Source: Spirosoma oryzicola (GTDB lineage Bacteria > Bacteroidota > Bacteroidia > Cytophagales > Spirosomataceae). From it: a DNA stretch of 64,000 nucleotides. The position numbers and the translations under genes are program-made. The notes under the pieces were generated by a model. That model was not told the DNA's origin. It saw only the letters and a program-made list of their open reading frames with translations, and made no database searches. The stretch covers positions 4,604,501 through 4,668,500 of the forward strand of contig NZ_CP089538.1 in the NCBI RefSeq assembly GCF_021233055.1, read 5' to 3'. Shown piece by piece: positions 1 through 64,000 of this stretch (position 1 is the first letter of the stretch; the number at the start of each line of letters is the position of its first letter).

Positions 1-190
1 GTGCTTGTTCCGGGCTTTACGGGTTGCGTTGGTAAGGGAAGAATCGACTGCATAACGATCAGTATTCAATAAGTTACACGGCGGCAAATCTATCCGCCTT
101 TGGCTAAACAACGGATACAGGGTAGTAAACTTTTTACGCTCAAATAGGTTGAGAACATAACATTTACTGTCTCAACGACTACGCAACGTT

Positions 191-1222
191 ATGAAAATGA
201 ACAAAACTCTTAGCTTGCTGACGCTCGGTGCAGTGTTGGCAACAGAAGCCGTCTGGGCTCAATCGACGCCCACCGGAACCGCAACCTCAACCACCTATCC
301 GCAAGGAGCCATAGCTACTGATTCGACGCAGGGCAAAATGTCCAAAAGTCAAAAGCGAGCAATGAAACGCAACCGAAAAGAGATGGAACAAAACTCACGG
401 GGCAACTCTGCTTCAACGACCAATCCACAGGACGGGCAGTATCGGCAAAGTTCAAGCAGCGAAGGAACTGCGGTCAACAACAGCAATACAACCAACTACA
501 ACAGCAACAACGTTACCAACGCCCCTACCGGTGCAGGTAGTAATCCGTCAACGATGAATACGCCAACGCCCGCCGATCAGGTAAGCAACGGACAGAACAA
601 CTCAGCCGCTCGTAGCTCCGCAAGCAGCGACGGAGCAGGTTATTCGCCCGCTAACGTAAGCACAACGACGGGTGCCACCACCGGAGCTGCCGTATCGGGT
701 GCTTCAACTGGCAAAGAACCAGCCGTAAAAGCTGGTAGCACAGACCGGAGTGCCAGCGTCGGTGATTTTATTTCGTCGTCGCCAAACTTTACGACACTGC
801 AAAACGCGCTTCAATCCTCCGATCTGTTTGAGACGCTGAAAGGCAGTGGTCCATACACGGTTTTTGCTCCTTCGAATAAAGCATTCAAGAAATTACCAGT
901 CAGTGCACAAAGTGGCCTGCTGGAAGGCAAAAACCGCGATGGCTTGAAAAAACTGCTTTCATACCACGTTGTGCGCGGTGAAGTCGATGCAGCCGAACTG
1001 GGCCGTCGAATCAAAGCAGGTAATGGCAAAGCTGAACTGCAAACGCTAGCGGGCAGTACCCTTCTGGCGAAACAAGGCTCGAACGGCAGCATTGAGCTAA
1101 CCGATGATCAGGGTCATTCGGCTGTAATCGATGCCGCCGATACGTATAAATCAGCCAACGGTGTGGTTCATAGCATTGACGTTGTGCTTACGCCCAAGGG
1201 AGGTGACAGCCTGTTACGATAG
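191..1222 (+). CDS. Secreted fasciclin (FAS1) domain protein
   Basis: A signal peptide is visible (basic start, hydrophobic stretch, then AVWAQ near residue 24), so the protein is exported. Residues about 25-185 are a low-complexity Ser/Thr/Asn/Gly-rich linker with no recognisable fold. One FAS1 domain follows at about 190-335: it has the first conserved block around VFAPSNKAF, the YHVV block, and the closing NGVVHSIDVVL block. FAS1 domains mediate adhesion or cell-surface interactions; the ligand cannot be told here. The start could be either of two close Met codons (191 or 197). The gene stands alone and ends 20 bases before a strong hairpin shared with the convergent permease gene. In mycobacteria, FAS1 proteins are targets of SigK/RskA, and a SigK/RskA-like pair lies 11 kb downstream, but no link is shown in the sequence. 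Confidence 0.9.
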   Translation: MKMNKTLSLLTLGAVLATEAVWAQSTPTGTATSTTYPQGAIATDSTQGKMSKSQKRAMKRNRKEMEQNSRGNSASTTNPQDGQYRQSSSSEGTAVNNSNTTNYNSNNVTNAPTGAGSNPSTMNTPTPADQVSNGQNNSAARSSASSDGAGYSPANVSTTTGATTGAAVSGASTGKEPAVKAGSTDRSASVGDFISSSPNFTTLQNALQSSDLFETLKGSGPYTVFAPSNKAFKKLPVSAQSGLLEGKNRDGLKKLLSYHVVRGEVDAAELGRRIKAGNGKAELQTLAGSTLLAKQGSNGSIELTDDQGHSAVIDAADTYKSANGVVHSIDVVLTPKGGDSLLR

Positions 1223-1241
1223 GCTTTCAGTAAGAAAATAG

Positions 1242-1283
1242 AAACGCCCGGTGCTCGTCAATCCAACGAGCACCGGGCGTTTT
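1242..1283. terminator. Bidirectional hairpin terminator between fasciclin and gntP genes
   Basis: Perfect 17-bp inverted repeat (arms 1242-1258 and 1266-1282) with a 7-base loop. The arms start with AAA and end with TTT(T), so the hairpin has a short U-run on both strands and can serve both convergent genes. Confidence 0.8.
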
Positions 1284-1288
1284 GGCGT

Positions 1289-2605
1289 TTAAGCGATTAT
1301 CAGATTCAATACCATCACACCCGCCAACCCCGTCACCGATACCAGCGTTTCCATGACCGACCACGTTTTCAGCGTATCAGCCATCGACAGTTGAAAATAT
1401 TCGCGGAACAGCCAGAAGCCCGTGTCATTGACATGAGAGAACATCATGCTTCCCGCACCGATGCTCAGTACCATCAGGTTAGGCTCGACTCCCGACGCCT
1501 TCAACAACGGTGCGACAAACCCCGCCGTCGTAATACCAGATACGGTAGAAGAGCCAACACATACCCGAATAATAGCCGCCATTGTCCAGGCCAGTACGTA
1601 CGGGTGCAAGGATGAATGTTGCATCAGATCGGCGATAGCCTGACTCACACCGCCATCGGTCAGCACCTGTTTGAGGGCACCAGCACCGCCAAAAATCAAT
1701 AACAACATAGCCACTTCCTTTACCGAATCGGTCAGTAGAACCGTGGTTTCGGCCATCGATTTTCCCCGTTTCAAGCCAAGCAATCCCACCGCTACCAGCA
1801 CAGAAACCAACATACTGACCGTCGGTTCGCCCAGCGTGAGCAGTACCTGACTGGCCAGTGAGCGCTCAGCTAAAAATGGTCGAACGAATGTGATTACGCC
1901 AATTAGTAGGATCGGCAGCAAAACCGTTAGAAAGCTTACGGCAACCGAAGGCATTTGCTCGTCGGTCAGTTCAGCGGCCATGAACACTTTGTTAGGCAAG
2001 GTTGTGTACCGCTTTAAGGTTGAGCCAAATAACGCGCCTGAAATCAGAATGGCCGGGATAGAAACCAGGATTCCGTAGCCGAGTGTCAGCCCCATATCGG
2101 CGTTGAACTGCTTCAGGATTGCTAATGGAGCCGGGTGCGGGGGCAAATACCCTTGCGTAACCGACAAGGAGGCCAACATGGGCAGACCGATATAAAGCGC
2201 AGGCAACTTATACCGGTAAGCAACGGTAATAACCAAAGGAGCCAATAGCAGGAAGCCAACCGAATAAAACAAGGGCAGCCCAACGATGAAGCCGGTGATC
2301 ATAAAAGCCCAGCGCGCGTGGCGAGTACCAACCAGCGACATCATCGTTACGGCAATCTGCTGAGCGGCTCCACTAGTGGCTACCAACTTTCCTAACATGG
2401 CTCCCAGCGCAATAATGCCAACAATAGAGCCCAGCGTACCGCCTATTCCTTTTTGAATCGATTCGAAGATGGTGGATGGCGACAATCCCAGTGCAAAGCC
2501 GACCCCTAGTGAAACCAGCAGAAAAGCCAGGAAGGTATGCAGACGCGCGTAGGAAATCAGAATAATCAGTACAAAAATACCAAGGGTAGTAATCAGCAAC
2601 GGCAT
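1289..2605 (-). CDS. gntP: GntP-family gluconate:H+ symporter
   Basis: A 438-residue, very hydrophobic polytopic inner-membrane protein with roughly a dozen membrane spans, the normal length for GntP/GntT permeases. The N-terminal region (GIGGTLGSIVGIIALGAMLG) and the C-terminal GSSTVSGITTAGFVAPLL and HVNDTGFWLFREYF stretches match the gluconate:proton symporter family. It probably imports gluconate or a related sugar acid by proton symport. No gluconate kinase or dehydratase is adjacent, so the exact substrate is inferred from family only; an SMP-30/gluconolactonase-like gene is in the window but about 48 kb away. It is transcribed alone on the minus strand, divergent from the ECF sigma gene at 2859. 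Confidence 0.88.
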   Translation of the reverse strand: MPLLITTLGIFVLIILISYARLHTFLAFLLVSLGVGFALGLSPSTIFESIQKGIGGTLGSIVGIIALGAMLGKLVATSGAAQQIAVTMMSLVGTRHARWAFMITGFIVGLPLFYSVGFLLLAPLVITVAYRYKLPALYIGLPMLASLSVTQGYLPPHPAPLAILKQFNADMGLTLGYGILVSIPAILISGALFGSTLKRYTTLPNKVFMAAELTDEQMPSVAVSFLTVLLPILLIGVITFVRPFLAERSLASQVLLTLGEPTVSMLVSVLVAVGLLGLKRGKSMAETTVLLTDSVKEVAMLLLIFGGAGALKQVLTDGGVSQAIADLMQHSSLHPYVLAWTMAAIIRVCVGSSTVSGITTAGFVAPLLKASGVEPNLMVLSIGAGSMMFSHVNDTGFWLFREYFQLSMADTLKTWSVMETLVSVTGLAGVMVLNLIIA

Positions 2606-2858
2606 ACCGGCAAAAGATCGTTGCCCAACAGATTTACTTTTACTAGTTTATTGAGTTACAGTACCCTAGGCTTTCCTCTACCCGAAGAGTTTTGTTTTCC
2701 GTGTTTTTTCTGGCAACTATGATTGAGTCAACTTGTTCTATTTTGCCTTATAAGTTGCCTGAATGCGTCCACTAAATGCACAAAAAATACTTATTTTATT
2801 CTAGGGTTCGTTAAATTTACACACTTATTCGTTAGCCGACTCAACGAACGTATTTACC

Positions 2859-3458
2859 ATGGCTACCAGCAAGATATTTGATGATGAACCCGGCCTTTGG
2901 AACGCTTTCCAACAAGGGGACATCAGAGCTTTTGAATTAATTTACCGGACGCATTCGTCAATGCTGCTTTCCTACGGCAGACGTTTGTGCAGCGATCATG
3001 ATCTGGTCAACGACGTAGTTCAGGACGTGTTTGTGGAGATATGGACCCGCCGGAGTACCTTACGTGACCTTCATACAATTAAATACTACCTCTTCCGAAT
3101 TGTTCGTAACAAGCTGTCGAAGCTACGCGCCAGCAACTTACTGGTAGCCGTTGACGAAGATGATCGTATGGACGATGAGCAATTGCTTTCGCCATCCATC
3201 GAGTTTTTGATTACGCAGCAGGAAACAAGTAACGACCAGGCCGTCCGCCTTCAGCAGGCGATTACCAAACTACCCAGTCGGCAGCGTGAAGCGATCACGC
3301 TTGCCTTTTATCACGATTTCAGCAACGAAGAAATTGCCGGAATCATGGGAATCAATCACCAATCGGTTATCAACCACCTGAACCGAGCGTTGACCTTCCT
3401 GCGCGACTTGCTGACTAATCAGCCAATCATAGCTATCCTGATAGGGCTTTTTTTATGA
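2859..3458 (+). CDS. FecI-like ECF RNA polymerase sigma factor
   Basis: A 199-residue extracytoplasmic-function sigma factor. Region 2 lies at about 20-95 (FELIYRTHSSMLLSYGRRLC, then DVVQDVFVEIW) and region 4 at about 130-185, with a helix-turn-helix around FSNEEIAGIMGINHQSVINH. The last 15 residues form a hydrophobic tail (QPIIAILIGLFL), as often seen in Bacteroidota FecI proteins. It is followed by a FecR anti-sigma factor, a SusC receptor with an STN domain, a SusD and a GH92 gene. This is the classical trans-envelope switch: substrate at the outer-membrane receptor releases the sigma factor through FecR to activate the locus. The gap to the divergent gntP gene is about 250 bases and AT-rich; no perfect TAnnTTTG box was found there. 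Confidence 0.93.
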   Translation: MATSKIFDDEPGLWNAFQQGDIRAFELIYRTHSSMLLSYGRRLCSDHDLVNDVVQDVFVEIWTRRSTLRDLHTIKYYLFRIVRNKLSKLRASNLLVAVDEDDRMDDEQLLSPSIEFLITQQETSNDQAVRLQQAITKLPSRQREAITLAFYHDFSNEEIAGIMGINHQSVINHLNRALTFLRDLLTNQPIIAILIGLFL

Positions 3459-3565
3459 CCCTCATTTTCAGTTTTTTTGTTAACAGTCAAAAAGTTTTTA
3501 AAAAAATTCAAAAAAAGTGAGTTGAAAGCAGGTCTTCTTGCCTATTGCATGTAGAAGATCTGTAG

Positions 3566-4690
3566 ATGATGAACCAGTACGATAGTTGTGAGGACTTTGT
3601 GGCCGACTCTTATTTTCGGCAATGGGTAAAGCAACCCGACGAAGCCTCTATTCTTTACTGGGAAGCTTACCTCGCGGAATACCCGGAAAAAGCCCAGATG
3701 GTACGCCAGGCGGTTGAGCTTGTCAAGCAGCTGTCGGACGCCAGCGCAAGCCAAACTGATCCAGTTACCCGTGACACCGAAGATGCGGTCTGGCAGGGAG
3801 TTCTCCATCAGATAGGTCATTCCCATCGGTCGTCATTCGGACCCTTCTTTAACCTCAGCCGAAACTGGCAGAACCTGCTGGCAATAGCCGCGTCTGTCAC
3901 TGTTGCGCTCGGCCTTGGCTGGTGGCTCCTCATCCACCGTTCGGGTAGTGCAGTTTTGAAAGTTGACCAGCTAACACGGGTTAACCATTCACTGATTGAA
4001 CAAACCAACACGACCCAGGCAACGAAGCTGATTGCTTTACCGGACGGTAGCTCAATCTTTCTCAAGAAGGGAAGTAAGGTAGCGTACTCCAGGAAATTCG
4101 ACGAGCCAAACCGCACAGTTCATCTGACTGGCGAAGCGTATTTCGAGATAGCCAAGGATGCTTCCCGGCCTTTTCTGGTCCACGCTCACGAGCTATCGAC
4201 AAAAGTATTGGGCACAAGCTTTACCATTCGCGCTTATCCCAACGACAAAGACGTGGTAGTTACTGTTCGATCGGGGCGGGTAGCAGTTTTTCCGCAATCG
4301 AACCGCAAACAGTCGCCTAAAACCCGTTTGGCAACGCCCGAAGAAATCGTGCTGACCCGGAATCAACAGATCGTTTTTGCGCGGCAGCAAGCCCGGTTCG
4401 TGCGGACCAGCCGCGTGCTGGCTACTACTCCCCTTTTTCCTAAAGGGTTGTCGACCAGTTTGCCAACATTCGATTTCAACGCTACACCGATCAGCGAAGT
4501 ATTTTCCCAGCTGGAAAAGGTGTACGGCGTGAAAATTATATACGATAAAAATGGGCTGGGCACCTGCCGACTGACAGCCGATTTGACGAACGAATCCTTA
4601 GCCGAAAAGCTGATGATTATTTGCAAAAGCATTGAAGCCGAATACCGAATGCAGCAACTAACGGTTGTTGTATCCGGGCCGGGTTGTTAG
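3566..4690 (+). CDS. FecR-family anti-sigma factor
   Basis: A 374-residue single-pass inner-membrane protein. An N-terminal cytoplasmic sigma-binding part (about 1-102) is followed by one membrane span at about 104-125 (LLAIAASVTVALGLGWWLL). The periplasmic FecR domain covers about 145-260 (IALPDGSSIFLKKGSKVAYS; VHLTGEAYFEIAKD; VLGTSFTIRAYPND). The C-terminal DUF4974-type domain covers about 300-372 (FDFNATPISEVFSQLEKVYG). Its job is to hold the upstream ECF sigma factor and to receive the signal from the STN domain of the SusC at 4899. Two adjacent Met codons (3566 and 3569) are both possible starts. About 107 AT-rich bases separate it from the sigma gene. Confidence 0.93.
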   Translation: MMNQYDSCEDFVADSYFRQWVKQPDEASILYWEAYLAEYPEKAQMVRQAVELVKQLSDASASQTDPVTRDTEDAVWQGVLHQIGHSHRSSFGPFFNLSRNWQNLLAIAASVTVALGLGWWLLIHRSGSAVLKVDQLTRVNHSLIEQTNTTQATKLIALPDGSSIFLKKGSKVAYSRKFDEPNRTVHLTGEAYFEIAKDASRPFLVHAHELSTKVLGTSFTIRAYPNDKDVVVTVRSGRVAVFPQSNRKQSPKTRLATPEEIVLTRNQQIVFARQQARFVRTSRVLATTPLFPKGLSTSLPTFDFNATPISEVFSQLEKVYGVKIIYDKNGLGTCRLTADLTNESLAEKLMIICKSIEAEYRMQQLTVVVSGPGC

Positions 4691-4898
4691 CCCCAAGCCT
4701 ATGCATCAGCGCATTAATCAGTAACCCCGAACTACTTAAAACCAACTACTATGTAATAAAACAATTTGCCAAGAGGGAGTCAGCAATGCGCCAACATCAC
4801 TGACTCCGGTACTACCCCAACAGTCGCTAAACCTTCGCCCGCGCAAACGGACGACTGGGAAGATTTTGTCAATAGGTTAACAAAACCCTTTCAAATTT

Positions 4899-7800
4899 AT
4901 GAATAACCCCATACTCTCCAAGTCTATTGGATGGAACGTTATGCGATTATTAGTGCTACAGCTCCTCCTGGCTGCGGTTTTTACCAACGTATCGTTGGCA
5001 ACCGACGGCAACGCACAGGATGTGCTGAATCAGAAAATTACCTTACAGCTTACGAACCGCAACATAAGCGATGTACTGAATCAGATTGAAAAAATAACCG
5101 AGGTAAAGTTTTCGTACAGCCCCGATTTGATTCAGGCCAACCGGAAAGTATCGGTTGCGGCAACCAATGAAGCGCTTTCGCAGGTGTTATCGACATTGCT
5201 GGGACCGCTACAACTTAAGTACGAAATGGTCGGTAATCGGTTGATTTTGACCAGAAACACCCAGAAAAAACTAACATCGTTGAGTGACCAACCAGCCATT
5301 GAAACGGGTGCCCCGCCAATTACAGTTCGGGGTCGGGTTCTGGACGAGAAAAATTCACCGCTGCCGGGCGCAACGATTCTGCTGAAAGGTACGACCTCAA
5401 CGGGTACAGTGACGGATGCGGAAGGTGTTTTCAGCCTTAGCGTTCCCGATGGAAACGGCACACTGGTCATTTCGTCAATTGGTTACACAGCGAAGGAAGT
5501 GCCCATTAACAACCAGGCGAATATTGAAATCGCGCTGGTTCCTGACGTGAAGTCGTTAAATGAAGTCGTTGTTGTTGGGTACGGTACGCAGAAACGGTCG
5601 GATCTGACTGGTTCGATTGGTAGCGTCAAAAGCGCTGAACTGCTGGATCGTCCGGCGATCAACGTTGAACAAAGCTTACAAGGCCGCATCGCCGGTGTTA
5701 ACGTATCGGTCAACTCGGGTCGTCCGGGCGGTAACACCAACATTCGGATTCGCGGTTTTAGCTCGATCAACGCTACCAACAACCCGCTGTATGTGGTTGA
5801 CGGTATCATCTGGGCGGCTGGTATCGACGCCTTGAACCCATCCGATATCGAATCGATTGACGTACTGAAAGATGCCTCGGCAACGGCGATCTACGGAACA
5901 CGCGGTGCTAACGGCGTAATTCTGGTGACAACCAAACGCGGTCGCAAAGGCGGCTCGGTGAGCTACGATACGTACGTAAGCTCTAGCCACATTGCCCGCA
6001 AACGGGATGTACTGAACGCAAAAGAATTTCTGGCGCTCGAAGATCTGGCGTATCAGAACGTAGCCAAGTACGATCCAACGGGTTGGGCCAGCGGTAAATA
6101 CGCCAACAAAGATCCAAAGATCAAACGGACGGCCTTGATCGGTAAACTGTTTGACGCGAACCTGAACCCGCTTTATGACGTAGACTGGCAGGATGAAACG
6201 ACCCGCACGGCGATTAGCCAGAACCATAACCTGGGCTTTACGGGCGGTAGCGACCAAACCACATATGGTTTGTTCCTGAACTATAACGACAACCAGGGTA
6301 CAATCAAAAACACGTATCTGAAACGGTATACGGGTCGGTTAGTTGTCGATAACCAAGTGAAGAAGTTTTTGAAGGTGGGTGCTACGCTGAACTACAGTTA
6401 CTCGGAAGAACGCCGGGCCGACGAAGGTGTGGGTGGTAATAACATTCCCCGGATGCTGATCGAGATGATCCCCATCGTGCCGATTCGTTACCCCGACGGT
6501 ACCTACGGCAAACGCCAGGATTACCCGGACATGGAAAGTGGCGACAACCCGGTAGCGTTGACCAACGAAGATAACCGGATGTACAAAAAGCAAGTGTTCG
6601 GAGCGAATGCTTACGCAAACATCACGCTGATGCCGGGTCTGGACTTCCGCACGACGCTTGGGGCAAACCTCGCCAGCCAGTATAACCCATTCTCGGAAAC
6701 GAATCTGGTTCAGTTGAGCCGTCCGTTCCGGGGTTACGCTGAAATCTGGAGCTACGATACGAAGTTCTTGCAGTGGCAGAATTACCTGACCTACAACAAG
6801 CAGCTCAACGCTACCAATTCGATTAACGTGGTTGCTGGTGCTGAGTTTCAGAAGTACACGTATCTGCAATGGTTTGCGGGTGTAGAAAGTCTACCCGACA
6901 ACTACTACCAGTACTACAACCTGGGTGTTAGTGCGAACCCACTGCCGCCAACCTCGTCGTACAATGCTTACCAGATGGCGTCTTACTTCGCACGGGGTAA
7001 TTACAACTACAAAGACAAAATTCTGTTGACCGCAACGGGTCGTTTTGACGGTTCGTCGCGCTTCGGGGCTAACAACAAATTTGCGTTTTTCCCCTCGGCG
7101 GCTATTGCGTGGCGTTTGTCGCAGGAAGATTTCCTGAAAAACAACCCGGTTATTTCCGATCTGAAAGTACGGGCGAGCTACGGTCTGACGGGTAACTCGG
7201 AGATCAACTCGTACCAATCGCTGGCAACACTGAGCACAAACACCGCCGTTTTTGGTGGTCAGCGGGCATCGGGTACCATCATCGGTACATTAGCTAACCC
7301 GAACCTGCGCTGGGAAAAAACTGCACAGTATGATTTAGGCGCATCGGTTGGCTTGCTGAAAGGCCGCATTAACCTGGAAGCCGATGTGTATCTGAAAAAG
7401 ACCCGCGATTTGTTGTTGTCGGCTCCCGTACCGCTGTCTAGTGGTTACGCCAGCATCTACAAAAACATTGGTAGCATGGAAAACAAAGGGTTGGAGTTAT
7501 CGCTGAATACCATCAACATCGATAACAAAAACTTTACGTGGTCGACCAACTTCAACATCTCGTTCCTGCGGAACCGGGTAACGGCGCTGGGTGAAGCCAA
7601 CGACGATATCTTCCCCGATCCGCAGTTCCTGAACAACACCAACATCCTGCGCGTCGGTCAGTCGGTTGGCTCGTTCTACGGACTGGTCCGGACCGGCACC
7701 TGGGGATCGAACGAAGCCGATCAGGCAGCTCGCTACGGTCGGAAACCGGGTGATCTGAAGTTCCAGGATCTAAACAACGACGGTCAGATCAATGACCAGG

Positions 7801-8324
7801 ACCGCGTTGTTACGGGCAAAGGGATTCCAACTGGCTACGGAACGTTCAGCAATACGGTTCGTTACAAAGGAATCGACCTGACGCTGGATCTTCAGTTCTC
7901 ATACGGTAACGACATCCTCAACCTGACGCACCACTCGGCCCTCGACCGTACCGGTCAGGCGAACAGCTACGCTGAAGTGCTGAACGGCTGGACACCAAAC
8001 AACCAGAATACGTTTATTGCCGAAGCGCGCCCTTCGTACGTGTACTACGATTCTAAAATCGATTCGTACAAAGTGGAAGATGGTTCGTTCCTGCGGGGTC
8101 GTAACCTAGTGCTGGGCTACACGTTCCCAACTGATTTCGTACAGCGCATCAAGCTAAGCCGCCTGCGGGTTTACGCATCGGCTCAGAACTTCTTCGTGCT
8201 GACCAAGTACACGGGCTACGATCCAGAAGTAAGTACCTACGGCAACGCGTTTGCACAGGGTATTCAGTTCTTCGACTATCCGAAAGCACGGGTGTTCACG
8301 GCCGGTCTGAACGTTTCTTTCTAA
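4899..8324 (+). CDS. SusC/RagA TonB-dependent outer-membrane transporter with STN domain
   Basis: A 1141-residue outer-membrane receptor. After a signal peptide (about 1-40) there is an STN (secretin/TonB short N-terminal) domain at about 45-125 (ITLQLTNRNISDVLNQIEKI). A carboxypeptidase-regulatory-like beta-sandwich follows at about 140-225 (GRVLDEKNSPLPGATILLKG). Then come the plug (RIAGVNVSVNSGRPGGNTNI; NPLYVVDGI; GANGVILVTTKRG) and the barrel, ending in an aromatic residue (LNVSF). It should import glycans captured by the SusD at 8334, powered by TonB. The STN domain marks it as the signal-transducing partner of the FecR/sigma pair upstream. Given the GH92 gene at the end of the locus, the substrate is probably an alpha-mannan or mannose-rich N-glycan (inference). 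Confidence 0.95.
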   Translation: MNNPILSKSIGWNVMRLLVLQLLLAAVFTNVSLATDGNAQDVLNQKITLQLTNRNISDVLNQIEKITEVKFSYSPDLIQANRKVSVAATNEALSQVLSTLLGPLQLKYEMVGNRLILTRNTQKKLTSLSDQPAIETGAPPITVRGRVLDEKNSPLPGATILLKGTTSTGTVTDAEGVFSLSVPDGNGTLVISSIGYTAKEVPINNQANIEIALVPDVKSLNEVVVVGYGTQKRSDLTGSIGSVKSAELLDRPAINVEQSLQGRIAGVNVSVNSGRPGGNTNIRIRGFSSINATNNPLYVVDGIIWAAGIDALNPSDIESIDVLKDASATAIYGTRGANGVILVTTKRGRKGGSVSYDTYVSSSHIARKRDVLNAKEFLALEDLAYQNVAKYDPTGWASGKYANKDPKIKRTALIGKLFDANLNPLYDVDWQDETTRTAISQNHNLGFTGGSDQTTYGLFLNYNDNQGTIKNTYLKRYTGRLVVDNQVKKFLKVGATLNYSYSEERRADEGVGGNNIPRMLIEMIPIVPIRYPDGTYGKRQDYPDMESGDNPVALTNEDNRMYKKQVFGANAYANITLMPGLDFRTTLGANLASQYNPFSETNLVQLSRPFRGYAEIWSYDTKFLQWQNYLTYNKQLNATNSINVVAGAEFQKYTYLQWFAGVESLPDNYYQYYNLGVSANPLPPTSSYNAYQMASYFARGNYNYKDKILLTATGRFDGSSRFGANNKFAFFPSAAIAWRLSQEDFLKNNPVISDLKVRASYGLTGNSEINSYQSLATLSTNTAVFGGQRASGTIIGTLANPNLRWEKTAQYDLGASVGLLKGRINLEADVYLKKTRDLLLSAPVPLSSGYASIYKNIGSMENKGLELSLNTINIDNKNFTWSTNFNISFLRNRVTALGEANDDIFPDPQFLNNTNILRVGQSVGSFYGLVRTGTWGSNEADQAARYGRKPGDLKFQDLNNDGQINDQDRVVTGKGIPTGYGTFSNTVRYKGIDLTLDLQFSYGNDILNLTHHSALDRTGQANSYAEVLNGWTPNNQNTFIAEARPSYVYYDSKIDSYKVEDGSFLRGRNLVLGYTFPTDFVQRIKLSRLRVYASAQNFFVLTKYTGYDPEVSTYGNAFAQGIQFFDYPKARVFTAGLNVSF

Positions 8325-8333
8325 TCTTACTCA

Positions 8334-9854
8334 ATGACAGCAACTCGTATGAAAAAATACATGCAATCCATAAGTCGAGTAGCCGTGTGCGGAGCTGTTA
8401 TGCTCAGCGCGTTTGGCTGTTCGGATTACCTGGAGGAGGTCAACAAATCCAACTTCACCCAGGGCAGTTACTTTACATCAGCGAGCCAGGCTCAGTCGGC
8501 TATCGACGGGCTGTACGCTGGCCTACGGATGTTCAACACCGACAACGGCTACGGTGAGCGTCCGTGGGTGTCGCTGGAGTTGATCAACGGTCACGCGTCA
8601 ACGCTGGGCCAAAGCTTCTTCAACAGCCAGTTCATTAACCAAACGGCAGATGCGGCCAACCCGCCCTTCCGGACGATCTGGCAAAGCAGCTACAATACCA
8701 TTGGCAGCGCGAACCTGGCAATTCAGCGGATTCCGTCGATTTCGATGGATGAGTCGCAGAAAAAATCGTTGCTCGGTCAGGCGTATTTTATGCGCGCTTT
8801 CTTTTACTATCATCTGGTGCGGTTGTACGGCGATGTCCCGCTCATCACCACACCGATTGATGCGTCGAGCGCTGACCTGTACCCTGCGCGGTCTCCCCAG
8901 GAAGATGTGTACAAACTGATCGTGAGTGATTTGACCACCGCCGAACAGGCTGGTCTGCCGGTGTCTGACCAAACGGGCCGTATCACCGTGGGTGCCGTGA
9001 AATCGCTGCTATCGAGCGTATACCTGACAATGGCTGGTTATCCGCTGCAAAAGACAGAGAACTACGCGCTGGCAGCCGCTAAAGCCAAAGAGGTAATCGA
9101 CTCGAAGGTTTATCCGCTGTTTACGTCGTACGAATACCTGCACGATAACGCGCACAAAAACCAGGGTGAGTTGATCCTACAGGCGCAGTACGCAACGGGT
9201 ATCGCTACCAACTCGATCAGTGCGCTGGTCATTCCTTACTTCGCCCGGATCTCGGTATACGGTGACGAATATGGCGCGATCATTCCGACGGAAGGGTTTT
9301 ACAACACCTACGAGCCAGGCGATTTGCGCGCACAGGAACGGCAGTTCTATTTCACGCAATACCCGTCGATCAGCGACACGACCCAGATCGTGAAGTTCGG
9401 TGTTCACGCGCTTTACAAGTATTTCCACAAGGAAAGCGCCCTGAACCGCAACGTGAACACCGACGAAAACTGGACGCTGCTCCGCTTGCCCGAAGTAATG
9501 CTGATCTACGCCGAAGCGTCGAACGAAGTAAGCGGACCTACGCAACTGGCGTACGATCAGGTAAACGCTATTCGCGCGCGGGCTCAGTTGAAACCACTGA
9601 CGGGTCTTAGCAAAGATCAGTTCCGCGAAGCAATCTGGAAAGAGCGCTACCACGAACTGGCGTACGAGAACAAAGCGTACTTCGATACGCAACGGACCCG
9701 GAAGGTATACGATGTTGTCAACAACAGAATGGTCGATGCGATCGGTTTCAAAAACGAAAGCGGTGCGACATTCACCGAAAAATACCTGCTGTGGGGCCTT
9801 CCGCAGTATGATATCAATAACAACAAAAAGCTCACGCAAAACCCAGGCTGGTAA
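8334..9854 (+). CDS. SusD/RagB nutrient-binding outer-membrane lipoprotein
   Basis: A 506-residue lipoprotein with a lipobox ending in Cys (MLSAFGCSDYLEE). The helical SusD N-terminal part carries the typical GQAYFMRAFFYYHLVRLYGD motif (TPR-like fold), and the C-terminal part carries RLPEVMLIYAEASNEV and the KERYHELAYENKAYFD motif near the end. It starts 9 bases after the SusC stop codon, so the two form a translationally close pair. It caps the SusC barrel and binds the glycan at the cell surface. An in-frame Met at 8349 is an equally good start and gives a cleaner signal peptide (MKKYMQSISRVAV...). Confidence 0.94.
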   Translation: MTATRMKKYMQSISRVAVCGAVMLSAFGCSDYLEEVNKSNFTQGSYFTSASQAQSAIDGLYAGLRMFNTDNGYGERPWVSLELINGHASTLGQSFFNSQFINQTADAANPPFRTIWQSSYNTIGSANLAIQRIPSISMDESQKKSLLGQAYFMRAFFYYHLVRLYGDVPLITTPIDASSADLYPARSPQEDVYKLIVSDLTTAEQAGLPVSDQTGRITVGAVKSLLSSVYLTMAGYPLQKTENYALAAAKAKEVIDSKVYPLFTSYEYLHDNAHKNQGELILQAQYATGIATNSISALVIPYFARISVYGDEYGAIIPTEGFYNTYEPGDLRAQERQFYFTQYPSISDTTQIVKFGVHALYKYFHKESALNRNVNTDENWTLLRLPEVMLIYAEASNEVSGPTQLAYDQVNAIRARAQLKPLTGLSKDQFREAIWKERYHELAYENKAYFDTQRTRKVYDVVNNRMVDAIGFKNESGATFTEKYLLWGLPQYDINNNKKLTQNPGW

Positions 9855-9879
9855 GGCGTAGCGACTTTTGCTGAATAAT

Positions 9880-9918
9880 GTAGGGTAAATCAAGTCACAT
9901 TGGTTTACCCTACTTTTT
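9880..9918 (+). terminator. Intrinsic terminator after the SusD gene
   Basis: A 14-bp hairpin with one T-G wobble (arms 9880-9893 and 9900-9913, 6-base loop) followed by five T. It lies between susD and the GH92 gene, so it may reduce read-through and lower expression of the hydrolase relative to SusCD. Confidence 0.75.
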
Positions 9919-9974
9919 ATCGACTAATCTTCATTTCGCTTACTTTCGCCTGACGCTACGACGTTCAGATCGAT

Positions 9975-12266
9975 ATGATAAAAAAATATATTTGTTTGCT
10001 TTTGGGGGTATCGCTGGCAACTACCGCCTACCCACAATCCAAAACGCAGTCAACCGACAGGGTTGAGCTGGTCAATCCAATCATTGGCACCGATTCGAAG
10101 CCGAGCCTGTCGAACGGCAATACCTATCCGGCGATTGCACTCCCCTGGGGTATGAATTTCTGGATGCCCCAGACGGGCAAAATGGGCGACGGTTGGGCGT
10201 ATACCTATGCCGCTGACAAGATCCGGGGCTTTAAGCAAACGCACCAGCCCTCCCCCTGGATGAACGATTACGGCCAGTTTTCCATCATGCCCGTTACGGG
10301 TAAGTTACGGGTCGATCAGGACGAACGCGCCAGCTGGTATTCGCACAAAGCCGAAGTTGCTAAACCTTACTACTACAGCGTATACCTGGCTGATCACGAC
10401 GTAACGACCGAGATAGCGCCTACCGAACGAGCCGCCAGCTTTCGCTTTACGTTCCCCAAAACCGATAGCTCATTCGTCGTCATCGACGCGTTCGACAAGG
10501 GCTCGTACATCAAGGTATTGCCGAAAGAGCGAAAGATCATCGGTTACACGACCCGGAACAGCGGTGGCGTACCCAAAAATTTCAAGAACTACTTCGTCAT
10601 CTATTTTGACAAACCGTTCAGTTCAGTCCAAACCTGGCGCGACAAACGGATCGTCAATGACTCACTGGAATTAACGGCCAACCACGCGGGTGCTGCTATC
10701 GGTTTCAAAACCGCCAAAGGCGAACAGGTTCAGGCGCGTATTGCGTCGTCGTTTATCAGTTTCGAACAGGCCGAGCTGAATCTGAAAGAAATCGGTACCG
10801 ATTCGTTTGATGCCGTCAAGCAAAAAGCCAAAGCGGCCTGGAATAAAGAGCTAAGCCGGATTCAGGTCGAAGGCGGATCACTCGCCCAGCAGCAAACCTT
10901 TTACTCCTGTCTGTATCGTTCGCTGCTGTTTCCCCGCAAGTTTTTCGAGTTCGACGCCAACAAAAAAGTCGTTCACTACAGCCCCTACAATGGTCAGGTA
11001 TTACCAGGGTATATGTTTACCGACACGGGTTTCTGGGATACGTTCCGGTCGCTGTTCCCGTTCCTGAACCTGATGTACCCGTCGCTGAACGCACAGATGC
11101 AGGAAGGACTAGCGAATGCGTACAAAGAAGGCGGCTGGCTGCCTGAGTGGGCCAGTCCGGGTCTGCGGAGCGTTATGGTAGGGTCCAATTCGGCGTCGGT
11201 CATCGCTGATGCGTATTTGAAAGGTGGTCGCGGTTACGACATCAATACGCTTTACGAAGCAGTCTTGAAAAACTCGGAAAATGAAGGGCCGATGGATGCC
11301 GTTGGCCGTCGCGGTGTGCAGTACTACAACAAGTTAGGCTACGTACCCTATGACGTAAAGATCAACGAGAATGCCGCCCGTACCCTGGAATACGCTTACG
11401 ACGATTTCGCGATTTACCAGCTGGCAAAGGCCCTGAAACGCCCTCAGGCCGAAATCGACCGCTTCGCTAAACGTTGCCAGAACTACCGCAACCTCTTCGA
11501 CAAACAAAGCGGATGGATGCGCGGTAAAAACGAGGACGGTTCGTTCCAGTCGCCTTTTAACCCGTTCAAATGGGGCGATGCGTTTACGGAAGGCAACAGC
11601 TGGCACTACACCTGGTCGGTTTTTCACGACGTACAAGGCTTGATCAACCTGATGGGTGGTCAGCAGAAATTTGTTGCTAAGCTCGATTCGGTCTTCACAA
11701 CACCACCCGTGTACGATGAAAGCTACTACCGGAGTGTTATTCACGAAATTCGGGAAATGCAGATTGCCAACATGGGTCAGTATGCGCACGGTAACCAACC
11801 AATTCAGCACATGATTTACCTGTACAACTACGCAGGCGAACCCTGGAAAGCACAGTACTGGCTGCGTGAAGTCATGAACCGTCTGTATCTACCAACCCCC
11901 GATGGCTACTGTGGCGATGAAGACAACGGACAGACATCGGCCTGGTACGTCTTTACAGCAATGGGTTTCTACCCTGTTTGTCCCGCAACTGATCAGTACG
12001 TTATTGGCGCTCCTTTGTTCAAGAAGGTTACCGCAACGCTGGAAAACGGCAAAAAGGTCGTCATCAACGCTCCGGCAAACAGCGACTCGAACCGCTATAT
12101 CAACGCACTGCGGTTGAATGGCAAGTCGTACGACAAAAACTGGCTGAGCCATCAGGGATTGCTTCAGGGAGCCACTATCGATGTTGATATGTCAGCGACG
12201 CCTAACAAACAGCGCGGAACGCAGGCAGTTGCTTTTCCTTTTTCCATCTCGGCCAAACAAGACTAA
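9975..12266 (+). CDS. Exported GH92 alpha-mannosidase
   Basis: A 763-residue exported glycoside hydrolase with a signal peptide (MIKKYICLLLGVSLATTAYPQ), of normal length for family GH92. Family landmarks are the N-terminal VNPIIGTDSKPSLSNGNTYP, TGFWDTFRSLFPFLN in the centre, GNSWHYTWSVFHDVQG, and the C-terminal HGNQPIQHMIYLYNYAGEPW and YCGDEDNGQTSAWYVFTAMG. GH92 enzymes are calcium-dependent, inverting exo-alpha-mannosidases (alpha-1,2, -1,3 or -1,4/-1,6 depending on member) acting on yeast mannan or N-glycans. The linkage cannot be read from sequence. It is the last gene of the sigma/FecR/SusC/SusD locus, from which the mannoside specificity of the locus is inferred. Confidence 0.95.
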   Translation: MIKKYICLLLGVSLATTAYPQSKTQSTDRVELVNPIIGTDSKPSLSNGNTYPAIALPWGMNFWMPQTGKMGDGWAYTYAADKIRGFKQTHQPSPWMNDYGQFSIMPVTGKLRVDQDERASWYSHKAEVAKPYYYSVYLADHDVTTEIAPTERAASFRFTFPKTDSSFVVIDAFDKGSYIKVLPKERKIIGYTTRNSGGVPKNFKNYFVIYFDKPFSSVQTWRDKRIVNDSLELTANHAGAAIGFKTAKGEQVQARIASSFISFEQAELNLKEIGTDSFDAVKQKAKAAWNKELSRIQVEGGSLAQQQTFYSCLYRSLLFPRKFFEFDANKKVVHYSPYNGQVLPGYMFTDTGFWDTFRSLFPFLNLMYPSLNAQMQEGLANAYKEGGWLPEWASPGLRSVMVGSNSASVIADAYLKGGRGYDINTLYEAVLKNSENEGPMDAVGRRGVQYYNKLGYVPYDVKINENAARTLEYAYDDFAIYQLAKALKRPQAEIDRFAKRCQNYRNLFDKQSGWMRGKNEDGSFQSPFNPFKWGDAFTEGNSWHYTWSVFHDVQGLINLMGGQQKFVAKLDSVFTTPPVYDESYYRSVIHEIREMQIANMGQYAHGNQPIQHMIYLYNYAGEPWKAQYWLREVMNRLYLPTPDGYCGDEDNGQTSAWYVFTAMGFYPVCPATDQYVIGAPLFKKVTATLENGKKVVINAPANSDSNRYINALRLNGKSYDKNWLSHQGLLQGATIDVDMSATPNKQRGTQAVAFPFSISAKQD

Positions 12267-12273
12267 TTAACTA

Positions 12274-12316
12274 GCCGTAATCCTGAGGAGCTTGCCGCCA
12301 GGATTACGGCTTTTTT
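12274..12316 (+). terminator. Intrinsic terminator of the GH92 locus
   Basis: Perfect 12-bp stem (12274-12285 with 12299-12310), 13-base loop, then six T. It starts 7 bases after the GH92 stop codon and closes the locus. Confidence 0.9.
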
Positions 12317-12436
12317 CAACTAGATTTTAGCGAAAATACGGACCAATCATACACAGCCATCTAATAAATATTCTGAACCTAGCTACAAAACTTCCTATCA
12401 TTAGTTTACTCTAAAGACCCCGTTTTCGATTAAGCG

Positions 12437-12466
12437 TTTGTTCGTATATAGTTTCTATTATATTTG
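12437..12466 (+). promoter_or_regulatory. Bacteroidota-type promoter of the SigK/RskA operon
   Basis: TTTG at 12437-12440, an 18-base spacer, and TATATTTG (matches TAnnTTTG) at 12459-12466. This fits the -33/-7 pattern of the Bacteroidota primary sigma factor and lies 20 bases before the GTG start at 12487. Confidence 0.6.
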
Positions 12467-12486
12467 GCCTATCTAACCTTATTTGT

Positions 12487-13047
12487 GTGAAACGTCAGTC
12501 ATCTTTAGTATCGGAAAGTGTCCTGATCGACAAGCTTACAAAGCGCGATGAGCAGGCTTTCCATTGGCTGTACGATCAATACTCGCCCGCTCTCTACGGC
12601 GTCGTTCTGCGCATTGTTCGTGATGAGGAACACGCCCAGGACCTTGTGCAGGATATTTTCGTAAAAATCTGGAAAAATCTGGATGCTTACGATTCCAGTA
12701 AAGGTCGCCTGTTCACTTGGATGCTCAATGTAGCGCGTAATACAGCCATCGACGCGCTTCGTGCGAGAAAAACGCAACCTTCTCCTTCCAACGCAATCCG
12801 AACCGACGAAGAGAACGTACATATTGTTGATCGTCAGCACAACACCGAACAGCCCAATCCTGAACACATCGGAATCAAGGATGTTGTGAGTCAATTGCGG
12901 CCCGAACGCAGGCAGTTAATCGATCTGGTCTACTTTGGGGGATATACCCACGAAGAAGCCGCCGACGAACTAAATCTACCGCTTGGTACAGTGAAAACCC
13001 GTATCAGAGCTGCCCTGCAAGAACTAAAACAATTATTCAAATCATGA
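12487..13047 (+). CDS. ECF sigma factor, SigK-like
   Basis: A 186-residue ECF sigma factor starting with GTG. Region 2 is at about 15-85 (QAFHWLYDQYSPALYGVVLR; AQDLVQDIFVKIWKNL) and region 4 at about 125-180 (GYTHEEAADELNLPLGTVKT). The stop codon overlaps the start of the next gene by four bases (ATGA), so the anti-sigma factor is translationally coupled. The partner has an RskA-like C-terminal domain, which puts the pair in the SigK/RskA class, distinct from the FecI/FecR pair at 2859. In other bacteria such pairs respond to envelope or redox stress and control secreted proteins; the target here is unknown. Confidence 0.92.
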   Translation: MKRQSSLVSESVLIDKLTKRDEQAFHWLYDQYSPALYGVVLRIVRDEEHAQDLVQDIFVKIWKNLDAYDSSKGRLFTWMLNVARNTAIDALRARKTQPSPSNAIRTDEENVHIVDRQHNTEQPNPEHIGIKDVVSQLRPERRQLIDLVYFGGYTHEEAADELNLPLGTVKTRIRAALQELKQLFKS

Positions 13048-13859
13048 ACATACCGGAGTATTTAGCGTCAGGCATTCTAGAATCTTACGTTGTGGGCGCA
13101 GTAAGCGACCAGGAGCGACGTGAGGTCAATTGCTTGGCGGCTATTTACCCTGAGATTCAGCAGGAGTTGGATCTGTTGAGTCTATCCATCGAAAATTACG
13201 CTTTATTGCACAGCGTCGAGCCACCAATCGAACTCAAGTCGCGGATTATGGCTCAGCTTTCTTTCGAGAAGACCGACGATCCGATTATTCGGCCAATGCC
13301 CGTCGATTACAGTACCGACCGTCCAACGTTCAAAGCAACCTGGATCGTGGCCGCGTCGGTAGGCTTACTCCTGCTTGCTTTCTCGTTTTTCCTGCTGTCG
13401 CAGTTACGAACGACTCAGGATACACTTGCTCAACTACAATCCGCAAAAGATTCCCTTCAACAGGAAGTTGGCCAACTAAAAAATACGCAGGACTATAGCA
13501 ATCAGGCACTGGCTTTGTTCCGGCAGCCCGGCACGCGTACGCTCGAACTACGGGGCAATGAAAAAGCTCCTAACGGCGATATGCTGGTATTCTGGAACGC
13601 TAAAACCCATCAGGTAGCCGTCGAAGTCCGTTCGCTACCGCCCTTGCGTCCCGATCAGCAATACCAGCTTTGGTCGCTGGTAGGTGGGAAACCCGTTGAT
13701 GCAGGTGTGTTTAATGCGGATGGAACCAATGCGCTTCTTCAACAGCTTAATCGTCCCATTGATCGTGCTGACGCCTTTGCGGTAACGATTGAAAAACGCG
13801 GTGGTAGCCCTACCCCCACCCTGTCAACCCTGCTGGCAATGAGTCCGGTAGACGCCTGA
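13044..13859 (+). CDS. RskA-type transmembrane anti-sigma factor
   Basis: A 271-residue single-pass membrane protein. The N-terminal zinc-finger-like sigma-binding segment (about 1-75: [20 protein letters not shown]) lacks the usual CxxC and keeps only single cysteines. A membrane span follows at about 98-120 ([19 protein letters not shown]), then a short coiled coil ([20 protein letters not shown]). The periplasmic RskA C-terminal domain covers about 165-270 ([51 protein letters not shown]). It should sequester the sigma factor encoded directly upstream. Confidence 0.92.
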
Positions 13860-13984
13860 ACGATAGCTCTGTCATTTTTGTTTTTATACTGAAAGCATCG
13901 AGACGTTTTCTTTATGCCGATCATTGGCGTGTCGGCTGGTCAGGTTTCGGTATCTACTTTCCTTTTTCTGGCAACTTCCAACCT

Positions 13985-14512
13985 ATGAAAAACAAGCTAA
14001 TTCTTTTAGTACCATTCTGTCTTTTAACGGGCTTCCTGTTTCTGAACGCTTCTAGTACACCATCGTTTGATCAACCAGTTAATCAGTCGAAGCGTCTGGT
14101 TGACGACAAACCACAGGCGGGAAAACGCGTTGTTAAAACGGACGCGGAATGGAAGAAGACCCTGACTCCCGATCAGTATGCGGTCCTGCGGGAGCACGGT
14201 ACAGAACGGGCTTTTACCAGCCCGCTGAATGATATCCATGATCGTGGCGTATTCTACTGCGCGGCCTGCCATAACCCGCTTTTTTCATCGACCACAAAGT
14301 TTAACTCGGGTACGGGTTGGCCGAGTTTTTATACCCCCATCGCGAAGAATGCCGTCAAAGAAAACGTGGATAAAAGCTACGGGATGGTTCGAACGGAAGT
14401 CCTCTGCAATGTCTGCGGTGGCCACCTCGGTCACGTCTTCGATGATGGTCCCAAACCAACCGGGCTCCGCTATTGCATGAACGGTGTAGCAATGACGTTC
14501 GAGAAAAAGTAA
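13985..14512 (+). CDS. msrB: Exported methionine-R-sulfoxide reductase MsrB
   Basis: A 175-residue MsrB that reduces methionine-R-sulfoxide in proteins. An N-terminal hydrophobic segment (about 4-22) predicts export or membrane anchoring, so it probably repairs envelope proteins. Visible motifs are two structural zinc CxxC pairs ([10 protein letters not shown] and [13 protein letters not shown]), [11 protein letters not shown], and the catalytic Cys164 in RYCMNGVAM. It follows the SigK/RskA pair by 125 bases in the same direction; oxidative damage repair would suit a stress-sigma regulon, but no target promoter was recognised. A strong terminator follows. Confidence 0.95.
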
Positions 14513-14528
14513 AAGCAGCTTTATTTTG

Positions 14529-14586
14529 AAAAGGAGACAAGAAAGCAAAGACCTTTTTATAGCGTTGCTTTCTTGTCTCCTTTTTT
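14529..14586 (+). terminator. Intrinsic terminator after msrB
   Basis: Perfect 20-bp stem (14529-14548 with 14565-14584) with a 16-base loop; the right arm runs into six T. The left arm begins with four A, so it can also work on the minus strand. Confidence 0.88.
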
Positions 14587-14664
14587 CTTAAAGAGAAACC
14601 CTCATTATTAACCGAGTTGTAGCAACAGCCGGATTCCTGTATATCACATCGGCTGAAAATCCGT

Positions 14665-14672
14665 TATATTTG
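14665..14672 (+). promoter_or_regulatory. Candidate -7 box for the PBP1 gene
   Basis: TATATTTG matches TAnnTTTG about 120 bases before the PBP start. No clear TTG/TTTG box at the -33 distance was seen, so this is a weak call. Confidence 0.35.
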
Positions 14673-14793
14673 AAGCTCGGCGATGATTCGACGTACGCAA
14701 CGCTAGTAGGGCAAATTGACTAAGTAGCACCAATGCGGAGCGTTCATCGTAACAATTTCATCCCATAACCGAGAACTTACCGAATTAAAACGC

Positions 14794-17385
14794 ATGAGTG
14801 AAAATAGGGAGCGATTCCGCGCTGTCCGGCACGCGTTTGGAGCGTTTCGGCGACGAATTCGACACCGCCGGTCGCAACTTGGCGATGTTAGACGCGGGGT
14901 CGGTCAACGTATCTACCGGCAAACGGCACGCATCGCCGGTGAAGAGCGAGTCAGTTCGTGGGTCACAACGTATCGCAGCTATCGTGGCCGTCTACGCTCA
15001 TTTGTTCACCAATACATCGACCCTGACGCCTGGTACTACCCCTACCTTAAATTTGGGGTAAAGGGTAGCTTGATTACTGCACTGGCACTGGGTTTTTACG
15101 TGTTCATTCTCAATTACAATTTCCTGTACCTGACCGGCGAAATACCCAGCGTAGAGGAATTGAAAAACCCCAAGCTGAACCAATCGTCGGAGATCTACTC
15201 GCAGGATGGGGTGATGATCGGCAAGTTCTACGCCGAAAACCGGACACCGATCAAGTTTGAAAACATTCCAAAGCCACTGATTAACGCGCTCATCGCCACC
15301 GAAGATGCGCGGTTCTACGATCACGGTGGCGTCGATCCGCGCGCCATTGGTCGGGCAATGATCAGCTTCGGACGTGAAGGGGGCGGTTCGACTATTACGC
15401 AGCAATTAGCCAAAAACCTGTTCAAGACGCGCCGTAAATCGAACTCGGGCCTGCTGACCCGCATTCCGTTTATTCGAAAAGTCATTTATAAGTCGAAGGA
15501 ATGGCTGATGGCGCTGAAGCTGGAGCGTAATTTTTCGAAAGAAGAGATTATCACGTACTATTTCAACACCGTCGATTTTGGGAGCAACGCGTTTGGTTTA
15601 AAAACAGCGGCCCGCACCTTCTTCAACAAAGCGCCCGATAGCCTGAATGTACAGGAAGGAGCGGTACTTGTTGGCTTGCAGAAAGCGACAACGAGTTATA
15701 ATCCACTCAAAAATCCCAAGCGTTCCAAAGAGCGCCGAAACGTGGTGTTGGGACAGATGGCGAAGTACAAGTACCTGACCAACGTTCAGGCTGATTCGAT
15801 CAGCGCGCTTCCTCTCGTAACGGATTTCACTCCGGAGAACCCTTACTCAGGCCCCGCCAGCTATCTTAAAAATGCGGTGCAGGATTATGTAAAACGGTGG
15901 GGGGAAGAAAACGGCTACGATTTGTACACCGATGGTTTACGGATCGTCACTACGGTTGATTCCCGGATGCAGAAATACGCCGAAGAAGCGACCGACGAGA
16001 AAATGAAGCAGTTGCAGCGGACGTTCGACAACCACTGGCGCGGACGCAATCCCTGGACCGACGAGGATGGCAATGAACTGCCGGGATTCATTGATTCGGT
16101 AGCCAGACGCACCGAACGCTACAAAACCTTGAGCCGTCGCTTTTTGCCCCTGTACCCCGACTCGATCATGTACTATATGAAAAATAAGAAGTACAAGATG
16201 CGGGTATTCAGCTGGACCAGCAAGCGCGGCTACGATTCTACCGAAATGACGCCCTACGACTCCATTGCTTATTACAAGCATTTTTTGCAGTCGGGCATGG
16301 TGGCGATGGACCCGCATACGGGTTACATCCGGGCCTGGGTCGGCGGTCTGGATTACGATTATTTCAAATACGATCACGTCAAACAGGGCAAGCGACAGCC
16401 CGGTTCTACGTTTAAACCGTTCGTATACACCGCTGCTATCGACGATACGTTGGTCAACCTCAGCCCCTGCGACCGGGTTCAGGATCGACCGTTTCGGAAA
16501 GAGTTTATTAATGCGGAGGGTAAAGAAGACGTATGGGAGCCACGCAACTCAACGGGTTATTATACGTATTCGAACATGACCCTGCGCCGGGCGCTGGCTC
16601 GTTCGGTGAACTCGATCACGGCTCAATTAACAGACCGCGTCACACCGGAACGCGTGGCGGAATACGCACACCGAATGGGTATTAAAAGCCGGCTGGATGC
16701 GGTACCTTCCATTGGCCTGGGCTCGTCGGATGTATCGCTCTACGAGCTTGTCGGCGCTTACTGTACCTTTGTCAATGATGGCCAATCGATTGAACCCATG
16801 ATTGTGCAGCGCATCGAAGACCGCGATGGTAATGTTATCGAAACGTTCACATCAAAACAAAAACAGGCTATCAGTCCGGAATCAGCCTTTCTGATGCGCT
16901 ACATGCTCCAGGGTGGTTTGCAGGAATCGGGCGGTACATCGCAGAACCTGTGGTCATTCGATCTGTTTAAAAACCGCAATGAAATCGGAGCCAAAACCGG
17001 CACAACCTCCAATAACTCCGACGGCTGGTTTGTTGCGGTATCCGATAAACTGGTCGTTGGCGCCTGGGTTGGTGGCGACGACCGGAGTATACACTTCCGC
17101 TCTACCGACCTCGGCGAAGGGGCAAAGACCGCCTTACCACTGGTAGGCGAGTTTTTAGAGAAAGTATACGCCGATCCGAAGTTCAAAAACCTACAGGGCC
17201 CACTGGCAAAGCCATCTTTCTCGGTTGCGAAGAACTATCTGAACTGCGGTCCTTCGGGTGATGAAGAAAGTACCGAAGAGTCTGATTCAACGGATACGGG
17301 CGAAGTCGGTGATTCAACCTTTGTTCCAACGGTTCCGGCCCCTGATGCAACGGCTCCTCCCGATACAACGGGCAGGTCATTGTAA
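14794..17385 (+). CDS. Class A penicillin-binding protein (glycosyltransferase/transpeptidase)
   Basis: An 863-residue bifunctional peptidoglycan synthase of the PBP1a type. The cytoplasmic N-terminus (about 1-85) is very arginine-rich, with about 20 Arg and no Lys in the first 70 residues. A single membrane span lies at about 88-110. The GT51 glycosyltransferase domain covers about 130-320, with catalytic Glu170 in ATEDARFYDHGG and the GGSTITQQLAKNLF motif. The transpeptidase domain covers about 400-800: active Ser538 in GSTFKPF, SVN in ARSVNSITAQ, and KTGTT in GAKTGTTSNNSDGWF. The C-terminal 40 residues are Ser/Thr/Glu/Pro-rich. It polymerises glycan strands and cross-links stem peptides at the periplasmic face. 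Confidence 0.96.
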   Translation: MSENRERFRAVRHAFGAFRRRIRHRRSQLGDVRRGVGQRIYRQTARIAGEERVSSWVTTYRSYRGRLRSFVHQYIDPDAWYYPYLKFGVKGSLITALALGFYVFILNYNFLYLTGEIPSVEELKNPKLNQSSEIYSQDGVMIGKFYAENRTPIKFENIPKPLINALIATEDARFYDHGGVDPRAIGRAMISFGREGGGSTITQQLAKNLFKTRRKSNSGLLTRIPFIRKVIYKSKEWLMALKLERNFSKEEIITYYFNTVDFGSNAFGLKTAARTFFNKAPDSLNVQEGAVLVGLQKATTSYNPLKNPKRSKERRNVVLGQMAKYKYLTNVQADSISALPLVTDFTPENPYSGPASYLKNAVQDYVKRWGEENGYDLYTDGLRIVTTVDSRMQKYAEEATDEKMKQLQRTFDNHWRGRNPWTDEDGNELPGFIDSVARRTERYKTLSRRFLPLYPDSIMYYMKNKKYKMRVFSWTSKRGYDSTEMTPYDSIAYYKHFLQSGMVAMDPHTGYIRAWVGGLDYDYFKYDHVKQGKRQPGSTFKPFVYTAAIDDTLVNLSPCDRVQDRPFRKEFINAEGKEDVWEPRNSTGYYTYSNMTLRRALARSVNSITAQLTDRVTPERVAEYAHRMGIKSRLDAVPSIGLGSSDVSLYELVGAYCTFVNDGQSIEPMIVQRIEDRDGNVIETFTSKQKQAISPESAFLMRYMLQGGLQESGGTSQNLWSFDLFKNRNEIGAKTGTTSNNSDGWFVAVSDKLVVGAWVGGDDRSIHFRSTDLGEGAKTALPLVGEFLEKVYADPKFKNLQGPLAKPSFSVAKNYLNCGPSGDEESTEESDSTDTGEVGDSTFVPTVPAPDATAPPDTTGRSL

Positions 17386-17389
17386 TCAT

Positions 17390-17437
17390 ACGGTACTAAA
17401 AAAGGCAAGAATCGATTCTTGCCTTTTTTAGTACCGT
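17390..17437. terminator. Perfect 48-base palindrome, bidirectional terminator
   Basis: Two 24-base arms (17390-17413 and 17414-17437) are exact reverse complements with no unpaired centre. Each arm holds a run of six A or six T, so each strand presents a GC-containing inner hairpin followed by a U-run. It sits exactly between the stop codons of the convergent PBP and TonB-receptor genes. Confidence 0.9.
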
Positions 17438-17438
17438 A

Positions 17439-19694
17439 CTACCAGAACCAGGTTAAACTCAGCCGGGCAAAAAACGGCGTTCCAGGTGTGAAGTGAATTT
17501 CATCGACGGGTGCGGCTTCCCCCTGTAATCGGCTTTCCGTAGCAAACTGCGTTTCTTTCCAGCGCGTGTTGAGAAGATTCTGAATGGACAAGCCGACGTT
17601 GTAATTCCGCTTTGTGTAGTTAGCCTGTAAATCTGTAACAAAATAGGCTTGAGCCACGATAGAATTATCCTCATTAGCGGGCCGACTGCCTATGTACCGG
17701 TACCGGATAGACCCATTTAACCCCGAACTTGTTTGCAACGACAACCCACCCGTTGACGTAAACGTGGGCGCAAGGGGCAGGTAATTCTGGCCTGCTTCGA
17801 CACCGATGGCGCGGGGCCGGGCCGTGTTCAGGTCTACATCAGCGTATACGTTTTTGGTGAGTTGGTAGCGGGCCGACACATCAATTCCCTGCCTCCGGGA
17901 GCGACCGCTAGGCTCAACGACACCTTCGTCACCGACGTACACAAACTCCTGCTCTAACCACAGGTACCAGGCAGCGGCATTGATCAATAGTCTGGGAAAC
18001 GGCTTTACAATCACGCCCAGATCAGAGCCGTAAGCACCCGGTAAAATTTCGCGTCCGTCCTGAGCAACTACAACGCGCGCATCGTTTGAGTGGAAGCCTT
18101 TGCCCGTGTTGAGATAGAGTTGAAAGTGAGGATTTAGTGTGTAATACAGATTCAGTTTCGGCGATACGATAGCCTGTGTAGCCCGTTTGGTCAATGCAGG
18201 TGTGGTCAGTAAGTCTTCGTACTGGCTGCGGAAGTAATCGAGACGAACGCCCGCGTTGAGTGAGAAGTGGTCCGAAAACTGAATCAGCTCATCGGCATAG
18301 GCAGCCGCATTGATTTCATTGACATTGCCAAACTGAACCGGGTTGAGCGTTTCGACTCGATTTTTCGTATGCGACAACTCCGTGTGATGGGTGATATCCT
18401 GCCGGTATTGAGCGCCCAAGGTAGTAGTCCATCGGCTTTTCCCGAGGTAAGTCTGCGCCGAATAACTCCCGTTATAACCGAACAGATTACGGTGTTCTTT
18501 CTGCCGAATCTGGTCACCATTAATGCTGTCGTTCCGGAAAAACGTAAAGTTGGAATACAGCTCGAAATTGTAGTTGCTGTAAAAAAACTGATTTTTGATA
18601 ACGTGGTTTTTCGGTGTCACCGTTACCAATTGCGCATTGACGTTGGTACGGCTGGTTTCTCCACCCTCAGTCGGATCGATAGAACCAAACCAGCCAATCA
18701 GTCCCGATTCAACCGCCCGGTCGGGAATCTGGCCGGAGTGATTCCATTTACTCCAGAACGTCGATCCGGTCAGCGTCAGGTTTGTATTTGGCGTAAGGTG
18801 TCCGTGGTACTTGCCAACCACGTTTAGCCGCTTGAAGTGCTGCGGATTGTCAAAATACGAATCCGAATACGAGTACTCCGAAGCGAGGTAAGCCGACTGA
18901 TTTTTTGCGCGTCCCCGCTGCCCCAGTAAGTCCAGTCCAGCAACGGCGCGATAGGTATTGTATTGTCCGGCTTCCAGTTTCACAAAAGAGCGGTCCAGCG
19001 CGGTTTTGGTTCGAAAATCGACCCAACCGGCTGTAGCCAGGTTACCCTTATCAGTCGTATACGGTCCTTTCTTAAAGTCTGCTCCTTCAACCAGTTCGGG
19101 AATAACAAAGTGTAAGTCAGCATACCCCTGCCCGTGCGCGTGCGACACCATATTGACGGGCATTCCGTCAACCGTCAGCCGAATGTCGGTGCCGTGGTCG
19201 AGATCGAAACCACGCAGGAAGATTTGCTCGGCCTTACCCCCGCCCGCATGCTGGCCAATAAACAAACCGGGAACCAAACGCAAAATTTCCTGGGAGTTGA
19301 CTATCGGGCGCAGTTTAATGTCCAGACTACTAATCAATTGCTGGTCGTGCGCCCGCTGTGAGGACACGACCACTTCACTTAGCTCCACAGAAGCACTCGT
19401 AAGGTACGCTTTCAGCGAGGTCGTCTGATCATCGAGCACCGTTACGGCTATCGTTTGCGTCTTAAAGCCCAAATGCGATAGCTCTATCTTGTAAGGAGCG
19501 GCTACCAGTCCAGTAAACCGAAACTGGCCTAACTCATTGGTCAACGTGGCTTTGCCTAAACCGGTTAATTGCACTGTGACACCACGCAACGGCACGTTCG
19601 TCGTTTGATCATAAACAACGCCCGAAATACCGCCCAGGTGAGCGTACGCCTGCAAACTGATCAAGACAAGAAATAAAGGCAGAAATCTCCGCAT
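17439..19694 (-). CDS. TonB-dependent outer-membrane receptor
   Basis: A 751-residue receptor with a signal peptide (MRRFLPLFLVLISLQAYA). A carboxypeptidase-regulatory-like domain lies at about 22-110 (GGISGVVYDQTTNVPLRGVT), followed by a plug (LRLVPGLFIGQHAGGGKAEQ; IRLTVDGMPVNMVSHAHGQG) and a barrel ending in LSLTWFW. It is much shorter than the SusC proteins here and has no SusD partner, so it resembles classical siderophore, metal or vitamin receptors. The His-containing VNMVSHAHGQGYADLHF plug segment might suggest a metal, but this is speculation. It is a single-gene unit with its own TACCTTTG box upstream. Confidence 0.9.
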   Translation of the reverse strand: MRRFLPLFLVLISLQAYAHLGGISGVVYDQTTNVPLRGVTVQLTGLGKATLTNELGQFRFTGLVAAPYKIELSHLGFKTQTIAVTVLDDQTTSLKAYLTSASVELSEVVVSSQRAHDQQLISSLDIKLRPIVNSQEILRLVPGLFIGQHAGGGKAEQIFLRGFDLDHGTDIRLTVDGMPVNMVSHAHGQGYADLHFVIPELVEGADFKKGPYTTDKGNLATAGWVDFRTKTALDRSFVKLEAGQYNTYRAVAGLDLLGQRGRAKNQSAYLASEYSYSDSYFDNPQHFKRLNVVGKYHGHLTPNTNLTLTGSTFWSKWNHSGQIPDRAVESGLIGWFGSIDPTEGGETSRTNVNAQLVTVTPKNHVIKNQFFYSNYNFELYSNFTFFRNDSINGDQIRQKEHRNLFGYNGSYSAQTYLGKSRWTTTLGAQYRQDITHHTELSHTKNRVETLNPVQFGNVNEINAAAYADELIQFSDHFSLNAGVRLDYFRSQYEDLLTTPALTKRATQAIVSPKLNLYYTLNPHFQLYLNTGKGFHSNDARVVVAQDGREILPGAYGSDLGVIVKPFPRLLINAAAWYLWLEQEFVYVGDEGVVEPSGRSRRQGIDVSARYQLTKNVYADVDLNTARPRAIGVEAGQNYLPLAPTFTSTGGLSLQTSSGLNGSIRYRYIGSRPANEDNSIVAQAYFVTDLQANYTKRNYNVGLSIQNLLNTRWKETQFATESRLQGEAAPVDEIHFTPGTPFFARLSLTWFW

Positions 19695-19718
19695 AAAACA
19701 ACAGTATGTACTTTTTTA

Positions 19719-19726
19719 CAAAGGTA
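19719..19726 (-). promoter_or_regulatory. Candidate -7 box for the TonB-dependent receptor
   Basis: On the minus strand the sequence reads TACCTTTG (TAnnTTTG), 24 bases before the start codon. The -33 region is T-rich without a clean TTG at the usual spacing. Confidence 0.45.
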
Positions 19727-19741
19727 GAGCTTGTTTGCCGC

Positions 19742-19776
19742 AAAAAACTAGGCCAGACGAAACGCCTGGCCTAGTT
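19742..19776 (-). terminator. Intrinsic terminator after the GH5-like gene
   Basis: An 11-bp perfect stem (19746-19756 with 19766-19776) with a 9-base loop. On the minus strand the last arm runs into a T-run (plus-strand A42-A47). It separates the GH5-like gene from the TonB receptor gene. Confidence 0.85.
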
Positions 19777-19802
19777 AGTCTATAATTGAATAGTTTTGCG
19801 GC

Positions 19803-20933
19803 TTATTTACCCGTTGCCTGTTTAATAGCAGCGACTTCAGCCGGATCGACGGGCGTACCATCCTGCTTGAACACTTCGTGGAACCAGATTGCCGGCTCTC
19901 GCCCATTGACGTAGGGCTTCTGCCAGCTATCCCAGGGAAGGAACGTCTGCGTTTTACCAGCAACAAACCCCCAGTTGATCATGCCTATCTTTGCTTTTTT
20001 AGCGATGGGCAGGTGTGTCTGGAATTTACTGTTCACGCCCCGCGCCATGTATTCGGTGCAGATGACCGGACGGCCCATCGATTGCAGCGCTGGAATAACT
20101 TTCTCCAATTCTGTCGGATTCGAGTATTGATGGAACGTGATAATGTCCGAGTTTTCAAATTGCACCTTTTCCATTGGCGTCCATTTTTCCGGATTCTGCC
20201 AGTCGGCTGGACCCCGATACACCCACACGCCCGACGTCAACGGCTGTGAGGCACCAGCAGCCCGCGCCCATTGAAAGACGTGGGGTAACAGGTTGGTCAC
20301 AATGGCTACTTTGTTTGCCGGTTCGATGTTTTTCTCGTTCTTCCCGTAGCTGTTGTCGTTCGTGTTGTCAGGCTCATTCCAGAGATCCCAGGCCAGTATC
20401 CGCTTGTCGTTCTTAAACGCGCTGACAACACCTTTAACGTAGGCTTCCAGACGGGGATATTGCGATACATCGGTCAAAGCCGCAGCTCCCGGACTTTGTA
20501 CCCAGCCGGAATTGTGAATACCGGGTACCGGCTCATGCTGCTTACCCAGTTTTGGGTACGGGTCCCAGCACGAGTCGAACAAGACCAGCATCGGGCGGAT
20601 TTTATGCTTGGCGCAAATGCCTAAAAACTGATCCAGCCGCTTGGTAAAACCCGCCGGGTCCTGCCAGAGCAGATCATGCAAAAAAACCCGCATGGTATTC
20701 ATCCCAATGCTCTCGGCCATTGCCAGCTCTTTGTCAATCGTTGCCGGGTCAAAACTTTCGGCCTGAAACATTTCCAGCTCGTTGATCGCATTAGCCGGTG
20801 CGTAGTTTGACCCGACCAGAAATGGTTCTTTCGCGTACCACGCCTTTGCCTTCTCGGCTGACCAGCGGGCATCCTTTTGTCCAAAAGCACTAAACGCGAC
20901 GACCAGACAGACTATAACTAATAAACGCTTCAT
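19803..20933 (-). CDS. Exported GH5-like (cellulase-superfamily) glycoside hydrolase
   Basis: A 376-residue exported protein when started at MKRLLVIVCLVVAFSAFGQ (20933), which gives a proper signal peptide; an in-frame upstream Met at 20969 adds 12 residues without benefit. The rest is a (beta/alpha)8 clan-A hydrolase: AESIGMNTMRVFLHDLLWQD, then AWDLWNEPD with probable acid/base Glu187, and VICTEYMARG with probable nucleophile Glu294. Related proteins are often labelled cellulase or beta-xylanase-like; the substrate is not predictable. It lies 46 bases downstream of a GalM-type lipoprotein and probably shares its transcript. Confidence 0.85.
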   Translation of the reverse strand: MKRLLVIVCLVVAFSAFGQKDARWSAEKAKAWYAKEPFLVGSNYAPANAINELEMFQAESFDPATIDKELAMAESIGMNTMRVFLHDLLWQDPAGFTKRLDQFLGICAKHKIRPMLVLFDSCWDPYPKLGKQHEPVPGIHNSGWVQSPGAAALTDVSQYPRLEAYVKGVVSAFKNDKRILAWDLWNEPDNTNDNSYGKNEKNIEPANKVAIVTNLLPHVFQWARAAGASQPLTSGVWVYRGPADWQNPEKWTPMEKVQFENSDIITFHQYSNPTELEKVIPALQSMGRPVICTEYMARGVNSKFQTHLPIAKKAKIGMINWGFVAGKTQTFLPWDSWQKPYVNGREPAIWFHEVFKQDGTPVDPAEVAAIKQATGK

Positions 20934-20979
20934 GATTGAGTAAGAAAGAAGTTCTTGAACTGTCGGCATTCATTGTCAA

Positions 20980-22173
20980 TTACTTGACCGTCGAAAACCG
21001 ATACTCCGTCGTCTGACTGTAGGTCTGACCAGGTTTCAGGATTGTAGTTGGATACGATGGATGGTTCGGCGAATCGGGATAGTGCTGCGTTTCCATGGCA
21101 AAAGCGCCCCGGTAGACGGTTGGTTTACCGTACTTACCGATGTCCGTGCCTTTGAAGAAGTTACCACCGTAGAACTGCATGGCAGGCTCGGTCGTCAGCA
21201 CCTGCATCTTGATGCCCGATTTATCACCAATCACTTCGGCAGCGGTCGTCATTTCGCCCGGCTTGGTTTTGTTTAGTACCCAGTTGTGGTCGTACCCACC
21301 GGCGAATGTAAGCTGTTCGTTTTTCTCGTTCACGCGCGCACCAATAGCGGTCGGTTTCCGAAAATCAAAAGGCGTTCCTTCCACAGAAGCGGGTTCACCT
21401 TGTGGGATAAGCCCTTTGTCAACCACGGAATATTTATCGGCATTGATCATCACTACGTGATCGTTGACGGTACCGCTTCCTTCCCCGTTCAGGTTGAAGA
21501 ACCCGTGACTAGTTGGGTTGTACGGTGTTGCTTTGTCCGTTTTGCCCGAGTAAACAATTTTCAGGGCATCATCATCGGTCAGCGAGAACGTCACCTTGGT
21601 TGTTACCGTACCCGGAAAACCACCTTCGCCATCTTTCGAGACGTAAGTCATTTCAACGGTTTTATCATCCACCTGCTTGGCATCCCAAACGTGGTTATGG
21701 AAACCGCTCGGTCCACTGTGCAGCGTATTGCCGTTGTTATTTAATTCGAGTGAATACGGTTTACCGTCCAGCGTGAATTTCCCTTTTGCGATCCGGTTGC
21801 CAAACCGCCCCACGACGGGGCCAAAAAAAGCGCCATCCGGTTTTTGGTACTCCGCCACAGTCGAGAAACCAGGAGCGACATCGGTCATTTTTCCGTTTTT
21901 GTCCGGCACCAGTAAACCGACAATACGAGCGCCGTAATTGGAGATAGCGACCTGAATATCTTTATTTTTGAGAATGAACAGCTGGGCTTTTTTGCCTTCT
22001 ACTTCGCCACCGAACGAAGCGGGATCAGGAAGTTTAGCGTCAATCATAGCGGTCGTATCACCGGTTGCTACGGCGACTGAATCGGTTGCTTTTTGTTCTG
22101 ATTTGTTGGCGGGTTGACAGGCGTTCAGGCCGATCAGCGTGGCCGCAAGGACCGGAAGAATTAGTTTTTGCAT
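20980..22173 (-). CDS. galM: Aldose 1-epimerase (galactose mutarotase) lipoprotein
   Basis: A 397-residue protein with a lipoprotein signal (LPVLAATLIGLNAC, Cys19). The rest is a complete GalM beta-sandwich: NYGARIVGLLVPDKNGKMTD, FGPVVGRFGNRIAKGKFTLD, GNTLHSGPSGFHNHVWD, the catalytic His in NPTSHGFFNLNGEG, and the conserved Glu-containing FAMETQHYPDSPNHPSYPTT block. It interconverts alpha and beta anomers of free aldoses. Export as a lipoprotein suggests it acts on sugars released in the periplasm by the neighbouring GH5-like and GH43 hydrolases. Confidence 0.94.
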   Translation of the reverse strand: MQKLILPVLAATLIGLNACQPANKSEQKATDSVAVATGDTTAMIDAKLPDPASFGGEVEGKKAQLFILKNKDIQVAISNYGARIVGLLVPDKNGKMTDVAPGFSTVAEYQKPDGAFFGPVVGRFGNRIAKGKFTLDGKPYSLELNNNGNTLHSGPSGFHNHVWDAKQVDDKTVEMTYVSKDGEGGFPGTVTTKVTFSLTDDDALKIVYSGKTDKATPYNPTSHGFFNLNGEGSGTVNDHVVMINADKYSVVDKGLIPQGEPASVEGTPFDFRKPTAIGARVNEKNEQLTFAGGYDHNWVLNKTKPGEMTTAAEVIGDKSGIKMQVLTTEPAMQFYGGNFFKGTDIGKYGKPTVYRGAFAMETQHYPDSPNHPSYPTTILKPGQTYSQTTEYRFSTVK

Positions 22174-22257
22174 TGGTTAGGAAATTGGATCTAAATAGGA
22201 CAATGAAACTTGAACACGATGAAATCAGCTGGTTTAGGCAGCCAGTTCCACCGTTTG

Positions 22258-23379
22258 CTACTGTTCTGCGGGCACCGGAATGGGTATGTTACCAACCGGT
22301 TTGCCAAAGTTAGGTGTTCCGTCGGCATTCCACGTAAAAGGCTGAATACGCGGGGCGCGTTTGTTGCCACAACCATCCGTAGCAGACGGGTTCGCGTGGT
22401 AGATCATCCAATCTTCCTTCCCGTTGGCCGACTGAAAAAATCCGCCGTGTCCCGGTGCCCATACGCCATTCTCCGGGGCTTGCGTAAACACAGGCTCCGG
22501 GCTCTTGGTCCAGCTAGCAGGGCTCAATAAATCGCCTTTGCCGTTGTACGTCAATAAGCCCAGGCAGTAATCGAGCCAGCAGGCGTTGGCCGAGTAAACA
22601 ATGAACAGCTTATCGTTGTGACGCAAGAACTCGGGTCCTTCGTTCACGTATATTTTGGGTACTTCCCCGTTTTTCTGCCATTCCTGGGGTACATCCCCGT
22701 GCATTTCCCACGGCAGATCGGGCTGCGAAATCTTGACACGGTCACCGTCGATAGTCCAGGGATTTTTGAGCCGGGCAATGTAAATATCCTGCCGCCCGTT
22801 TGTTGGCCCTTCCCAACCCGACCAACTCGCGTATAATTGTCCGTTGAAGTCAATCACCGACATATCGATTTCCCAGTGGTCATCTTTGTCGCCAATTTTT
22901 CCCTTCATTACCCACTCCCCCTGCATCGGATCGGCGGATTCGTTTTCGATTACCCATATGCGGTGCGACAGATTGTTGAGCGAGTCAGCGGAGAAATAAA
23001 TGTACCAGCGTCCGTTAAAGGCATGAATTTCGGGGGCCCACAAATCCTTTGAATACGCTTGTCCGGTGGGCGGTGTGTACACAACTTTCGATTCAGCCGT
23101 AGCCAGATCGGCCATGTTGCGGGTACGCCAAAGCGTCAGATTGCGTCCCGTCGTGTTCATGTAATAGTACCAACCGTCTTTTTGGAATACCCAGGGATCG
23201 GGGCCGGACGATTTGACGGGATTGGTAAATGTGCGCTGGGCCGTGGCGTAATGACTTAGACCAACCAGCAAAAGCAGACAAAGCAGTTTGTATACATACG
23301 TTCCGGATCGAACGAGGACGACCGGAAAAGGCAGACGACTGGCTATGGGCCAGCCGAGGCAGTGTTGACGTACTTGCAT
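22258..23379 (-). CDS. Exported GH43 glycoside hydrolase (arabinanase/xylosidase type)
   Basis: A 373-residue protein when started at Met 23379 (MQVRQHCLGWPIASRL...); the longer frame to 23469 adds 30 residues before the signal sequence and is less likely. A hydrophobic signal (KLLCLLLLVGLSHYATAQ) precedes a five-bladed GH43 propeller. It has SSGPDPWVFQKDGWYYYM with the probable base Asp, WEIDMSVIDFNGQLY with the pKa-modulating Asp, and NEGPEFLRHNDKLFIVY with the probable acid Glu. GH43 enzymes cut arabinans, arabinoxylans or xylo-oligomers by inversion. With GalM and the GH5-like gene it forms a small hemicellulose-type cluster that has no SusC/D of its own. Confidence 0.92.
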   Translation of the reverse strand: MQVRQHCLGWPIASRLPFPVVLVRSGTYVYKLLCLLLLVGLSHYATAQRTFTNPVKSSGPDPWVFQKDGWYYYMNTTGRNLTLWRTRNMADLATAESKVVYTPPTGQAYSKDLWAPEIHAFNGRWYIYFSADSLNNLSHRIWVIENESADPMQGEWVMKGKIGDKDDHWEIDMSVIDFNGQLYASWSGWEGPTNGRQDIYIARLKNPWTIDGDRVKISQPDLPWEMHGDVPQEWQKNGEVPKIYVNEGPEFLRHNDKLFIVYSANACWLDYCLGLLTYNGKGDLLSPASWTKSPEPVFTQAPENGVWAPGHGGFFQSANGKEDWMIYHANPSATDGCGNKRAPRIQPFTWNADGTPNFGKPVGNIPIPVPAEQ

Positions 23380-23487
23380 AGAACAGGCAATCGGGTTTGT
23401 TAGGTAAAGACCGAAAGTGCCGATTTTACCCCGTTGCCTACCCCAGATAATTTGCGTATTGTTCTCCAACGATCAGACGGACGCTAT

Positions 23488-24003
23488 CTAAACCGCATCG
23501 TTGCGCTTTTTAGCTACCTCCTGAGCAGCCTCATTCGGCTTCGTCTCGCATGAATCGTCGGTACATTGTCCGTAAAAGACCAGTGAGTGAGACTCTACTT
23601 CAAACTGCAACGCGTTACCAACATTCGTTTGAATCAAGTGCAGACGTGGGTCGCAGAATTCTTTTACCCGATGACAAACCGTACAGACCAAATGCGCGTG
23701 CTGTTGCCGTCCCAGCGATTTTTCATAGCGGCTTTTGCTGTTATCATCTTCGCCGAAGCGGTGTTTGCGAACCAATCCGCAATCCAACAGCACATCAAGC
23801 GTGTTGTAGACCGTTGCACGGCTGACTCGATACGATTTCTGCTGCATCGCCTGAAACAATTCCTCCGCGTCGAAATGATCGTTTCGGGAATATACTTCTT
23901 CCAGTATGGCGAACCGCTCCCCCGACCGGCGCAAGCCTTTCGCGAGTAGCGACTTTTCCAGTTTTGCGCGTGCTGTGGCGAGTAATGATTGTGGTTCCTG
24001 CAT
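23488..24003 (-). CDS. Fur-family metal or peroxide responsive repressor
   Basis: A 171-residue protein with the Fur winged helix (GLRRSGERFAILEEVYSRND; YRVSRATVYNTLDVLLDCGL) and the C-terminal metal and dimer domain (AHLVCTVCHRVKEF and, later, CTDDSC), giving the two Cys pairs of the structural zinc site. The sequence does not clearly separate Fur, PerR and Zur subtypes. It ends in a charged tail (AAQEVAKKRNDAV). The GH43 gene lies 108 bases further on in the same direction, and a small Cys-containing protein gene is 131 bases upstream. Confidence 0.92.
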   Translation of the reverse strand: MQEPQSLLATARAKLEKSLLAKGLRRSGERFAILEEVYSRNDHFDAEELFQAMQQKSYRVSRATVYNTLDVLLDCGLVRKHRFGEDDNSKSRYEKSLGRQQHAHLVCTVCHRVKEFCDPRLHLIQTNVGNALQFEVESHSLVFYGQCTDDSCETKPNEAAQEVAKKRNDAV

Positions 24004-24134
24004 GAACGTACGATTTATTCAGAAAGGAACTAGTCAAACGCCAGCTCCTTTGCTCATAACCTATGACTTGTCTCTAACTTGTAAATCACTAACTAACACG
24101 ATCGTATCCGCTGATTCTCCCTGTTGAGAGGAAA

Positions 24135-24485
24135 TCAGTTTTCCTGGCGATTATTTTCGGCTGATGTCTGTAAAATCGTATCCACTTCCTTCAACAGTTC
24201 CGCATCACTCATCATCTGGCATAGCTCCTCAATCTCCTCATCATTAAGCATCAGGTGATATTTGGGCATGGGCGTTTTCAGCAACCACTCTTTTCCATGC
24301 ATCGTGTAGAAGGGACGCATACCAACCCGGTCGGCTATCGCCTGACGAAAGAGCGAAAACTCCTGATCCGACAGTATGAATAGCATATTCTTATAAGCCA
24401 CGTTGTAGGACTGACAACCGGCGCAATACCCGATATAACCGTTTTCCTGTTGAGTCAGGCACTTCAACTGATGCTGATGCTCCAT
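24135..24485 (-). CDS. Small conserved Cys-containing protein, function unknown
   Basis: A 116-residue protein without signal or membrane segment. It has an N-terminal Cys10 and a later YCAGC pair in GYIGYCAGCQSYNVAYKNML, which could bind a metal, then a helical part (LSDQEFSLFRQAIADRV) and an acidic end (LNDEEIEELCQMM). It resembles small uncharacterised Bacteroidota proteins (possibly the DUF6686 group; from memory, not checked). It is encoded just upstream of the Fur-family gene and has its own well-formed promoter. Confidence 0.75.
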   Translation of the reverse strand: MEHQHQLKCLTQQENGYIGYCAGCQSYNVAYKNMLFILSDQEFSLFRQAIADRVGMRPFYTMHGKEWLLKTPMPKYHLMLNDEEIEELCQMMSDAELLKEVDTILQTSAENNRQEN

Positions 24486-24520
24486 ATACGTTGTAACTGG
24501 TTGCTGATGGAAAACTCAGG

Positions 24521-24546
24521 TTAGTCTATCTTCTTATTTAGACTAA
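24521..24546. promoter_or_regulatory. Inverted repeat at the predicted start site of the 24485 gene
   Basis: TTAGTCTA and TAGACTAA (24521-24528 and 24539-24546) are exact reverse complements separated by 10 bases. The repeat sits just downstream of the minus-strand -7 box, where a repressor could block initiation, or where the transcript would begin with a weak hairpin. Confidence 0.4.
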
Positions 24547-24553
24547 TTTTAAA

Positions 24554-24584
24554 CAAACATAAAGCGGCAAGACCGTAATCGCAA
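24554..24584 (-). promoter_or_regulatory. Bacteroidota-type promoter for the small Cys protein
   Basis: On the minus strand, TTG (plus 24582-24584), a 20-base spacer, and TATGTTTG (plus 24554-24561). Both boxes fit the -33/-7 consensus. The gene starts about 60 bases downstream. Confidence 0.6.
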
Positions 24585-24667
24585 GCGCTTGACTAAAAAA
24601 AGAGAGTCAATCGCCGATAAAACTAAAGAAAGGAATGTACTAGCACCCGAAAAAGGAACCGGCGTTT

Positions 24668-27600
24668 TTAAAACGCGGTTCTGCCGCTGCCCGCTGAAGT
24701 CGTGATCGGGCTTGGTGCAATTGGCTCACTGGCTGGTTTTTCTACCGGTGCTAAGCCGGGGGCATTGCGCTTGCTGCCAAACAGGCGATTGAACGAACGG
24801 GTGTACAGAAAGCTTAGCCCACCACCCGTTGTAATAGTACTGTTGAGACTGTATTGCCCCAATATGCTTTGCTGGTTGCGGTTATACACTTTAGCCCGGA
24901 ACCGACCATCGGGGGTAATAAAATACTCCAACGTCCACTCCCCGAGCAAGCTAGCCGCGTTGTATTGACTCTGACCGTACGTGAATCCGCCATCCCGGCT
25001 GATGCGTAAGCGGTCATTCAGAAGCCGGTACGAAAAGCGAAGCTGCAAATTGTTGAGCAGGTTTTCGTTTTGGGTATTACCGCTGGTGAATCCGCCGATA
25101 GACACGCCGATGTCCAGGTTCTCGTCCAAGTTTGACGCCAGCCGACTGATCTGGTTTGAGATCAATTCACTTACGCTGTTGGCGACTCCAGAGTTGACTT
25201 GCCCTTGATCGAAGAGGTTGGTTCCTTCGGGTAGTAGCTGATTGAACAGCAGAACGCTACTGACCTGACGCGTCAGCTCCTGATCGTTGCTTTGAATTCT
25301 GGATTTGAATGCCGTTACGGCCTGTCTGAAGTCCGAAGAAGCCGGATATTCTTTCACGTCCAGATCGTAGCTGATCGCCGGAGATCCCAAGTCGCCGTTT
25401 AGTTTAATGATCAGATCGACCGGATACCGGCGCGTCTGATCGCCACCCGTGCTCGATACTGGCAATAGGGGCGACAAGGATGTATATTGGGTGTAAGCGG
25501 CTGCTACATCCAGTAGGGCACCATACGGATCGCCCGTCCAGGTAATCCGGCTGTTTGGCCGAATCTGGAAGCGTTTGTTGATGATATTCTGAAACGTAAA
25601 CGTGTATTCACCCCGCTGGATTTCGTAATTACCCGTCATGGAGAAATCACCCTTCGTATCCACTTTCATCGCTAAGCGTCCTTGTCCATACGCCTTGATG
25701 ATATCGCCCGTTTGCCGGTCCAGCTGAATTTCACAATACGCATCGGGTGTGATGTTGAAGTTGAAATCCATCTGGATGCGCGACATGTCCAGTTCGGACG
25801 TAGTCGTTCCCGAGCCGTTTGTGGCATTGGTCACGGTTTTGCTACTCGGCGAACTGCTCCGGTTCACAAAGCGAATCTGGTCGTCGGACGTTAGTGAGGT
25901 TGCTCCATCCAGCGGAATGTAAATGCGCGTTCCCTTGTTGCTGGCAACGTTGGCACGAATAGTCAGGTTGTTGATTGGTCCGTACAATTCAGCCTTACCC
26001 GTTACCAACGCCTGACCGTAGAACAGGTCATTGTCCTTTGCCGATGTATTCAGGATTCTGAAGTTTTTCAGGTCGGCGTCGAAACCCAACGTAAAGTACC
26101 GGAAACCATCGTGGTAAACACCCCCGCGCACCTGAGCCGTGTTACCGTCTGGATCACGCAGGGTCAGCTTCCGGGTAATGATTTCATTTTCGCCAAAGTA
26201 AATTTTATCGTCGAACGTGAAATCGGCTTTCAGGTAATCAAAGCGCCCGCGTCCACCACTTACGCTCACATCGCCGTTTAGAACCGGAGCCGTTGGCGTC
26301 CCGGTGATAGCAACAACCCCGCTGGCCGTACCACCCAGATTGGAAAACAAATCTGTGGTAAAAGCCTCCAGAATGTGCAGATCAGCGTCGTTAAGGCTTG
26401 CTTTCAACGCTAATGGGTCAGTTTTTTGCTGAGGAGTATAGCTTCCTCGTAACGTGAGCACATCGGCTCCACTCCGATTCAGGTTCACATTAACATTGAG
26501 CTTTTGGGTCAGTTGATCCCACTTGGCCCGCCCCCGCAGATCGCCCACCAGTGCCTGCTGATACGACAAAGTATCGACTGAAAATTCGCTTTCGAAAATT
26601 GGTGTTGCGTAGATATCACGCACGGTCACGGTTCCGTTGAGAATCCCGCCAAGCGTTGTATTCAACAAGGGATTCAGTGACCGAAGCCGGAAATTCTGCG
26701 CCTGCACATTGAGCCGTTGTACCGAATCGGATGAAAGCTTTCCCGATGCCTGAATCAGTTGGTTCTGATTCAAGACCGACAGATTTCGTATCGTATACTC
26801 GTCGCCAACTTTCCGAATCAAACTTTGGGGGTTAAGTGTCCAGTCGCCATCCAGCACCCGTACTTTCGACTGGTTGAACGTAAGATCGACCGCATCCCCC
26901 TTGAAGTACATCTGACCGTTCAGATTAGCCCGGTTCGAACTACCCGCCTGATCAATGCTACTGGTAAAACTGATGTGATCGACATCCCAGGAGGCTTCCG
27001 CCTGAAGATTACGCGTAGGCAATACGGTACTGAACGTTTGTCGATCCGAGGAAACAATCGCCGATGCCAACACTTCTTCGCTATACGTGAATTTGGAAGT
27101 CGTTACATCCAATTCCGTTGGTCCAAACCCGATTTTACCGAACTGTAATGAATCCGTTTTGACGTTTGCCGTTAGAAACGACGTGTTGTCAGCCATAAAA
27201 CGCCCCTCAAGACGGGTCGCCGGAGCGACGTGTACCGCCGGGCTCAAAAACGCCATTAATGGTGCTATATCTTTGGCTATAAACTGAAAGTCAAGCCCAT
27301 ACCGTGGGATAACTTTACTCCGATTAGTATGCGCATGCCGTTGTTTTTGCTCATAGTAAGCCTTCATCCCGACGGCATCTCCGGCGAAATGCATCTGGTA
27401 TTCGCGCGCGAGTCGTTTCAGGTCATCAATCGTGCGCTGAGGCTGAAAATTCCCTTGTAGCCGGGTTGTCAGAAAATCAGAATCAAGGTCAAAGTAGCGC
27501 TGCGTGCCGACTGAATCCTTCCGTTCGATGGACGACATAAGCGCGAGCGTTCCGACGCTGAGCCGACGCTTACCCAGCGTCAATTCACCGTTTTGAAAAT

Positions 27601-29317
27601 ACGCGTTGCCGACAATGTCATCGAGTTTACTGCCTTCCAGCTTGACATCCAGATCAGTTTTTACAACCAGCGAATCATCCAGATACCCCAGCGCTCTAAA
27701 GTCGGCGTGCCGCACCGTACCGTGCAGATCATAGCGATTTTGGGGACCGCGCAAATCAAATTCACCGTTCAGCGCAAAATCCAGATTGACGTCATTTAAA
27801 ATGAGTTGCCCCTGGAAAAAGGCTTTTTGCAAATTGCCCTGCGCTACAATGTTGCGGTAATCATAGCCCTGCCAGCCAAACCGGGTCAGCCGACTGTCGA
27901 TGTCAATATTAGCTCGTTCGAGATCCGTTCCGTGGCCATTGATGCGCCCTTCTCCATCAAGCTTGCCAAACTGATCCGGCTGATCGATCAATTGACCGAG
28001 TTCCAGATTCTCGCTTTTCAGATTAGCCGAATACGTCGTCCGATCCGCGTTATCGGCTAGCTTGAGGGCAAGGTCACCCGTGACGCTGCCAATGCCGGTT
28101 CGGAATGTTCCTTTCGTCTTGAAATCGTCGAATGCCCCGGCAAACTTGGCGTCGAAACTAACCGTTCCGAGTTTCTGAATTGTATGGTTGAACGATGTAT
28201 CGGGATAGTACTGCCGAATATCGGCCATATTGACCTGCGAAGGCGTAAAATTGAAGTCAACCGTTGTTCGGTCCATGTCGGGCAGTCCTTTCCAGGCAAT
28301 ATCACCCGCCAACCGGCTTCGTCCATTCGGTCCAAAGCGCAGGTCGGTATGGCTCAGCCGAAAATCATTGACCGTACCGGTAAAAATACCGGTTAGATAC
28401 CAAGTTTCGTTTAGCTCCCGCAGGTAATCGGAGAACAACCCCAGGTCTTTCGATTTCACTTCGCTGTCGCGAAAATTTGCGACCATTAGCACCCGGCTGT
28501 TAAAATTGCTGAAAGCCGACGGTTTGTCGTAGAAAAACGTCAGACTATTGCGAATTACTGAACTACCAATGTGCGCGTGCAGCTTGGCCAGCTCCATTTT
28601 GGTATTGCAATACAGGAAGCGTGTGTCAAGCCGCCGAATTTTTAATCGCGAATCGCGGTCAAATCCCGTCAACCCCTTGATGTCAAGTGCAATCGTATCA
28701 CCGAGCACCAGAAAATTCGAGACTTCGGCGGTAAGGTTTTTTAAGGTGAAATGGTTATAATCGAAACTTTTCGGATCGCGCATAAAGGGTTCGCGCGGAT
28801 CTTCAAGCGTGTACGCTCCCTCAACCAGATGAATGTGGCTAATCGTGAAAGGCACATTTTGATTCGGGACGCTCGGCTTCGTGGGGTCGGAGGTCAGTTC
28901 TTCGATGCGGGCAATGAATTCATCCAGGTTCGTATCACCCGTTTTCGGATTTTTGATCATCCGTACGTCGGGCCGATACAGCACTACCTCGTCCAGATGA
29001 ATGTTATGCGCCGACGAGTCGATCAGGTTTCGCAGGTTGTAGTCCGCATCGAGCCGCCCCACCTGAATCATGGGTCGCCCTTCCCGATCGCGGATTCGAA
29101 CGCCCGTCAGCGTAAGCGAATCAAACCATTTAATTGATACATGTTGAATATCAACCGGAAATTGAAGCTTTTCTGATAAGCGCGTCGCCAGTTCGCTTAC
29201 TACCCGCGTCTGAACAGCCGGAACCTGTAATCCCAATACCACACCCAATAGCAAGCCAACTGCTGTGAGCAGCAGGTACAGCAGCGTTTTAAGGAATATG
29301 GCAAAGAATTGACGCAT
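24668..29317 (-). CDS. tamB: TamB/AsmA-like translocation and assembly module protein
   Basis: A 1549-residue protein with one N-terminal membrane anchor (LLYLLLTAVGLLLGVVLGLQ) followed by a very long repetitive beta-rich periplasmic region. The C-terminal TamB (DUF490) domain lies at about 1150-1500 (FNITPDAYCEIQLDRQTGDI; GNYEIQRGEYTFTFQNIINK; LLFNQLLPEG). TamB-like proteins bridge the periplasm as a hydrophobic groove and serve outer-membrane protein assembly or phospholipid transport. A Pro/Ser-rich tail ends the protein. The divergent tamB/tsaD arrangement is familiar in Bacteroidota. About 130 bases separate the two starts. Confidence 0.93.
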   Translation of the reverse strand: MRQFFAIFLKTLLYLLLTAVGLLLGVVLGLQVPAVQTRVVSELATRLSEKLQFPVDIQHVSIKWFDSLTLTGVRIRDREGRPMIQVGRLDADYNLRNLIDSSAHNIHLDEVVLYRPDVRMIKNPKTGDTNLDEFIARIEELTSDPTKPSVPNQNVPFTISHIHLVEGAYTLEDPREPFMRDPKSFDYNHFTLKNLTAEVSNFLVLGDTIALDIKGLTGFDRDSRLKIRRLDTRFLYCNTKMELAKLHAHIGSSVIRNSLTFFYDKPSAFSNFNSRVLMVANFRDSEVKSKDLGLFSDYLRELNETWYLTGIFTGTVNDFRLSHTDLRFGPNGRSRLAGDIAWKGLPDMDRTTVDFNFTPSQVNMADIRQYYPDTSFNHTIQKLGTVSFDAKFAGAFDDFKTKGTFRTGIGSVTGDLALKLADNADRTTYSANLKSENLELGQLIDQPDQFGKLDGEGRINGHGTDLERANIDIDSRLTRFGWQGYDYRNIVAQGNLQKAFFQGQLILNDVNLDFALNGEFDLRGPQNRYDLHGTVRHADFRALGYLDDSLVVKTDLDVKLEGSKLDDIVGNAYFQNGELTLGKRRLSVGTLALMSSIERKDSVGTQRYFDLDSDFLTTRLQGNFQPQRTIDDLKRLAREYQMHFAGDAVGMKAYYEQKQRHAHTNRSKVIPRYGLDFQFIAKDIAPLMAFLSPAVHVAPATRLEGRFMADNTSFLTANVKTDSLQFGKIGFGPTELDVTTSKFTYSEEVLASAIVSSDRQTFSTVLPTRNLQAEASWDVDHISFTSSIDQAGSSNRANLNGQMYFKGDAVDLTFNQSKVRVLDGDWTLNPQSLIRKVGDEYTIRNLSVLNQNQLIQASGKLSSDSVQRLNVQAQNFRLRSLNPLLNTTLGGILNGTVTVRDIYATPIFESEFSVDTLSYQQALVGDLRGRAKWDQLTQKLNVNVNLNRSGADVLTLRGSYTPQQKTDPLALKASLNDADLHILEAFTTDLFSNLGGTASGVVAITGTPTAPVLNGDVSVSGGRGRFDYLKADFTFDDKIYFGENEIITRKLTLRDPDGNTAQVRGGVYHDGFRYFTLGFDADLKNFRILNTSAKDNDLFYGQALVTGKAELYGPINNLTIRANVASNKGTRIYIPLDGATSLTSDDQIRFVNRSSSPSSKTVTNATNGSGTTTSELDMSRIQMDFNFNITPDAYCEIQLDRQTGDIIKAYGQGRLAMKVDTKGDFSMTGNYEIQRGEYTFTFQNIINKRFQIRPNSRITWTGDPYGALLDVAAAYTQYTSLSPLLPVSSTGGDQTRRYPVDLIIKLNGDLGSPAISYDLDVKEYPASSDFRQAVTAFKSRIQSNDQELTRQVSSVLLFNQLLPEGTNLFDQGQVNSGVANSVSELISNQISRLASNLDENLDIGVSIGGFTSGNTQNENLLNNLQLRFSYRLLNDRLRISRDGGFTYGQSQYNAASLLGEWTLEYFITPDGRFRAKVYNRNQQSILGQYSLNSTITTGGGLSFLYTRSFNRLFGSKRNAPGLAPVEKPASEPIAPSPITTSAGSGRTAF

Positions 29318-29437
29318 CCGGGCCCGAAATGCCTAAAGTACAATGATTATTGGAAAAAGCTTATCCTTCAGACAACTAACAGAGGGAACGGTTTAGCAGC
29401 AACTTCCATTATATATTCTACAAGAATCATTATCTAT

Positions 29438-29445
29438 TAGTTTTG
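29438..29445 (+). promoter_or_regulatory. -7 box directly before the tsaD start codon
   Basis: TAGTTTTG matches TAnnTTTG and ends four bases before the GTG start at 29450. If used, transcription would begin at or next to the start codon, giving a leaderless or nearly leaderless mRNA. No clear -33 TTG is seen. Confidence 0.45.
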
Positions 29446-29449
29446 TACG

Positions 29450-30469
29450 GTGAATATTTTAGCGATTGAATCCTCCTGTGACGAAACATCAGCGGCCGTT
29501 TTAGCCAACGGTCAGTTGAAATCCAATATCATCGCCACCCAACTGATTCACGAACAATACGGCGGTGTTGTGCCCGAATTAGCGTCGCGCGCTCACCAGC
29601 AGCATATATTACCCGTTGTCGAACGTGCCTTAGCCGACGCAAATATAGCCAAAACCGACCTGTCGGCCATTGCCTTTACGCGCGGACCGGGCCTGCTGGG
29701 GTCGCTGCTGGTTGGTACGTCGTTCGCCAAAGCGATGGCGTTGGGCCTCTCGATCCCACTTATTGAGGTCAACCACATGCAGGCGCACGTACTGGCCCAT
29801 TTTATTGACGATCAGCATGATGATCGTTCACGTCCGAAGCCAGGCTTTCCGTTCCTGTGTCTAACCGTCAGTGGTGGACATACGCAGCTGGTACGCATCA
29901 ACAGTCCGCTTGAGATGGTCGTGATCGGACAAACGCAGGACGATGCGGTTGGGGAAGCATTCGACAAATCAGCGAAGTTGCTCGGCCTGCCCTACCCCGG
30001 CGGTCCGCTAATCGATAAATACGCGAAAGAAGGCAACCCGCTGGCTTACAAGTTTCCAATGGGCGAAATGTCGGGCCTGGACTTCTCGTTCAGTGGAATA
30101 AAAACGGCTATCCTTTATTTTTTGCGCGATAATATAAAAGCAAATCCGGCTTTCATTACCGAGAATCTAGCTGATATCTGTGCCAGTATCCAGCATACAC
30201 TGGTACAAATGTTGCTGAACAAACTAAAACGGGCTGCCCGCGAAACCGGTATCCGGGATATTGCCATTGCCGGGGGCGTATCGGCCAACAGCGGTTTACG
30301 CTCAGCCTTGACAAAACTCGGTGACGAACAAGGCTGGACGGTGTTTATCCCGCGTTTTGAGTACTGTACCGATAATGCAGCTATGATTGCGATGGCCGCT
30401 CAATTCAAGTACGAACAAAGCGATTTCACCGCGCAGACAGTCAGTCCACTACCCCGAATGAGTTTTTAA
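29450..30469 (+). CDS. tsaD: tRNA N6-adenosine threonylcarbamoyltransferase TsaD
   Basis: A 339-residue cytoplasmic enzyme with GTG start that transfers the threonylcarbamoyl group from TC-AMP to A37 of ANN-decoding tRNAs (t6A). The Kae1/Gcp ASKHA fold is clear: MNILAIESSCDETSAAVL, the metal-binding HMQAH motif (His109 and His113), LTVSGGHTQLV, and the second metal-site region near the end (YCTDNAAMIA). It is divergent from tamB and followed after 8 bases by a MOSC gene, probably on the same transcript. Confidence 0.97.
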   Translation: MNILAIESSCDETSAAVLANGQLKSNIIATQLIHEQYGGVVPELASRAHQQHILPVVERALADANIAKTDLSAIAFTRGPGLLGSLLVGTSFAKAMALGLSIPLIEVNHMQAHVLAHFIDDQHDDRSRPKPGFPFLCLTVSGGHTQLVRINSPLEMVVIGQTQDDAVGEAFDKSAKLLGLPYPGGPLIDKYAKEGNPLAYKFPMGEMSGLDFSFSGIKTAILYFLRDNIKANPAFITENLADICASIQHTLVQMLLNKLKRAARETGIRDIAIAGGVSANSGLRSALTKLGDEQGWTVFIPRFEYCTDNAAMIAMAAQFKYEQSDFTAQTVSPLPRMSF

Positions 30470-30477
30470 GATCAGCC

Positions 30478-31359
30478 ATGACCACTATCTCCGAACTCCA
30501 TATTTATCCCATAAAATCGTTGCGGGGTATTTCCGTAGCCGAAGCAGTTGTTGAAGCCAAAGGACTCCAATACGACCGGCGATTTATGCTGGTTTCACCC
30601 AACGGACAATTTATCACCCAACGGGCGAATCCGCAGATGGCCTTGATTGATGTAGCGATTGACAAGGATCAGCTCCGCGTCTGGCATGTCAACCGTCCCG
30701 ACGATGTGCTGGTGTTACCGCTAGTGGTGCCTGAACAGACGAGCACGTCGCAGGAAACCATGTCGGTAACTATCTGGGATAGTCACGATGTGCCAGCCAT
30801 GACGGTGAGTGCGGAAGCGGACCAGTGGTTTTCGGAGGTGCTTGGACAACCTTGCCGACTGGTGTTTATGCCCGAAACCACCCACCGGGCGGTCGATCCG
30901 GAGTACGCGCGGCAGGATGATGCGGTCAGTTTTGCCGATGGGTATCCATACCTGCTCATTGGGCAGGCTTCGCTCGATGACTTGAACCGGCGATTGCCCA
31001 CTGATGAGCCGGCCAAACCGCTTGACATGCTTCGGTTTCGACCGAGTATTGTCGTTACAGAAAGCGCCCCCTACGAGGAAGACACCTGGGCGCATTTTCG
31101 AATTAGCGACATCGATTTTTACGGAGTAAAACCCTGCGCCCGCTGCGTACTGACGACGATTGATCCGGCAACAGGGCAAAAAGGCAAAGAGCCGCTACGC
31201 ACCCTGGCAACGTACCGCCAGTGGAAAAACAAGATTCTGTTCGGTCAGAATGTCCTGGCCGGTTCGAGCGAGGATCTACCGCTAGGTATTCTTCGCGTTG
31301 GGCAGGTTGTGGAGGTGGTTAGTCATCAGGAGCCGAGACTACAGCCTCCCATTGAGTAA
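30478..31359 (+). CDS. MOSC-domain protein, YcbX/mARC-like
   Basis: A 293-residue protein with the MOSC N-terminal beta-barrel domain (about 1-120: ISELHIYPIKSLRGISVAEA; LQYDRRFMLVSPNGQFITQR) and a MOSC domain (about 130-285). The conserved cysteine lies in YGVKPCARCVLTTIDPATG, and FGQNVLAGSSEDLPLGILRV closes the domain. Family members bind molybdenum cofactor through that Cys and reduce N-hydroxylated compounds. Unlike E. coli YcbX there is no C-terminal ferredoxin domain, so an external electron donor would be needed. It sits 8 bases after tsaD. Confidence 0.9.
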   Translation: MTTISELHIYPIKSLRGISVAEAVVEAKGLQYDRRFMLVSPNGQFITQRANPQMALIDVAIDKDQLRVWHVNRPDDVLVLPLVVPEQTSTSQETMSVTIWDSHDVPAMTVSAEADQWFSEVLGQPCRLVFMPETTHRAVDPEYARQDDAVSFADGYPYLLIGQASLDDLNRRLPTDEPAKPLDMLRFRPSIVVTESAPYEEDTWAHFRISDIDFYGVKPCARCVLTTIDPATGQKGKEPLRTLATYRQWKNKILFGQNVLAGSSEDLPLGILRVGQVVEVVSHQEPRLQPPIE

Positions 31360-31401
31360 TCCTACTGCGTTTTTAAAACCTATAGGCACTACTGCCGTTT
31401 A

Positions 31402-32259
31402 TTGCCTAGTGTTTATTGTTATTCAAGTCCATTGCTTACACCTTTACGCAACGCCTATTACTTGAGTTTACCGGTCGTGTTCGGCGCCGTACTGTCAAAT
31501 CGAATGGCAGCTCGACTGTCTGATGTTACACCGATACACTGGGCCACGCCCATCGTCCTGGCGCTGGTTGTTTTTATTATCTACACCGTTGACCGACTTC
31601 TCGACATCAGAAAGCCGAACGAACCCGCAACGGCCCGACATCAGTTTCACCGTCGATATGCTCATTTGCTCTGGCGCTCGGTGATTGTAGCAGCGGTGTT
31701 AGCCTTCATCCTGTGCTTTTTCTTACCCGGTAGCGTCATAAAGTTTGGTATCGTATTAGGAGGCATTTGTGCTGCTTACATTGGCGCGGTATACCGGCTT
31801 CCTGCCCGTCATCCGGCTTTGTTGTTGAAAGAGCCGCTAGTAGCCGTGCTTTACTCAGCAGGGGTATGGGGAAGCGTGTGGGTGCAGCGCCCAGCCATCA
31901 GTGGTATTGAGATGGCTCAGTTGGCGATGTTTCTGGGCATTGCCTTCCAGAATCTGCTTTTGTTTGCCGTTATGGAAAAGCGTGACTTGCCTGGTCAACC
32001 GGAGTTTTCGCTAGCCACCGAATGGGGCGAAGAACGCTGTGACACCCTGTTACGATGGCTGACCTTTGCCATCATCGCTACCGGATTGACCGTTTGCTTT
32101 CTGACCGAAGACCGATTTGCGCAACGATCGGCGATCATGCTGGCGCTGATGAGTTTGACACTTTACGGAATTCAGCGCTACCCGGCTTATTTTCTTAAAC
32201 ATGAACGCTACCGCTGGCTTGGCGATGGTGTATTCTGGTTCCCCGCGCTGGTTCTGTAA
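31402..32259 (+). CDS. UbiA-like polytopic membrane protein
   Basis: A 285-residue membrane protein with about 7-8 hydrophobic spans. The TTG start at 31402 is chosen because the N-terminal LTPLRNAYYLSLPVVFGAVL looks like a genuine first helix; the next Met (residue 35) would remove it. The segment VFIIYTVDRLLDIRK holds Asp64 and Asp68 spaced as in the UbiA prenyltransferase motif (NxxxDxxxD), but the leading Asn is missing. The second Asp-rich motif is degenerate (LATEWGEERCDT). It may therefore be a divergent or inactive UbiA relative. It follows the MOSC gene by 42 bases, probably in the tsaD transcript. Confidence 0.65.
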   Translation: MPSVYCYSSPLLTPLRNAYYLSLPVVFGAVLSNRMAARLSDVTPIHWATPIVLALVVFIIYTVDRLLDIRKPNEPATARHQFHRRYAHLLWRSVIVAAVLAFILCFFLPGSVIKFGIVLGGICAAYIGAVYRLPARHPALLLKEPLVAVLYSAGVWGSVWVQRPAISGIEMAQLAMFLGIAFQNLLLFAVMEKRDLPGQPEFSLATEWGEERCDTLLRWLTFAIIATGLTVCFLTEDRFAQRSAIMLALMSLTLYGIQRYPAYFLKHERYRWLGDGVFWFPALVL

Positions 32260-32558
32260 CAGTCGATTTTTGGGCAACTGATACGTATAGAATTGCTGTC
32301 TGTCCCTAGGCTACACTATAGAGTTATCATCTACAATCGCCTATTACTTCCTATTTCGGCAGCAATTATCCTCACTATTTACATCAAAATAAAAACTAAA
32401 CTAAACCTCACAGTACTATTATTATATTTTATCATACAACCCGATCATATCCTTTAATTCTGGGTTTTAACAAAAATTATCCTTTTATACATAAATATTG
32501 GTCGAATCGCCTAGATCCTGATTTTCCTGTCAAAACGTATCTCTTCTTTTCATTTACT
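32260..32558. other. AT-rich intergenic stretch
   Basis: The region is strikingly AT-rich compared with the surrounding genes (roughly 32330-32560). No gene, hairpin with T-run or TAnnTTTG box was recognised in it. It separates the tsaD transcript from the SusC locus. Confidence 0.5.
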
Positions 32559-32783
32559 TTACTGATAAAGCGGTAAGGAAGCAACGATCAGCGGTAACTC
32601 TTTCACCCGTTCACCGGATTGATTTTGCCCATCATAGCCGCTTTTTGAAACGACCGGCAACGTAAACGCAGCCCCCTGTCTGGTCAGCAACCAACGTTGC
32701 CGTTTCGATAAAAAGTCGTGGTCAGCAGACAGCGTCCAATGCCCTCGAACGCATAGATGCTCCTGGAGAATTTGCAACATCAT
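32559..32783 (-). CDS. Possible small protein upstream of the second SusC
   Basis: An open frame of 74 residues (starting MMLQILQEHLCV, ending LIVASLPLYQ) on the minus strand. Its base composition and codon choice look like the real genes here, unlike the AT-rich DNA just beyond its 3' end. I recognise no domain or family. If real, it starts only 14 bases from the divergent SusC start at 32798, so the SusC promoter would have to lie inside it. It could equally be a remnant of a larger gene. Confidence 0.3.
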   Translation of the reverse strand: MMLQILQEHLCVRGHWTLSADHDFLSKRQRWLLTRQGAAFTLPVVSKSGYDGQNQSGERVKELPLIVASLPLYQ

Positions 32784-32797
32784 AAACACGCCCCTAT

Positions 32798-35700
32798 ATG
32801 AAACAATCTCTAACTGCAATGCGAGGTTACGTGGCACTACTGGCCGCTTTCGTTTGCCTGCTGGCAGAAAGCCGGGTTTTTGCCAGCGCTGAACCGGCCA
32901 GGCTAGCCGATGTTGACGTGACCGGTGTTGTTACGTTCAAGGATGATGGTACACCCCTACCGGGTGCCTCGGTTTTGCTAAAGGGCAGCACAAACGTGGG
33001 AACCATAACCGATGCGAGTGGTAAATTCCGGATTCGGGTTCCCGACGAAGCCACACTAGTCGTTAGCTATATCGGGTACATATCGCAGGAGATTAAACTG
33101 AACGGACGCACATCGCTCACGGTTGCGATGGAATCCGATGCGCAACAGCTCAGCGAGATTGTCGTGACATCGTTTGGCATCACCCGCGACCGTAAAACGT
33201 TGGGCTATGGACTGAGTGAAGTAAAAGCAGAGCAGCTCACCAAAGCGCCGACCACCGACGTGACAAACTCGCTGGCGGGCAAAGTGGCGGGCGTTCAGGT
33301 AACGGGAGCTGGGGGCGGTTTCGCCGGTTCGAACGTAACTATTCGTGGATTCTCGACGTTTACGGGTAGCAACCAGCCGCTCTACGTGGTCGATGGCATT
33401 CCACTCGACAACTCGGGCGGCAGCAATAGCGTTAATACGGGTGTCGTCAATTCCAGCCGGATCTCCGATCTTAATCCGCAGGACATTGAAAGTGTGAACG
33501 TGTTAAAAGGAGCAGCGGCTACCGTATTGTATGGGTCAAGAGCCGCTTCGGGCGCGATCCTGATCACAACCAAAAAAGGCAAGAAAGGCACCAACCGTCA
33601 GATCTCGTTCTCGACCAATACCGCCGTCGGTACGGTTAGCCGCTTTCCCAAATTTCAGAACGAATACGCGCAGGGAAGCAATGGAAATTACGCCAGCAAC
33701 GTAGCAGGATCGTGGGGACCTCGGATTCAGGGTCAGACCGTTACAAACTGGTTTGGTCAGCCGGAGCAACTTCAGGCGTATCCGAATAACGTTCGCGACA
33801 TTCTTCAAAACTCCATCTCGTCGCAAAACAACATTAGCTTCTCAGGCGCTGCGGACAAATTCGATTACCGGGTTTCGTACGGCAACTCCATAGAAACGGC
33901 GCTGGTGCCCAACAACAAACTCAACCGCAACAACCTGACCGTAAACGCAAGCACTCAGTTGACCGATAAATTCCGCGTGGGAACCTCGTTTACCTACACC
34001 AATTCGACATCGGATCGTACGCAGTCGGGCAATCAGGGCGCAAATCCCTTATGGCGTGGTATTTATGCGCCCCGCAGCTACGATTTAACCAATCAGCCTT
34101 ACCAGGATGCTGCCGGTAACCAGCTTTGGTTTGCGTCCGAAGATCAGCCCTACTGGTCAATCGAACACATCAGAAACCACCAGGAAACCAATCGCTTCTT
34201 CGGCAACATCAACCTGAAATACGATATTCTGAGCTGGCTACAGGCCGACCTGAAAGTTGGGACGGACGTGTACACCTTCAACACCAAAGGCTTTGACGAT
34301 AAAGGTGTACGCAGCAACGCCAACACAACGTCTGCCGGGGCCGGTGGGGTGCTGGACCGTACCGAAATGATTCGCAACCTGAACTCGTACTTTACCCTGA
34401 CCGCCAACCGGAAAATCAGCAACGACCTCCAGTTGATGGCGACGGTGGGTAACGAGATCGTTTCGAACTACAGCAGTTCGTTACAGGATATCGGATTGGG
34501 AATTGTGGTAGCCGGATTCGACAACGTGAAAAACTTCCTGACCTTCAACCCATCGTCAAGCATTACGCAACAGCGGCTGGTTGGTGTATTCGGAGATGTG
34601 GTACTTGATTACAAAACCTGGCTGTCATTCAACGCCAAAGCCAGAAATGACTTTTCCTCAACGCTGGCTCCTGGCAACCGCTCTATTTTCTACCCAGCCG
34701 TGGCAGTAAGTTTTGTGCCCACCGAAGCCTTTCCAACGCTTAAGTCGAAAGTGCTGTCGTCGGCCAAGATTCGGGCCAACGTGGGTGAAGTGGGTAAGGG
34801 AGCCAGTCCGTACGCTATCAACACCTACTACGGCAAAGCCAGCGGAAGCGACGGCCTTGGCTCCACGGGGGTCAGCTTCCCGTTCAATGGACTGGCGGGT
34901 TATACCTACGACAACGGTACCGGCAACCCGAACTTAACACCAGAGTTTACCCGGGAGATTGAATTAGGCACCGAACTAACCTTTTTCAACGGACGGCTTT
35001 CTTTCGACGGATCGGTTTACCGCCGGGATAGCCGAAACCTGATTTTCTCCGTTCCGGTCCCATCCACTTCCGGTTTTACCAGCCTCGTTACCAACGCGGG
35101 CCGGCTATCGACAAAAGGGATCGAGTTCCTGATCTCGGCAACACCAATTGAAAAAGAAAACTTCAGTTGGGAAACGTCGCTTAACTTCACCAGCTTCCGG
35201 TCAGTTGTCGAAGAGCTGGCACCGGGCGTGAGCAACATCTCGATTGGCGGCTTTACATCCCCGAACATCCAGTTGGTTCCGGGACAGCTCTACGGACAAA
35301 TCTGGTCGAACGCTTACCAGCGCGATGGTCAGGGCCGTATGATTATCGGAGCCAACGGTTTGCCGAAAGTATCGACCAACGTACAGGCCGTTGGCAATCC
35401 GAATCCACGTTTTACGGCAGGGTTCAGTAATACGTTCAATTACAAAGGGTTCAGTCTATCGTTTCTGCTCGACTACAAGCACAAAGGAGATCAGCTTTCG
35501 CGGACCATTGGTGATCTGCGCATTAACGGCGTATCGGCTGAAACGGCTGAATTTCCCCGCTTCAACGCCGACGGCACACCCAACAAAGCGTACTTATTTG
35601 ACGGCGTACGCGAAGACGGAACACCGAACACAACCGCAGTAACGGCTCAGCAATACTTTAGTCTGCAAGGAAAATACGTGGCCTGGGAAGGTTATGTCCT

Positions 35701-35953
35701 CGACGCTACGTTCCTGAAGCTGCGGGAAGCCAACCTGACGTACAAATTCCCAACGACCTGGTTTGGTCAATCCAAGTTCATCAAGAACCTGCAACTGTCA
35801 GTGTACGGACGGAACCTGTTCATCTACGCGCCGAACTACCCGGACCTCGACCCGGAACAGAACCTGCTGGGTGTCAGCAACGCGCGTGGTCTCGAATTCG
35901 GTATTACGCCAACCGCCCGTACTGTGGGTGGTAGCTTACGCGCTACGTTCTAA
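32798..35953 (+). CDS. SusC/RagA TonB-dependent transporter (no STN domain)
   Basis: A 1051-residue outer-membrane transporter. A signal peptide (GYVALLAAFVCLLAESRVFA) is followed by a carboxypeptidase-regulatory-like domain at about 45-125 (TFKDDGTPLPGASVLLKGST), the plug (VTIRGFSTFTGSNQPLYVVD; AASGAILITTKKGKKG) and a barrel ending in SLRATF. There is no STN domain and no sigma/anti-sigma pair nearby, so it is not under FecI/FecR-type control. It is followed after 32 bases by a SusD gene that carries an internal stop, then by two peptidase-type genes. This suggests a RagAB-like peptide importer rather than a glycan importer (inference). Confidence 0.94.
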   Translation: MKQSLTAMRGYVALLAAFVCLLAESRVFASAEPARLADVDVTGVVTFKDDGTPLPGASVLLKGSTNVGTITDASGKFRIRVPDEATLVVSYIGYISQEIKLNGRTSLTVAMESDAQQLSEIVVTSFGITRDRKTLGYGLSEVKAEQLTKAPTTDVTNSLAGKVAGVQVTGAGGGFAGSNVTIRGFSTFTGSNQPLYVVDGIPLDNSGGSNSVNTGVVNSSRISDLNPQDIESVNVLKGAAATVLYGSRAASGAILITTKKGKKGTNRQISFSTNTAVGTVSRFPKFQNEYAQGSNGNYASNVAGSWGPRIQGQTVTNWFGQPEQLQAYPNNVRDILQNSISSQNNISFSGAADKFDYRVSYGNSIETALVPNNKLNRNNLTVNASTQLTDKFRVGTSFTYTNSTSDRTQSGNQGANPLWRGIYAPRSYDLTNQPYQDAAGNQLWFASEDQPYWSIEHIRNHQETNRFFGNINLKYDILSWLQADLKVGTDVYTFNTKGFDDKGVRSNANTTSAGAGGVLDRTEMIRNLNSYFTLTANRKISNDLQLMATVGNEIVSNYSSSLQDIGLGIVVAGFDNVKNFLTFNPSSSITQQRLVGVFGDVVLDYKTWLSFNAKARNDFSSTLAPGNRSIFYPAVAVSFVPTEAFPTLKSKVLSSAKIRANVGEVGKGASPYAINTYYGKASGSDGLGSTGVSFPFNGLAGYTYDNGTGNPNLTPEFTREIELGTELTFFNGRLSFDGSVYRRDSRNLIFSVPVPSTSGFTSLVTNAGRLSTKGIEFLISATPIEKENFSWETSLNFTSFRSVVEELAPGVSNISIGGFTSPNIQLVPGQLYGQIWSNAYQRDGQGRMIIGANGLPKVSTNVQAVGNPNPRFTAGFSNTFNYKGFSLSFLLDYKHKGDQLSRTIGDLRINGVSAETAEFPRFNADGTPNKAYLFDGVREDGTPNTTAVTAQQYFSLQGKYVAWEGYVLDATFLKLREANLTYKFPTTWFGQSKFIKNLQLSVYGRNLFIYAPNYPDLDPEQNLLGVSNARGLEFGITPTARTVGGSLRATF

Positions 35954-35985
35954 CAGCCCCCTACTACCCTCAAAAACTTGACATC

Positions 35986-37515
35986 ATGAAGAAGTTAATT
36001 TACACAAGCGTATTGGCGGCAGGTCTTTCCCTGAGCTCCTGTAGCGAGTTTCTGGACGTCAACAACGACCCGAACAACATTCAGGCCGTTCAAGTCTCGC
36101 AGCTATTGCCATCGGTTACGGTCAACGTGGGCTACATGGGGGCCAGTGATTTATTCCGATACGCCAGCCTGTTGGTTCAGCAGTTCAGCGGACAAGGACC
36201 GAACACGGGTTTTGCGACCTTCAAAGAATACGAACGCTACAACATCAATAACTCCGACGTAAACAACCAGTGGGTACGCATTTTCTCTACCACGCTGAGC
36301 GATACGGAGCTGATGATCGATCAGGCCACCAAAGAAGGCAGTCCGCACTACGCTGGTGTTGGTAAAATCCTGAAAGCGTACGTATATCAGACAACCGTGG
36401 ATGCCTGGGGTGATGTGCCCTACAGCGAAGCCAGCAAACACAGCGCTAATTTTTACCCGGCGTTTGACGATGATGAAGCGATTTACAAAGATTTGATCCG
36501 GCTGATCGACGATGGCATCAAGGACGTTAGCGCAACAACGTCGGCCTTATCACCGAACGTCAACACAACAATCTACGCAGCCGGTACGTGGGCAGCTTCG
36601 TAAGCGCAATGGATCAAATTTGCCAACACGCTGAAACTACGCATCTTCCTGCATTATTCGGCCAAAGACCCGGCGTATACCACGCAGCAGATTACGGCGT
36701 TGATCAACAGTGGCGCTAAGTTTATGGAAAGTACATCCGATAATTTCCAGATGGCTTTTCTGTCAGAATCACAGCGTCAGAATCCGCTGTACAGCATGGA
36801 AAACGGTCAGTTCAAAAACCAGTTTTTCCCGCATCGCTTTCTGGTCAATCTAATGAACGCCAAGACCGATCCGCGCCGGTCAGCCTACTTCGTTCCGTTC
36901 CCGTACACCGCCAATACGGCCACCGCTACGTACAAAGGAGCCAGTGCCCTCGATCCCGATCCGTCGTCGGCGTATTCGCGCAACTACCGGTACATTTACG
37001 GAACCCCCTCCGCGGTGAATGTGGCGCTGGTCAACGCCGATGGGAGCTTGAAAGATGGAGCGATCACGTATTCGGGTAATGCACCCGCTCGACTGCTTAC
37101 GTTTGCCGAGTACAATTTTATCCGGGCCGAAGCGGCACTGGCTTACGGCGCTCCCGGCAGTTCGCAAAGCTTTTTTGAGGCAGGAATCCGGGCGTCGATG
37201 ACCGATGCGGGTGTTGCTGCGGCTGATGTAACGACGTATCTAGCGGCCAATGGCACACTGAAAGGAACACCCGCCCAGATGCTTGAGCAGATCATCACGG
37301 AAAAATACGTGGCGAACCACGGCGTCCTGATGGAACCCTGGACGGACTACCGCCGAACGGGTTACCCGGCTCTCACACCTTTAAAAACGCCGTTTGCGAT
37401 TTATGACGAGGTGCCGCATTCTTTATTCTACGCCCAGTCTGAGATCAGCAATAATATAAAGGCCAAACAACGAAGCACGATGCTGGAGCGGGTATTTTGG
37501 GATACGCGCAAATAA
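35986..37515 (+). pseudogene. SusD-like lipoprotein gene interrupted by one in-frame TAA
   Basis: The frame reads 205 codons of a SusD-like protein: lipobox LSLSSCSEFLDVNNDPN, then AYVYQTTVDAWGDVPYSEAS. It then meets TAA at 36601-36603 and continues in the same frame for 303 codons to the stop at 37515. The sequence directly after the TAA (AQWIKFANTLKLRIFLHYS) is the conserved SusD block, so nothing is missing and no frameshift is needed. The C-terminal part is intact up to YVANHGVLMEPWTDYRRTGYP. The total of 509 residues is normal for the family (SusD-like type 2). One base change from CAA, AAA or GAA explains it. It could be a recent pseudogene or a sequencing error; read-through is unlikely. 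No start codon with a plausible signal peptide exists for the second part. Confidence 0.9.
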
Positions 37516-37610
37516 TTAGGAACTAGTCTGGCGTTTGGCACCCGAAGTCGATTATACTTCATCAACAGACACTTCACCTGCCGAACGTCGGACTAGTTAT
37601 TCAATGGGAT

Positions 37611-37709
37611 CTATCGTCGGTGGTGTCGGCTTCACTGTGGTGTCGGTTTTGAGAACCGCGCGGGCGGCCCCGCCGACACCACCGATGATAGATCAGGTTT
37701 GAGAACCTG
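37611..37709. repeat. Palindromic intergenic repeat, copy 1
   Basis: Outer 20-base arms (37611-37630 and 37672-37691) are reverse complements with one mismatch. Between them lies a small CGGTT...AACCG hairpin (37644-37658), and just after them a CAGGTT/AACCTG hairpin (37694-37709). The core GCGCGGGcGGCCCCGCcGA and the GGTGTCGGTTTTGAGAACC segment recur in copy 2 at 40722. REP-like elements of this kind usually occur many times per genome. Confidence 0.75.
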
Positions 37710-37789
37710 ACCGCGCAACTTTATTTTTGGCAAACTATCCGTTGTCAAACCCGGTCGGGTTTGAATCTCTACCCGCTAACCCGTATGCC

Positions 37790-40690
37790 ATGCTGAACGT
37801 ATACACCCAGACTCTATTCGTATTTTGCCTTGTCGGTAAACTCTCCGCTCAACCGGTGAACGACACGAAAGTCGCCCACGAGTTGTTGGCAAAAGCCCGA
37901 ACGTCGGTTCGTAGTCAGTTACAGCAAGGCACGACCGGCAAAGCACCGCTTATTAAACGAATGCTGGACCTGGGTATCTGGCGAGAAGCAACCGACGCTT
38001 TACAGTCCGGTAAAGGATTGAGCAATACGGACAAATCGCTGTTATGGGCCGAATATTATTGGTTAAACAACGATTTTAAGCAGGCAGAGAAAAACGTCAG
38101 AAACGCGCTTACTGCAGATAAAAACAGTCGATGGGGCAAGCGGTTAAAAGCGCAGTTGGCCATTGAAGCCTGGGATTTACCCAATGCCGAGAAACAATGC
38201 AAAGCGCTCTTAGCCAGCAACCCGACCGACGACGAGACCGCGTTGGTTTTGGGACGAGCCTTGCTTTTGCAGAAGAAATACCCTGAAGCGTTAGCCGTTG
38301 CCAAAGCCCTTCAGCAAACTAATCCAAAACTGGCGGGCGCTTACCAGCTGGAAGCAAATGTGTATTTCTGGGATCAGCACCCCGAACAGGCCGAAGCACC
38401 CCTGGTGAAGTCGCTGACGCTCGATCCGCTGAACGCCGACGCCCGGTTCAGTTACGGCTACGCCATCTGGCGCCGGATCGACGCGACGCAGCTCAACGAT
38501 ATGGCCGCTCAGTGGCAACTTGCCCTCGCCATCAATCCGCTGCATTTTCAAACCCACTGGCACTGGGGCAACGGCCACACGAACCTGACGTACGCCGACT
38601 ACGCGGATAAAAACGAAAAGGAAATTCGCGAAAAATTAAGGGAGGCCGACAAACTATTTCATGCCAAACGACTGTCCGATGCGGTTGCCGTTACGTACCG
38701 GGTTGAAAAGGAATACCCGGCTTCGGTGCTGCCAGCCATGCACCGGGGATCGCTGTACTACAGTGACTTCGACACACCAAACCGGAAAGCGAATCTTGAT
38801 TCAGCGGAACAGGCCTTCGTGACGATCCTGAACAAGAAAAACCATTACGGTCCGGCGCACAACGGCCTATCGGCGGTCATCAAATCCAAGCGGATACCGT
38901 ACCTAATGACCTACGATTCGATTACCAATGTACTCAAGACCACGAAGATTAAAGACCCCGAAAACTTCGCAAACGTATTTCCTGATCTAAGCTATTACCC
39001 CGGCGACTGGGCGAAGGCGATGGTCTGGAACCAGATGTATACCAGCGTCGTATACTTCCCGTTTCTGTCGAAGCAGGGCAATGCATTTGCGGTTTCTCCG
39101 CTTCACATCGATCTAGCCCTAACGATGCGATCCCCTCAGTTTCGCTACACCACAACGTTCGACAACCGCCAGTGGATGGATATTCGCGGGGTGGGAAGTG
39201 GAGCTGCCGACATCGAATACGTGGAACGGGGAGCGTACGAAGAACGAAACGTGGTACTGCATGAATACGTCCACCTGTTTCATGGCCGGGTGCTGACCGA
39301 CGCCGAAAATCGTAAAATTCGGGAGCGCTATTACCACGCCATGAAGAACCACCTGACGCTGGATTATTATTCGCAGAATAACGAATCCGAATATTTCGCG
39401 CAGACCTATCCGGCTTACTTCGAAAAGATAAAAGTACACCCGCTCGATTTTAAATCGATGAACATCACCGCCGAACTGAAAAGCAAAGACCCAGAGATGT
39501 ATGCCTTTCTGGATGCACTGGTCAAGAAAGAGCGGGCGTACCTGAACGGCGATCAGTCGGTGATGGCATCCAACTGGGCGCAGGTATATCTCAACATGAG
39601 CAACAAAGTAGCTCGCTCCGACTCCGCCAAAGCGGGTAAATACCTCGATACAGCGCTAGTCTACGATAACAAGTACCAGCCCGCCTATCTAGCTTATGCC
39701 CGACTCAAGCAACAGCAGAACGATTTTGATAAAGCGCTGAGTTACATCAAAGCCGCTGAGACAATCGACCCCAATTACGCACCAGTCTACGCGGCCTACG
39801 CGCATCTGGAAGAAGCCCGCTACACGCCCGACAAAAGCCGGGATGATCTGATAACGACGCAGACTCACTGGTACCAGAAAGCCCTCGATCTGGAGAACGA
39901 CTACCAGACACGAGCAGCCGTAGCTATTCAATTGCAGGAAATGTTTTTCCAGAACGGACGGATTGGTCAGGCGATCAAAGCCGCCGAAAACTATGCCGCT
40001 ACAGGCCCCGACGTGTCTACCTATCTGCGTGACCGACGCGACGACGCCAAGGCTTTCGCGGCTGCCCAACGGGCAATGCTCGGCTACGCGGATCAACTCG
40101 ATGTATTGAAAAAGCTGGTGTTGCAGCGGCCACAGAATTACCCATTACGGAGTCTGTACGCCGATGCGCTGTTGGCCAACGGACGCTATCAGGACTGCAT
40201 TGAAACCATGAAGCAGGTGCAGCGCATTCTGGAAGCAAGTAAAAACGGACGCGCTGACTTCGACCTGCGGATTGCCGAAAGCTACGCCAAACTAAACAAG
40301 CAGGATTCGCTGTCCTATTATCTGAACAACGTTATAGCCGAGAAATCGGATCTTGATCCGCTTAGCAAGCAACGTCTGGTTCGGCTACTGGCAACGACCA
40401 ACCGACTGACCGATGCCGAAGCGCTTTTTAAGACCTTGTCTACAAAAGGAACGTCGCTTTATCAGTCGGCTGCGTTACAATCGGGTGGCGTTCTGCACGC
40501 CTTAAGCGGCAAAGCGGATGAAGCCGTCACCGCCTACAAGCAATCGCTGGAACGTAACCCGTATAACATGCACAGCTATGCCGCTTTGGCGGACCTTTAC
40601 AAAAAAACAGGAAAACAAGCAGAGCTAAAAGAGCTGACGACAACAGCTAACCAACTAGATATTAAACCGGGAACGGTCGCTGGCTTATAA
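37790..40690 (+). CDS. Secreted TPR protein with HExxH metalloprotease motif
   Basis: A 966-residue protein when started at ATG 37790, giving the signal peptide MLNVYTQTLFVFCLVGKLSAQ; the frame opens upstream at a TTG that would add 21 non-signal residues. TPR-like helical repeats run at about 20-300 and again about 640-960 (AYARLKQQQNDFDKALSYIK; ADLYKKTGKQAELKELTT). The centre has a gluzincin-like site, VVLHEYVHLFHG with His491, Glu492 and His495. A probable third ligand is Glu532 or Glu534 in NNESEYFAQ. It is predicted to be a periplasmic or surface zinc peptidase. It follows the SusC/SusD pair and precedes an S10 carboxypeptidase. Confidence 0.85.
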   Translation: MLNVYTQTLFVFCLVGKLSAQPVNDTKVAHELLAKARTSVRSQLQQGTTGKAPLIKRMLDLGIWREATDALQSGKGLSNTDKSLLWAEYYWLNNDFKQAEKNVRNALTADKNSRWGKRLKAQLAIEAWDLPNAEKQCKALLASNPTDDETALVLGRALLLQKKYPEALAVAKALQQTNPKLAGAYQLEANVYFWDQHPEQAEAPLVKSLTLDPLNADARFSYGYAIWRRIDATQLNDMAAQWQLALAINPLHFQTHWHWGNGHTNLTYADYADKNEKEIREKLREADKLFHAKRLSDAVAVTYRVEKEYPASVLPAMHRGSLYYSDFDTPNRKANLDSAEQAFVTILNKKNHYGPAHNGLSAVIKSKRIPYLMTYDSITNVLKTTKIKDPENFANVFPDLSYYPGDWAKAMVWNQMYTSVVYFPFLSKQGNAFAVSPLHIDLALTMRSPQFRYTTTFDNRQWMDIRGVGSGAADIEYVERGAYEERNVVLHEYVHLFHGRVLTDAENRKIRERYYHAMKNHLTLDYYSQNNESEYFAQTYPAYFEKIKVHPLDFKSMNITAELKSKDPEMYAFLDALVKKERAYLNGDQSVMASNWAQVYLNMSNKVARSDSAKAGKYLDTALVYDNKYQPAYLAYARLKQQQNDFDKALSYIKAAETIDPNYAPVYAAYAHLEEARYTPDKSRDDLITTQTHWYQKALDLENDYQTRAAVAIQLQEMFFQNGRIGQAIKAAENYAATGPDVSTYLRDRRDDAKAFAAAQRAMLGYADQLDVLKKLVLQRPQNYPLRSLYADALLANGRYQDCIETMKQVQRILEASKNGRADFDLRIAESYAKLNKQDSLSYYLNNVIAEKSDLDPLSKQRLVRLLATTNRLTDAEALFKTLSTKGTSLYQSAALQSGGVLHALSGKADEAVTAYKQSLERNPYNMHSYAALADLYKKTGKQAELKELTTTANQLDIKPGTVAGL

Positions 40691-40721
40691 AATCAGATAA
40701 GCGGTAGCTTACTGTATTTTT

Positions 40722-40778
40722 AGTGGTGTCGGTTTCTCAAAACCGACACCACTGCGCGGGTGGCCCCGCTGATACCAT
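40722..40778. repeat. Palindromic intergenic repeat, copy 2
   Basis: A perfect 14-bp hairpin (40722-40735 with 40740-40753, 4-base loop) built from GTGTCGGTTT, followed by GCGCGGGtGGCCCCGCtGAtACCA. That tail matches copy 1 at 37657-37682 with only C/T differences. It lies between the TPR peptidase gene and the S10 peptidase gene. Confidence 0.75.
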
Positions 40779-40832
40779 AACAAATTCCTCACGATCAACT
40801 CTTATTACGCATTACCAAAAAGTACGCTATAC

Positions 40833-42419
40833 ATGAAACGAATTGTCTTTTTATTACTTTTCTGCCTGACAACAGGTTCGTTATCCATTGCGCAAAGTCA
40901 ACGTGGTCAGGGTCAACGCTCGGCAGCTCCCCCGCCAGCCGATGATCAGGCAGCTCGGGCCACGGCCAGCCCTGCCCCGAAACCATCGCCCGGCGACTTG
41001 ACGTTGCCAATGGATTCCAGTGTTATAACGACCCATGCCGTAACCATCAAAGGGCAGCGCGTTCCCTACACCGCTACCGTTGGCACACAGCCCGTCTGGG
41101 ACGAGAATGGCAAGCCGATAGCGGGAGTCTTTTACACGTACTACGAGCGCTCCGATGTGAAAGACCGGACGACTCGCCCGCTGGTCATTTCCTTCAACGG
41201 AGGTCCCGGTACAGCCTCAGTCTGGATGCACCTCGCTTACACGGGTCCCAAGCTCCTCAACATTGACAGTGAAGGTTATCCCTTGCAACCTTACACCGTA
41301 AAAGACAACCCCAACTCGATTCTGGATGTAGCCGACATCGTGTACATCGACCCGGTCAACACGGGCTATTCTCGGATGGCAAATAAGGATGTGCCCCGCT
41401 CCAAGTTCTTTGGCGTGAACGCCGATATTAAATACCTGGCCGAGTGGCTCAATGTATTTGTCAGCCGCAAAAATCGCTGGCCGTCACCTAAATACCTGAT
41501 TGGCGAAAGTTACGGTACAACGCGGGTTTCGGGATTGGCCCTGGAATTACAAAACGCCAGCTGGATGTATCTCAATGGAGTGATTCTGGTTTCGCCAACG
41601 GATCTGGGTATTAACCGGGAAGGCCCCGTTGGTGCCGCTAACCTGTTGCCGTATTACGCAGCGACAGCCTGGTTCCACAAAGTACTTCCCGCCGACCTGC
41701 AACAGAAAGACCTGACGGCTATGCTGCCCGAAGTCGAACAGTTTACGATTAATGAGTTACTTCCGGCACTAGCTAAAGGTGGTTTTCTGGAAGCCGACAA
41801 GAAAAAGCAGATAGCCGCGAAGGTAGCCCGCTATTCGGGTCTATCCGAGAAAGTCATCATGGAACACAATCTGATGATTCCAACGTCTTTCTTCTGGAAA
41901 GAATTATTGCGGGACAAAGGAAACACCATTGGTCGGTTGGATTCACGCTACCTGGGCATCGACCGCGAAGATGCGGGTGAGCGTCCCGATTATTCGCCGG
42001 AGCTAACATCCTGGCTTCATTCGTTTGCGGCTCCGATCAACTACTACTTCCGGGAGTTTTTGAATTACAAGACGGATCTGAAATACTACATGTTTGGTCC
42101 TGTACATCCGTGGGCACGGACGGGTGCGGATACCGACCGGACGGGTGAAAACCTGCGGCAGGCCATGGCGCAAAATCCTTATCTGCATTTACTGGTTCAG
42201 TCGGGCTATTACGATGGCGCCTGCGATTACTTTGGTGCTCAGTATAACATGTGGCAGATGGACCCAAGTGGAAAGCTGAAAAGCCGGATGGACTGGAAAG
42301 GCTATCGGAGCGGACACATGATGTACCTGCGTCAGGAAGACCTCGTTAAGTCGAACGATGATTTGCGCGATTTTATCAAGAAGTCAACACCGAAACCAAA
42401 TCAACCGGCCAAGTACTAA
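40833..42419 (+). CDS. Exported S10 serine carboxypeptidase
   Basis: A 528-residue exported peptidase with a signal peptide (MKRIVFLLLFCLTTGSLSIAQ) and a Gln/Pro/Ala-rich linker to about residue 55. The S10 alpha/beta-hydrolase fold is clear: the oxyanion-hole region ISFNGGPGTASVWMHL, nucleophile Ser226 in LIGESYGTTRVSGLA, the Asp-containing SGYYDGACDYFGAQYNMWQ, and His495 in RSGHMMYLRQEDL. These enzymes remove C-terminal residues from peptides at acidic pH. Being the last gene of the SusC / SusD / metallopeptidase group, it supports peptide use as the job of the locus. Confidence 0.93.
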   Translation: MKRIVFLLLFCLTTGSLSIAQSQRGQGQRSAAPPPADDQAARATASPAPKPSPGDLTLPMDSSVITTHAVTIKGQRVPYTATVGTQPVWDENGKPIAGVFYTYYERSDVKDRTTRPLVISFNGGPGTASVWMHLAYTGPKLLNIDSEGYPLQPYTVKDNPNSILDVADIVYIDPVNTGYSRMANKDVPRSKFFGVNADIKYLAEWLNVFVSRKNRWPSPKYLIGESYGTTRVSGLALELQNASWMYLNGVILVSPTDLGINREGPVGAANLLPYYAATAWFHKVLPADLQQKDLTAMLPEVEQFTINELLPALAKGGFLEADKKKQIAAKVARYSGLSEKVIMEHNLMIPTSFFWKELLRDKGNTIGRLDSRYLGIDREDAGERPDYSPELTSWLHSFAAPINYYFREFLNYKTDLKYYMFGPVHPWARTGADTDRTGENLRQAMAQNPYLHLLVQSGYYDGACDYFGAQYNMWQMDPSGKLKSRMDWKGYRSGHMMYLRQEDLVKSNDDLRDFIKKSTPKPNQPAKY

Positions 42420-42425
42420 CGCTTA

Positions 42426-42461
42426 GTTGCGCCGGTGTTTCTAAGCGATCACCGGCGCAAC
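42426..42461. terminator. GC-rich hairpin between convergent genes
   Basis: Perfect 12-bp stem (42426-42437 with 42450-42461), 12-base loop, seven bases after the S10 stop and just before the proline dehydrogenase stop. There is no T-run on either strand, so termination by it is likely inefficient or serves to protect mRNA ends. Confidence 0.5.
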
Positions 42462-42467
42462 CAGGCA

Positions 42468-43682
42468 TTAAATACCTCTCCTCTTTATTTCCTTCTCAAT
42501 CAAAAACAGCTCCCGGCTGGTTTGTCCAGCAACGGAGCTGTTTTCTTGTGCCCGTCTCATCAAATACGGAATAACATCTTCAATGGGACCATATGGCAGA
42601 TACTTGCTGACATTACACCCGGCTTTGGCAAGGTTGAACGTAATGTTATCGCTCATGCCATACAACTGCGAAAAATGAACGTGCGGGTGATTGGTTGGTA
42701 AGCTGGCTTCCTGAAGCAGTTGAACCGCAAGCTGAGAACTGTATTCATTGTGCGAAGCAACAATTACCGAGATGCTATCCAGATGCTGAATGCTGTAGGC
42801 AATCGCATCGTTAAAATCCTGATCACTGGACGACTTATCGGGTTGGATCGGGGATAATTTATTCTGGGAACCAGCCCGTCTTCGCTCTTTCTCCATGTAA
42901 GCCCCCCGTACGATTTTTGCGCCAAACAGAAACCCGTTGGCTATCGCTAGTTCGTGGCAGTACTTTAAAAACTCCAGCCGGTCGTGTCGATACAGTTGGA
43001 TGGTATTGTAAACAACCACCTGTTTTTGGTTGTATCGCTGCATAACCTTCATTGTCAATGCATCGATGGTGTTTTGTATCCACGACTCCTCGGCATCAAT
43101 GAGAATCCCTACTTTTTTTTGAGCCGCCAGTTCGCAAATTTCGACAAGCCGCCGTTCAACGTTGGCCCACTCCTGCTGTTCGGCTCCACTCAACGGCGCA
43201 TTATCGATAGTGATTTGATCAACCGCTATTTTGGTCGAACCATTCAGTTTTTCGAGAAGGGCGAACCGGGCCAGCGCCGTTAGTTTTATGCCGATAAACG
43301 GTATGTTTTCAAAGCGAGCGCTGTAGTTGATTACGCGGATAAATTCGTTCTTGGCCTTGTCAAAATCCTGCTCACTCTCTTTGCCTTCCGCACCGTAGTC
43401 CAGAATCAGGCTGATACCGTACTTTTTAAAATCATTGACAATTGTGGAGGTCTGTTCGAGCGTTTCTCCCCCGACAAACTGCTCAAATATCGTCGAACGA
43501 AGCAGTCCGTTAATCGGCAATCGCCACTTGACAGCCAATATCGTTAAACTGGTCCCAGCCTTGACCAGCCACGACTGATTCATTAATTGAAACAGCCGGT
43601 ATGTCTTTTTCAGTTGAGCGTCAGACTTGTAAACAAAAGCCTGCTTTGTATCGTCAAAAGATACTTTATCCTTTACGTTCAT
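42468..43682 (-). CDS. Proline dehydrogenase (monofunctional PRODH)
   Basis: A 404-residue FAD enzyme oxidising proline to pyrroline-5-carboxylate. The ATG at 43682 (MNVKDKVSFDD) is preferred over the TTG at 43697. The PRODH barrel is complete: SLILDYGAEGKESEQDFDKA, FIGIKLTALARFALLEKLNG, VGILIDAEESWIQNTIDAL, FGAKIVRGAYMEKERRRAG, and YLPYGPIEDVIPYLMRRAQE. It lacks the P5C dehydrogenase part of bifunctional PutA, which must be elsewhere in the genome. Its place beside a peptide-degradation locus is suggestive, because proline-rich peptides would feed it, but it is on the opposite strand. Confidence 0.94.
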   Translation of the reverse strand: MNVKDKVSFDDTKQAFVYKSDAQLKKTYRLFQLMNQSWLVKAGTSLTILAVKWRLPINGLLRSTIFEQFVGGETLEQTSTIVNDFKKYGISLILDYGAEGKESEQDFDKAKNEFIRVINYSARFENIPFIGIKLTALARFALLEKLNGSTKIAVDQITIDNAPLSGAEQQEWANVERRLVEICELAAQKKVGILIDAEESWIQNTIDALTMKVMQRYNQKQVVVYNTIQLYRHDRLEFLKYCHELAIANGFLFGAKIVRGAYMEKERRRAGSQNKLSPIQPDKSSSDQDFNDAIAYSIQHLDSISVIVASHNEYSSQLAVQLLQEASLPTNHPHVHFSQLYGMSDNITFNLAKAGCNVSKYLPYGPIEDVIPYLMRRAQENSSVAGQTSRELFLIEKEIKRRGI

Positions 43683-44049
43683 ACTCTTTTTATTCAAATT
43701 TATTGATGAAAGTGTAACAGAAAACGTAGCAACAATTTACGATAACACTTGGATAATTATTGCCCAATCGTAAAGGATTGCCGACGGCATTGTGACCACA
43801 AAATTAGCAGGAAACGACTAATCGGTTGACCTCGATCCACAGGAAAGAAACAGCCTTTCCATCCGGTTTAGAATTAATACGTTAAAAAATAGTCTTATAG
43901 TAGACTACAGCTTTTTTTTACGCACTTTTCTTTTCGTATCGATCACGCTGTGAGATTTACGGCGTTATATTGCATATTGTATTTATAGGCGAATGCAGAA
44001 TTTTATTTATGCCTTGATAGTGTTTATAACATTATAATTCGTATCAATC
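43683..44049. other. Divergent intergenic region, proline dehydrogenase / AraC regulator
   Basis: About 370 AT-rich bases between divergent genes. On the minus strand TAAATTTG (plus 43695-43702) fits the -7 box for the proline dehydrogenase and lies 12 bases before its ATG. Nothing equally clear was found for the AraC-type gene; TATATTG near 43971 is an imperfect match. The arrangement would let the AraC-type regulator control the dehydrogenase, which is untested. Confidence 0.5.
43695..43702 (-). promoter_or_regulatory. -7 box for proline dehydrogenase
   Basis: Minus-strand TAAATTTG matches TAnnTTTG. Its closeness to the ATG at 43682 implies a very short leader and also supports that start over the TTG at 43697, which would overlap the box. 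Confidence 0.45.
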
Positions 44050-44943
44050 ATGAAAGTGTTGGAATTTACGCCCCCGGTTCCAAAAGAGGATTCGGTTGTA
44101 GTGGATGAAGACATCCTGCCGTATTTTTATAATTACTTCCACCGTCACAGACAGTTACAGATTACCTTGATTCTTCGCGGAGAAGGGACACTTATGGCAG
44201 GTAATTATAGCCAGTCGTTTAAACCCGGTGACGTTTATATTCTTGGGGCTAATCAACCCCATATTTTCAAATCCGATTCCTCGCATTTTAATAATCCCGA
44301 CAAATTAAACGCGCACGCCATTCACATCTATTTCGATCAGGACCGGATTCCCTGCCCGTTCTTTCATTTGCCGGAAATGGAATCCATCAGCAATTTTTTA
44401 AGCACAACCCAGAATGGATTCCAGCTACCGAGTCAGTACCAAAACTACGTCAGCAGAATCATAAAGAAACTACCCGTAAAGTCGAATCTGGATCGCTTAC
44501 TGACGATTATTAAGCTTTTCGATTATTTCACCAAGCAGGTAAGAGGGTGGAAATCACTAGACTCGGGTTTATCGAATACTCTTTTTTCGGAATCAGAGGG
44601 CCTGCGAATGACCGAGGTTTTTCAATATACGCTGGAGCATTATGCGGAAAACATTACGCTGAACAAAATCGCGGAGATCGCCCATATCACGCCACATGCC
44701 TTTTGTAAATACTTCAAAAAGCACACCCGGAAGACGTACAATACATTTCTAAACGAAATACGAATCAGCGAAGCCTGTAAGAAGATCATCAACAGCAATC
44801 ACGACGGCATATCGACCATAGCGTACTCGACCGGATTCAACAGTGCAACGAATTTTAATCGTGTTTTTCGAAAAACCACAGGCATGTCACCGCGCGATTA
44901 TATTCGGGAGTACAAAAACAAAGCCAGCCTTTACACCAACTGA
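44050..44943 (+). CDS. AraC-family transcriptional regulator
   Basis: A 297-residue regulator. The N-terminal cupin-like sensor domain (about 1-130) contains the family signature HRHRQLQITLILRGEGTLMA and FKPGDVYILGANQPHIF. The C-terminal double helix-turn-helix lies at about 195-292: LNKIAEIAHITPHAFCKYFK, then ISTIAYSTGFNSATNFNRVF and the closing FRKTTGMSPRDYIREYK. It should sense a small molecule, often a sugar in this architecture, and activate a nearby promoter. The divergent gene is proline dehydrogenase and the convergent one an alpha/beta hydrolase. Confidence 0.93.
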   Translation: MKVLEFTPPVPKEDSVVVDEDILPYFYNYFHRHRQLQITLILRGEGTLMAGNYSQSFKPGDVYILGANQPHIFKSDSSHFNNPDKLNAHAIHIYFDQDRIPCPFFHLPEMESISNFLSTTQNGFQLPSQYQNYVSRIIKKLPVKSNLDRLLTIIKLFDYFTKQVRGWKSLDSGLSNTLFSESEGLRMTEVFQYTLEHYAENITLNKIAEIAHITPHAFCKYFKKHTRKTYNTFLNEIRISEACKKIINSNHDGISTIAYSTGFNSATNFNRVFRKTTGMSPRDYIREYKNKASLYTN

Positions 44944-44966
44944 CGTACTGCAAACGAGGAAGTCAA

Positions 44967-45950
44967 TCAAGGAATCAGCACCGACGAGTACAGGCCTTTT
45001 GCGGCTTTTTTGCCCTCAAGTGCCATTTCTTTTGGCTTTGCCTCCTGCTGTAGTTTACGACTGGTCAGAATATCAAGCAGAATATCGGTCATGTACTCCC
45101 GCTTATTAAACACGATATCGTGGCGATTTTCGGGCAGTAAAAACTGCTTCACCTGCGCGTTGACTAGGTGTTGTTGCGCAAAAGAAACGTTCGTCGGATA
45201 AACGAGTTCATCCCGCTGACCGTGCAGCATGGTGATGTTTGCTTCAATTTTAGGCCAGTCGGGCAGAATTGACTCAAGAGCTTGCCGATGGGCTAGTTTT
45301 TCGTCGTTAGCTAGCCGAAGTAAAGGCGGAATTCCCCACCGGAGCAAGGGTGTATCGACCCAGTGACTAATCGGATAGGTCCGTTCCAGCCCCGGCCCAA
45401 GTGCCGACGAAACAAATACAACGTGATTGACAGCTTCGGGGTTGTTCATAGCCAACCGCGCCGATACCGATCCACCGTACGACGACCCAACGACCATCAG
45501 GTAAGGTGCTTTTTTGTAACGATCAATAAGCGGTTGCAGAAATTCAGCCTGCTTCACGATTGACGTTTCGACCCGTCCAAAATCTGAATACCCATAGCCT
45601 GGACGATCGACAGCTACCAACTGAGCCCGATTGAGCAGGTTTGTATCCTTAAAAAATTCATTGAAGAACGAAAGAGAACTAGGAGCTCCGTGTACAAACA
45701 ACACCACCGGTAAGGCCGAATCGACAGCTAAGGCAGGCGTTTCCATAAAGCGGATGGTTCGTGGTTGCCCGCTACCGTCCTTTACCTGATAACGATGCAC
45801 AGTAGGCTGTATGCGCTGCCCTTTAAACTCTTCGACCAATTCCTGATCCGTCTGCCGAAAATCGACGAACCAAGCTGTTATTACGGTTCCGGCAGCTAAG
45901 ATGAAGAGAAGTAAAAGGCTCCAGCGCAATACAAGCAAAAATCGTCTCAT
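44967..45950 (-). CDS. Membrane-anchored alpha/beta hydrolase
   Basis: A 327-residue protein with an N-terminal hydrophobic anchor or signal (LRWSLLLLFILAAGTVITAW). The alpha/beta-hydrolase fold has FVHGAPSSLSFFNEF for the oxyanion region, the nucleophile Ser in MVVGSSYGGSVSARLA, a probable Asp in LHGQRDELVYPTNV, and a His in LPENRHDIVFNKREY. The family includes esterases, lipases and epoxide hydrolases; the substrate cannot be predicted. It ends 23 bases from the convergent AraC gene with no hairpin between them. Confidence 0.85.
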   Translation of the reverse strand: MRRFLLVLRWSLLLLFILAAGTVITAWFVDFRQTDQELVEEFKGQRIQPTVHRYQVKDGSGQPRTIRFMETPALAVDSALPVVLFVHGAPSSLSFFNEFFKDTNLLNRAQLVAVDRPGYGYSDFGRVETSIVKQAEFLQPLIDRYKKAPYLMVVGSSYGGSVSARLAMNNPEAVNHVVFVSSALGPGLERTYPISHWVDTPLLRWGIPPLLRLANDEKLAHRQALESILPDWPKIEANITMLHGQRDELVYPTNVSFAQQHLVNAQVKQFLLPENRHDIVFNKREYMTDILLDILTSRKLQQEAKPKEMALEGKKAAKGLYSSVLIP

Positions 45951-46083
45951 AAGTAGTGTCGTGTACGGCTATAACTATAAACCAGCCGCTAAAGGTTTGC
46001 AGAAATTACAGAAAGCTTTTTCAGGCAGCGAACAATATGGTAATCTGACCGTTTGGTCTGCATAGGCAAAACCACAAAACGTT

Positions 46084-46266
46084 ATGAAAGAGAAAGCAGA
46101 TGCACCTGCACAGGTCAGCGAAATTGACCTCGACAGCCCCAATCCAAACAATCCCGCCGACACCGATCTAACGTCATCGGCAACACTGCCCGAAACGCGG
46201 GATGCACTTCAAGCCAATGACGCGGAGAAAATGACGCCGGATGAAGCAAACGAAGAAAGTGAATAA
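46084..46266 (+). CDS. Small acidic protein of unknown function
   Basis: A 60-residue, hydrophilic, probably disordered protein: 16 Asp/Glu against 4 Lys/Arg, and no Cys, Trp, Tyr or Phe. It starts MKEKADAPAQVSEIDLDSPN and ends DEANEESE. No family is recognised. It is supported as a gene by its Met start and by an excellent intrinsic terminator beginning 12 bases after its stop. Confidence 0.6.
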   Translation: MKEKADAPAQVSEIDLDSPNPNNPADTDLTSSATLPETRDALQANDAEKMTPDEANEESE

Positions 46267-46278
46267 GCACCCTTTACT

Positions 46279-46329
46279 GATCAGCCCTCACCGGTAGCTA
46301 ATCGCTACCGGTGAGGGCTGATCTTTTTT
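46279..46329 (+). terminator. Strong intrinsic terminator
   Basis: Perfect 20-bp stem (46279-46298 with 46304-46323), 5-base loop, then six T. It ends the small acidic gene; it lies just beyond the 3' end of the convergent PAS gene, so it may serve both. Confidence 0.9.
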
Positions 46330-46336
46330 GTATACC

Positions 46337-46876
46337 TTATTTTACTTCGCTTTCCACCGCCAGAAAGTGAGTCAATGCTCCCTGACTGTCATAGAGCGGG
46401 TCGATCTGCACCCGGCACACATATGAATCTCCTCCTTTTCGATAATTCAGCAGATCCGCTTTCACAGAATTAGCGCGCTGAAGCGATTCTCTGACACGTA
46501 TTATCGTTGCGGGATCGGTGTCTGGTCCTTGCAGGATACGGGGCGTTTTCCCGATAACTTCTAGGTGCGAATAGCCGGTCATCGTCAAAAAATTATGACT
46601 CGTCCACAGGATTGTTTTAGAGAGATCGGTTAGGACGAGCGTAGAACCGGACTCCAATTTTTTGATATACGCGTTTCGTTGTCGACGTGGAATGTTCCAG
46701 TCAAATATATCATTGAGCTGACGAAATAGCTCGATTTCTCGACGATTGGCACGTTGCTGAGCCTGTGTTAGCATGAATATTTCAAAACACGCTACTGGAA
46801 AAGAACGGTTTCCCTCCTGCCGAGACTGGCTATACACCTTGTTCACAAGCTCTGAATATAATTCCGATGTAAGCAT
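46337..46876 (-). CDS. LOV-like PAS protein lacking the photoactive cysteine
   Basis: A 179-residue protein: about 75 residues of helical N-terminus (FEIFMLTQAQQRANRREIEL) and one PAS domain at about 76-179. The PAS domain has LOV features: TMTGYSHLEVIGK, LQGPDTDPATI, the LLNYRKGGDSY strand and DPLYDSQGALTHFLAVESEV. In LOV photoreceptors the flavin-reactive cysteine lies in G-R-N-C-R; here this reads G-K-T-P-R, with Pro112 at the Cys position. The classical covalent photocycle is therefore impossible. It could bind flavin without adduct formation, or sense something else. There is no output domain, so it would work by protein contact. Confidence 0.85.
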   Translation of the reverse strand: MLTSELYSELVNKVYSQSRQEGNRSFPVACFEIFMLTQAQQRANRREIELFRQLNDIFDWNIPRRQRNAYIKKLESGSTLVLTDLSKTILWTSHNFLTMTGYSHLEVIGKTPRILQGPDTDPATIIRVRESLQRANSVKADLLNYRKGGDSYVCRVQIDPLYDSQGALTHFLAVESEVK

Positions 46877-47059
46877 GGGGTTAGAAAGGGAATTTTCTAT
46901 TAGGAAAGATAGTAGGTGGTACTCCTAAAACCTAAAACGGCAGGTTAATAAATTACGAAATGCTTGTCAGCTAAAAAAAATTTTTAAGGCGAAGGATCTG
47001 ATAACCAGCACAAACAAGGTCATCACACGAACGAAACACATTTTTTTTCGACTTCCCTC

Positions 47060-47090
47060 TTGCGCATAACACCAAAAGCCTATACTTTTG
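47060..47090 (+). promoter_or_regulatory. Promoter of tRNA-Asp
   Basis: TTG at 47060-47062, a 20-base spacer, and TACTTTTG at 47083-47090, fitting the Bacteroidota -33/-7 pattern. Transcription would start about 40 bases before the mature tRNA. Confidence 0.65.
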
Positions 47091-47136
47091 TGCCACGATT
47101 AAGGAAAACAACAACGGTTGACCGAAAGTCGAAAAT

Positions 47137-47213
47137 GGTTCGGTAGTTCAGTTGGTTAGAATACCTGCCTGTCACGCAGGGGGTCGCGGGTTCGAGCCCC
47201 GTCCGGACCGCCA
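47137..47213 (+). tRNA. tRNA-Asp (anticodon GTC), CCA encoded
   Basis: A complete cloverleaf of 74 bases (47137-47210) plus an encoded CCA (47211-47213). The acceptor stem is 7 bp with one G-U pair. The D arm is GTTC/GAAT, the anticodon stem CCTGC/GCAGG with loop CTGTCAC (anticodon GTC at 47171-47173), and the T arm loop TTCGAGC. The discriminator is G73, as expected for tRNA-Asp. It has its own promoter and terminator. Confidence 0.98.
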
Positions 47214-47217
47214 ACAC

Positions 47218-47251
47218 AAAGCGCTTATCAACACTGGTAAGCGCTTTTTTT
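47218..47251 (+). terminator. Terminator of tRNA-Asp
   Basis: Perfect 10-bp stem (47218-47227 with 47238-47247), 10-base loop, the right arm running into a T-run to 47251, five bases after the CCA end. Confidence 0.88.
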
Positions 47252-47846
47252 ATTGCCCTTCCCAATTGCTGTTCTTATTCTGAAGCACTGCTGCTTACTG
47301 TCTACTCTTTTTGTTGACCAACGACTACAGTCGATCCTGCTATTTACATATTTACAGATCCAACAACGAAAGAGCGATTGATCAGACGTAAATCTTCACT
47401 GCCAAGCAATCCGTTTAACGACCAGGACCGTAAAATAGACTCATACTCAATTGCTTTACTTTTCTTTAATCATTTTTTAACTTTGAGTTAGTATGCGGCT
47501 TATTCTATTCCTTACTCCCCCCTGACTCTTCTTTAGTCGGACCACCTCACGGCCTCATCCCGAATGCCGCTAACACCTTATTTTAACGGGGCGGCTGTCT
47601 TTATGAACCGGGCTATAAACTCGCTAGCCAGGTACGACCACAAACATAAACGCTTGACTATCAGTTGACGATACGTCTTCTATCCGCTAATTAGCCAAAC
47701 CAGGTGAAGGTTGCCAGGCTAGAGAAAGAATACGTACAGTTTACAACTTAATACAAACTCAACGACGAGAATCGCTTCCTATAAGTCATTCTCAGAGCGG
47801 TTTATTATCGTTGAGCAACCTGAAGAAAAAGCTAAATAGCTTCGTT
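47252..47846. other. Long gene-free region before the beta-helix gene
   Basis: About 595 bases without a credible gene. TAACTTTG at 47478-47485 matches the -7 box on the plus strand; if used, the beta-helix mRNA would have a leader of about 355 bases. A short imperfect hairpin (CTGACT/AGTCGG) lies near 47522-47540, and a run of seven C at 47518-47524. No riboswitch class is recognised. Confidence 0.4.
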
Positions 47847-49313
47847 ATGAAAGTAATTATTTTGATTCGTTTAATTTTTTTTCTGGCTTTAGCTGGTCTG
47901 CTGACGCATTGTAAGCCAGAAGACGCTGTGGTGGACCCCGTTGTTCAACGGCAGGACACCTTGACAATCAACCAGGTACGGTCCTGGAACACGTTACCTC
48001 TGCCTAGCAGCGTTCGCATTACCGATACGGGTATAGAAGGCGTATTTAAGCTGGTCGTTGGCGATAATACCAGCGCCGACGATATGGGCAGTATCCTGGT
48101 AACCGCTAATGGCAGACGTTATAAACGTGATTTTACCGGCCCCGCCAATGCGGCCTGGTTTGGCGTTAACCCTTCGGCGGCTGATATTGGACCGGCGTTG
48201 CAAGCCGCTGTAAATGCGGCTAGTGAAGTCGTTATTCCAGATGGAGCCTACACGCAGGGAACATCCGTTGTTCTCAAAAGCGGGCTGACGATTCGCGGAA
48301 ACGCTGGTAAAGTTACGATTACGCTTCCCAAAACGTACGTGTCGCTTGTTTCGCTGGCGCGGTCCGAAGAGGCTATCACTCCCCTTGAGAACGTAATCAT
48401 CGACGGCTTATCCTGGATGACAACGACTCGGGAAGATGGTATGTTCGGATGCATCTACATCGATGGTCCAACGGTCAATAACCTAACGGTACAAAACTGT
48501 GCTGGTAACGACGTTGCATCTAAAGACAGTACCAACTGGCTGACGGTGAAAATTCAATCCGGTAAAACAGCCAGCAACATTGTGATTAAGAATAACCATG
48601 TGCAGGCACGACGAATGGCCTGTGAGATTTTCAATCACGATAATCACGGTATTTATTCCGGTAAGAACATTATTGTCAGTGGTAACGATTTTCATAACTG
48701 CCATTTCGGTATCTCCTTATCTGGACCGCTGGATGGACTCATGGTCGACAATAATCACCTGACCAACTGTAGTCTGTTCGGCATCGAGATAGCCGGTGCA
48801 GCCCGTAATGTCAAGATTACCAACAACACATTCGAAGGAACGTTTGACAAGTTTCTTACCGGCTCCAACGACGGCAATGGGAATGGTAGTGTAGTGGGCG
48901 GCATGGTTGTTACGGGAAATTCGACGATTGGTTTGTGTACCGGTGGCGTCCAGATCTTTAATGGCGGAACGATGCAATTCACTAAGAATAATTTCAATAT
49001 GACGGGAATGCTGGAACTTGCCCACTCCACAAACGGAGGAACCTACACCGAAAACGTCATTGAAAGTCTAGCCAACAAAGCCATCATCTGTGACAACACA
49101 TCGGACAACACGTTCAGTGGCAACACGATTTCAAACAAAAACTGCCCCGGAAATCACGCTACGTTTATGTCTTATGGCAGCAAGGCAACGAACAATGTGT
49201 TGACGAATAATAAGCTGACAAAAGGCGTCGGTGGCAGTTATTACGATTCAGTTCTGGGTGGTACTACCGTAGCCTCCAAAAATTATGACGAAGCTGGCAA
49301 CCCAATTCCATAA
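47847..49313 (+). CDS. Right-handed parallel beta-helix lipoprotein
   Basis: A 488-residue protein from ATG 47847. This start gives a lipoprotein signal (MKVIILIRLIFFLALAGLLT followed by HC); the frame opens at a TTG 12 codons earlier. From about residue 115 the sequence is a series of beta-helix coils rich in N and G: VVLKSGLTIRGNAGKVTITL, NLTVQNCAGNDV, ITNNTFEGTFDKF, GTYTENVIESLANKAIICDN. The closing coils are typical of periplasmic copper-binding NosD-like and pectate-lyase-like helices. It probably binds or cleaves a polysaccharide at the cell surface, but no catalytic residues are recognised and no carbohydrate genes are adjacent. Confidence 0.85.
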   Translation: MKVIILIRLIFFLALAGLLTHCKPEDAVVDPVVQRQDTLTINQVRSWNTLPLPSSVRITDTGIEGVFKLVVGDNTSADDMGSILVTANGRRYKRDFTGPANAAWFGVNPSAADIGPALQAAVNAASEVVIPDGAYTQGTSVVLKSGLTIRGNAGKVTITLPKTYVSLVSLARSEEAITPLENVIIDGLSWMTTTREDGMFGCIYIDGPTVNNLTVQNCAGNDVASKDSTNWLTVKIQSGKTASNIVIKNNHVQARRMACEIFNHDNHGIYSGKNIIVSGNDFHNCHFGISLSGPLDGLMVDNNHLTNCSLFGIEIAGAARNVKITNNTFEGTFDKFLTGSNDGNGNGSVVGGMVVTGNSTIGLCTGGVQIFNGGTMQFTKNNFNMTGMLELAHSTNGGTYTENVIESLANKAIICDNTSDNTFSGNTISNKNCPGNHATFMSYGSKATNNVLTNNKLTKGVGGSYYDSVLGGTTVASKNYDEAGNPIP

Positions 49314-49479
49314 AACCAGCTTTTTCGCCAGATCGATCAGCATCGGAAAGTCCAGTGGTATAGATTACCTTTTCACACAGGCACACTTATCATACATGTG
49401 TTTTTAGGCACAAGCAACGGTTAAGACTCAGTTGACGTACTGGTAGTTGAATAGGTAATATGAACAAGATAAAGAAAAC

Positions 49480-49508
49480 GCCCGGTCGATTGAATCGGGC
49501 TGTTTTTT
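49480..49508 (+). terminator. Intrinsic terminator
   Basis: A 7-bp stem (GCCCGGT with ATCGGGC, 49480-49486 and 49494-49500; one G-T pair) with a 7-base loop, then a T-run to 49508. It lies 170 bases after the beta-helix gene and may be its terminator, or that of a degenerate third small-RNA unit. Confidence 0.7.
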
Positions 49509-49605
49509 TAATAGGAATTACCAAGCCGTTCGGAACAGATTTACGTATGACTGCTCGTACGTACAAATTGAGTTGGTCGTTTGTCGTTGCCAGGTTAACC
49601 ATCTT

Positions 49606-49640
49606 TTAACCCCTCCGTCCGCACGAAGCCTGTACTTTTG
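49606..49640 (+). promoter_or_regulatory. Promoter of small-RNA cassette 1
   Basis: TTAAC at 49606-49610, 22-base spacer, TACTTTTG at 49633-49640. The layout is identical to cassette 2, down to the preceding TCTT and the TCCGCAC/TTCGCAC-type spacer segment. Confidence 0.65.
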
Positions 49641-49645
49641 TTAAG

Positions 49646-49701
49646 AAGGTTTTTTGGAAAAGAGGATAAAAAACGCCGGTCTTTCTGGGACCGGCGTTTT
49701 T
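49646..49701 (+). ncRNA. Candidate small RNA 1 of a tandem pair
   Basis: About 55 bases between the predicted start (about 6 after the -7 box) and the end of the T-run. It ends in a perfect 9-bp hairpin ACGCCGGTC/GACCGGCGT (49673-49681 with 49689-49697) plus five T. There is no ATG or usable reading frame. Its sequence GTTAAGAA and the terminator resemble the second cassette. No known RNA family was recognised. The start position is an estimate. Confidence 0.5.
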
Positions 49702-49714
49702 ATGTTAACGTCTT

Positions 49715-49749
49715 TTAACATATGGCTTGGGCCGTTCGCACTACCTTTG
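49715..49749 (+). promoter_or_regulatory. Promoter of small-RNA cassette 2
   Basis: TTAAC at 49715-49719, 22-base spacer, TACCTTTG at 49742-49749, beginning 14 bases after the terminator of cassette 1. Confidence 0.65.
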
Positions 49750-49754
49750 CGGCT

Positions 49755-49818
49755 CATAAGAAATATCTCATAGGTTAAGAAAACAATAAATGCCGGTCTG
49801 CTTTGGACCGGCGTTTTT
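49755..49818 (+). ncRNA. Candidate small RNA 2 of a tandem pair
   Basis: About 64 bases from the predicted start to the T-run end, with a terminator hairpin GCCGGTC/GACCGGC (49792-49798 with 49806-49812) and five T. It shares GGTTAAGAA and the AATAAAtGCCGGTCT block with cassette 1 but differs elsewhere. No reading frame. It converges on the 173-residue hypothetical gene, whose 3' end is 28 bases away. The start position is an estimate. Confidence 0.5.
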
Positions 49819-49845
49819 ATAAATCGCTGTCAGGCAAACACACGG

Positions 49846-50367
49846 TTAAGTGGTGGGGGGAACGGCGACACCTCGTTCAATGTAGCCGTACGTATCAATG
49901 CATAGGCTATCCAAATAACGCAGTAAAGCAACGATATTGACGCGTGCCGGGCTGGCCAGGCCATCAATCCAGCGCTCGGAAGAAACCGCGCCGTCTGCGG
50001 TAATAAGAAGTTTGATAGGTCCTGAAATCAGTTCGATCTGCGCTTCGCCCCGAACCAGGCGTACCTCCTCGCGCTGATCCCAATAAGGAAAACCGGAACG
50101 GAAACACTGTCTGGCCTCGAATTCTGTCAAATCTACCAGTGGCCGCAGAATTAAACGAACACATGGCGGAGGAATCGTTCGGACAAACGGTTCGCCCTGA
50201 AAAGACACACCTGCCGTTGGGGTCATCGCATTTCCTTCGATTCGGTCGCGGACATACCTAAGAATACCGATTTGCCCATGTTTGGCGTGCCCGACTGACT
50301 CAATCAACACCGGCTGGCCAAGATGCTGGATTAACTCGTTCGGGGTCAGTGTTACCTCTGTACTCAT
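49846..50367 (-). CDS. Hypothetical cytoplasmic protein, 173 residues
   Basis: No signal peptide, membrane span or recognised domain. It starts MSTEVTLTPNELIQHLGQPV, with a beta-rich N-terminal half (GQIGILRYVRDRIEG; AGVSFQGEPFVRTIPPPCVR) and a mixed C-terminal half (EVRLVRGEAQIELISGPIKL; ARVNIVALLRYLDSLCIDTY). Codon use is like that of its neighbours. It is a single-gene unit; a 14-base palindrome lies 30 bases upstream of its start. Confidence 0.65.
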   Translation of the reverse strand: MSTEVTLTPNELIQHLGQPVLIESVGHAKHGQIGILRYVRDRIEGNAMTPTAGVSFQGEPFVRTIPPPCVRLILRPLVDLTEFEARQCFRSGFPYWDQREEVRLVRGEAQIELISGPIKLLITADGAVSSERWIDGLASPARVNIVALLRYLDSLCIDTYGYIERGVAVPPTT

Positions 50368-50397
50368 TGCTACCTATTCGCCACGTTTCTACGCTTT

Positions 50398-50411
50398 AGC
50401 AGATATCTGCT
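50398..50411. promoter_or_regulatory. 14-base perfect palindrome upstream of the 173-residue gene
   Basis: AGCAGATATCTGCT is exactly self-complementary, and lies 30 bases before the minus-strand start codon at 50367. It could be an operator for a dimeric regulator. Confidence 0.35.
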
Positions 50412-50675
50412 TTCTTTTCTGTTGCTAGAATTATAAGGTGTTGGATAGTGCTTTTTAGCAAGCAACGCTGTCATTTTTGGGCCATTTGCTCACGATACAG
50501 CCCTTTTTTCGAACCCTAAATTATTGGATTTATACCTAGAAAAACAAACCTGCTTCCTGTGACGGCGAACGCACGGATTGCTGAGACAATCAGCTATTTA
50601 TTAAAAAATGGACGGTTGCAATCCAGAAATCAATTATCAACGTATATACTACTAAAGAAGCTTACAGCGAATTGG

Positions 50676-50708
50676 ATCAGGCTACTCCGATGGGGCAGCC
50701 TGATTTTT
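50676..50708 (+). terminator. Orphan intrinsic terminator
   Basis: An 8-bp stem ATCAGGCT/AGCCTGAT (50676-50683 with 50697-50704), 13-base loop, then a T-run to 50708. No convincing gene precedes it on the plus strand, so it may end an unrecognised small transcript. Confidence 0.55.
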
Positions 50709-50981
50709 ATTGTCTCCTATCGACAAGGTTTTACACACCCTCTCGCTTCTATCAACTAAGCAATAGCCGTTAACTGTCAACGCCTTACGCCCAACAAGCC
50801 TATTATCTGGCCGAATGTTCGGTTCTGTGCGTGCAGATAGTATAGAAAGTAAATATCCCGTCGCAGTAGGACGCTACGGTCGTTTTTGCCGAAGTAAACG
50901 GATCAACGAGCGTTATCGAAAAAGGCAGCCAGTCAGACAACAGCCAAGTTACTCATCGGCTCTTCCAACCGTGAGAATTTC

Positions 50982-51905
50982 TTATTCAATGCCTTTTACT
51001 TGCATCGGAAGTGTGTAGACCGATTCAGTAGCGGTAATAAATAAAGTCCGTCGATCTTTTCCCCCGAAACAAAGATTGCCGACCCAGCGCGAAGGAACCT
51101 GTATCGTTCCGAGCTTCTTGCCTGCTGCATCGTAAACCGTGACGCCTTTTCCGGACAGATACACGTTTCCCTGACTGTCGAGGGTCATGCCGTCGGAGCC
51201 CTGCGCAACAAAAAGCTGCCGGTCCGTCAGGCTCCCATCCGCCTTTATCTGGTACTTGTACGTCTTGTTGGCGCGAATGTCGGCCACGAATAAGTGTTTC
51301 CCGTCCGGCGTTCCAACAATGCCATTTGGCTGCATTAGATCACCATCAACCACCACGGCTTCTTTGGCCCCCTTGGGCAGATAATATACCTTCTGCCCGT
51401 CGATATCCGGCTTTTTGCGCTCCCAGTAATCACGCTGGTAGTAAGGGTCGGTAAAGTAAACTCCTCCTTTCGGATCAAGCCATAGATCATTGGGACCGTT
51501 CAGGCGCTGGCCTTTGACGTTATCCAGCAAAACAGTTCGTTTTCCGTCGGGACTAATTGACCACAGTTCGTTTTTCTCATCAGCGCAGGATATGATATTG
51601 CCTTTTTTATCGATGTACAGTCCATTAGAACGCCCGGACTTATCCATAAAAACAGATAGTTTCCCCTCTGTGTCATACTTCCAGATTTTATCGTTGGGCT
51701 GATCGGTAAAATAGATTACGCCCTGTTTATCAACCGCAGGTCCTTCGGTAAACGTAAACTGGTTCGAAACCTGGTGAAGCGCAGCTCCTGGCGCAACTAC
51801 TTTTATGGAATCTAACCCCTGAGCGGAGCCCTGCCGACCGATGACAGTTAGCGCGATTGCGGAAAAAACGACGGATAAAAAACGGACGTTACAAGCGTTC
51901 ATCAT
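50982..51905 (-). CDS. Exported SMP-30/gluconolactonase-like beta-propeller
   Basis: A 307-residue exported protein with a signal peptide (RFLSVVFSAIALTVIGRQGSAQ); either of two adjacent Met codons may start it. The SMP-30/LRE six-bladed propeller is clear: FTEGPAVDKQGVIYFTDQPN with the metal-ligand Glu, LNGPNDLWLDPKGGVYFTDP with the conserved Asn, MQPNGIVGTPDGKHLFVADI with the conserved Asn and Asp. Family enzymes hydrolyse sugar lactones such as gluconolactone using a divalent metal. It stands alone here; the gluconate permease of the window is distant. Confidence 0.92.
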   Translation of the reverse strand: MMNACNVRFLSVVFSAIALTVIGRQGSAQGLDSIKVVAPGAALHQVSNQFTFTEGPAVDKQGVIYFTDQPNDKIWKYDTEGKLSVFMDKSGRSNGLYIDKKGNIISCADEKNELWSISPDGKRTVLLDNVKGQRLNGPNDLWLDPKGGVYFTDPYYQRDYWERKKPDIDGQKVYYLPKGAKEAVVVDGDLMQPNGIVGTPDGKHLFVADIRANKTYKYQIKADGSLTDRQLFVAQGSDGMTLDSQGNVYLSGKGVTVYDAAGKKLGTIQVPSRWVGNLCFGGKDRRTLFITATESVYTLPMQVKGIE

Positions 51906-52135
51906 AAAAGACTGACGTTAAATAAAAGGAAGACGTATTTATAGTTAATTCTACTGTTTACGTTAGTGCAGTATCCAACCGTAGTGCGGCATCGATGCAG
52001 TTATAGCTACCCTACCAAAACAATAGCATTAACAGTCGGTTTCTGTAAAATAGATTTTATCTGTGTGTAAATTGCAAACCGGCACATCATCTGCGGTGTC
52101 GGTTATCTGTTAATCTGCGAAAGTACTGTCGTTTA

Positions 52136-54373
52136 ATGACTCTATCGAACGTTGACCTGACGAACTGTGACCGGGAACCCATTCATATTCTCGGTTCTAT
52201 TCAATCCTACGGCTATCTGCTGGCTATTCAGCCTGATACCTATTCGATCGTTCATGCCAGCGATAACATCGCAGAGCTTCTTGGATCATCGCCGGACCAG
52301 TTGATGGGGAAACCGCTTGACCGGGCTCTTGCTGAAACAAATTTACCCGTCAATGCGCTAATCGAGTTCTTAAACGTTGGCCGACGAAACGGATCGTGGG
52401 AAGGGCTAAATCCACAGGCGTTCACACTCAATGAAACAAGCTGGAACCTGATCGTCCACCAGCACGAAGGGCTGATTGTTCTGGAATGGGAACCCGCTGG
52501 TGACTCCAATATACTGACGAACCAGCAATTGGTTGCCCAGGCGCTAACCGAAGTACAGTCCAGCCGAACACTCGCTGACCTGTTGCACAATACAGCCCAG
52601 CGCGTCAAAAAAATCATTGGTTACGACCGGGTAATGGTGTATCGCTTTGAGTCCGACTGGCATGGGCATGTCGTTGCCGAAGCGAAAGAGGACGATCTGG
52701 ACCCTTACCTTGGCCTGCACTATCCAGCTTCTGACATACCCCGGCAGGCTCGTGAGTTGTACAAAGTCAATCTAGTACGGATGATTGCCGATACAACCAG
52801 TACGCCCTCCCGTATTCTGTCGCAACCCGACTGGCCAGCTGATCAACCGCTCGACCTTACTCATTCTGTGCTCAGAGCCGTATCGCCTGTTCATATTGAG
52901 TATCTGAACAATATGGGCGTGCAGGCGTCGATGAGTATTTCGTTGCTTTACCGGGGTGAGTTATGGGGGTTGATTGCCTGCCATAACAACACGCCACGCT
53001 TTGTCAACTACCCAGCCCGGCAGGCGGCCAAATTCGTTAGTCAGTTATTATCAACGGCGCTCGAATTTCGGAAGGATGAAGAAGATAAGAGCAATCTACT
53101 GCGTTATCGGGAGCATGGTCAGCTCTTACACGAACAGTTACTGCTCGATGACAACATTGTCCAGGCTCTCACAAAGCGGCCTACTACCATCCTGGATCTG
53201 ACAAAAGCCACCGGTGCCGCGCTTGTGTTTAACAATAACGTTTATCGACTCGGCAACGCACCCAACGAAGCAAGCATCCGTTCATTGGCCGATTGGGTTA
53301 AATTAAGTGATGTCGAAACGTTCCTGGAAACGAATCAGTTGCCGCAACTCTACCCACCCGCCGAAGACTTCCGCGATGTTGGTTCAGGCTTGCTGGGAAT
53401 TATTCTCTCAAAAGAATTGAATGAGTACGTGTTCTGGTTCAAACCTGAGCGTATTCAGCAGGTGACATGGGCTGGCAATCCGAATAAACCTGTAACCGTC
53501 GATGAGCGCGGCCAACAGCGTCTGAGCCCACGAAAAAGCTTTGAAGCCTGGACGCAGATCGTCCGGAACACATCCGACATCTGGTCGGAAGCCGAAGTGT
53601 CGACGGTTGTCAAACTGCGCGAAGATGTTTTGCAGATCATTAACAAGCAGGCAAACGAAATACGCATCCTGAACCAGCGGTTGCAGATTGCCTACGACGA
53701 GCTGGATGCGTTTAGCTATACCGTCTCGCACGATCTGCGCACACCGTTGTCTTCCATTCGGTGTTATTCGGAAATTCTGCTTGAAGAATACGGCCAGGAT
53801 CTTAACCCCGACGCACGGGCTCTATTTCAGAAAATTATCGACTCGACCGAGCGGATGCGGTCGCTTATCCGGCATATTCTGTACTATTCCCGCATGAGCC
53901 GTACGGAACTGAACACGCAGCCGGTTGATATGCGTGAACTCTTGGATGGCATACGGGAAGAAATTATGGTAACTACCAAAGGACGGTCGTTAGCGATCAA
54001 CATTGGTGATACTCCTCCTGTAATTGCCGATCCGACGATGGCGCTTCAGTTATTTACAAACCTGCTCAGCAACGCGGCTAAATACACCCGCTTAACGCCC
54101 GAAGCAATTATTACAGTAAACGGTAAACAATCTGACGAAGAAGTCATTTACACTGTTGAAGATAACGGGATTGGCTTCGATATGAAACAGGCGGGAAAAA
54201 TGTTCGACCTGTTTAAACGCCTTGAAAACGCAAAGTCTTTTGAAGGCTCCGGCGTTGGATTGGCCATTGTAAAACGAATAATAAATCGTCACCAAGGCAA
54301 GATCTGGTTCCATAGTGAACCCGACCGAGGTACGGTTTTCTACGTTTCTTTCCCGACAGTACCCACTACTTGA
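52136..54373 (+). CDS. bphP: Bacteriophytochrome histidine kinase
   Basis: A 745-residue red/far-red photoreceptor kinase. It has the PAS domain (about 15-115) with the biliverdin-attaching Cys11 in TNCDREPIHI; the GAF domain (about 140-315) with YPASDIPRQAREL (197 onward); and a PHY domain (about 325-505). The HisKA domain carries phosphoacceptor His532 in TVSHDLRTPLSSI, and the HATPase domain (about 630-742) shows LLSNAAKYTR, DNGIGFD and GSGVGLAIVKRI. Three bases separate it from the response regulator, and a heme oxygenase follows, so signal receiver and chromophore supply are in one operon. The membrane plays no part; the protein is soluble. Confidence 0.97.
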   Translation: MTLSNVDLTNCDREPIHILGSIQSYGYLLAIQPDTYSIVHASDNIAELLGSSPDQLMGKPLDRALAETNLPVNALIEFLNVGRRNGSWEGLNPQAFTLNETSWNLIVHQHEGLIVLEWEPAGDSNILTNQQLVAQALTEVQSSRTLADLLHNTAQRVKKIIGYDRVMVYRFESDWHGHVVAEAKEDDLDPYLGLHYPASDIPRQARELYKVNLVRMIADTTSTPSRILSQPDWPADQPLDLTHSVLRAVSPVHIEYLNNMGVQASMSISLLYRGELWGLIACHNNTPRFVNYPARQAAKFVSQLLSTALEFRKDEEDKSNLLRYREHGQLLHEQLLLDDNIVQALTKRPTTILDLTKATGAALVFNNNVYRLGNAPNEASIRSLADWVKLSDVETFLETNQLPQLYPPAEDFRDVGSGLLGIILSKELNEYVFWFKPERIQQVTWAGNPNKPVTVDERGQQRLSPRKSFEAWTQIVRNTSDIWSEAEVSTVVKLREDVLQIINKQANEIRILNQRLQIAYDELDAFSYTVSHDLRTPLSSIRCYSEILLEEYGQDLNPDARALFQKIIDSTERMRSLIRHILYYSRMSRTELNTQPVDMRELLDGIREEIMVTTKGRSLAINIGDTPPVIADPTMALQLFTNLLSNAAKYTRLTPEAIITVNGKQSDEEVIYTVEDNGIGFDMKQAGKMFDLFKRLENAKSFEGSGVGLAIVKRIINRHQGKIWFHSEPDRGTVFYVSFPTVPTT

Positions 54374-54376
54374 GTT

Positions 54377-54808
54377 ATGATAGACGTTCTATATATTGAA
54401 GATGATGCCAATGATGCGGATATTTTCAGCCGCCTGATGGAGAAACTGCGTAGGCCAATTACCTACTCGATTTTCTCCAGCGGTTCCGACGCTATCGATT
54501 ATCTGGCGGGGCAGGGACAATACACCAAGCAGCTAACTCCCTTACCCAAATTACTATTGCTGGACCTTAACTTGATGGGTTTGAGTGGCTTCGAAGTCAT
54601 ACAACGGGCGCGCCAGATCGACCGGACGCGCTTTCTGCCGATCGTTGCGTTCAGCACATCCGACAACCCTCAGGATATTCAGACAGCGTACGAAGCTGGT
54701 ATCAATGCCTATGTAGTAAAGCCCGGCACGTACCAAGCTACGGGCGCCCTACTTGGCCACGTATATGATTTCTGGCTCGAAAGCAATACCCGAATTGACA
54801 ATAAATGA
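54377..54808 (+). CDS. Single-domain response regulator
   Basis: A 143-residue stand-alone receiver domain. Acidic pocket residues are in YIEDDANDADIF, the phosphoacceptor is Asp63 in LLLLDLNLMGLSGFEV, the conserved Thr/Ser is in PIVAFSTSDNPQDI, and the Lys is in AYVVKPGTYQ. It has no output domain. It lies 3 bases after the phytochrome kinase and overlaps the heme oxygenase start by four bases (ATGA). It is the evident phosphate acceptor of the phytochrome, like Rcp1/BphR-type partners; its downstream target is unknown. Confidence 0.95.
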   Translation: MIDVLYIEDDANDADIFSRLMEKLRRPITYSIFSSGSDAIDYLAGQGQYTKQLTPLPKLLLLDLNLMGLSGFEVIQRARQIDRTRFLPIVAFSTSDNPQDIQTAYEAGINAYVVKPGTYQATGALLGHVYDFWLESNTRIDNK

Positions 54809-55401
54809 CTTCGTTACCCGAACGATTACGCCAGGAAACTCGTCCACTGCACGAGCAAACCGAACAACTTTTTTATACCCAAGCGCTTCAGGACAGCACG
54901 CTGTCGGTTTCTGAATATACCCATCTGTTACAAACGCATTTTGTGTTTCATCGGGCGCTGGAATCCGCTATCGATCGTCATCCAGACTTTTTTGCTGAAT
55001 ACGAACCACAAACACGTCTGAAAACGACTTGGCTAGCCGCAGATCTGGCCGATTTGAATATCCTCCTTCCTCAACTGACGACAGACTTCTTTACGACCTG
55101 GTCGCCGGTTGCGCTTTTAGGAGCCGCTTATGTTGGTGAGGGATCGATGCTGGGCGGTACTGTGATCTGGAAACTTCTGCATCAGAACCAGGCAATAAAG
55201 CCTCTGCTGGCTCAGGCGCGTTTTTATCAGGGATACGGCCCGGCAACCGGCCGAAACTGGCGCAACTTCGGCGCGTTTCTACTCCACAAAGGCACAGATC
55301 ATGCCGATGAAGTAATAGCCGCAGCCAAGCAGGCATTTGTTGATTACCAGTCCATTTTTCAACAGACCGGAAGTCAACTGAAGCAGGCCGTTTCTGACTA
55401 G
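54805..55401 (+). CDS. bphO: Biliverdin-forming heme oxygenase (BphO type)
   Basis: A 198-residue heme oxygenase that opens heme to biliverdin, CO and iron. The proximal heme ligand is His16 in ETRPLHEQTEQ, and the Gly-rich distal helix is LGAAYVGEGSMLGGTVIWKL. Translational coupling to the response regulator and the phytochrome upstream shows that its biliverdin is the phytochrome chromophore. Its TAG stop overlaps the TAG stop of the convergent histidine kinase (shared CTAG), with no terminator between them. Confidence 0.95.
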   Translation: MTSLPERLRQETRPLHEQTEQLFYTQALQDSTLSVSEYTHLLQTHFVFHRALESAIDRHPDFFAEYEPQTRLKTTWLAADLADLNILLPQLTTDFFTTWSPVALLGAAYVGEGSMLGGTVIWKLLHQNQAIKPLLAQARFYQGYGPATGRNWRNFGAFLLHKGTDHADEVIAAAKQAFVDYQSIFQQTGSQLKQAVSD

Positions 55402-57434
55402 ACTAGTTCCCCATAAACCGGTAAGAACACGTTGAACGTTGCCCCCTTTCCAGGTTGGCTAATGGCATCGATAGCCCCACCGTGACTCTCGACTACGCGC
55501 TGGCAAATTGCCAGTCCGATGCCCGTACCCGAAAACGTGGTTTGGTCGTGCAACCGTTGAAAGGGAGTGAATATGCGATCTTTATATTTTTCTTCGAAGC
55601 CAATCCCGTTGTCAGCGACCGAAATCAGCCAGAAAGGTAGCTGCCGCTGATCATGCAACAAAGCGGGTAGTTCGTCGGCCATCGCTAATCGGAAGCGTAT
55701 GGTCAATACAGGCAATTGTCCGGTCTGCGTAAATTTAAGCGCGTTAGCAATCAGGTTCTGGAAAAGCTGTCGTAATCGCGGTGGAGCGCCCAGAACGGTT
55801 GGCAACGGTACCGCATTGATAGTCGCCTTCTTTTCCGCTACCGTCATCTCTAGGTCACTTAGCACATCAGTCAGAACATCGGTTAGCGATACGGGTGCAA
55901 AGGGTTCGCGCTGGGTCGTCAGTTGCGAGTACATCAACAGATCCTTGATCAGCATCTGCATGCGACGGGCGGATTTCTGTATTCGACGGATCAGATCGGT
56001 TTCACCCTCAGACAAGCTATCGGCAAACTGACTTTGCAGCATATCACTGAACGCCTGAATACGCCGGAGCGGTTCCTGCAAATCGTGCGAAGCAATCTGG
56101 GCAAACTGCTGCAAATTTTCGTTGGAGCGTTTAAGTTCAGCGTTTGCTTCTTTCAATTCGGCTGCGTGTTGTTGGGCCGCCATCTCGACTTTTTTACGAT
56201 CGGTGATGTTGTTGTAGGTAACGATTACACTGTCTTCGCCCTGCTTTACAGCCGAAACCTCAAACCACCCTTCCAGCCCAAATTCGTCGCGGTAATACTG
56301 AACGCTTTCTTCGGGCCGTCCGGTTTGGACAACGCGCACGTATAAATCAAAGAAGCCGTTGTCCTTATTGCCGGGAAACACGGTCAGCAGCGTTCGGCCA
56401 ACGATCTGATCGGGTGTCATGAAGTTGCTTTTAATAACAGCCTCATTTGCCGTATCCATTACAAAATCCACGATGGTTTCGGTTTCGTCCCGAATCGCCG
56501 TCATGGCAATAATGCTATTCAGCGAAGCGTCCAGAATGGTTCGTAGCTGATGCGTTTGCCGTTCCAGATCCTGCGTTTGTTCGGCAACACGTCGTTGGAG
56601 TATTTCTTCGGTACGCTTACTGGATGTTATATCGATCACGGTGCCGATAAATCGGATAGCACTTCCCTGCGCGTCAAAAACAGTCTGTCCGTTCGCCCGA
56701 ATCCAGCGTAGTTTTCCGTCTTCAAGGCCTATCGTACGGTATTCAATATCATAGCGTCCACTACTACCTGGTTCAAAACACGCCTGAACAGTCTGGTCCG
56801 TTCGATCCCGATCCTCAGGGTGAATCCCGGCTAAAAAAACGGCGTAATCAACGTCTGCCGTTGGCGGCAAACCAAACAGGCGCTTTGTTCGATCCGACCA
56901 GATCAGTTTACCTGTCAATAGATTGAGATCCCAGGTTCCCAATTTGGCGGATTCGATGGCCAACCGCAGTCGTTCTTCAACCTCCTGAGAATGGATTTCG
57001 GCGTTTTTTCGATCCGTGACGTCCACCAGCACACCCGAGAATGAGCGAGGCTGATCATCGGCATTATACGTTAACCGTCCACGGGCAAGAACCCATTTTA
57101 TGGTATGATCGTCAACAAGGATGCGGTATTCGGCTTCGTAACCATGATGATTGCGCATAGCCTCTTCGATCAGGTGACTTACCCGAGCCCGGTCATCGTC
57201 GTGAATGTTATTGGTGAATACCTTTAGCGGTAGCCCTTTATCTTCGGGGTTCTCAGGTACCCCAAACAGATGAAACAAATTTGCATCGCCGTAAACCTTA
57301 TCAGTGTTGATATCCCAGAACCAAGTGGCAATCAACCCAATACTAAGTGCCGTTTGTAGCTGATCGTAGGAGCGAAGTAGAAGATCTTCTTCAGGTGGGT
57401 ATGTGTTAGGCTGATCAGCAACGGGATTGTCCAT
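55398..57434 (-). CDS. Soluble three-PAS sensor histidine kinase
   Basis: A 678-residue kinase without membrane spans. There are three PAS domains: about 25-145 (IGLIATWFWDINTDKVYGDA...FSGVLVDVTDRKNAE), about 150-275 (AKLGTWDLNLLTGKLIWSDR...FIGTVIDITSSKRTEE), and about 300-420 (ending VIVTYNNITDRKKVE). A coiled coil leads to HisKA with phosphoacceptor His450 in IASHDLQEPLRRI. HATPase follows at about 555-675 (LIANALKFTQTGQL; DNGIGFEEKYKDRIFTPFQR; GTGIGLAICQRVVESHGG). No response regulator is adjacent except the convergent phytochrome partner at 54377, with which crosstalk is possible but unproven. Confidence 0.94.
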   Translation of the reverse strand: MDNPVADQPNTYPPEEDLLLRSYDQLQTALSIGLIATWFWDINTDKVYGDANLFHLFGVPENPEDKGLPLKVFTNNIHDDDRARVSHLIEEAMRNHHGYEAEYRILVDDHTIKWVLARGRLTYNADDQPRSFSGVLVDVTDRKNAEIHSQEVEERLRLAIESAKLGTWDLNLLTGKLIWSDRTKRLFGLPPTADVDYAVFLAGIHPEDRDRTDQTVQACFEPGSSGRYDIEYRTIGLEDGKLRWIRANGQTVFDAQGSAIRFIGTVIDITSSKRTEEILQRRVAEQTQDLERQTHQLRTILDASLNSIIAMTAIRDETETIVDFVMDTANEAVIKSNFMTPDQIVGRTLLTVFPGNKDNGFFDLYVRVVQTGRPEESVQYYRDEFGLEGWFEVSAVKQGEDSVIVTYNNITDRKKVEMAAQQHAAELKEANAELKRSNENLQQFAQIASHDLQEPLRRIQAFSDMLQSQFADSLSEGETDLIRRIQKSARRMQMLIKDLLMYSQLTTQREPFAPVSLTDVLTDVLSDLEMTVAEKKATINAVPLPTVLGAPPRLRQLFQNLIANALKFTQTGQLPVLTIRFRLAMADELPALLHDQRQLPFWLISVADNGIGFEEKYKDRIFTPFQRLHDQTTFSGTGIGLAICQRVVESHGGAIDAISQPGKGATFNVFLPVYGELV

Positions 57435-57515
57435 GTTTAGAAGGTTACGGGTATTATTAAGTTAAACCGCAAATTAACAGGATAAGTTATTAATTTCCGG
57501 TTCTGTGTATAACAG

Positions 57516-57563
57516 GTCCGGTTTCGATCAAAATAGCGCAGACTACTTTGATCGAAACCGGAC
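57516..57563. repeat. 17-bp perfect inverted repeat between two minus-strand genes
   Basis: Arms 57516-57532 and 57547-57563 are exact reverse complements (GTCCGGTTTCGATCAAA...) with a 14-base spacer. No T-run follows on either strand, so it is not a normal terminator. It lies about 80 bases upstream of the three-PAS kinase start and just beyond the terminator of the M43 operon. Confidence 0.7.
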
Positions 57564-57570
57564 TAGCACT

Positions 57571-57600
57571 AAAAAGGCTCAGACTTAAATCTGAGCCTTT
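57571..57600 (-). terminator. Terminator of the M43 protease operon
   Basis: An 11-bp perfect stem (57573-57583 with 57590-57600), 6-base loop. On the minus strand the second arm runs into five T (plus-strand A57571-57575). It begins 14 bases after the protease stop. Confidence 0.88.
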
Positions 57601-57614
57601 GGTTAGTAACAAAG

Positions 57615-59987
57615 TTAATTCTTCACCACCCGTTTTCGGAAAACCTGCTCGCCGATTCGTATCTCGACAAAATAAATGCCGCCAGCTGCCGAATGCAGGT
57701 TGAGTTGCTGCTCGAACGTATCACCCGTTTTCTGGTAGGACTGCCTGACGACTTCAACACCGTTGACGTTTCGGACAGCGAGCGTTAACGCGCCTTTTAA
57801 CGGGCTACTGAACGATACAACCATCTGCCCTTCACTGGGGTTAGGCGTTACGGTGAGTGCCGGTTCAACCTGCGGATTGTTGGCCGTGACCGTACCCGAT
57901 CGCACATAGACCTGAATGGTGGCCTGCGCCGTACACAAATCCACTCCCGAACCCGACACGGTATACGATGTTGTTCGGGTCGGCTGCGCAATTACCTGCG
58001 CGCCCAGTGTCGAGCTAAGTCCTGTACCCGACCAGCTAAAGATACTCGCTCCGCTAGCGTTGAGCGTAACGACTTCGCCCGGATTGATAAACAACGAAGA
58101 CGCAGCCACCTGTACGGACGGTTTCATACCAATGCGCCCTGCTACATCATGGGCAACGTTTATGCCCAGGCTATCGGCATAGCGGAGCCAGTCACCTCGT
58201 TGGTTTTGTCGCCAGGCCGTGGCAAACAGCGATTCGCCATTTTTAGACGTAACCAGCGCAACCGTGTCGCCAGCCGCGTAGGGCAAGGTGACGCCGATGT
58301 GATACGGCAAGCCAAAGAGCGGTACGTTCCGGTCGAAGGTTACCGTCGTTGGCCGGTTGTTCGTCACATCGTCCAGGATGACCCGCAGTGGCACGTCTTT
58401 CTGACCAAGGATAGCGCCCGGCCCGCCCTGGAAGCCCCGTCCGTTCCAGACCGTTACGGTCACGACCGATTCGGTAGCCGCTCCCTGAGCCGCTTTTGCT
58501 ACGCCAAACCGCAAACTGGCGCCTGACAGATTGCTGTAACTGAGTGAGTTGTCAAAATATTCAGAAACGGCTTGCGTTCGCTTGCTGTTCTGCCCCGCCA
58601 GATAGCCTCTGCCGCCCGGCTCCGGTATGACCGTACGCGTTCCGCTGAAGTTGGTAACGTCGGCACAAAGACCCTGATTCAGCACTTCAATATACTGGGT
58701 ACGGACCAATGGGTCCGACTGGCCAAGCGCGTTCGACGTAACCAGCGTTACGGTGAATTTACCCGGCTGATTGTAGGTCACCACGGGATTTTGTTCCGTC
58801 GAGGTAGACGGTGTGCCGCCTTCAAACGTCCATTCCCACTTAGTTGGAAATCCGCTTGAGATATCCGTAAAGCGCACTTGTCCACCCAGCAATACGCGTC
58901 GGGTATTAGCCTGAAAATTCGATACCGGTCGGGAGGCCACCAGCGTACCACAAACGTTGGAGCTTAATAGCGTATTCCGGCGTGGACTGATCTCCATGAC
59001 AGCCCGGATTCGGGCTTTTTGGTTCTGCGTAAAGATGTTGGTACAGGCGTCATTGGAATAGTCCATGTAATTCTGCACCATATTCGTCGATCCACAACTG
59101 ATCCGACCTACGGGACAGCCGCTACTGGCCGATGCTTGTGGGGGCGTATCCACACAAAAGTCATCACCACAGTTTGCATCCCCCCAAATGTGCCGCAGGC
59201 CGAGCCAGTGCCCCGTTTCGTGCGTCAGCGTCCGTCCCAGATTGTAAGGGGCCTGAAGCACTGGGAATGTGCCTTTCTCCGCATTTCCGAAAGCACGGTA
59301 ATAGATCGCTACTCCGTCGGTACTGGCCGGACCGTTGGCTGGAATCCCCGGCAAGTTGGATTGACTCGGAAACTGGGCGTAGCCCAACAATTGCCCGTTT
59401 ACGGTTGGGTCATTAATGTCAACAACCCAAACGTTGTAGTATTTATCCGGGTCCCAATAGGTACTTGGTTTTAAAACCCCATCAATGTCGTTGATTGTCC
59501 AGTTGGCCCGGTTTCCATTGTAGCGGTCGATACCCGGCTCGGCCATCGTATTTCCTTGCCGGTCAATCGTAGCGAGACAGAATTCGATTTCGATGTCCGC
59601 CCCAACCGGATTTTCGTTGAACCCACGGGTGCCGGGTTTACGGCGGTAATCTTCGTTGAGGGTTATCAATTGCGATTGTACCTGAGCCGCACTGATATTC
59701 CGACCAACGCCAACCGCTTCGCCATTGTGGACCACGTGAACAATAATCGGAATAGTAATCACCGTTGTCGTTTGCCGACTGGATGCCATCCGCTTTTTGA
59801 TGTCAATCATTTTGAGCTGTAGCTGTCGCTCAAAATCGTTCAGCGTACCCAGTTGCGGATACTTAGCCCGTAAGCTACTGTCCATGAACATCGTCGCGCA
59901 CTTTTCGGGCGGGCTAAGCGGAGCCTGCGCCTGGATTGCCTGACTAAAACCAGCTGCAATTAATAGACAAAGTAAAAATCGGAACAT
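57615..59987 (-). CDS. Secreted M43 (pappalysin/cytophagalysin) metalloprotease with PKD and T9SS domains
   Basis: A 790-residue protein from Met 59987 (MFRFLLCLLIAAGFSQAIQAQ signal); the longer frame to 60038 overlaps the preceding gene. The M43 catalytic domain (about 85-350) has the extended zinc motif LTHETGHWLGLRHIWGD with His256, Glu257, His260 and His266, followed by a Met-turn region around NMVQNYMDYSNDAC. A PKD domain follows at about 360-455 (FTDISSGFPTKWEWTFEGGT). The last 75 residues are a type A T9SS sorting domain (VTPNPSEGQMVVSF...GGIYFVEIRIGEQVFRKRVV). It is predicted to be exported through the type IX system and anchored or released at the surface. It is the last gene of a SusC/SusD operon. 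Confidence 0.94.
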   Translation of the reverse strand: MFRFLLCLLIAAGFSQAIQAQAPLSPPEKCATMFMDSSLRAKYPQLGTLNDFERQLQLKMIDIKKRMASSRQTTTVITIPIIVHVVHNGEAVGVGRNISAAQVQSQLITLNEDYRRKPGTRGFNENPVGADIEIEFCLATIDRQGNTMAEPGIDRYNGNRANWTINDIDGVLKPSTYWDPDKYYNVWVVDINDPTVNGQLLGYAQFPSQSNLPGIPANGPASTDGVAIYYRAFGNAEKGTFPVLQAPYNLGRTLTHETGHWLGLRHIWGDANCGDDFCVDTPPQASASSGCPVGRISCGSTNMVQNYMDYSNDACTNIFTQNQKARIRAVMEISPRRNTLLSSNVCGTLVASRPVSNFQANTRRVLLGGQVRFTDISSGFPTKWEWTFEGGTPSTSTEQNPVVTYNQPGKFTVTLVTSNALGQSDPLVRTQYIEVLNQGLCADVTNFSGTRTVIPEPGGRGYLAGQNSKRTQAVSEYFDNSLSYSNLSGASLRFGVAKAAQGAATESVVTVTVWNGRGFQGGPGAILGQKDVPLRVILDDVTNNRPTTVTFDRNVPLFGLPYHIGVTLPYAAGDTVALVTSKNGESLFATAWRQNQRGDWLRYADSLGINVAHDVAGRIGMKPSVQVAASSLFINPGEVVTLNASGASIFSWSGTGLSSTLGAQVIAQPTRTTSYTVSGSGVDLCTAQATIQVYVRSGTVTANNPQVEPALTVTPNPSEGQMVVSFSSPLKGALTLAVRNVNGVEVVRQSYQKTGDTFEQQLNLHSAAGGIYFVEIRIGEQVFRKRVVKN

Positions 59988-59991
59988 ACGT

Positions 59992-60483
59992 CTATTGAGT
60001 AGTAACAGGATTAAACGTGAACCGGTAGCTGGCATCAATGTCGCCGAAATAGTATTCTACCGTGAGCACCCTATCGGTCAACGTTTTGATTGTCCAGGGA
60101 TAAACACCATTCAGGACAGGTATATAAAACTCTAACGTGGCATTCGCATTGACCAGTGACCAAGTGTCCGTCACATAAATATCTGGTTCGCTCGGATAGC
60201 AAATATTTGCTCCCTGACTAGCCTCCAGCTTACGCTCCGCATCAGCGTAGAAAGTCAATACGTCGTCAGCTACACAGGGATCAACAGCATTTTGAACGGG
60301 TATCACTCCTGACCCTTTCCCTTCATCAAAAATTTGTACGGATACCATTCGCCAGCTTTTTTTCTGGGTACCGGTCAATAGCTGACTATAGGTAGTCGGT
60401 TTTGGCTCAATTTTTTCGGAGCATCCGCCCAGCAGCCATCCAACGACGCCAGGAATCAGCAATAAACGGATAAGTTGTCGCAT
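59992..60483 (-). CDS. Small surface lipoprotein, possibly lipocalin-like
   Basis: A 163-residue lipoprotein with lipobox LLGGCSEK (signal MRQLIRLLLIPGVVGW). The beta-rich mature part (SWRMVSVQIFDEG; DDVLTFYADAERKLEAS; TWSLVNANATLEFYIP; LTVEYYFGDIDASYRFTF) resembles the small lipocalin-like domains common in Bacteroidota SusCD operons. Two Cys (CVADD, NICYP) could form a disulfide. It ends four bases before the protease start, within the operon. Confidence 0.75.
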   Translation of the reverse strand: MRQLIRLLLIPGVVGWLLGGCSEKIEPKPTTYSQLLTGTQKKSWRMVSVQIFDEGKGSGVIPVQNAVDPCVADDVLTFYADAERKLEASQGANICYPSEPDIYVTDTWSLVNANATLEFYIPVLNGVYPWTIKTLTDRVLTVEYYFGDIDASYRFTFNPVTTQ

Positions 60484-60503
60484 ACTAGTAGCAGCTTGTT
60501 AGG

Positions 60504-61403
60504 TTACTGGGGTGTGTATGTCTGCGTAAAACGCAAGGTTGTGTCCCGGTATGTTGTTGTTGTGTCACGAATCATGGCAATCTGAACTTTAGCCTGAAGA
60601 TTCAGTGTGATTTGACGGTTACGCGGGTTCCAGGCCCCGGTTCCGCTGAGTGACCCGTTCGTACCAAGCGAACCGTTCGTTTGCGCTGGTACCGTCAACG
60701 AGTTATCGCCGTTGTCGGTAAAGACCAGCGTTGGCTTCTCCGCATTGAATCCGAACAGGGTGCTGTTGCCAATAACCACGAATTGGGTCAGTCCAATGTT
60801 CCAGTTGCTCAATGTGTACTGTTTGCAATCAGCACTGGTTATGCTTATGTTGGGTACAGACACGGTTCTGCCACTGACCACGCCACTTCCGGTGTATGTT
60901 CCGCCGAAGAGACAGTCGTCCTGAATCGTGAGCGACAAGCTTTTACCCAATGCACCGGTGGGTCCAAACCCAACTTTCAGCGAACTCGGTTCAACGCTCG
61001 TCAGCGTAAACGTCAGCGACTGCGATTCCAGAATATTATTGGCGTTGTTGATCAGTTGTAACGAGATTTCGCCAAAGCTTTTGTTTGCCGGAATAACGAC
61101 TTTCCCTTTTGTACCGATAATGCTGTAGTCTTTTCCTTCGCGGGCGGTTCCACTAACGGCATAGTTGATGGTAATGGGTTGATTCGATACCGGCCCTACG
61201 TTGTGCACACGAATCGGGATTGGCTGGCTGTAGCTTTCTTTGTAGGTCAGCGTTGAATCCGTAAAGCGGACAAAATACGGCCCTTCGAAGGTCCGGTCAA
61301 CATCCGTGGTTTCGCAGGCAAACACGCCTATAACAAAAAGCAACCCTACACTTAGTAAAACACGTAACGTATTTGTTCTCATAGTTCTGACTCGCGCCTT
61401 CAT
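60504..61403 (-). CDS. Secreted lipoprotein with Calx-beta-like domain
   Basis: A 299-residue protein. The ATG at 61403 overlaps the TAA of the SusD gene (TAATG), supporting translational coupling; an alternative Met at 61382 (MRTNTLRVLLSVGLLF) gives a shorter signal. A lipoprotein Cys is likely in VIGVFACETTD. Residues about 40-160 look like a Calx-beta domain (INYAVSGTAREGKDYSIIGT; VVIPANKSFGEISLQLINNA; SQSLTFTLTSVEPSSL). The rest is beta-rich and Ser/Asn/Gly-rich. It may be a surface accessory binding protein of the SusCD complex. Confidence 0.8.
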   Translation of the reverse strand: MKARVRTMRTNTLRVLLSVGLLFVIGVFACETTDVDRTFEGPYFVRFTDSTLTYKESYSQPIPIRVHNVGPVSNQPITINYAVSGTAREGKDYSIIGTKGKVVIPANKSFGEISLQLINNANNILESQSLTFTLTSVEPSSLKVGFGPTGALGKSLSLTIQDDCLFGGTYTGSGVVSGRTVSVPNISITSADCKQYTLSNWNIGLTQFVVIGNSTLFGFNAEKPTLVFTDNGDNSLTVPAQTNGSLGTNGSLSGTGAWNPRNRQITLNLQAKVQIAMIRDTTTTYRDTTLRFTQTYTPQ

Positions 61404-62749
61404 TAATAGCCAGGATTTTGGGCACCTTGCAACCCTGGGTTACGTAAGATTTCTGACTGGGGAATCGGCCATAACTCGTAGCGGCTGTTCCAGTTGGGGG
61501 AAAAAGCAGCCATAACCGCCTGCGCCCGGCCCGTCCGAACCAGGTCATACCAGCGGTGCCCTTCAAATGCCAGCTCATACTGGCGTTCCCGCTCAATAGC
61601 GAGCAGAACGTCGGCCTGGTTGGTAACGGTAACGGCACTTGCTTTAGCCCGATTACGGAGTATCGTCAGGTCAGCAACAGCCCCGTTGGCCCCTATCTGG
61701 TTGCCTTGTTGAGCACGCGCTTCGGCCCGGATCAGGTACATCTCAGCCAGCCGAAAGACAACGATATTAGCATTGTTTTCAATCGCTATTCCATATTTCC
61801 GAACAGTCCAGCCATTGTCATTCCCCTGCTGTTGTTGCACGTTAAAAGTAATCGTGGCTACCCGCGCTCCCGACTCCGCCGAGTTTAAAACCGCTACCAG
61901 CTGATCGGAAGGGATCACCTCCCGACGACTGACAAATAAGGTATTTAATGTAGCCGGATCATCATTCTGCGTATAACCCACTTCGAAAATGGACTCGCTC
62001 GTGAAGTTTTGGATAACGACCGTGTTATAATCGGGTACTAACGAAAACTTACCGGAGCTGATAACCAGCGTAGCATACCGTTCCGCTTCGGCCCAATTCT
62101 TCTGGTACAAGTAAAAACGCGCCAGAGCCGCCTGAACGACTCGTTTCGACAAATAGGCCGCTCCCGTTGAGGAATCATCCGGCAGGTCCGCCAGCGCAGC
62201 CTGGTAATCAGCCAGCACCGACGCCAGAACAGTAGCTCTCGCCGTTCGGCCAATGTTCCGGTTTGTACTTTGATCGGTAGTTGTAGGCAGTGGAATATCG
62301 CCGTAGGTGTAGGTACCCATAAAATTAGCGAAGCCGCGCAGAAAGCGAGCTTCCGCCGTTAGCTGCTTGCGGTTGGCTTCCGTTACGCCGGTTACGGCAG
62401 GCAGCCGTTCCAGGATAAAATTAGCGACGTAAACGGTACGGTAAATACTGCCCCAATAGTTGGCTACATCGGTGTTGGTCGAGGTAATCTGTTTGGTACC
62501 AAACTCCTGATAGGATGCAAATGTACCGTTGTGTTTGATGTTATCGGCGGTAAAATCACCCGCGATCACTATCGACGACGTCATGGTCCGAAAGGCGCTG
62601 TACAAGCCAATCCGAACTAATGGCACATCAGCAGCACGACTTAATGCCAGATCATCAATGCGGATATCATACGGCGTGGGCTCTAACACTTCTTTACAAG
62701 AAGTAAGCAGCAATAATGACAGTATAAATAACGTGCAGTAAGACTTCAT
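61403..62749 (-). CDS. SusD/RagB outer-membrane binding lipoprotein
   Basis: A 448-residue lipoprotein (FILSLLLLTSCKEVLEP). SusD landmarks are LTAEARFLRGFANFMGTYTYGDIPLP and FRLAEMYLIRAEARAQQGNQ, plus the C-terminal ERERQYELAFEGHRWYDLVRTGRA and LWPIPQSEILRNPGLQGAQNPGY. Unlike the gene at 35986 it is intact. It starts 32 bases after the SusC stop and overlaps the next gene (TAATG). With a protease at the operon end, the captured substrate may be peptide or protein rather than glycan (inference). Confidence 0.94.
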   Translation of the reverse strand: MKSYCTLFILSLLLLTSCKEVLEPTPYDIRIDDLALSRAADVPLVRIGLYSAFRTMTSSIVIAGDFTADNIKHNGTFASYQEFGTKQITSTNTDVANYWGSIYRTVYVANFILERLPAVTGVTEANRKQLTAEARFLRGFANFMGTYTYGDIPLPTTTDQSTNRNIGRTARATVLASVLADYQAALADLPDDSSTGAAYLSKRVVQAALARFYLYQKNWAEAERYATLVISSGKFSLVPDYNTVVIQNFTSESIFEVGYTQNDDPATLNTLFVSRREVIPSDQLVAVLNSAESGARVATITFNVQQQQGNDNGWTVRKYGIAIENNANIVVFRLAEMYLIRAEARAQQGNQIGANGAVADLTILRNRAKASAVTVTNQADVLLAIERERQYELAFEGHRWYDLVRTGRAQAVMAAFSPNWNSRYELWPIPQSEILRNPGLQGAQNPGY

Positions 62750-62781
62750 TGTGGCTAAAATAATCTCCTTTTACAGGATAA

Positions 62782-64000
62782 TTAGAACGTTACAGATAAC
62801 CCGGCCACAATATTTTTCACCTGTGGTAAGGTGTTAAAATCAATACCCTGCGCCGTCGTTGACCCATCGATTGCGCTTAATTCAGGATCGACTCCAGAAT
62901 AATTGGTCAATGTCCACAGGTTCGTGGCAGATGCATAAACGCGTACCCCGGCTAGCTTAACGCGATTGGCCCAGGTTTTAGGCAAATTATAGCCCAACGT
63001 CACATTTTTCAGGCGTAAATAAGAACCATCCTCTACAAATCGACTACTCAGGTAGTCGTTGTATGTATTCTCGTACACATAACGTGGCACACTGGTAATA
63101 TCACCTTCTTTCTGCCAGCGTTTTAGGGCATCAATGCTTTGATTAAATTGAATCGAAGAGCCTGCATTTACCGAGGATTGCTTCGTTAAGTTCAGCACTC
63201 GGTTACCGAATGATCCCTGAAAGAAAATAGCCAGCTCGAATCCTTTGTACGAGAGCCGGTTTGTAAACCCACCAAAAAATTTCGGCTGGGCATTGCCGAT
63301 TACTTGTCCGTCATCGGGTGTAATGCGGCCATCGCCATTTTTATCGTCGTAAATTGCATTGCCCGTGGCAGGATCAACGCCTAAGAACTTTAATCCCCAG
63401 AACGTTCCCAGCGGCTGACCGGGTAATACGACGTTTGTACCGGCAACTCCGCTTGCGACAAACCCTCGGTAAAGAGGCTCATCCGTCGCTAATTCAAGTA
63501 CCTTGTTGCGGTTCAGCGATAGGTTTAAATCCGTACTCCAGCGGAATCGTTTGTCCTTCTGGTCAATGTTGACAGTCGAAATGGTTAGCTCCAGCCCCTG
63601 ATTGCTGATTTTGCCGATATTGCCTTGTACAGAGCCAAAGCCGGAGGTTAATGGAATTGGCTGACTGAACAGCAGTTTGTCCGTCAGATTCTTGTACGCA
63701 TCGAACGTTACGGTTAGTCGTCCGTCAAACAGAGACGCATCAAACCCGACGTTTGCTTCCTGGGTACGCTCCCATTGCAAATTCGGGTTGGCTAACCGCA
63801 CAGGCCCAAGCCCCGACGAACCGCTGTATGTTGTTGATCCCCAGGTACCCAGAAACAGAAAATTACCGATTTGCTCATTACCCGTAAAGCCGTAACTAGC
63901 CCGAACTTTCAGATCGTCAAAGAAGTCGAATCGCTCCATGAAGCTTTCTTCGGAAAGCCGCCAGGCCACTGAGCCCGACGGAAAAAAGCCGAACTGCCGG
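62782..64000 (-). CDS. SusC/RagA TonB-dependent transporter, 3' part (cut by window edge)
   Basis: The frame is open to the window end, so only the last 406 residues are seen. They are SusC barrel: SVAWRLSEESF, DLKVRASYGFTGNEQIGN, LANPNLQWERTQEANVGFDA, DKLLFSQPIPLTSGFGSVQG, and the ending VKNIVAGLSVTF. The stretch GVDPATGNAIYDDKNGDGRI looks like a calcium-binding type loop common in this family. The start, the N-terminal domains and any regulator lie beyond the edge. It is the first visible gene of the five-gene operon that ends with the M43 protease. Confidence 0.94.
   Translation of the reverse strand, partial: RQFGFFPSGSVAWRLSEESFMERFDFFDDLKVRASYGFTGNEQIGNFLFLGTWGSTTYSGSSGLGPVRLANPNLQWERTQEANVGFDASLFDGRLTVTFDAYKNLTDKLLFSQPIPLTSGFGSVQGNIGKISNQGLELTISTVNIDQKDKRFRWSTDLNLSLNRNKVLELATDEPLYRGFVASGVAGTNVVLPGQPLGTFWGLKFLGVDPATGNAIYDDKNGDGRITPDDGQVIGNAQPKFFGGFTNRLSYKGFELAIFFQGSFGNRVLNLTKQSSVNAGSSIQFNQSIDALKRWQKEGDITSVPRYVYENTYNDYLSSRFVEDGSYLRLKNVTLGYNLPKTWANRVKLAGVRVYASATNLWTLTNYSGVDPELSAIDGSTTAQGIDFNTLPQVKNIVAGLSVTF

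Follow-up and report, generated by a model that had tools for sequence, protein, structure and literature searches.

A short stretch of Spirosoma oryzicola DNA, located in the 64,000-nucleotide sequence analysed here (the window), very probably carries three small RNA genes in an array, each independent of the others and acting in trans. We have named them RNA0, RNA1 and RNA2. RNA0 would be driven by an ECF sigma factor, RNA1 and RNA2 would be activated by a regulator of the OmpR/PhoB type, and all three would act by pairing with mRNAs. The reading of the array as small RNA genes is well supported at the sequence level, and the array would add new sequence families to a kind of small RNA gene that is already known. 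The predicted features, together with a flanking gene that serves as a landmark, are collected in Table 1.

Table 1. Predicted features of the array and its flanking gene (positions in the window)
Feature	Position	Strand	Remarks
ECF-type promoter of RNA0, GCAACG-N16-CGTA	49414..49439	+	Present in 6/6 array genomes; same motif before an ECF sigma gene
RNA0, predicted small RNA of ~60-64 nt	49446..49509	+	26-nt body at 49449-49474; intrinsic terminator, stem at 49480-49500
RNA1 direct repeat TTAAC-N6-TTAAC (TTAACCATCTTTTAAC, 11-bp period)	49595..49610	+	Putative OmpR/PhoB-type activator site
RNA1 sigma-A -7 box TACTTTTG	49633..49640	+	TAnnTTTG in 6/6 genomes
RNA1, predicted, ~57 nt	49645..49701	+	Terminator hairpin at 49669-49701, five T; body conserved in 6 genomes
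RNA2 direct repeat TTAAC-N5-TTAAC (TTAACGTCTTTTAAC, 10-bp period)	49705..49719	+	Putative activator site
RNA2 sigma-A -7 box TACCTTTG	49742..49749	+	TAnnTTTG in 5/5 genomes
RNA2, predicted, ~65 nt	49754..49818	+	Core ATATCTCATAGGTTAAGAAAAC, then terminator hairpin, five T
Conserved flanking gene, 173 aa (landmark, outside the RNAs)	49846..50367	-	Adjoins the array in six of six genomes

In the model that we propose, stress would release the ECF sigma factor, which would then transcribe RNA0 as well as its own gene. For RNA1 and RNA2, the housekeeping sigma factor would act on TAnnTTTG promoters with a direct repeat near -33, a probable OmpR/PhoB-type activator site answering a nutrient (possibly phosphate) signal. 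Each RNA would consist of a conserved, mostly single-stranded region of 25-30 nt followed by an intrinsic terminator. The conserved region would pair with target mRNAs, most likely near their start codons, and alter translation or stability. From the features described below we infer that RNA0-RNA2 are transcribed, as well as which regulators act on them, how they pair and what they target.

The RNA1 and RNA2 cassettes extend from 49595 to 49701 and from 49705 to 49818, respectively. The initial annotation had described two units, each with TTAAC, exactly 22 bases, a box, and a hairpin with five T, and this layout was confirmed: 22 bases separate the second TTAAC of each repeat (49606-49610 for RNA1, 49715-49719 for RNA2) from the -7 box, and TTAAC-N22-TAnnTTTG matched exactly twice in the window, at the RNA1 and RNA2 promoters. 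The promoter element is really a TTAAC direct repeat, however, and a third unit lying upstream (RNA0, 49414-49509) had been missed. Neither the CGCAC segment nor GTTAAGAA, which the cassettes had been said to share, is conserved in relatives. In the excerpted text of PMC9723704, the -7 box recognised by the housekeeping sigma factor of Flavobacterium psychrophilum is TAnnTTTG, at -12 to -5; with this placement, transcription is predicted to start near 49645 (RNA1) and 49754 (RNA2), which gives the lengths of ~57 and ~65 nt. Both RNAs fold better than shuffled sequences (z of -4.5 for RNA1 and -3.3 for RNA2). A terminator consensus scanner called the RNA0 terminator, whose stem covaries, on the plus strand; the hairpins of RNA1 and RNA2 were called on the minus strand only, probably because the flanking runs of A and T extend the stem by pairing. 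No ORF of at least 60 aa was found on the cassette strand at RNA1 and RNA2; on the opposite strand, a 70-aa ORF (49390-49602) overlaps the RNA0 unit.

The distribution of the array was analysed in 36 Spirosoma genomes, using covariance models for RNA0 and RNA2, and DNA similarity only for RNA1. The array is present in 6/36 genomes (G000, G002, G004, G005, G029 and G033): RNA0 gave strong model matches in all six, RNA1 was found in the same six, and RNA2 in five, with G002 lacking it. The search of related genomes proposed in the initial annotation thus showed RNA0, RNA1 and the downstream gene in 5/5 array-bearing relatives, and RNA2 in 4/5. The six genomes group together as a clade (support 0.84) in the ECF sigma protein tree, which covers 30/36 genomes. 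In a 150-genome sample of the family, searched with stricter filters, matches at E < 1e-10 for RNA0 and RNA1 were restricted to three of the array genomes, the sample evidently not including the remaining three. Weak family-wide model matches were set aside; among 60 loci (4 of them blank at contig edges) those that were read look mostly like terminators. Two loci (L053 and L062) resemble the start of the RNA1 body but lack the RNA1 promoter layout. At four others (L049, L050, L064 and L068, ~1500-1570, reverse strand) an AT-rich conserved stretch around TTTTGGTTAAAAAAGAGGAAGGTTC was observed 5' of a terminator; this stretch occurs in several genomes, one of them from another genus, and could be either a gene end or another small RNA.

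On the 3' side of the array, all six genomes carry the 173-aa gene, for whose product no Pfam or NCBIfam family was found, and then a SMP-30-like gene. In five of the six, the order continues with a phytochrome gene and two more genes, which we take to be response-regulator-like and heme-oxygenase-like. The genes on the left side vary across the array genomes, but G002 has those of the window. A beta-helix protein gene (47811-49313) lies beside the array in the window and was not seen adjoining it in the other five genomes. In Spirosoma terrae (G033), 4.2 kb with three ORFs separate RNA1 from RNA2, so that each cassette behaves as its own gene. Sequence comparison shows the units, with their promoters and terminators, to be conserved and separable. 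Searches of phage and plasmid collections gave no match to the array in either, and a phage or plasmid origin was rejected. As the initial annotation had stated, no known RNA family was recognised: in a covariance search with Rfam 15 only a tRNA reached the gathering threshold in the window, and the array gave 16 matches far below threshold, of which the two with the best E-values (0.0005 and 0.0009) lie on the opposite strand. Known families were accordingly discarded as an explanation of the array.

Conservation is unevenly distributed within the units. Over the six genomes, the mean pairwise identity of RNA0 is 37% in the upstream DNA, 100% in the -35 element, 40% in the spacer, 100% in the -10 element, 37% in the discriminator, 98.7% in the body and 84.5% in the terminator. 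For RNA1 (six genomes) the values are 42% upstream, 90% in the box, 52% in the spacer, 87% in the -7 box, 81% in the body and 82% in the terminator. For RNA2 (five genomes) they are 94.7% in the box, 54% in the spacer, 88% in the -7 box, 50% in the discriminator, 95% in the body, where 28/31 columns are invariant, and 69% in the terminator. Bodies thus range from 81 to 99%, spacers from 40 to 54% and upstream DNA from 37 to 42%. One TTAAC half-site is altered in G029, at both RNA1 and RNA2, and in G033 at its RNA1 copy. In the terminator stems of RNA1, RNA2 and RNA0, 98%, 95% and 100% of the cells are paired, and two, four and three pairs, respectively, have changed on both sides. Of 500 shuffles, 17, 3 and 8 attained the covariation score, and 95, 22 and 65 the count of pairs changed on both sides; drawn from 5-6 related sequences, with five distinct ones per stem, this is modest evidence. 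No start codon and frame common to all genomes is kept in the RNA units. As judged from sequence and folding, each has its own promoter and terminator hairpin, a conserved body and unconserved spacers, and no conserved ORF, as expected for RNA genes that have promoters of their own.

The cassettes had also been called paralogous. This holds for promoter and terminator: the whole RNA1 and RNA2 cassettes align with a score of 88.5, against a maximum of 47 in 1000 dinucleotide shuffles, and the promoters alone score above all but 1 of 1000 shuffles. It does not hold for the bodies, whose alignment is no better than that of shuffled sequences (320/1000 reach the score) and which are not detectably homologous. 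RNA0 as a whole unit scores above all 1000 shuffles against RNA1, via the promoter-distal and terminator parts, and above all but 16 of 1000 against RNA2; the scores of its body against the RNA1 and RNA2 bodies were reached by 248 and 75 of 1000 shuffles. Paralogy of the bodies was therefore rejected. The proposal of new, paralogous small RNA genes is partly supported: two autonomous units are conserved in relatives, while paralogy finds no support in their bodies. The likeness of the units fits both a duplication after which the body was replaced, and convergence, with the same regulator and type of terminator taken into use independently.

The promoter pattern of RNA0 matched 53 times in its own genome, versus 17 times for a reversed control, and 25 of 30 examined matches lie inside ORFs, so that the presence of the motif alone is no proof. 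One match starts 68 bases 5' of the gene for a 202-aa ECF sigma factor, which lies at G000:C1:3332255-3332860. Homologues of this protein at E up to 1e-40 were found in 36/36 genomes of the genus, the sole match in G026 being at the level of a paralogue. Among the orthologues examined, GCAAC[GA]-N16-CGTA precedes the ECF sigma gene in 30/30, with the exact GCAACG in 26. The promoter is thus common to RNA0 (6/6) and the ECF sigma gene (30/30), as motif sharing only, and because of this RNA0 is most likely a noncoding arm of that ECF response. It is natural to infer that the ECF sigma factor is autoregulated, reads GCAACG-N16-CGTA and has RNA0 in its regulon, and the shared motif makes the ECF link of RNA0 a well-supported prediction. 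At one of the sigma loci (L106:1501-3604) the ECF sigma gene is followed by that of a long protein, which has a single hydrophobic segment and a C-terminal part that looks barrel-like by eye. This protein gave no Pfam or NCBIfam match and is possibly a fused anti-sigma/outer-membrane sensor.

Across the genus, an RNA0-type promoter followed by a terminator-like stretch was matched 41 times (some matches overlap) versus 5 in the control. These matches include RNA0 itself, coding-region matches and a second, different short RNA. The latter belongs to another clade of the genus and was found in seven genomes (G001, G008, G014, G021, G022, G032 and, more divergent, G006), around base 1500 of loci L160, L166, L172, L179, L187, L153 and L164. 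Its bodies are alike (in each pair tested, 0-2 of 1000 shuffles reached the score) and show no likeness to RNA0 (577-875 of 1000). Searched by this pattern, the second RNA was seen in 0/6 array genomes. ECF-promoter matches followed by hairpins were also observed around base 1500 of L169 (G014), L170 and L178 (G016 and G031); these could be further short RNAs or the ends of genes.

Direct repeats of one helical turn that replace the -35 element are typical of activators of the OmpR/PhoB family. The arrangement TTAAC-N5/6-TTAAC-N18-25-TAnnTTTG was matched 33 times in the 36 genomes, versus 10 times for the reversed control. Eight matches correspond to RNA1 and RNA2, and three lie before a gene for a PiT-family phosphate transporter (Pfam PHO4 in the one product tested). 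Four belong to a FAD-dependent glycerol-phosphate dehydrogenase-type gene, which was read in G002 and G000, with only the promoter seen in G004 and G005; its product matches Pfam DAO and DAO_C (G002), and the exact repeat with N22 is present in G000 and G002. Two more lie before genes that resemble those of TonB receptors (one product tested, with a Plug domain). The rest are four and three matches before two kinds of gene, presumably OmpH-like and sensor-like, respectively, and nine before other genes. In 20/20 PiT genes examined among the 36 genomes, TTAACAATTTxxTAAyA lies 21 bases before TAnnTTTG, the repeat being degenerate in 17 and exact in 3. The occurrence of PiT and glycerol-phosphate dehydrogenase-type genes behind a similar layout suggests an activator of the PhoB/OmpR type. 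The repeat was absent from the top phosphate-binding-protein loci (16 loci examined, of 30 retrieved), which makes the phosphate link weak, and repeat-bearing promoters also precede genes of no evident phosphate role. We conclude that: i) the activator of RNA1 and RNA2 is probably of the response-regulator type, and ii) its assignment to phosphate, with PhoB as the favoured guess, is tentative.

The core of RNA2 is not confined to the array. A model built from RNA2 and two relatives matched 30/36 genomes at E up to 0.001. Outside the array, 24 of 25 loci, one per genome, carry the core ATAGGTTAGG (24/36 genomes of the genus; L196-L219, e.g. L208:1400-1580). A TAnnTTTG box lies 43-71 bases 5' of the core in 21/24 of these loci, and 20/24 are convergent to the same kind of gene end, that of a gene we take to be rmlA-like (rmlB/rmlA-like genes are presumably those in L008:1-1473). 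In the DNA upstream of this small RNA, conserved motifs like TGCGGACTTTTGCCTG and CGGTGTTTTTGCGCT were observed, which look like regulator sites. G004 carries an extra copy with TAGGTTAAGAAAACGG in common with RNA2. Since its core occurs in a small RNA found throughout the genus, the core is probably older than the array, and it may be a seed that the two RNAs share.

Pairing was analysed with the leaders of 175 genes with mechanically called starts, from 264 kb of the own genome. These leaders are low in G (0.17) and richer in pyrimidine (0.54), and purines predominate in the bodies of RNA0, RNA1 and RNA2. Pairing of the RNA2 body is better with the 175 gene starts than with coding interiors (1/40 shuffles was as strong); no general preference for these gene starts was observed with the RNA0 and RNA1 bodies (31/40 and 38/40 shuffles as strong). 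For RNA0, a site of 21 pairs, including two G-U, with a 3-base bulge (-23.2 kcal/mol) is predicted in the gap before a gene that we take to be pump-like, in an apparent TolC-MFP-RND operon (L316:1282-4600). On the same 175 gene starts, none of 100 shuffled bodies reached this energy (best, -23.0), in a search that scanned ~4% of the genome and tried three RNAs. The site is a lead to a candidate target. In the region of G002 where synteny would place this operon, 240 kb did not contain it.

Base-pairing with mRNAs is the favoured mechanism of the RNAs. It is unlikely that they bind a protein instead, by sequestration of the CsrA-like or 6S-like kind: the AAGG and AGG repeats of RNA1, the AGG in all three bodies, and the lack of a general start-region preference of RNA0 and RNA1 would agree with protein binding, but RNA0 has no conserved stem-loop presenting a motif, and no match to the 6S or CsrB family was obtained. 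Alternatively, RNA1 and RNA2 might be mainly cis elements that insulate transcription, or act as a regulator decoy, between convergent transcription, with the RNAs as by-products. Their upstream genes vary, the conserved gene on their other side is convergent, and they carry regulator-like boxes and hairpins that scan as minus-strand terminators. However, their bodies are 95% (RNA2) and 81% (RNA1) identical though termination does not need them, and in G033 RNA0 and RNA1 occur together away from the conserved gene, so we consider this very unlikely. As a further alternative, the units might be a dwarf-ORF array of very short peptides, such as MNKMK in RNA0, where ATGAACAAGATRAAG is preserved in six of six genomes. 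Beyond the fifth codon of RNA0, however, the sequence varies from lineage to lineage, with insertions of 0-2 bases, and no start codon of RNA1 or RNA2 is shared by every genome. With no start codon and frame kept, coding peptides were rejected as the main explanation and are highly improbable.

To our knowledge, work on regulatory RNAs has been far more extensive in enterobacteria than in Bacteroidota. Like RybB, MicA and MicL of Escherichia coli (sigma-E), RNA0 would be a small RNA from an ECF promoter class that also serves the sigma gene. The same holds for FoxI and FoxJ, the ECF-driven small RNAs of Fusobacterium, a bacterium said in the excerpts of PMC11005410 to lack Hfq and ProQ. RNA0 differs from all of these in its promoter motif and in having a candidate target only, the sequences having been compared via Rfam alone. 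Within the phylum, the excerpts of PMC9723704 describe Rfp11, a putative regulatory RNA of F. psychrophilum. Its ECF-type promoter class (SM6, CGT box) is also that of an ECF/anti-sigma operon; the likeness to RNA0 is one of description, not of sequence, and those excerpts mention no tandem array. RNA1 and RNA2 resemble OmrA and OmrB, which, in the excerpts of PMC4211561, are tandem short small RNA genes of enterobacteria under a response regulator, split by an insertion element in one strain and reduced to a single member in some species. Both are tandem, separable pairs in which one member can be lost, the activator of RNA1 and RNA2 being a predicted one. As far as those excerpts go, OmrA and OmrB are alike at the 5' and at the 3' end, whereas RNA1 and RNA2 have alike terminators and bodies unrelated above shuffle level; the two pairs also differ in phylum and -7 box.

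By title and start of abstract, none of the papers found on Spirosoma small RNAs was on the subject, and none of the matches listed for Cytophagales RNA named Cytophagales, which is not proof of nothing in print. The array is a good candidate for a hitherto undescribed cluster of small regulatory RNAs. It is possible, although we would not count on it, that the array joins two signals, stress through the ECF sigma factor (RNA0) and a nutrient through a PhoB/OmpR-type activator (RNA1 and RNA2), and that the ECF RNA has been replaced between clades. In that case, different stresses would converge on one target set, since RNA2 shares its pairing core, as a common seed, with the genus-wide small RNA. 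With three defined RNAs and predicted inducers, the locus makes ECF-controlled RNA regulation in Bacteroidota directly testable. If true, the swap of an ECF-driven RNA between clades, with the sigma factor and the promoter kept, would be a clear turnover of the noncoding arm of a stress response.
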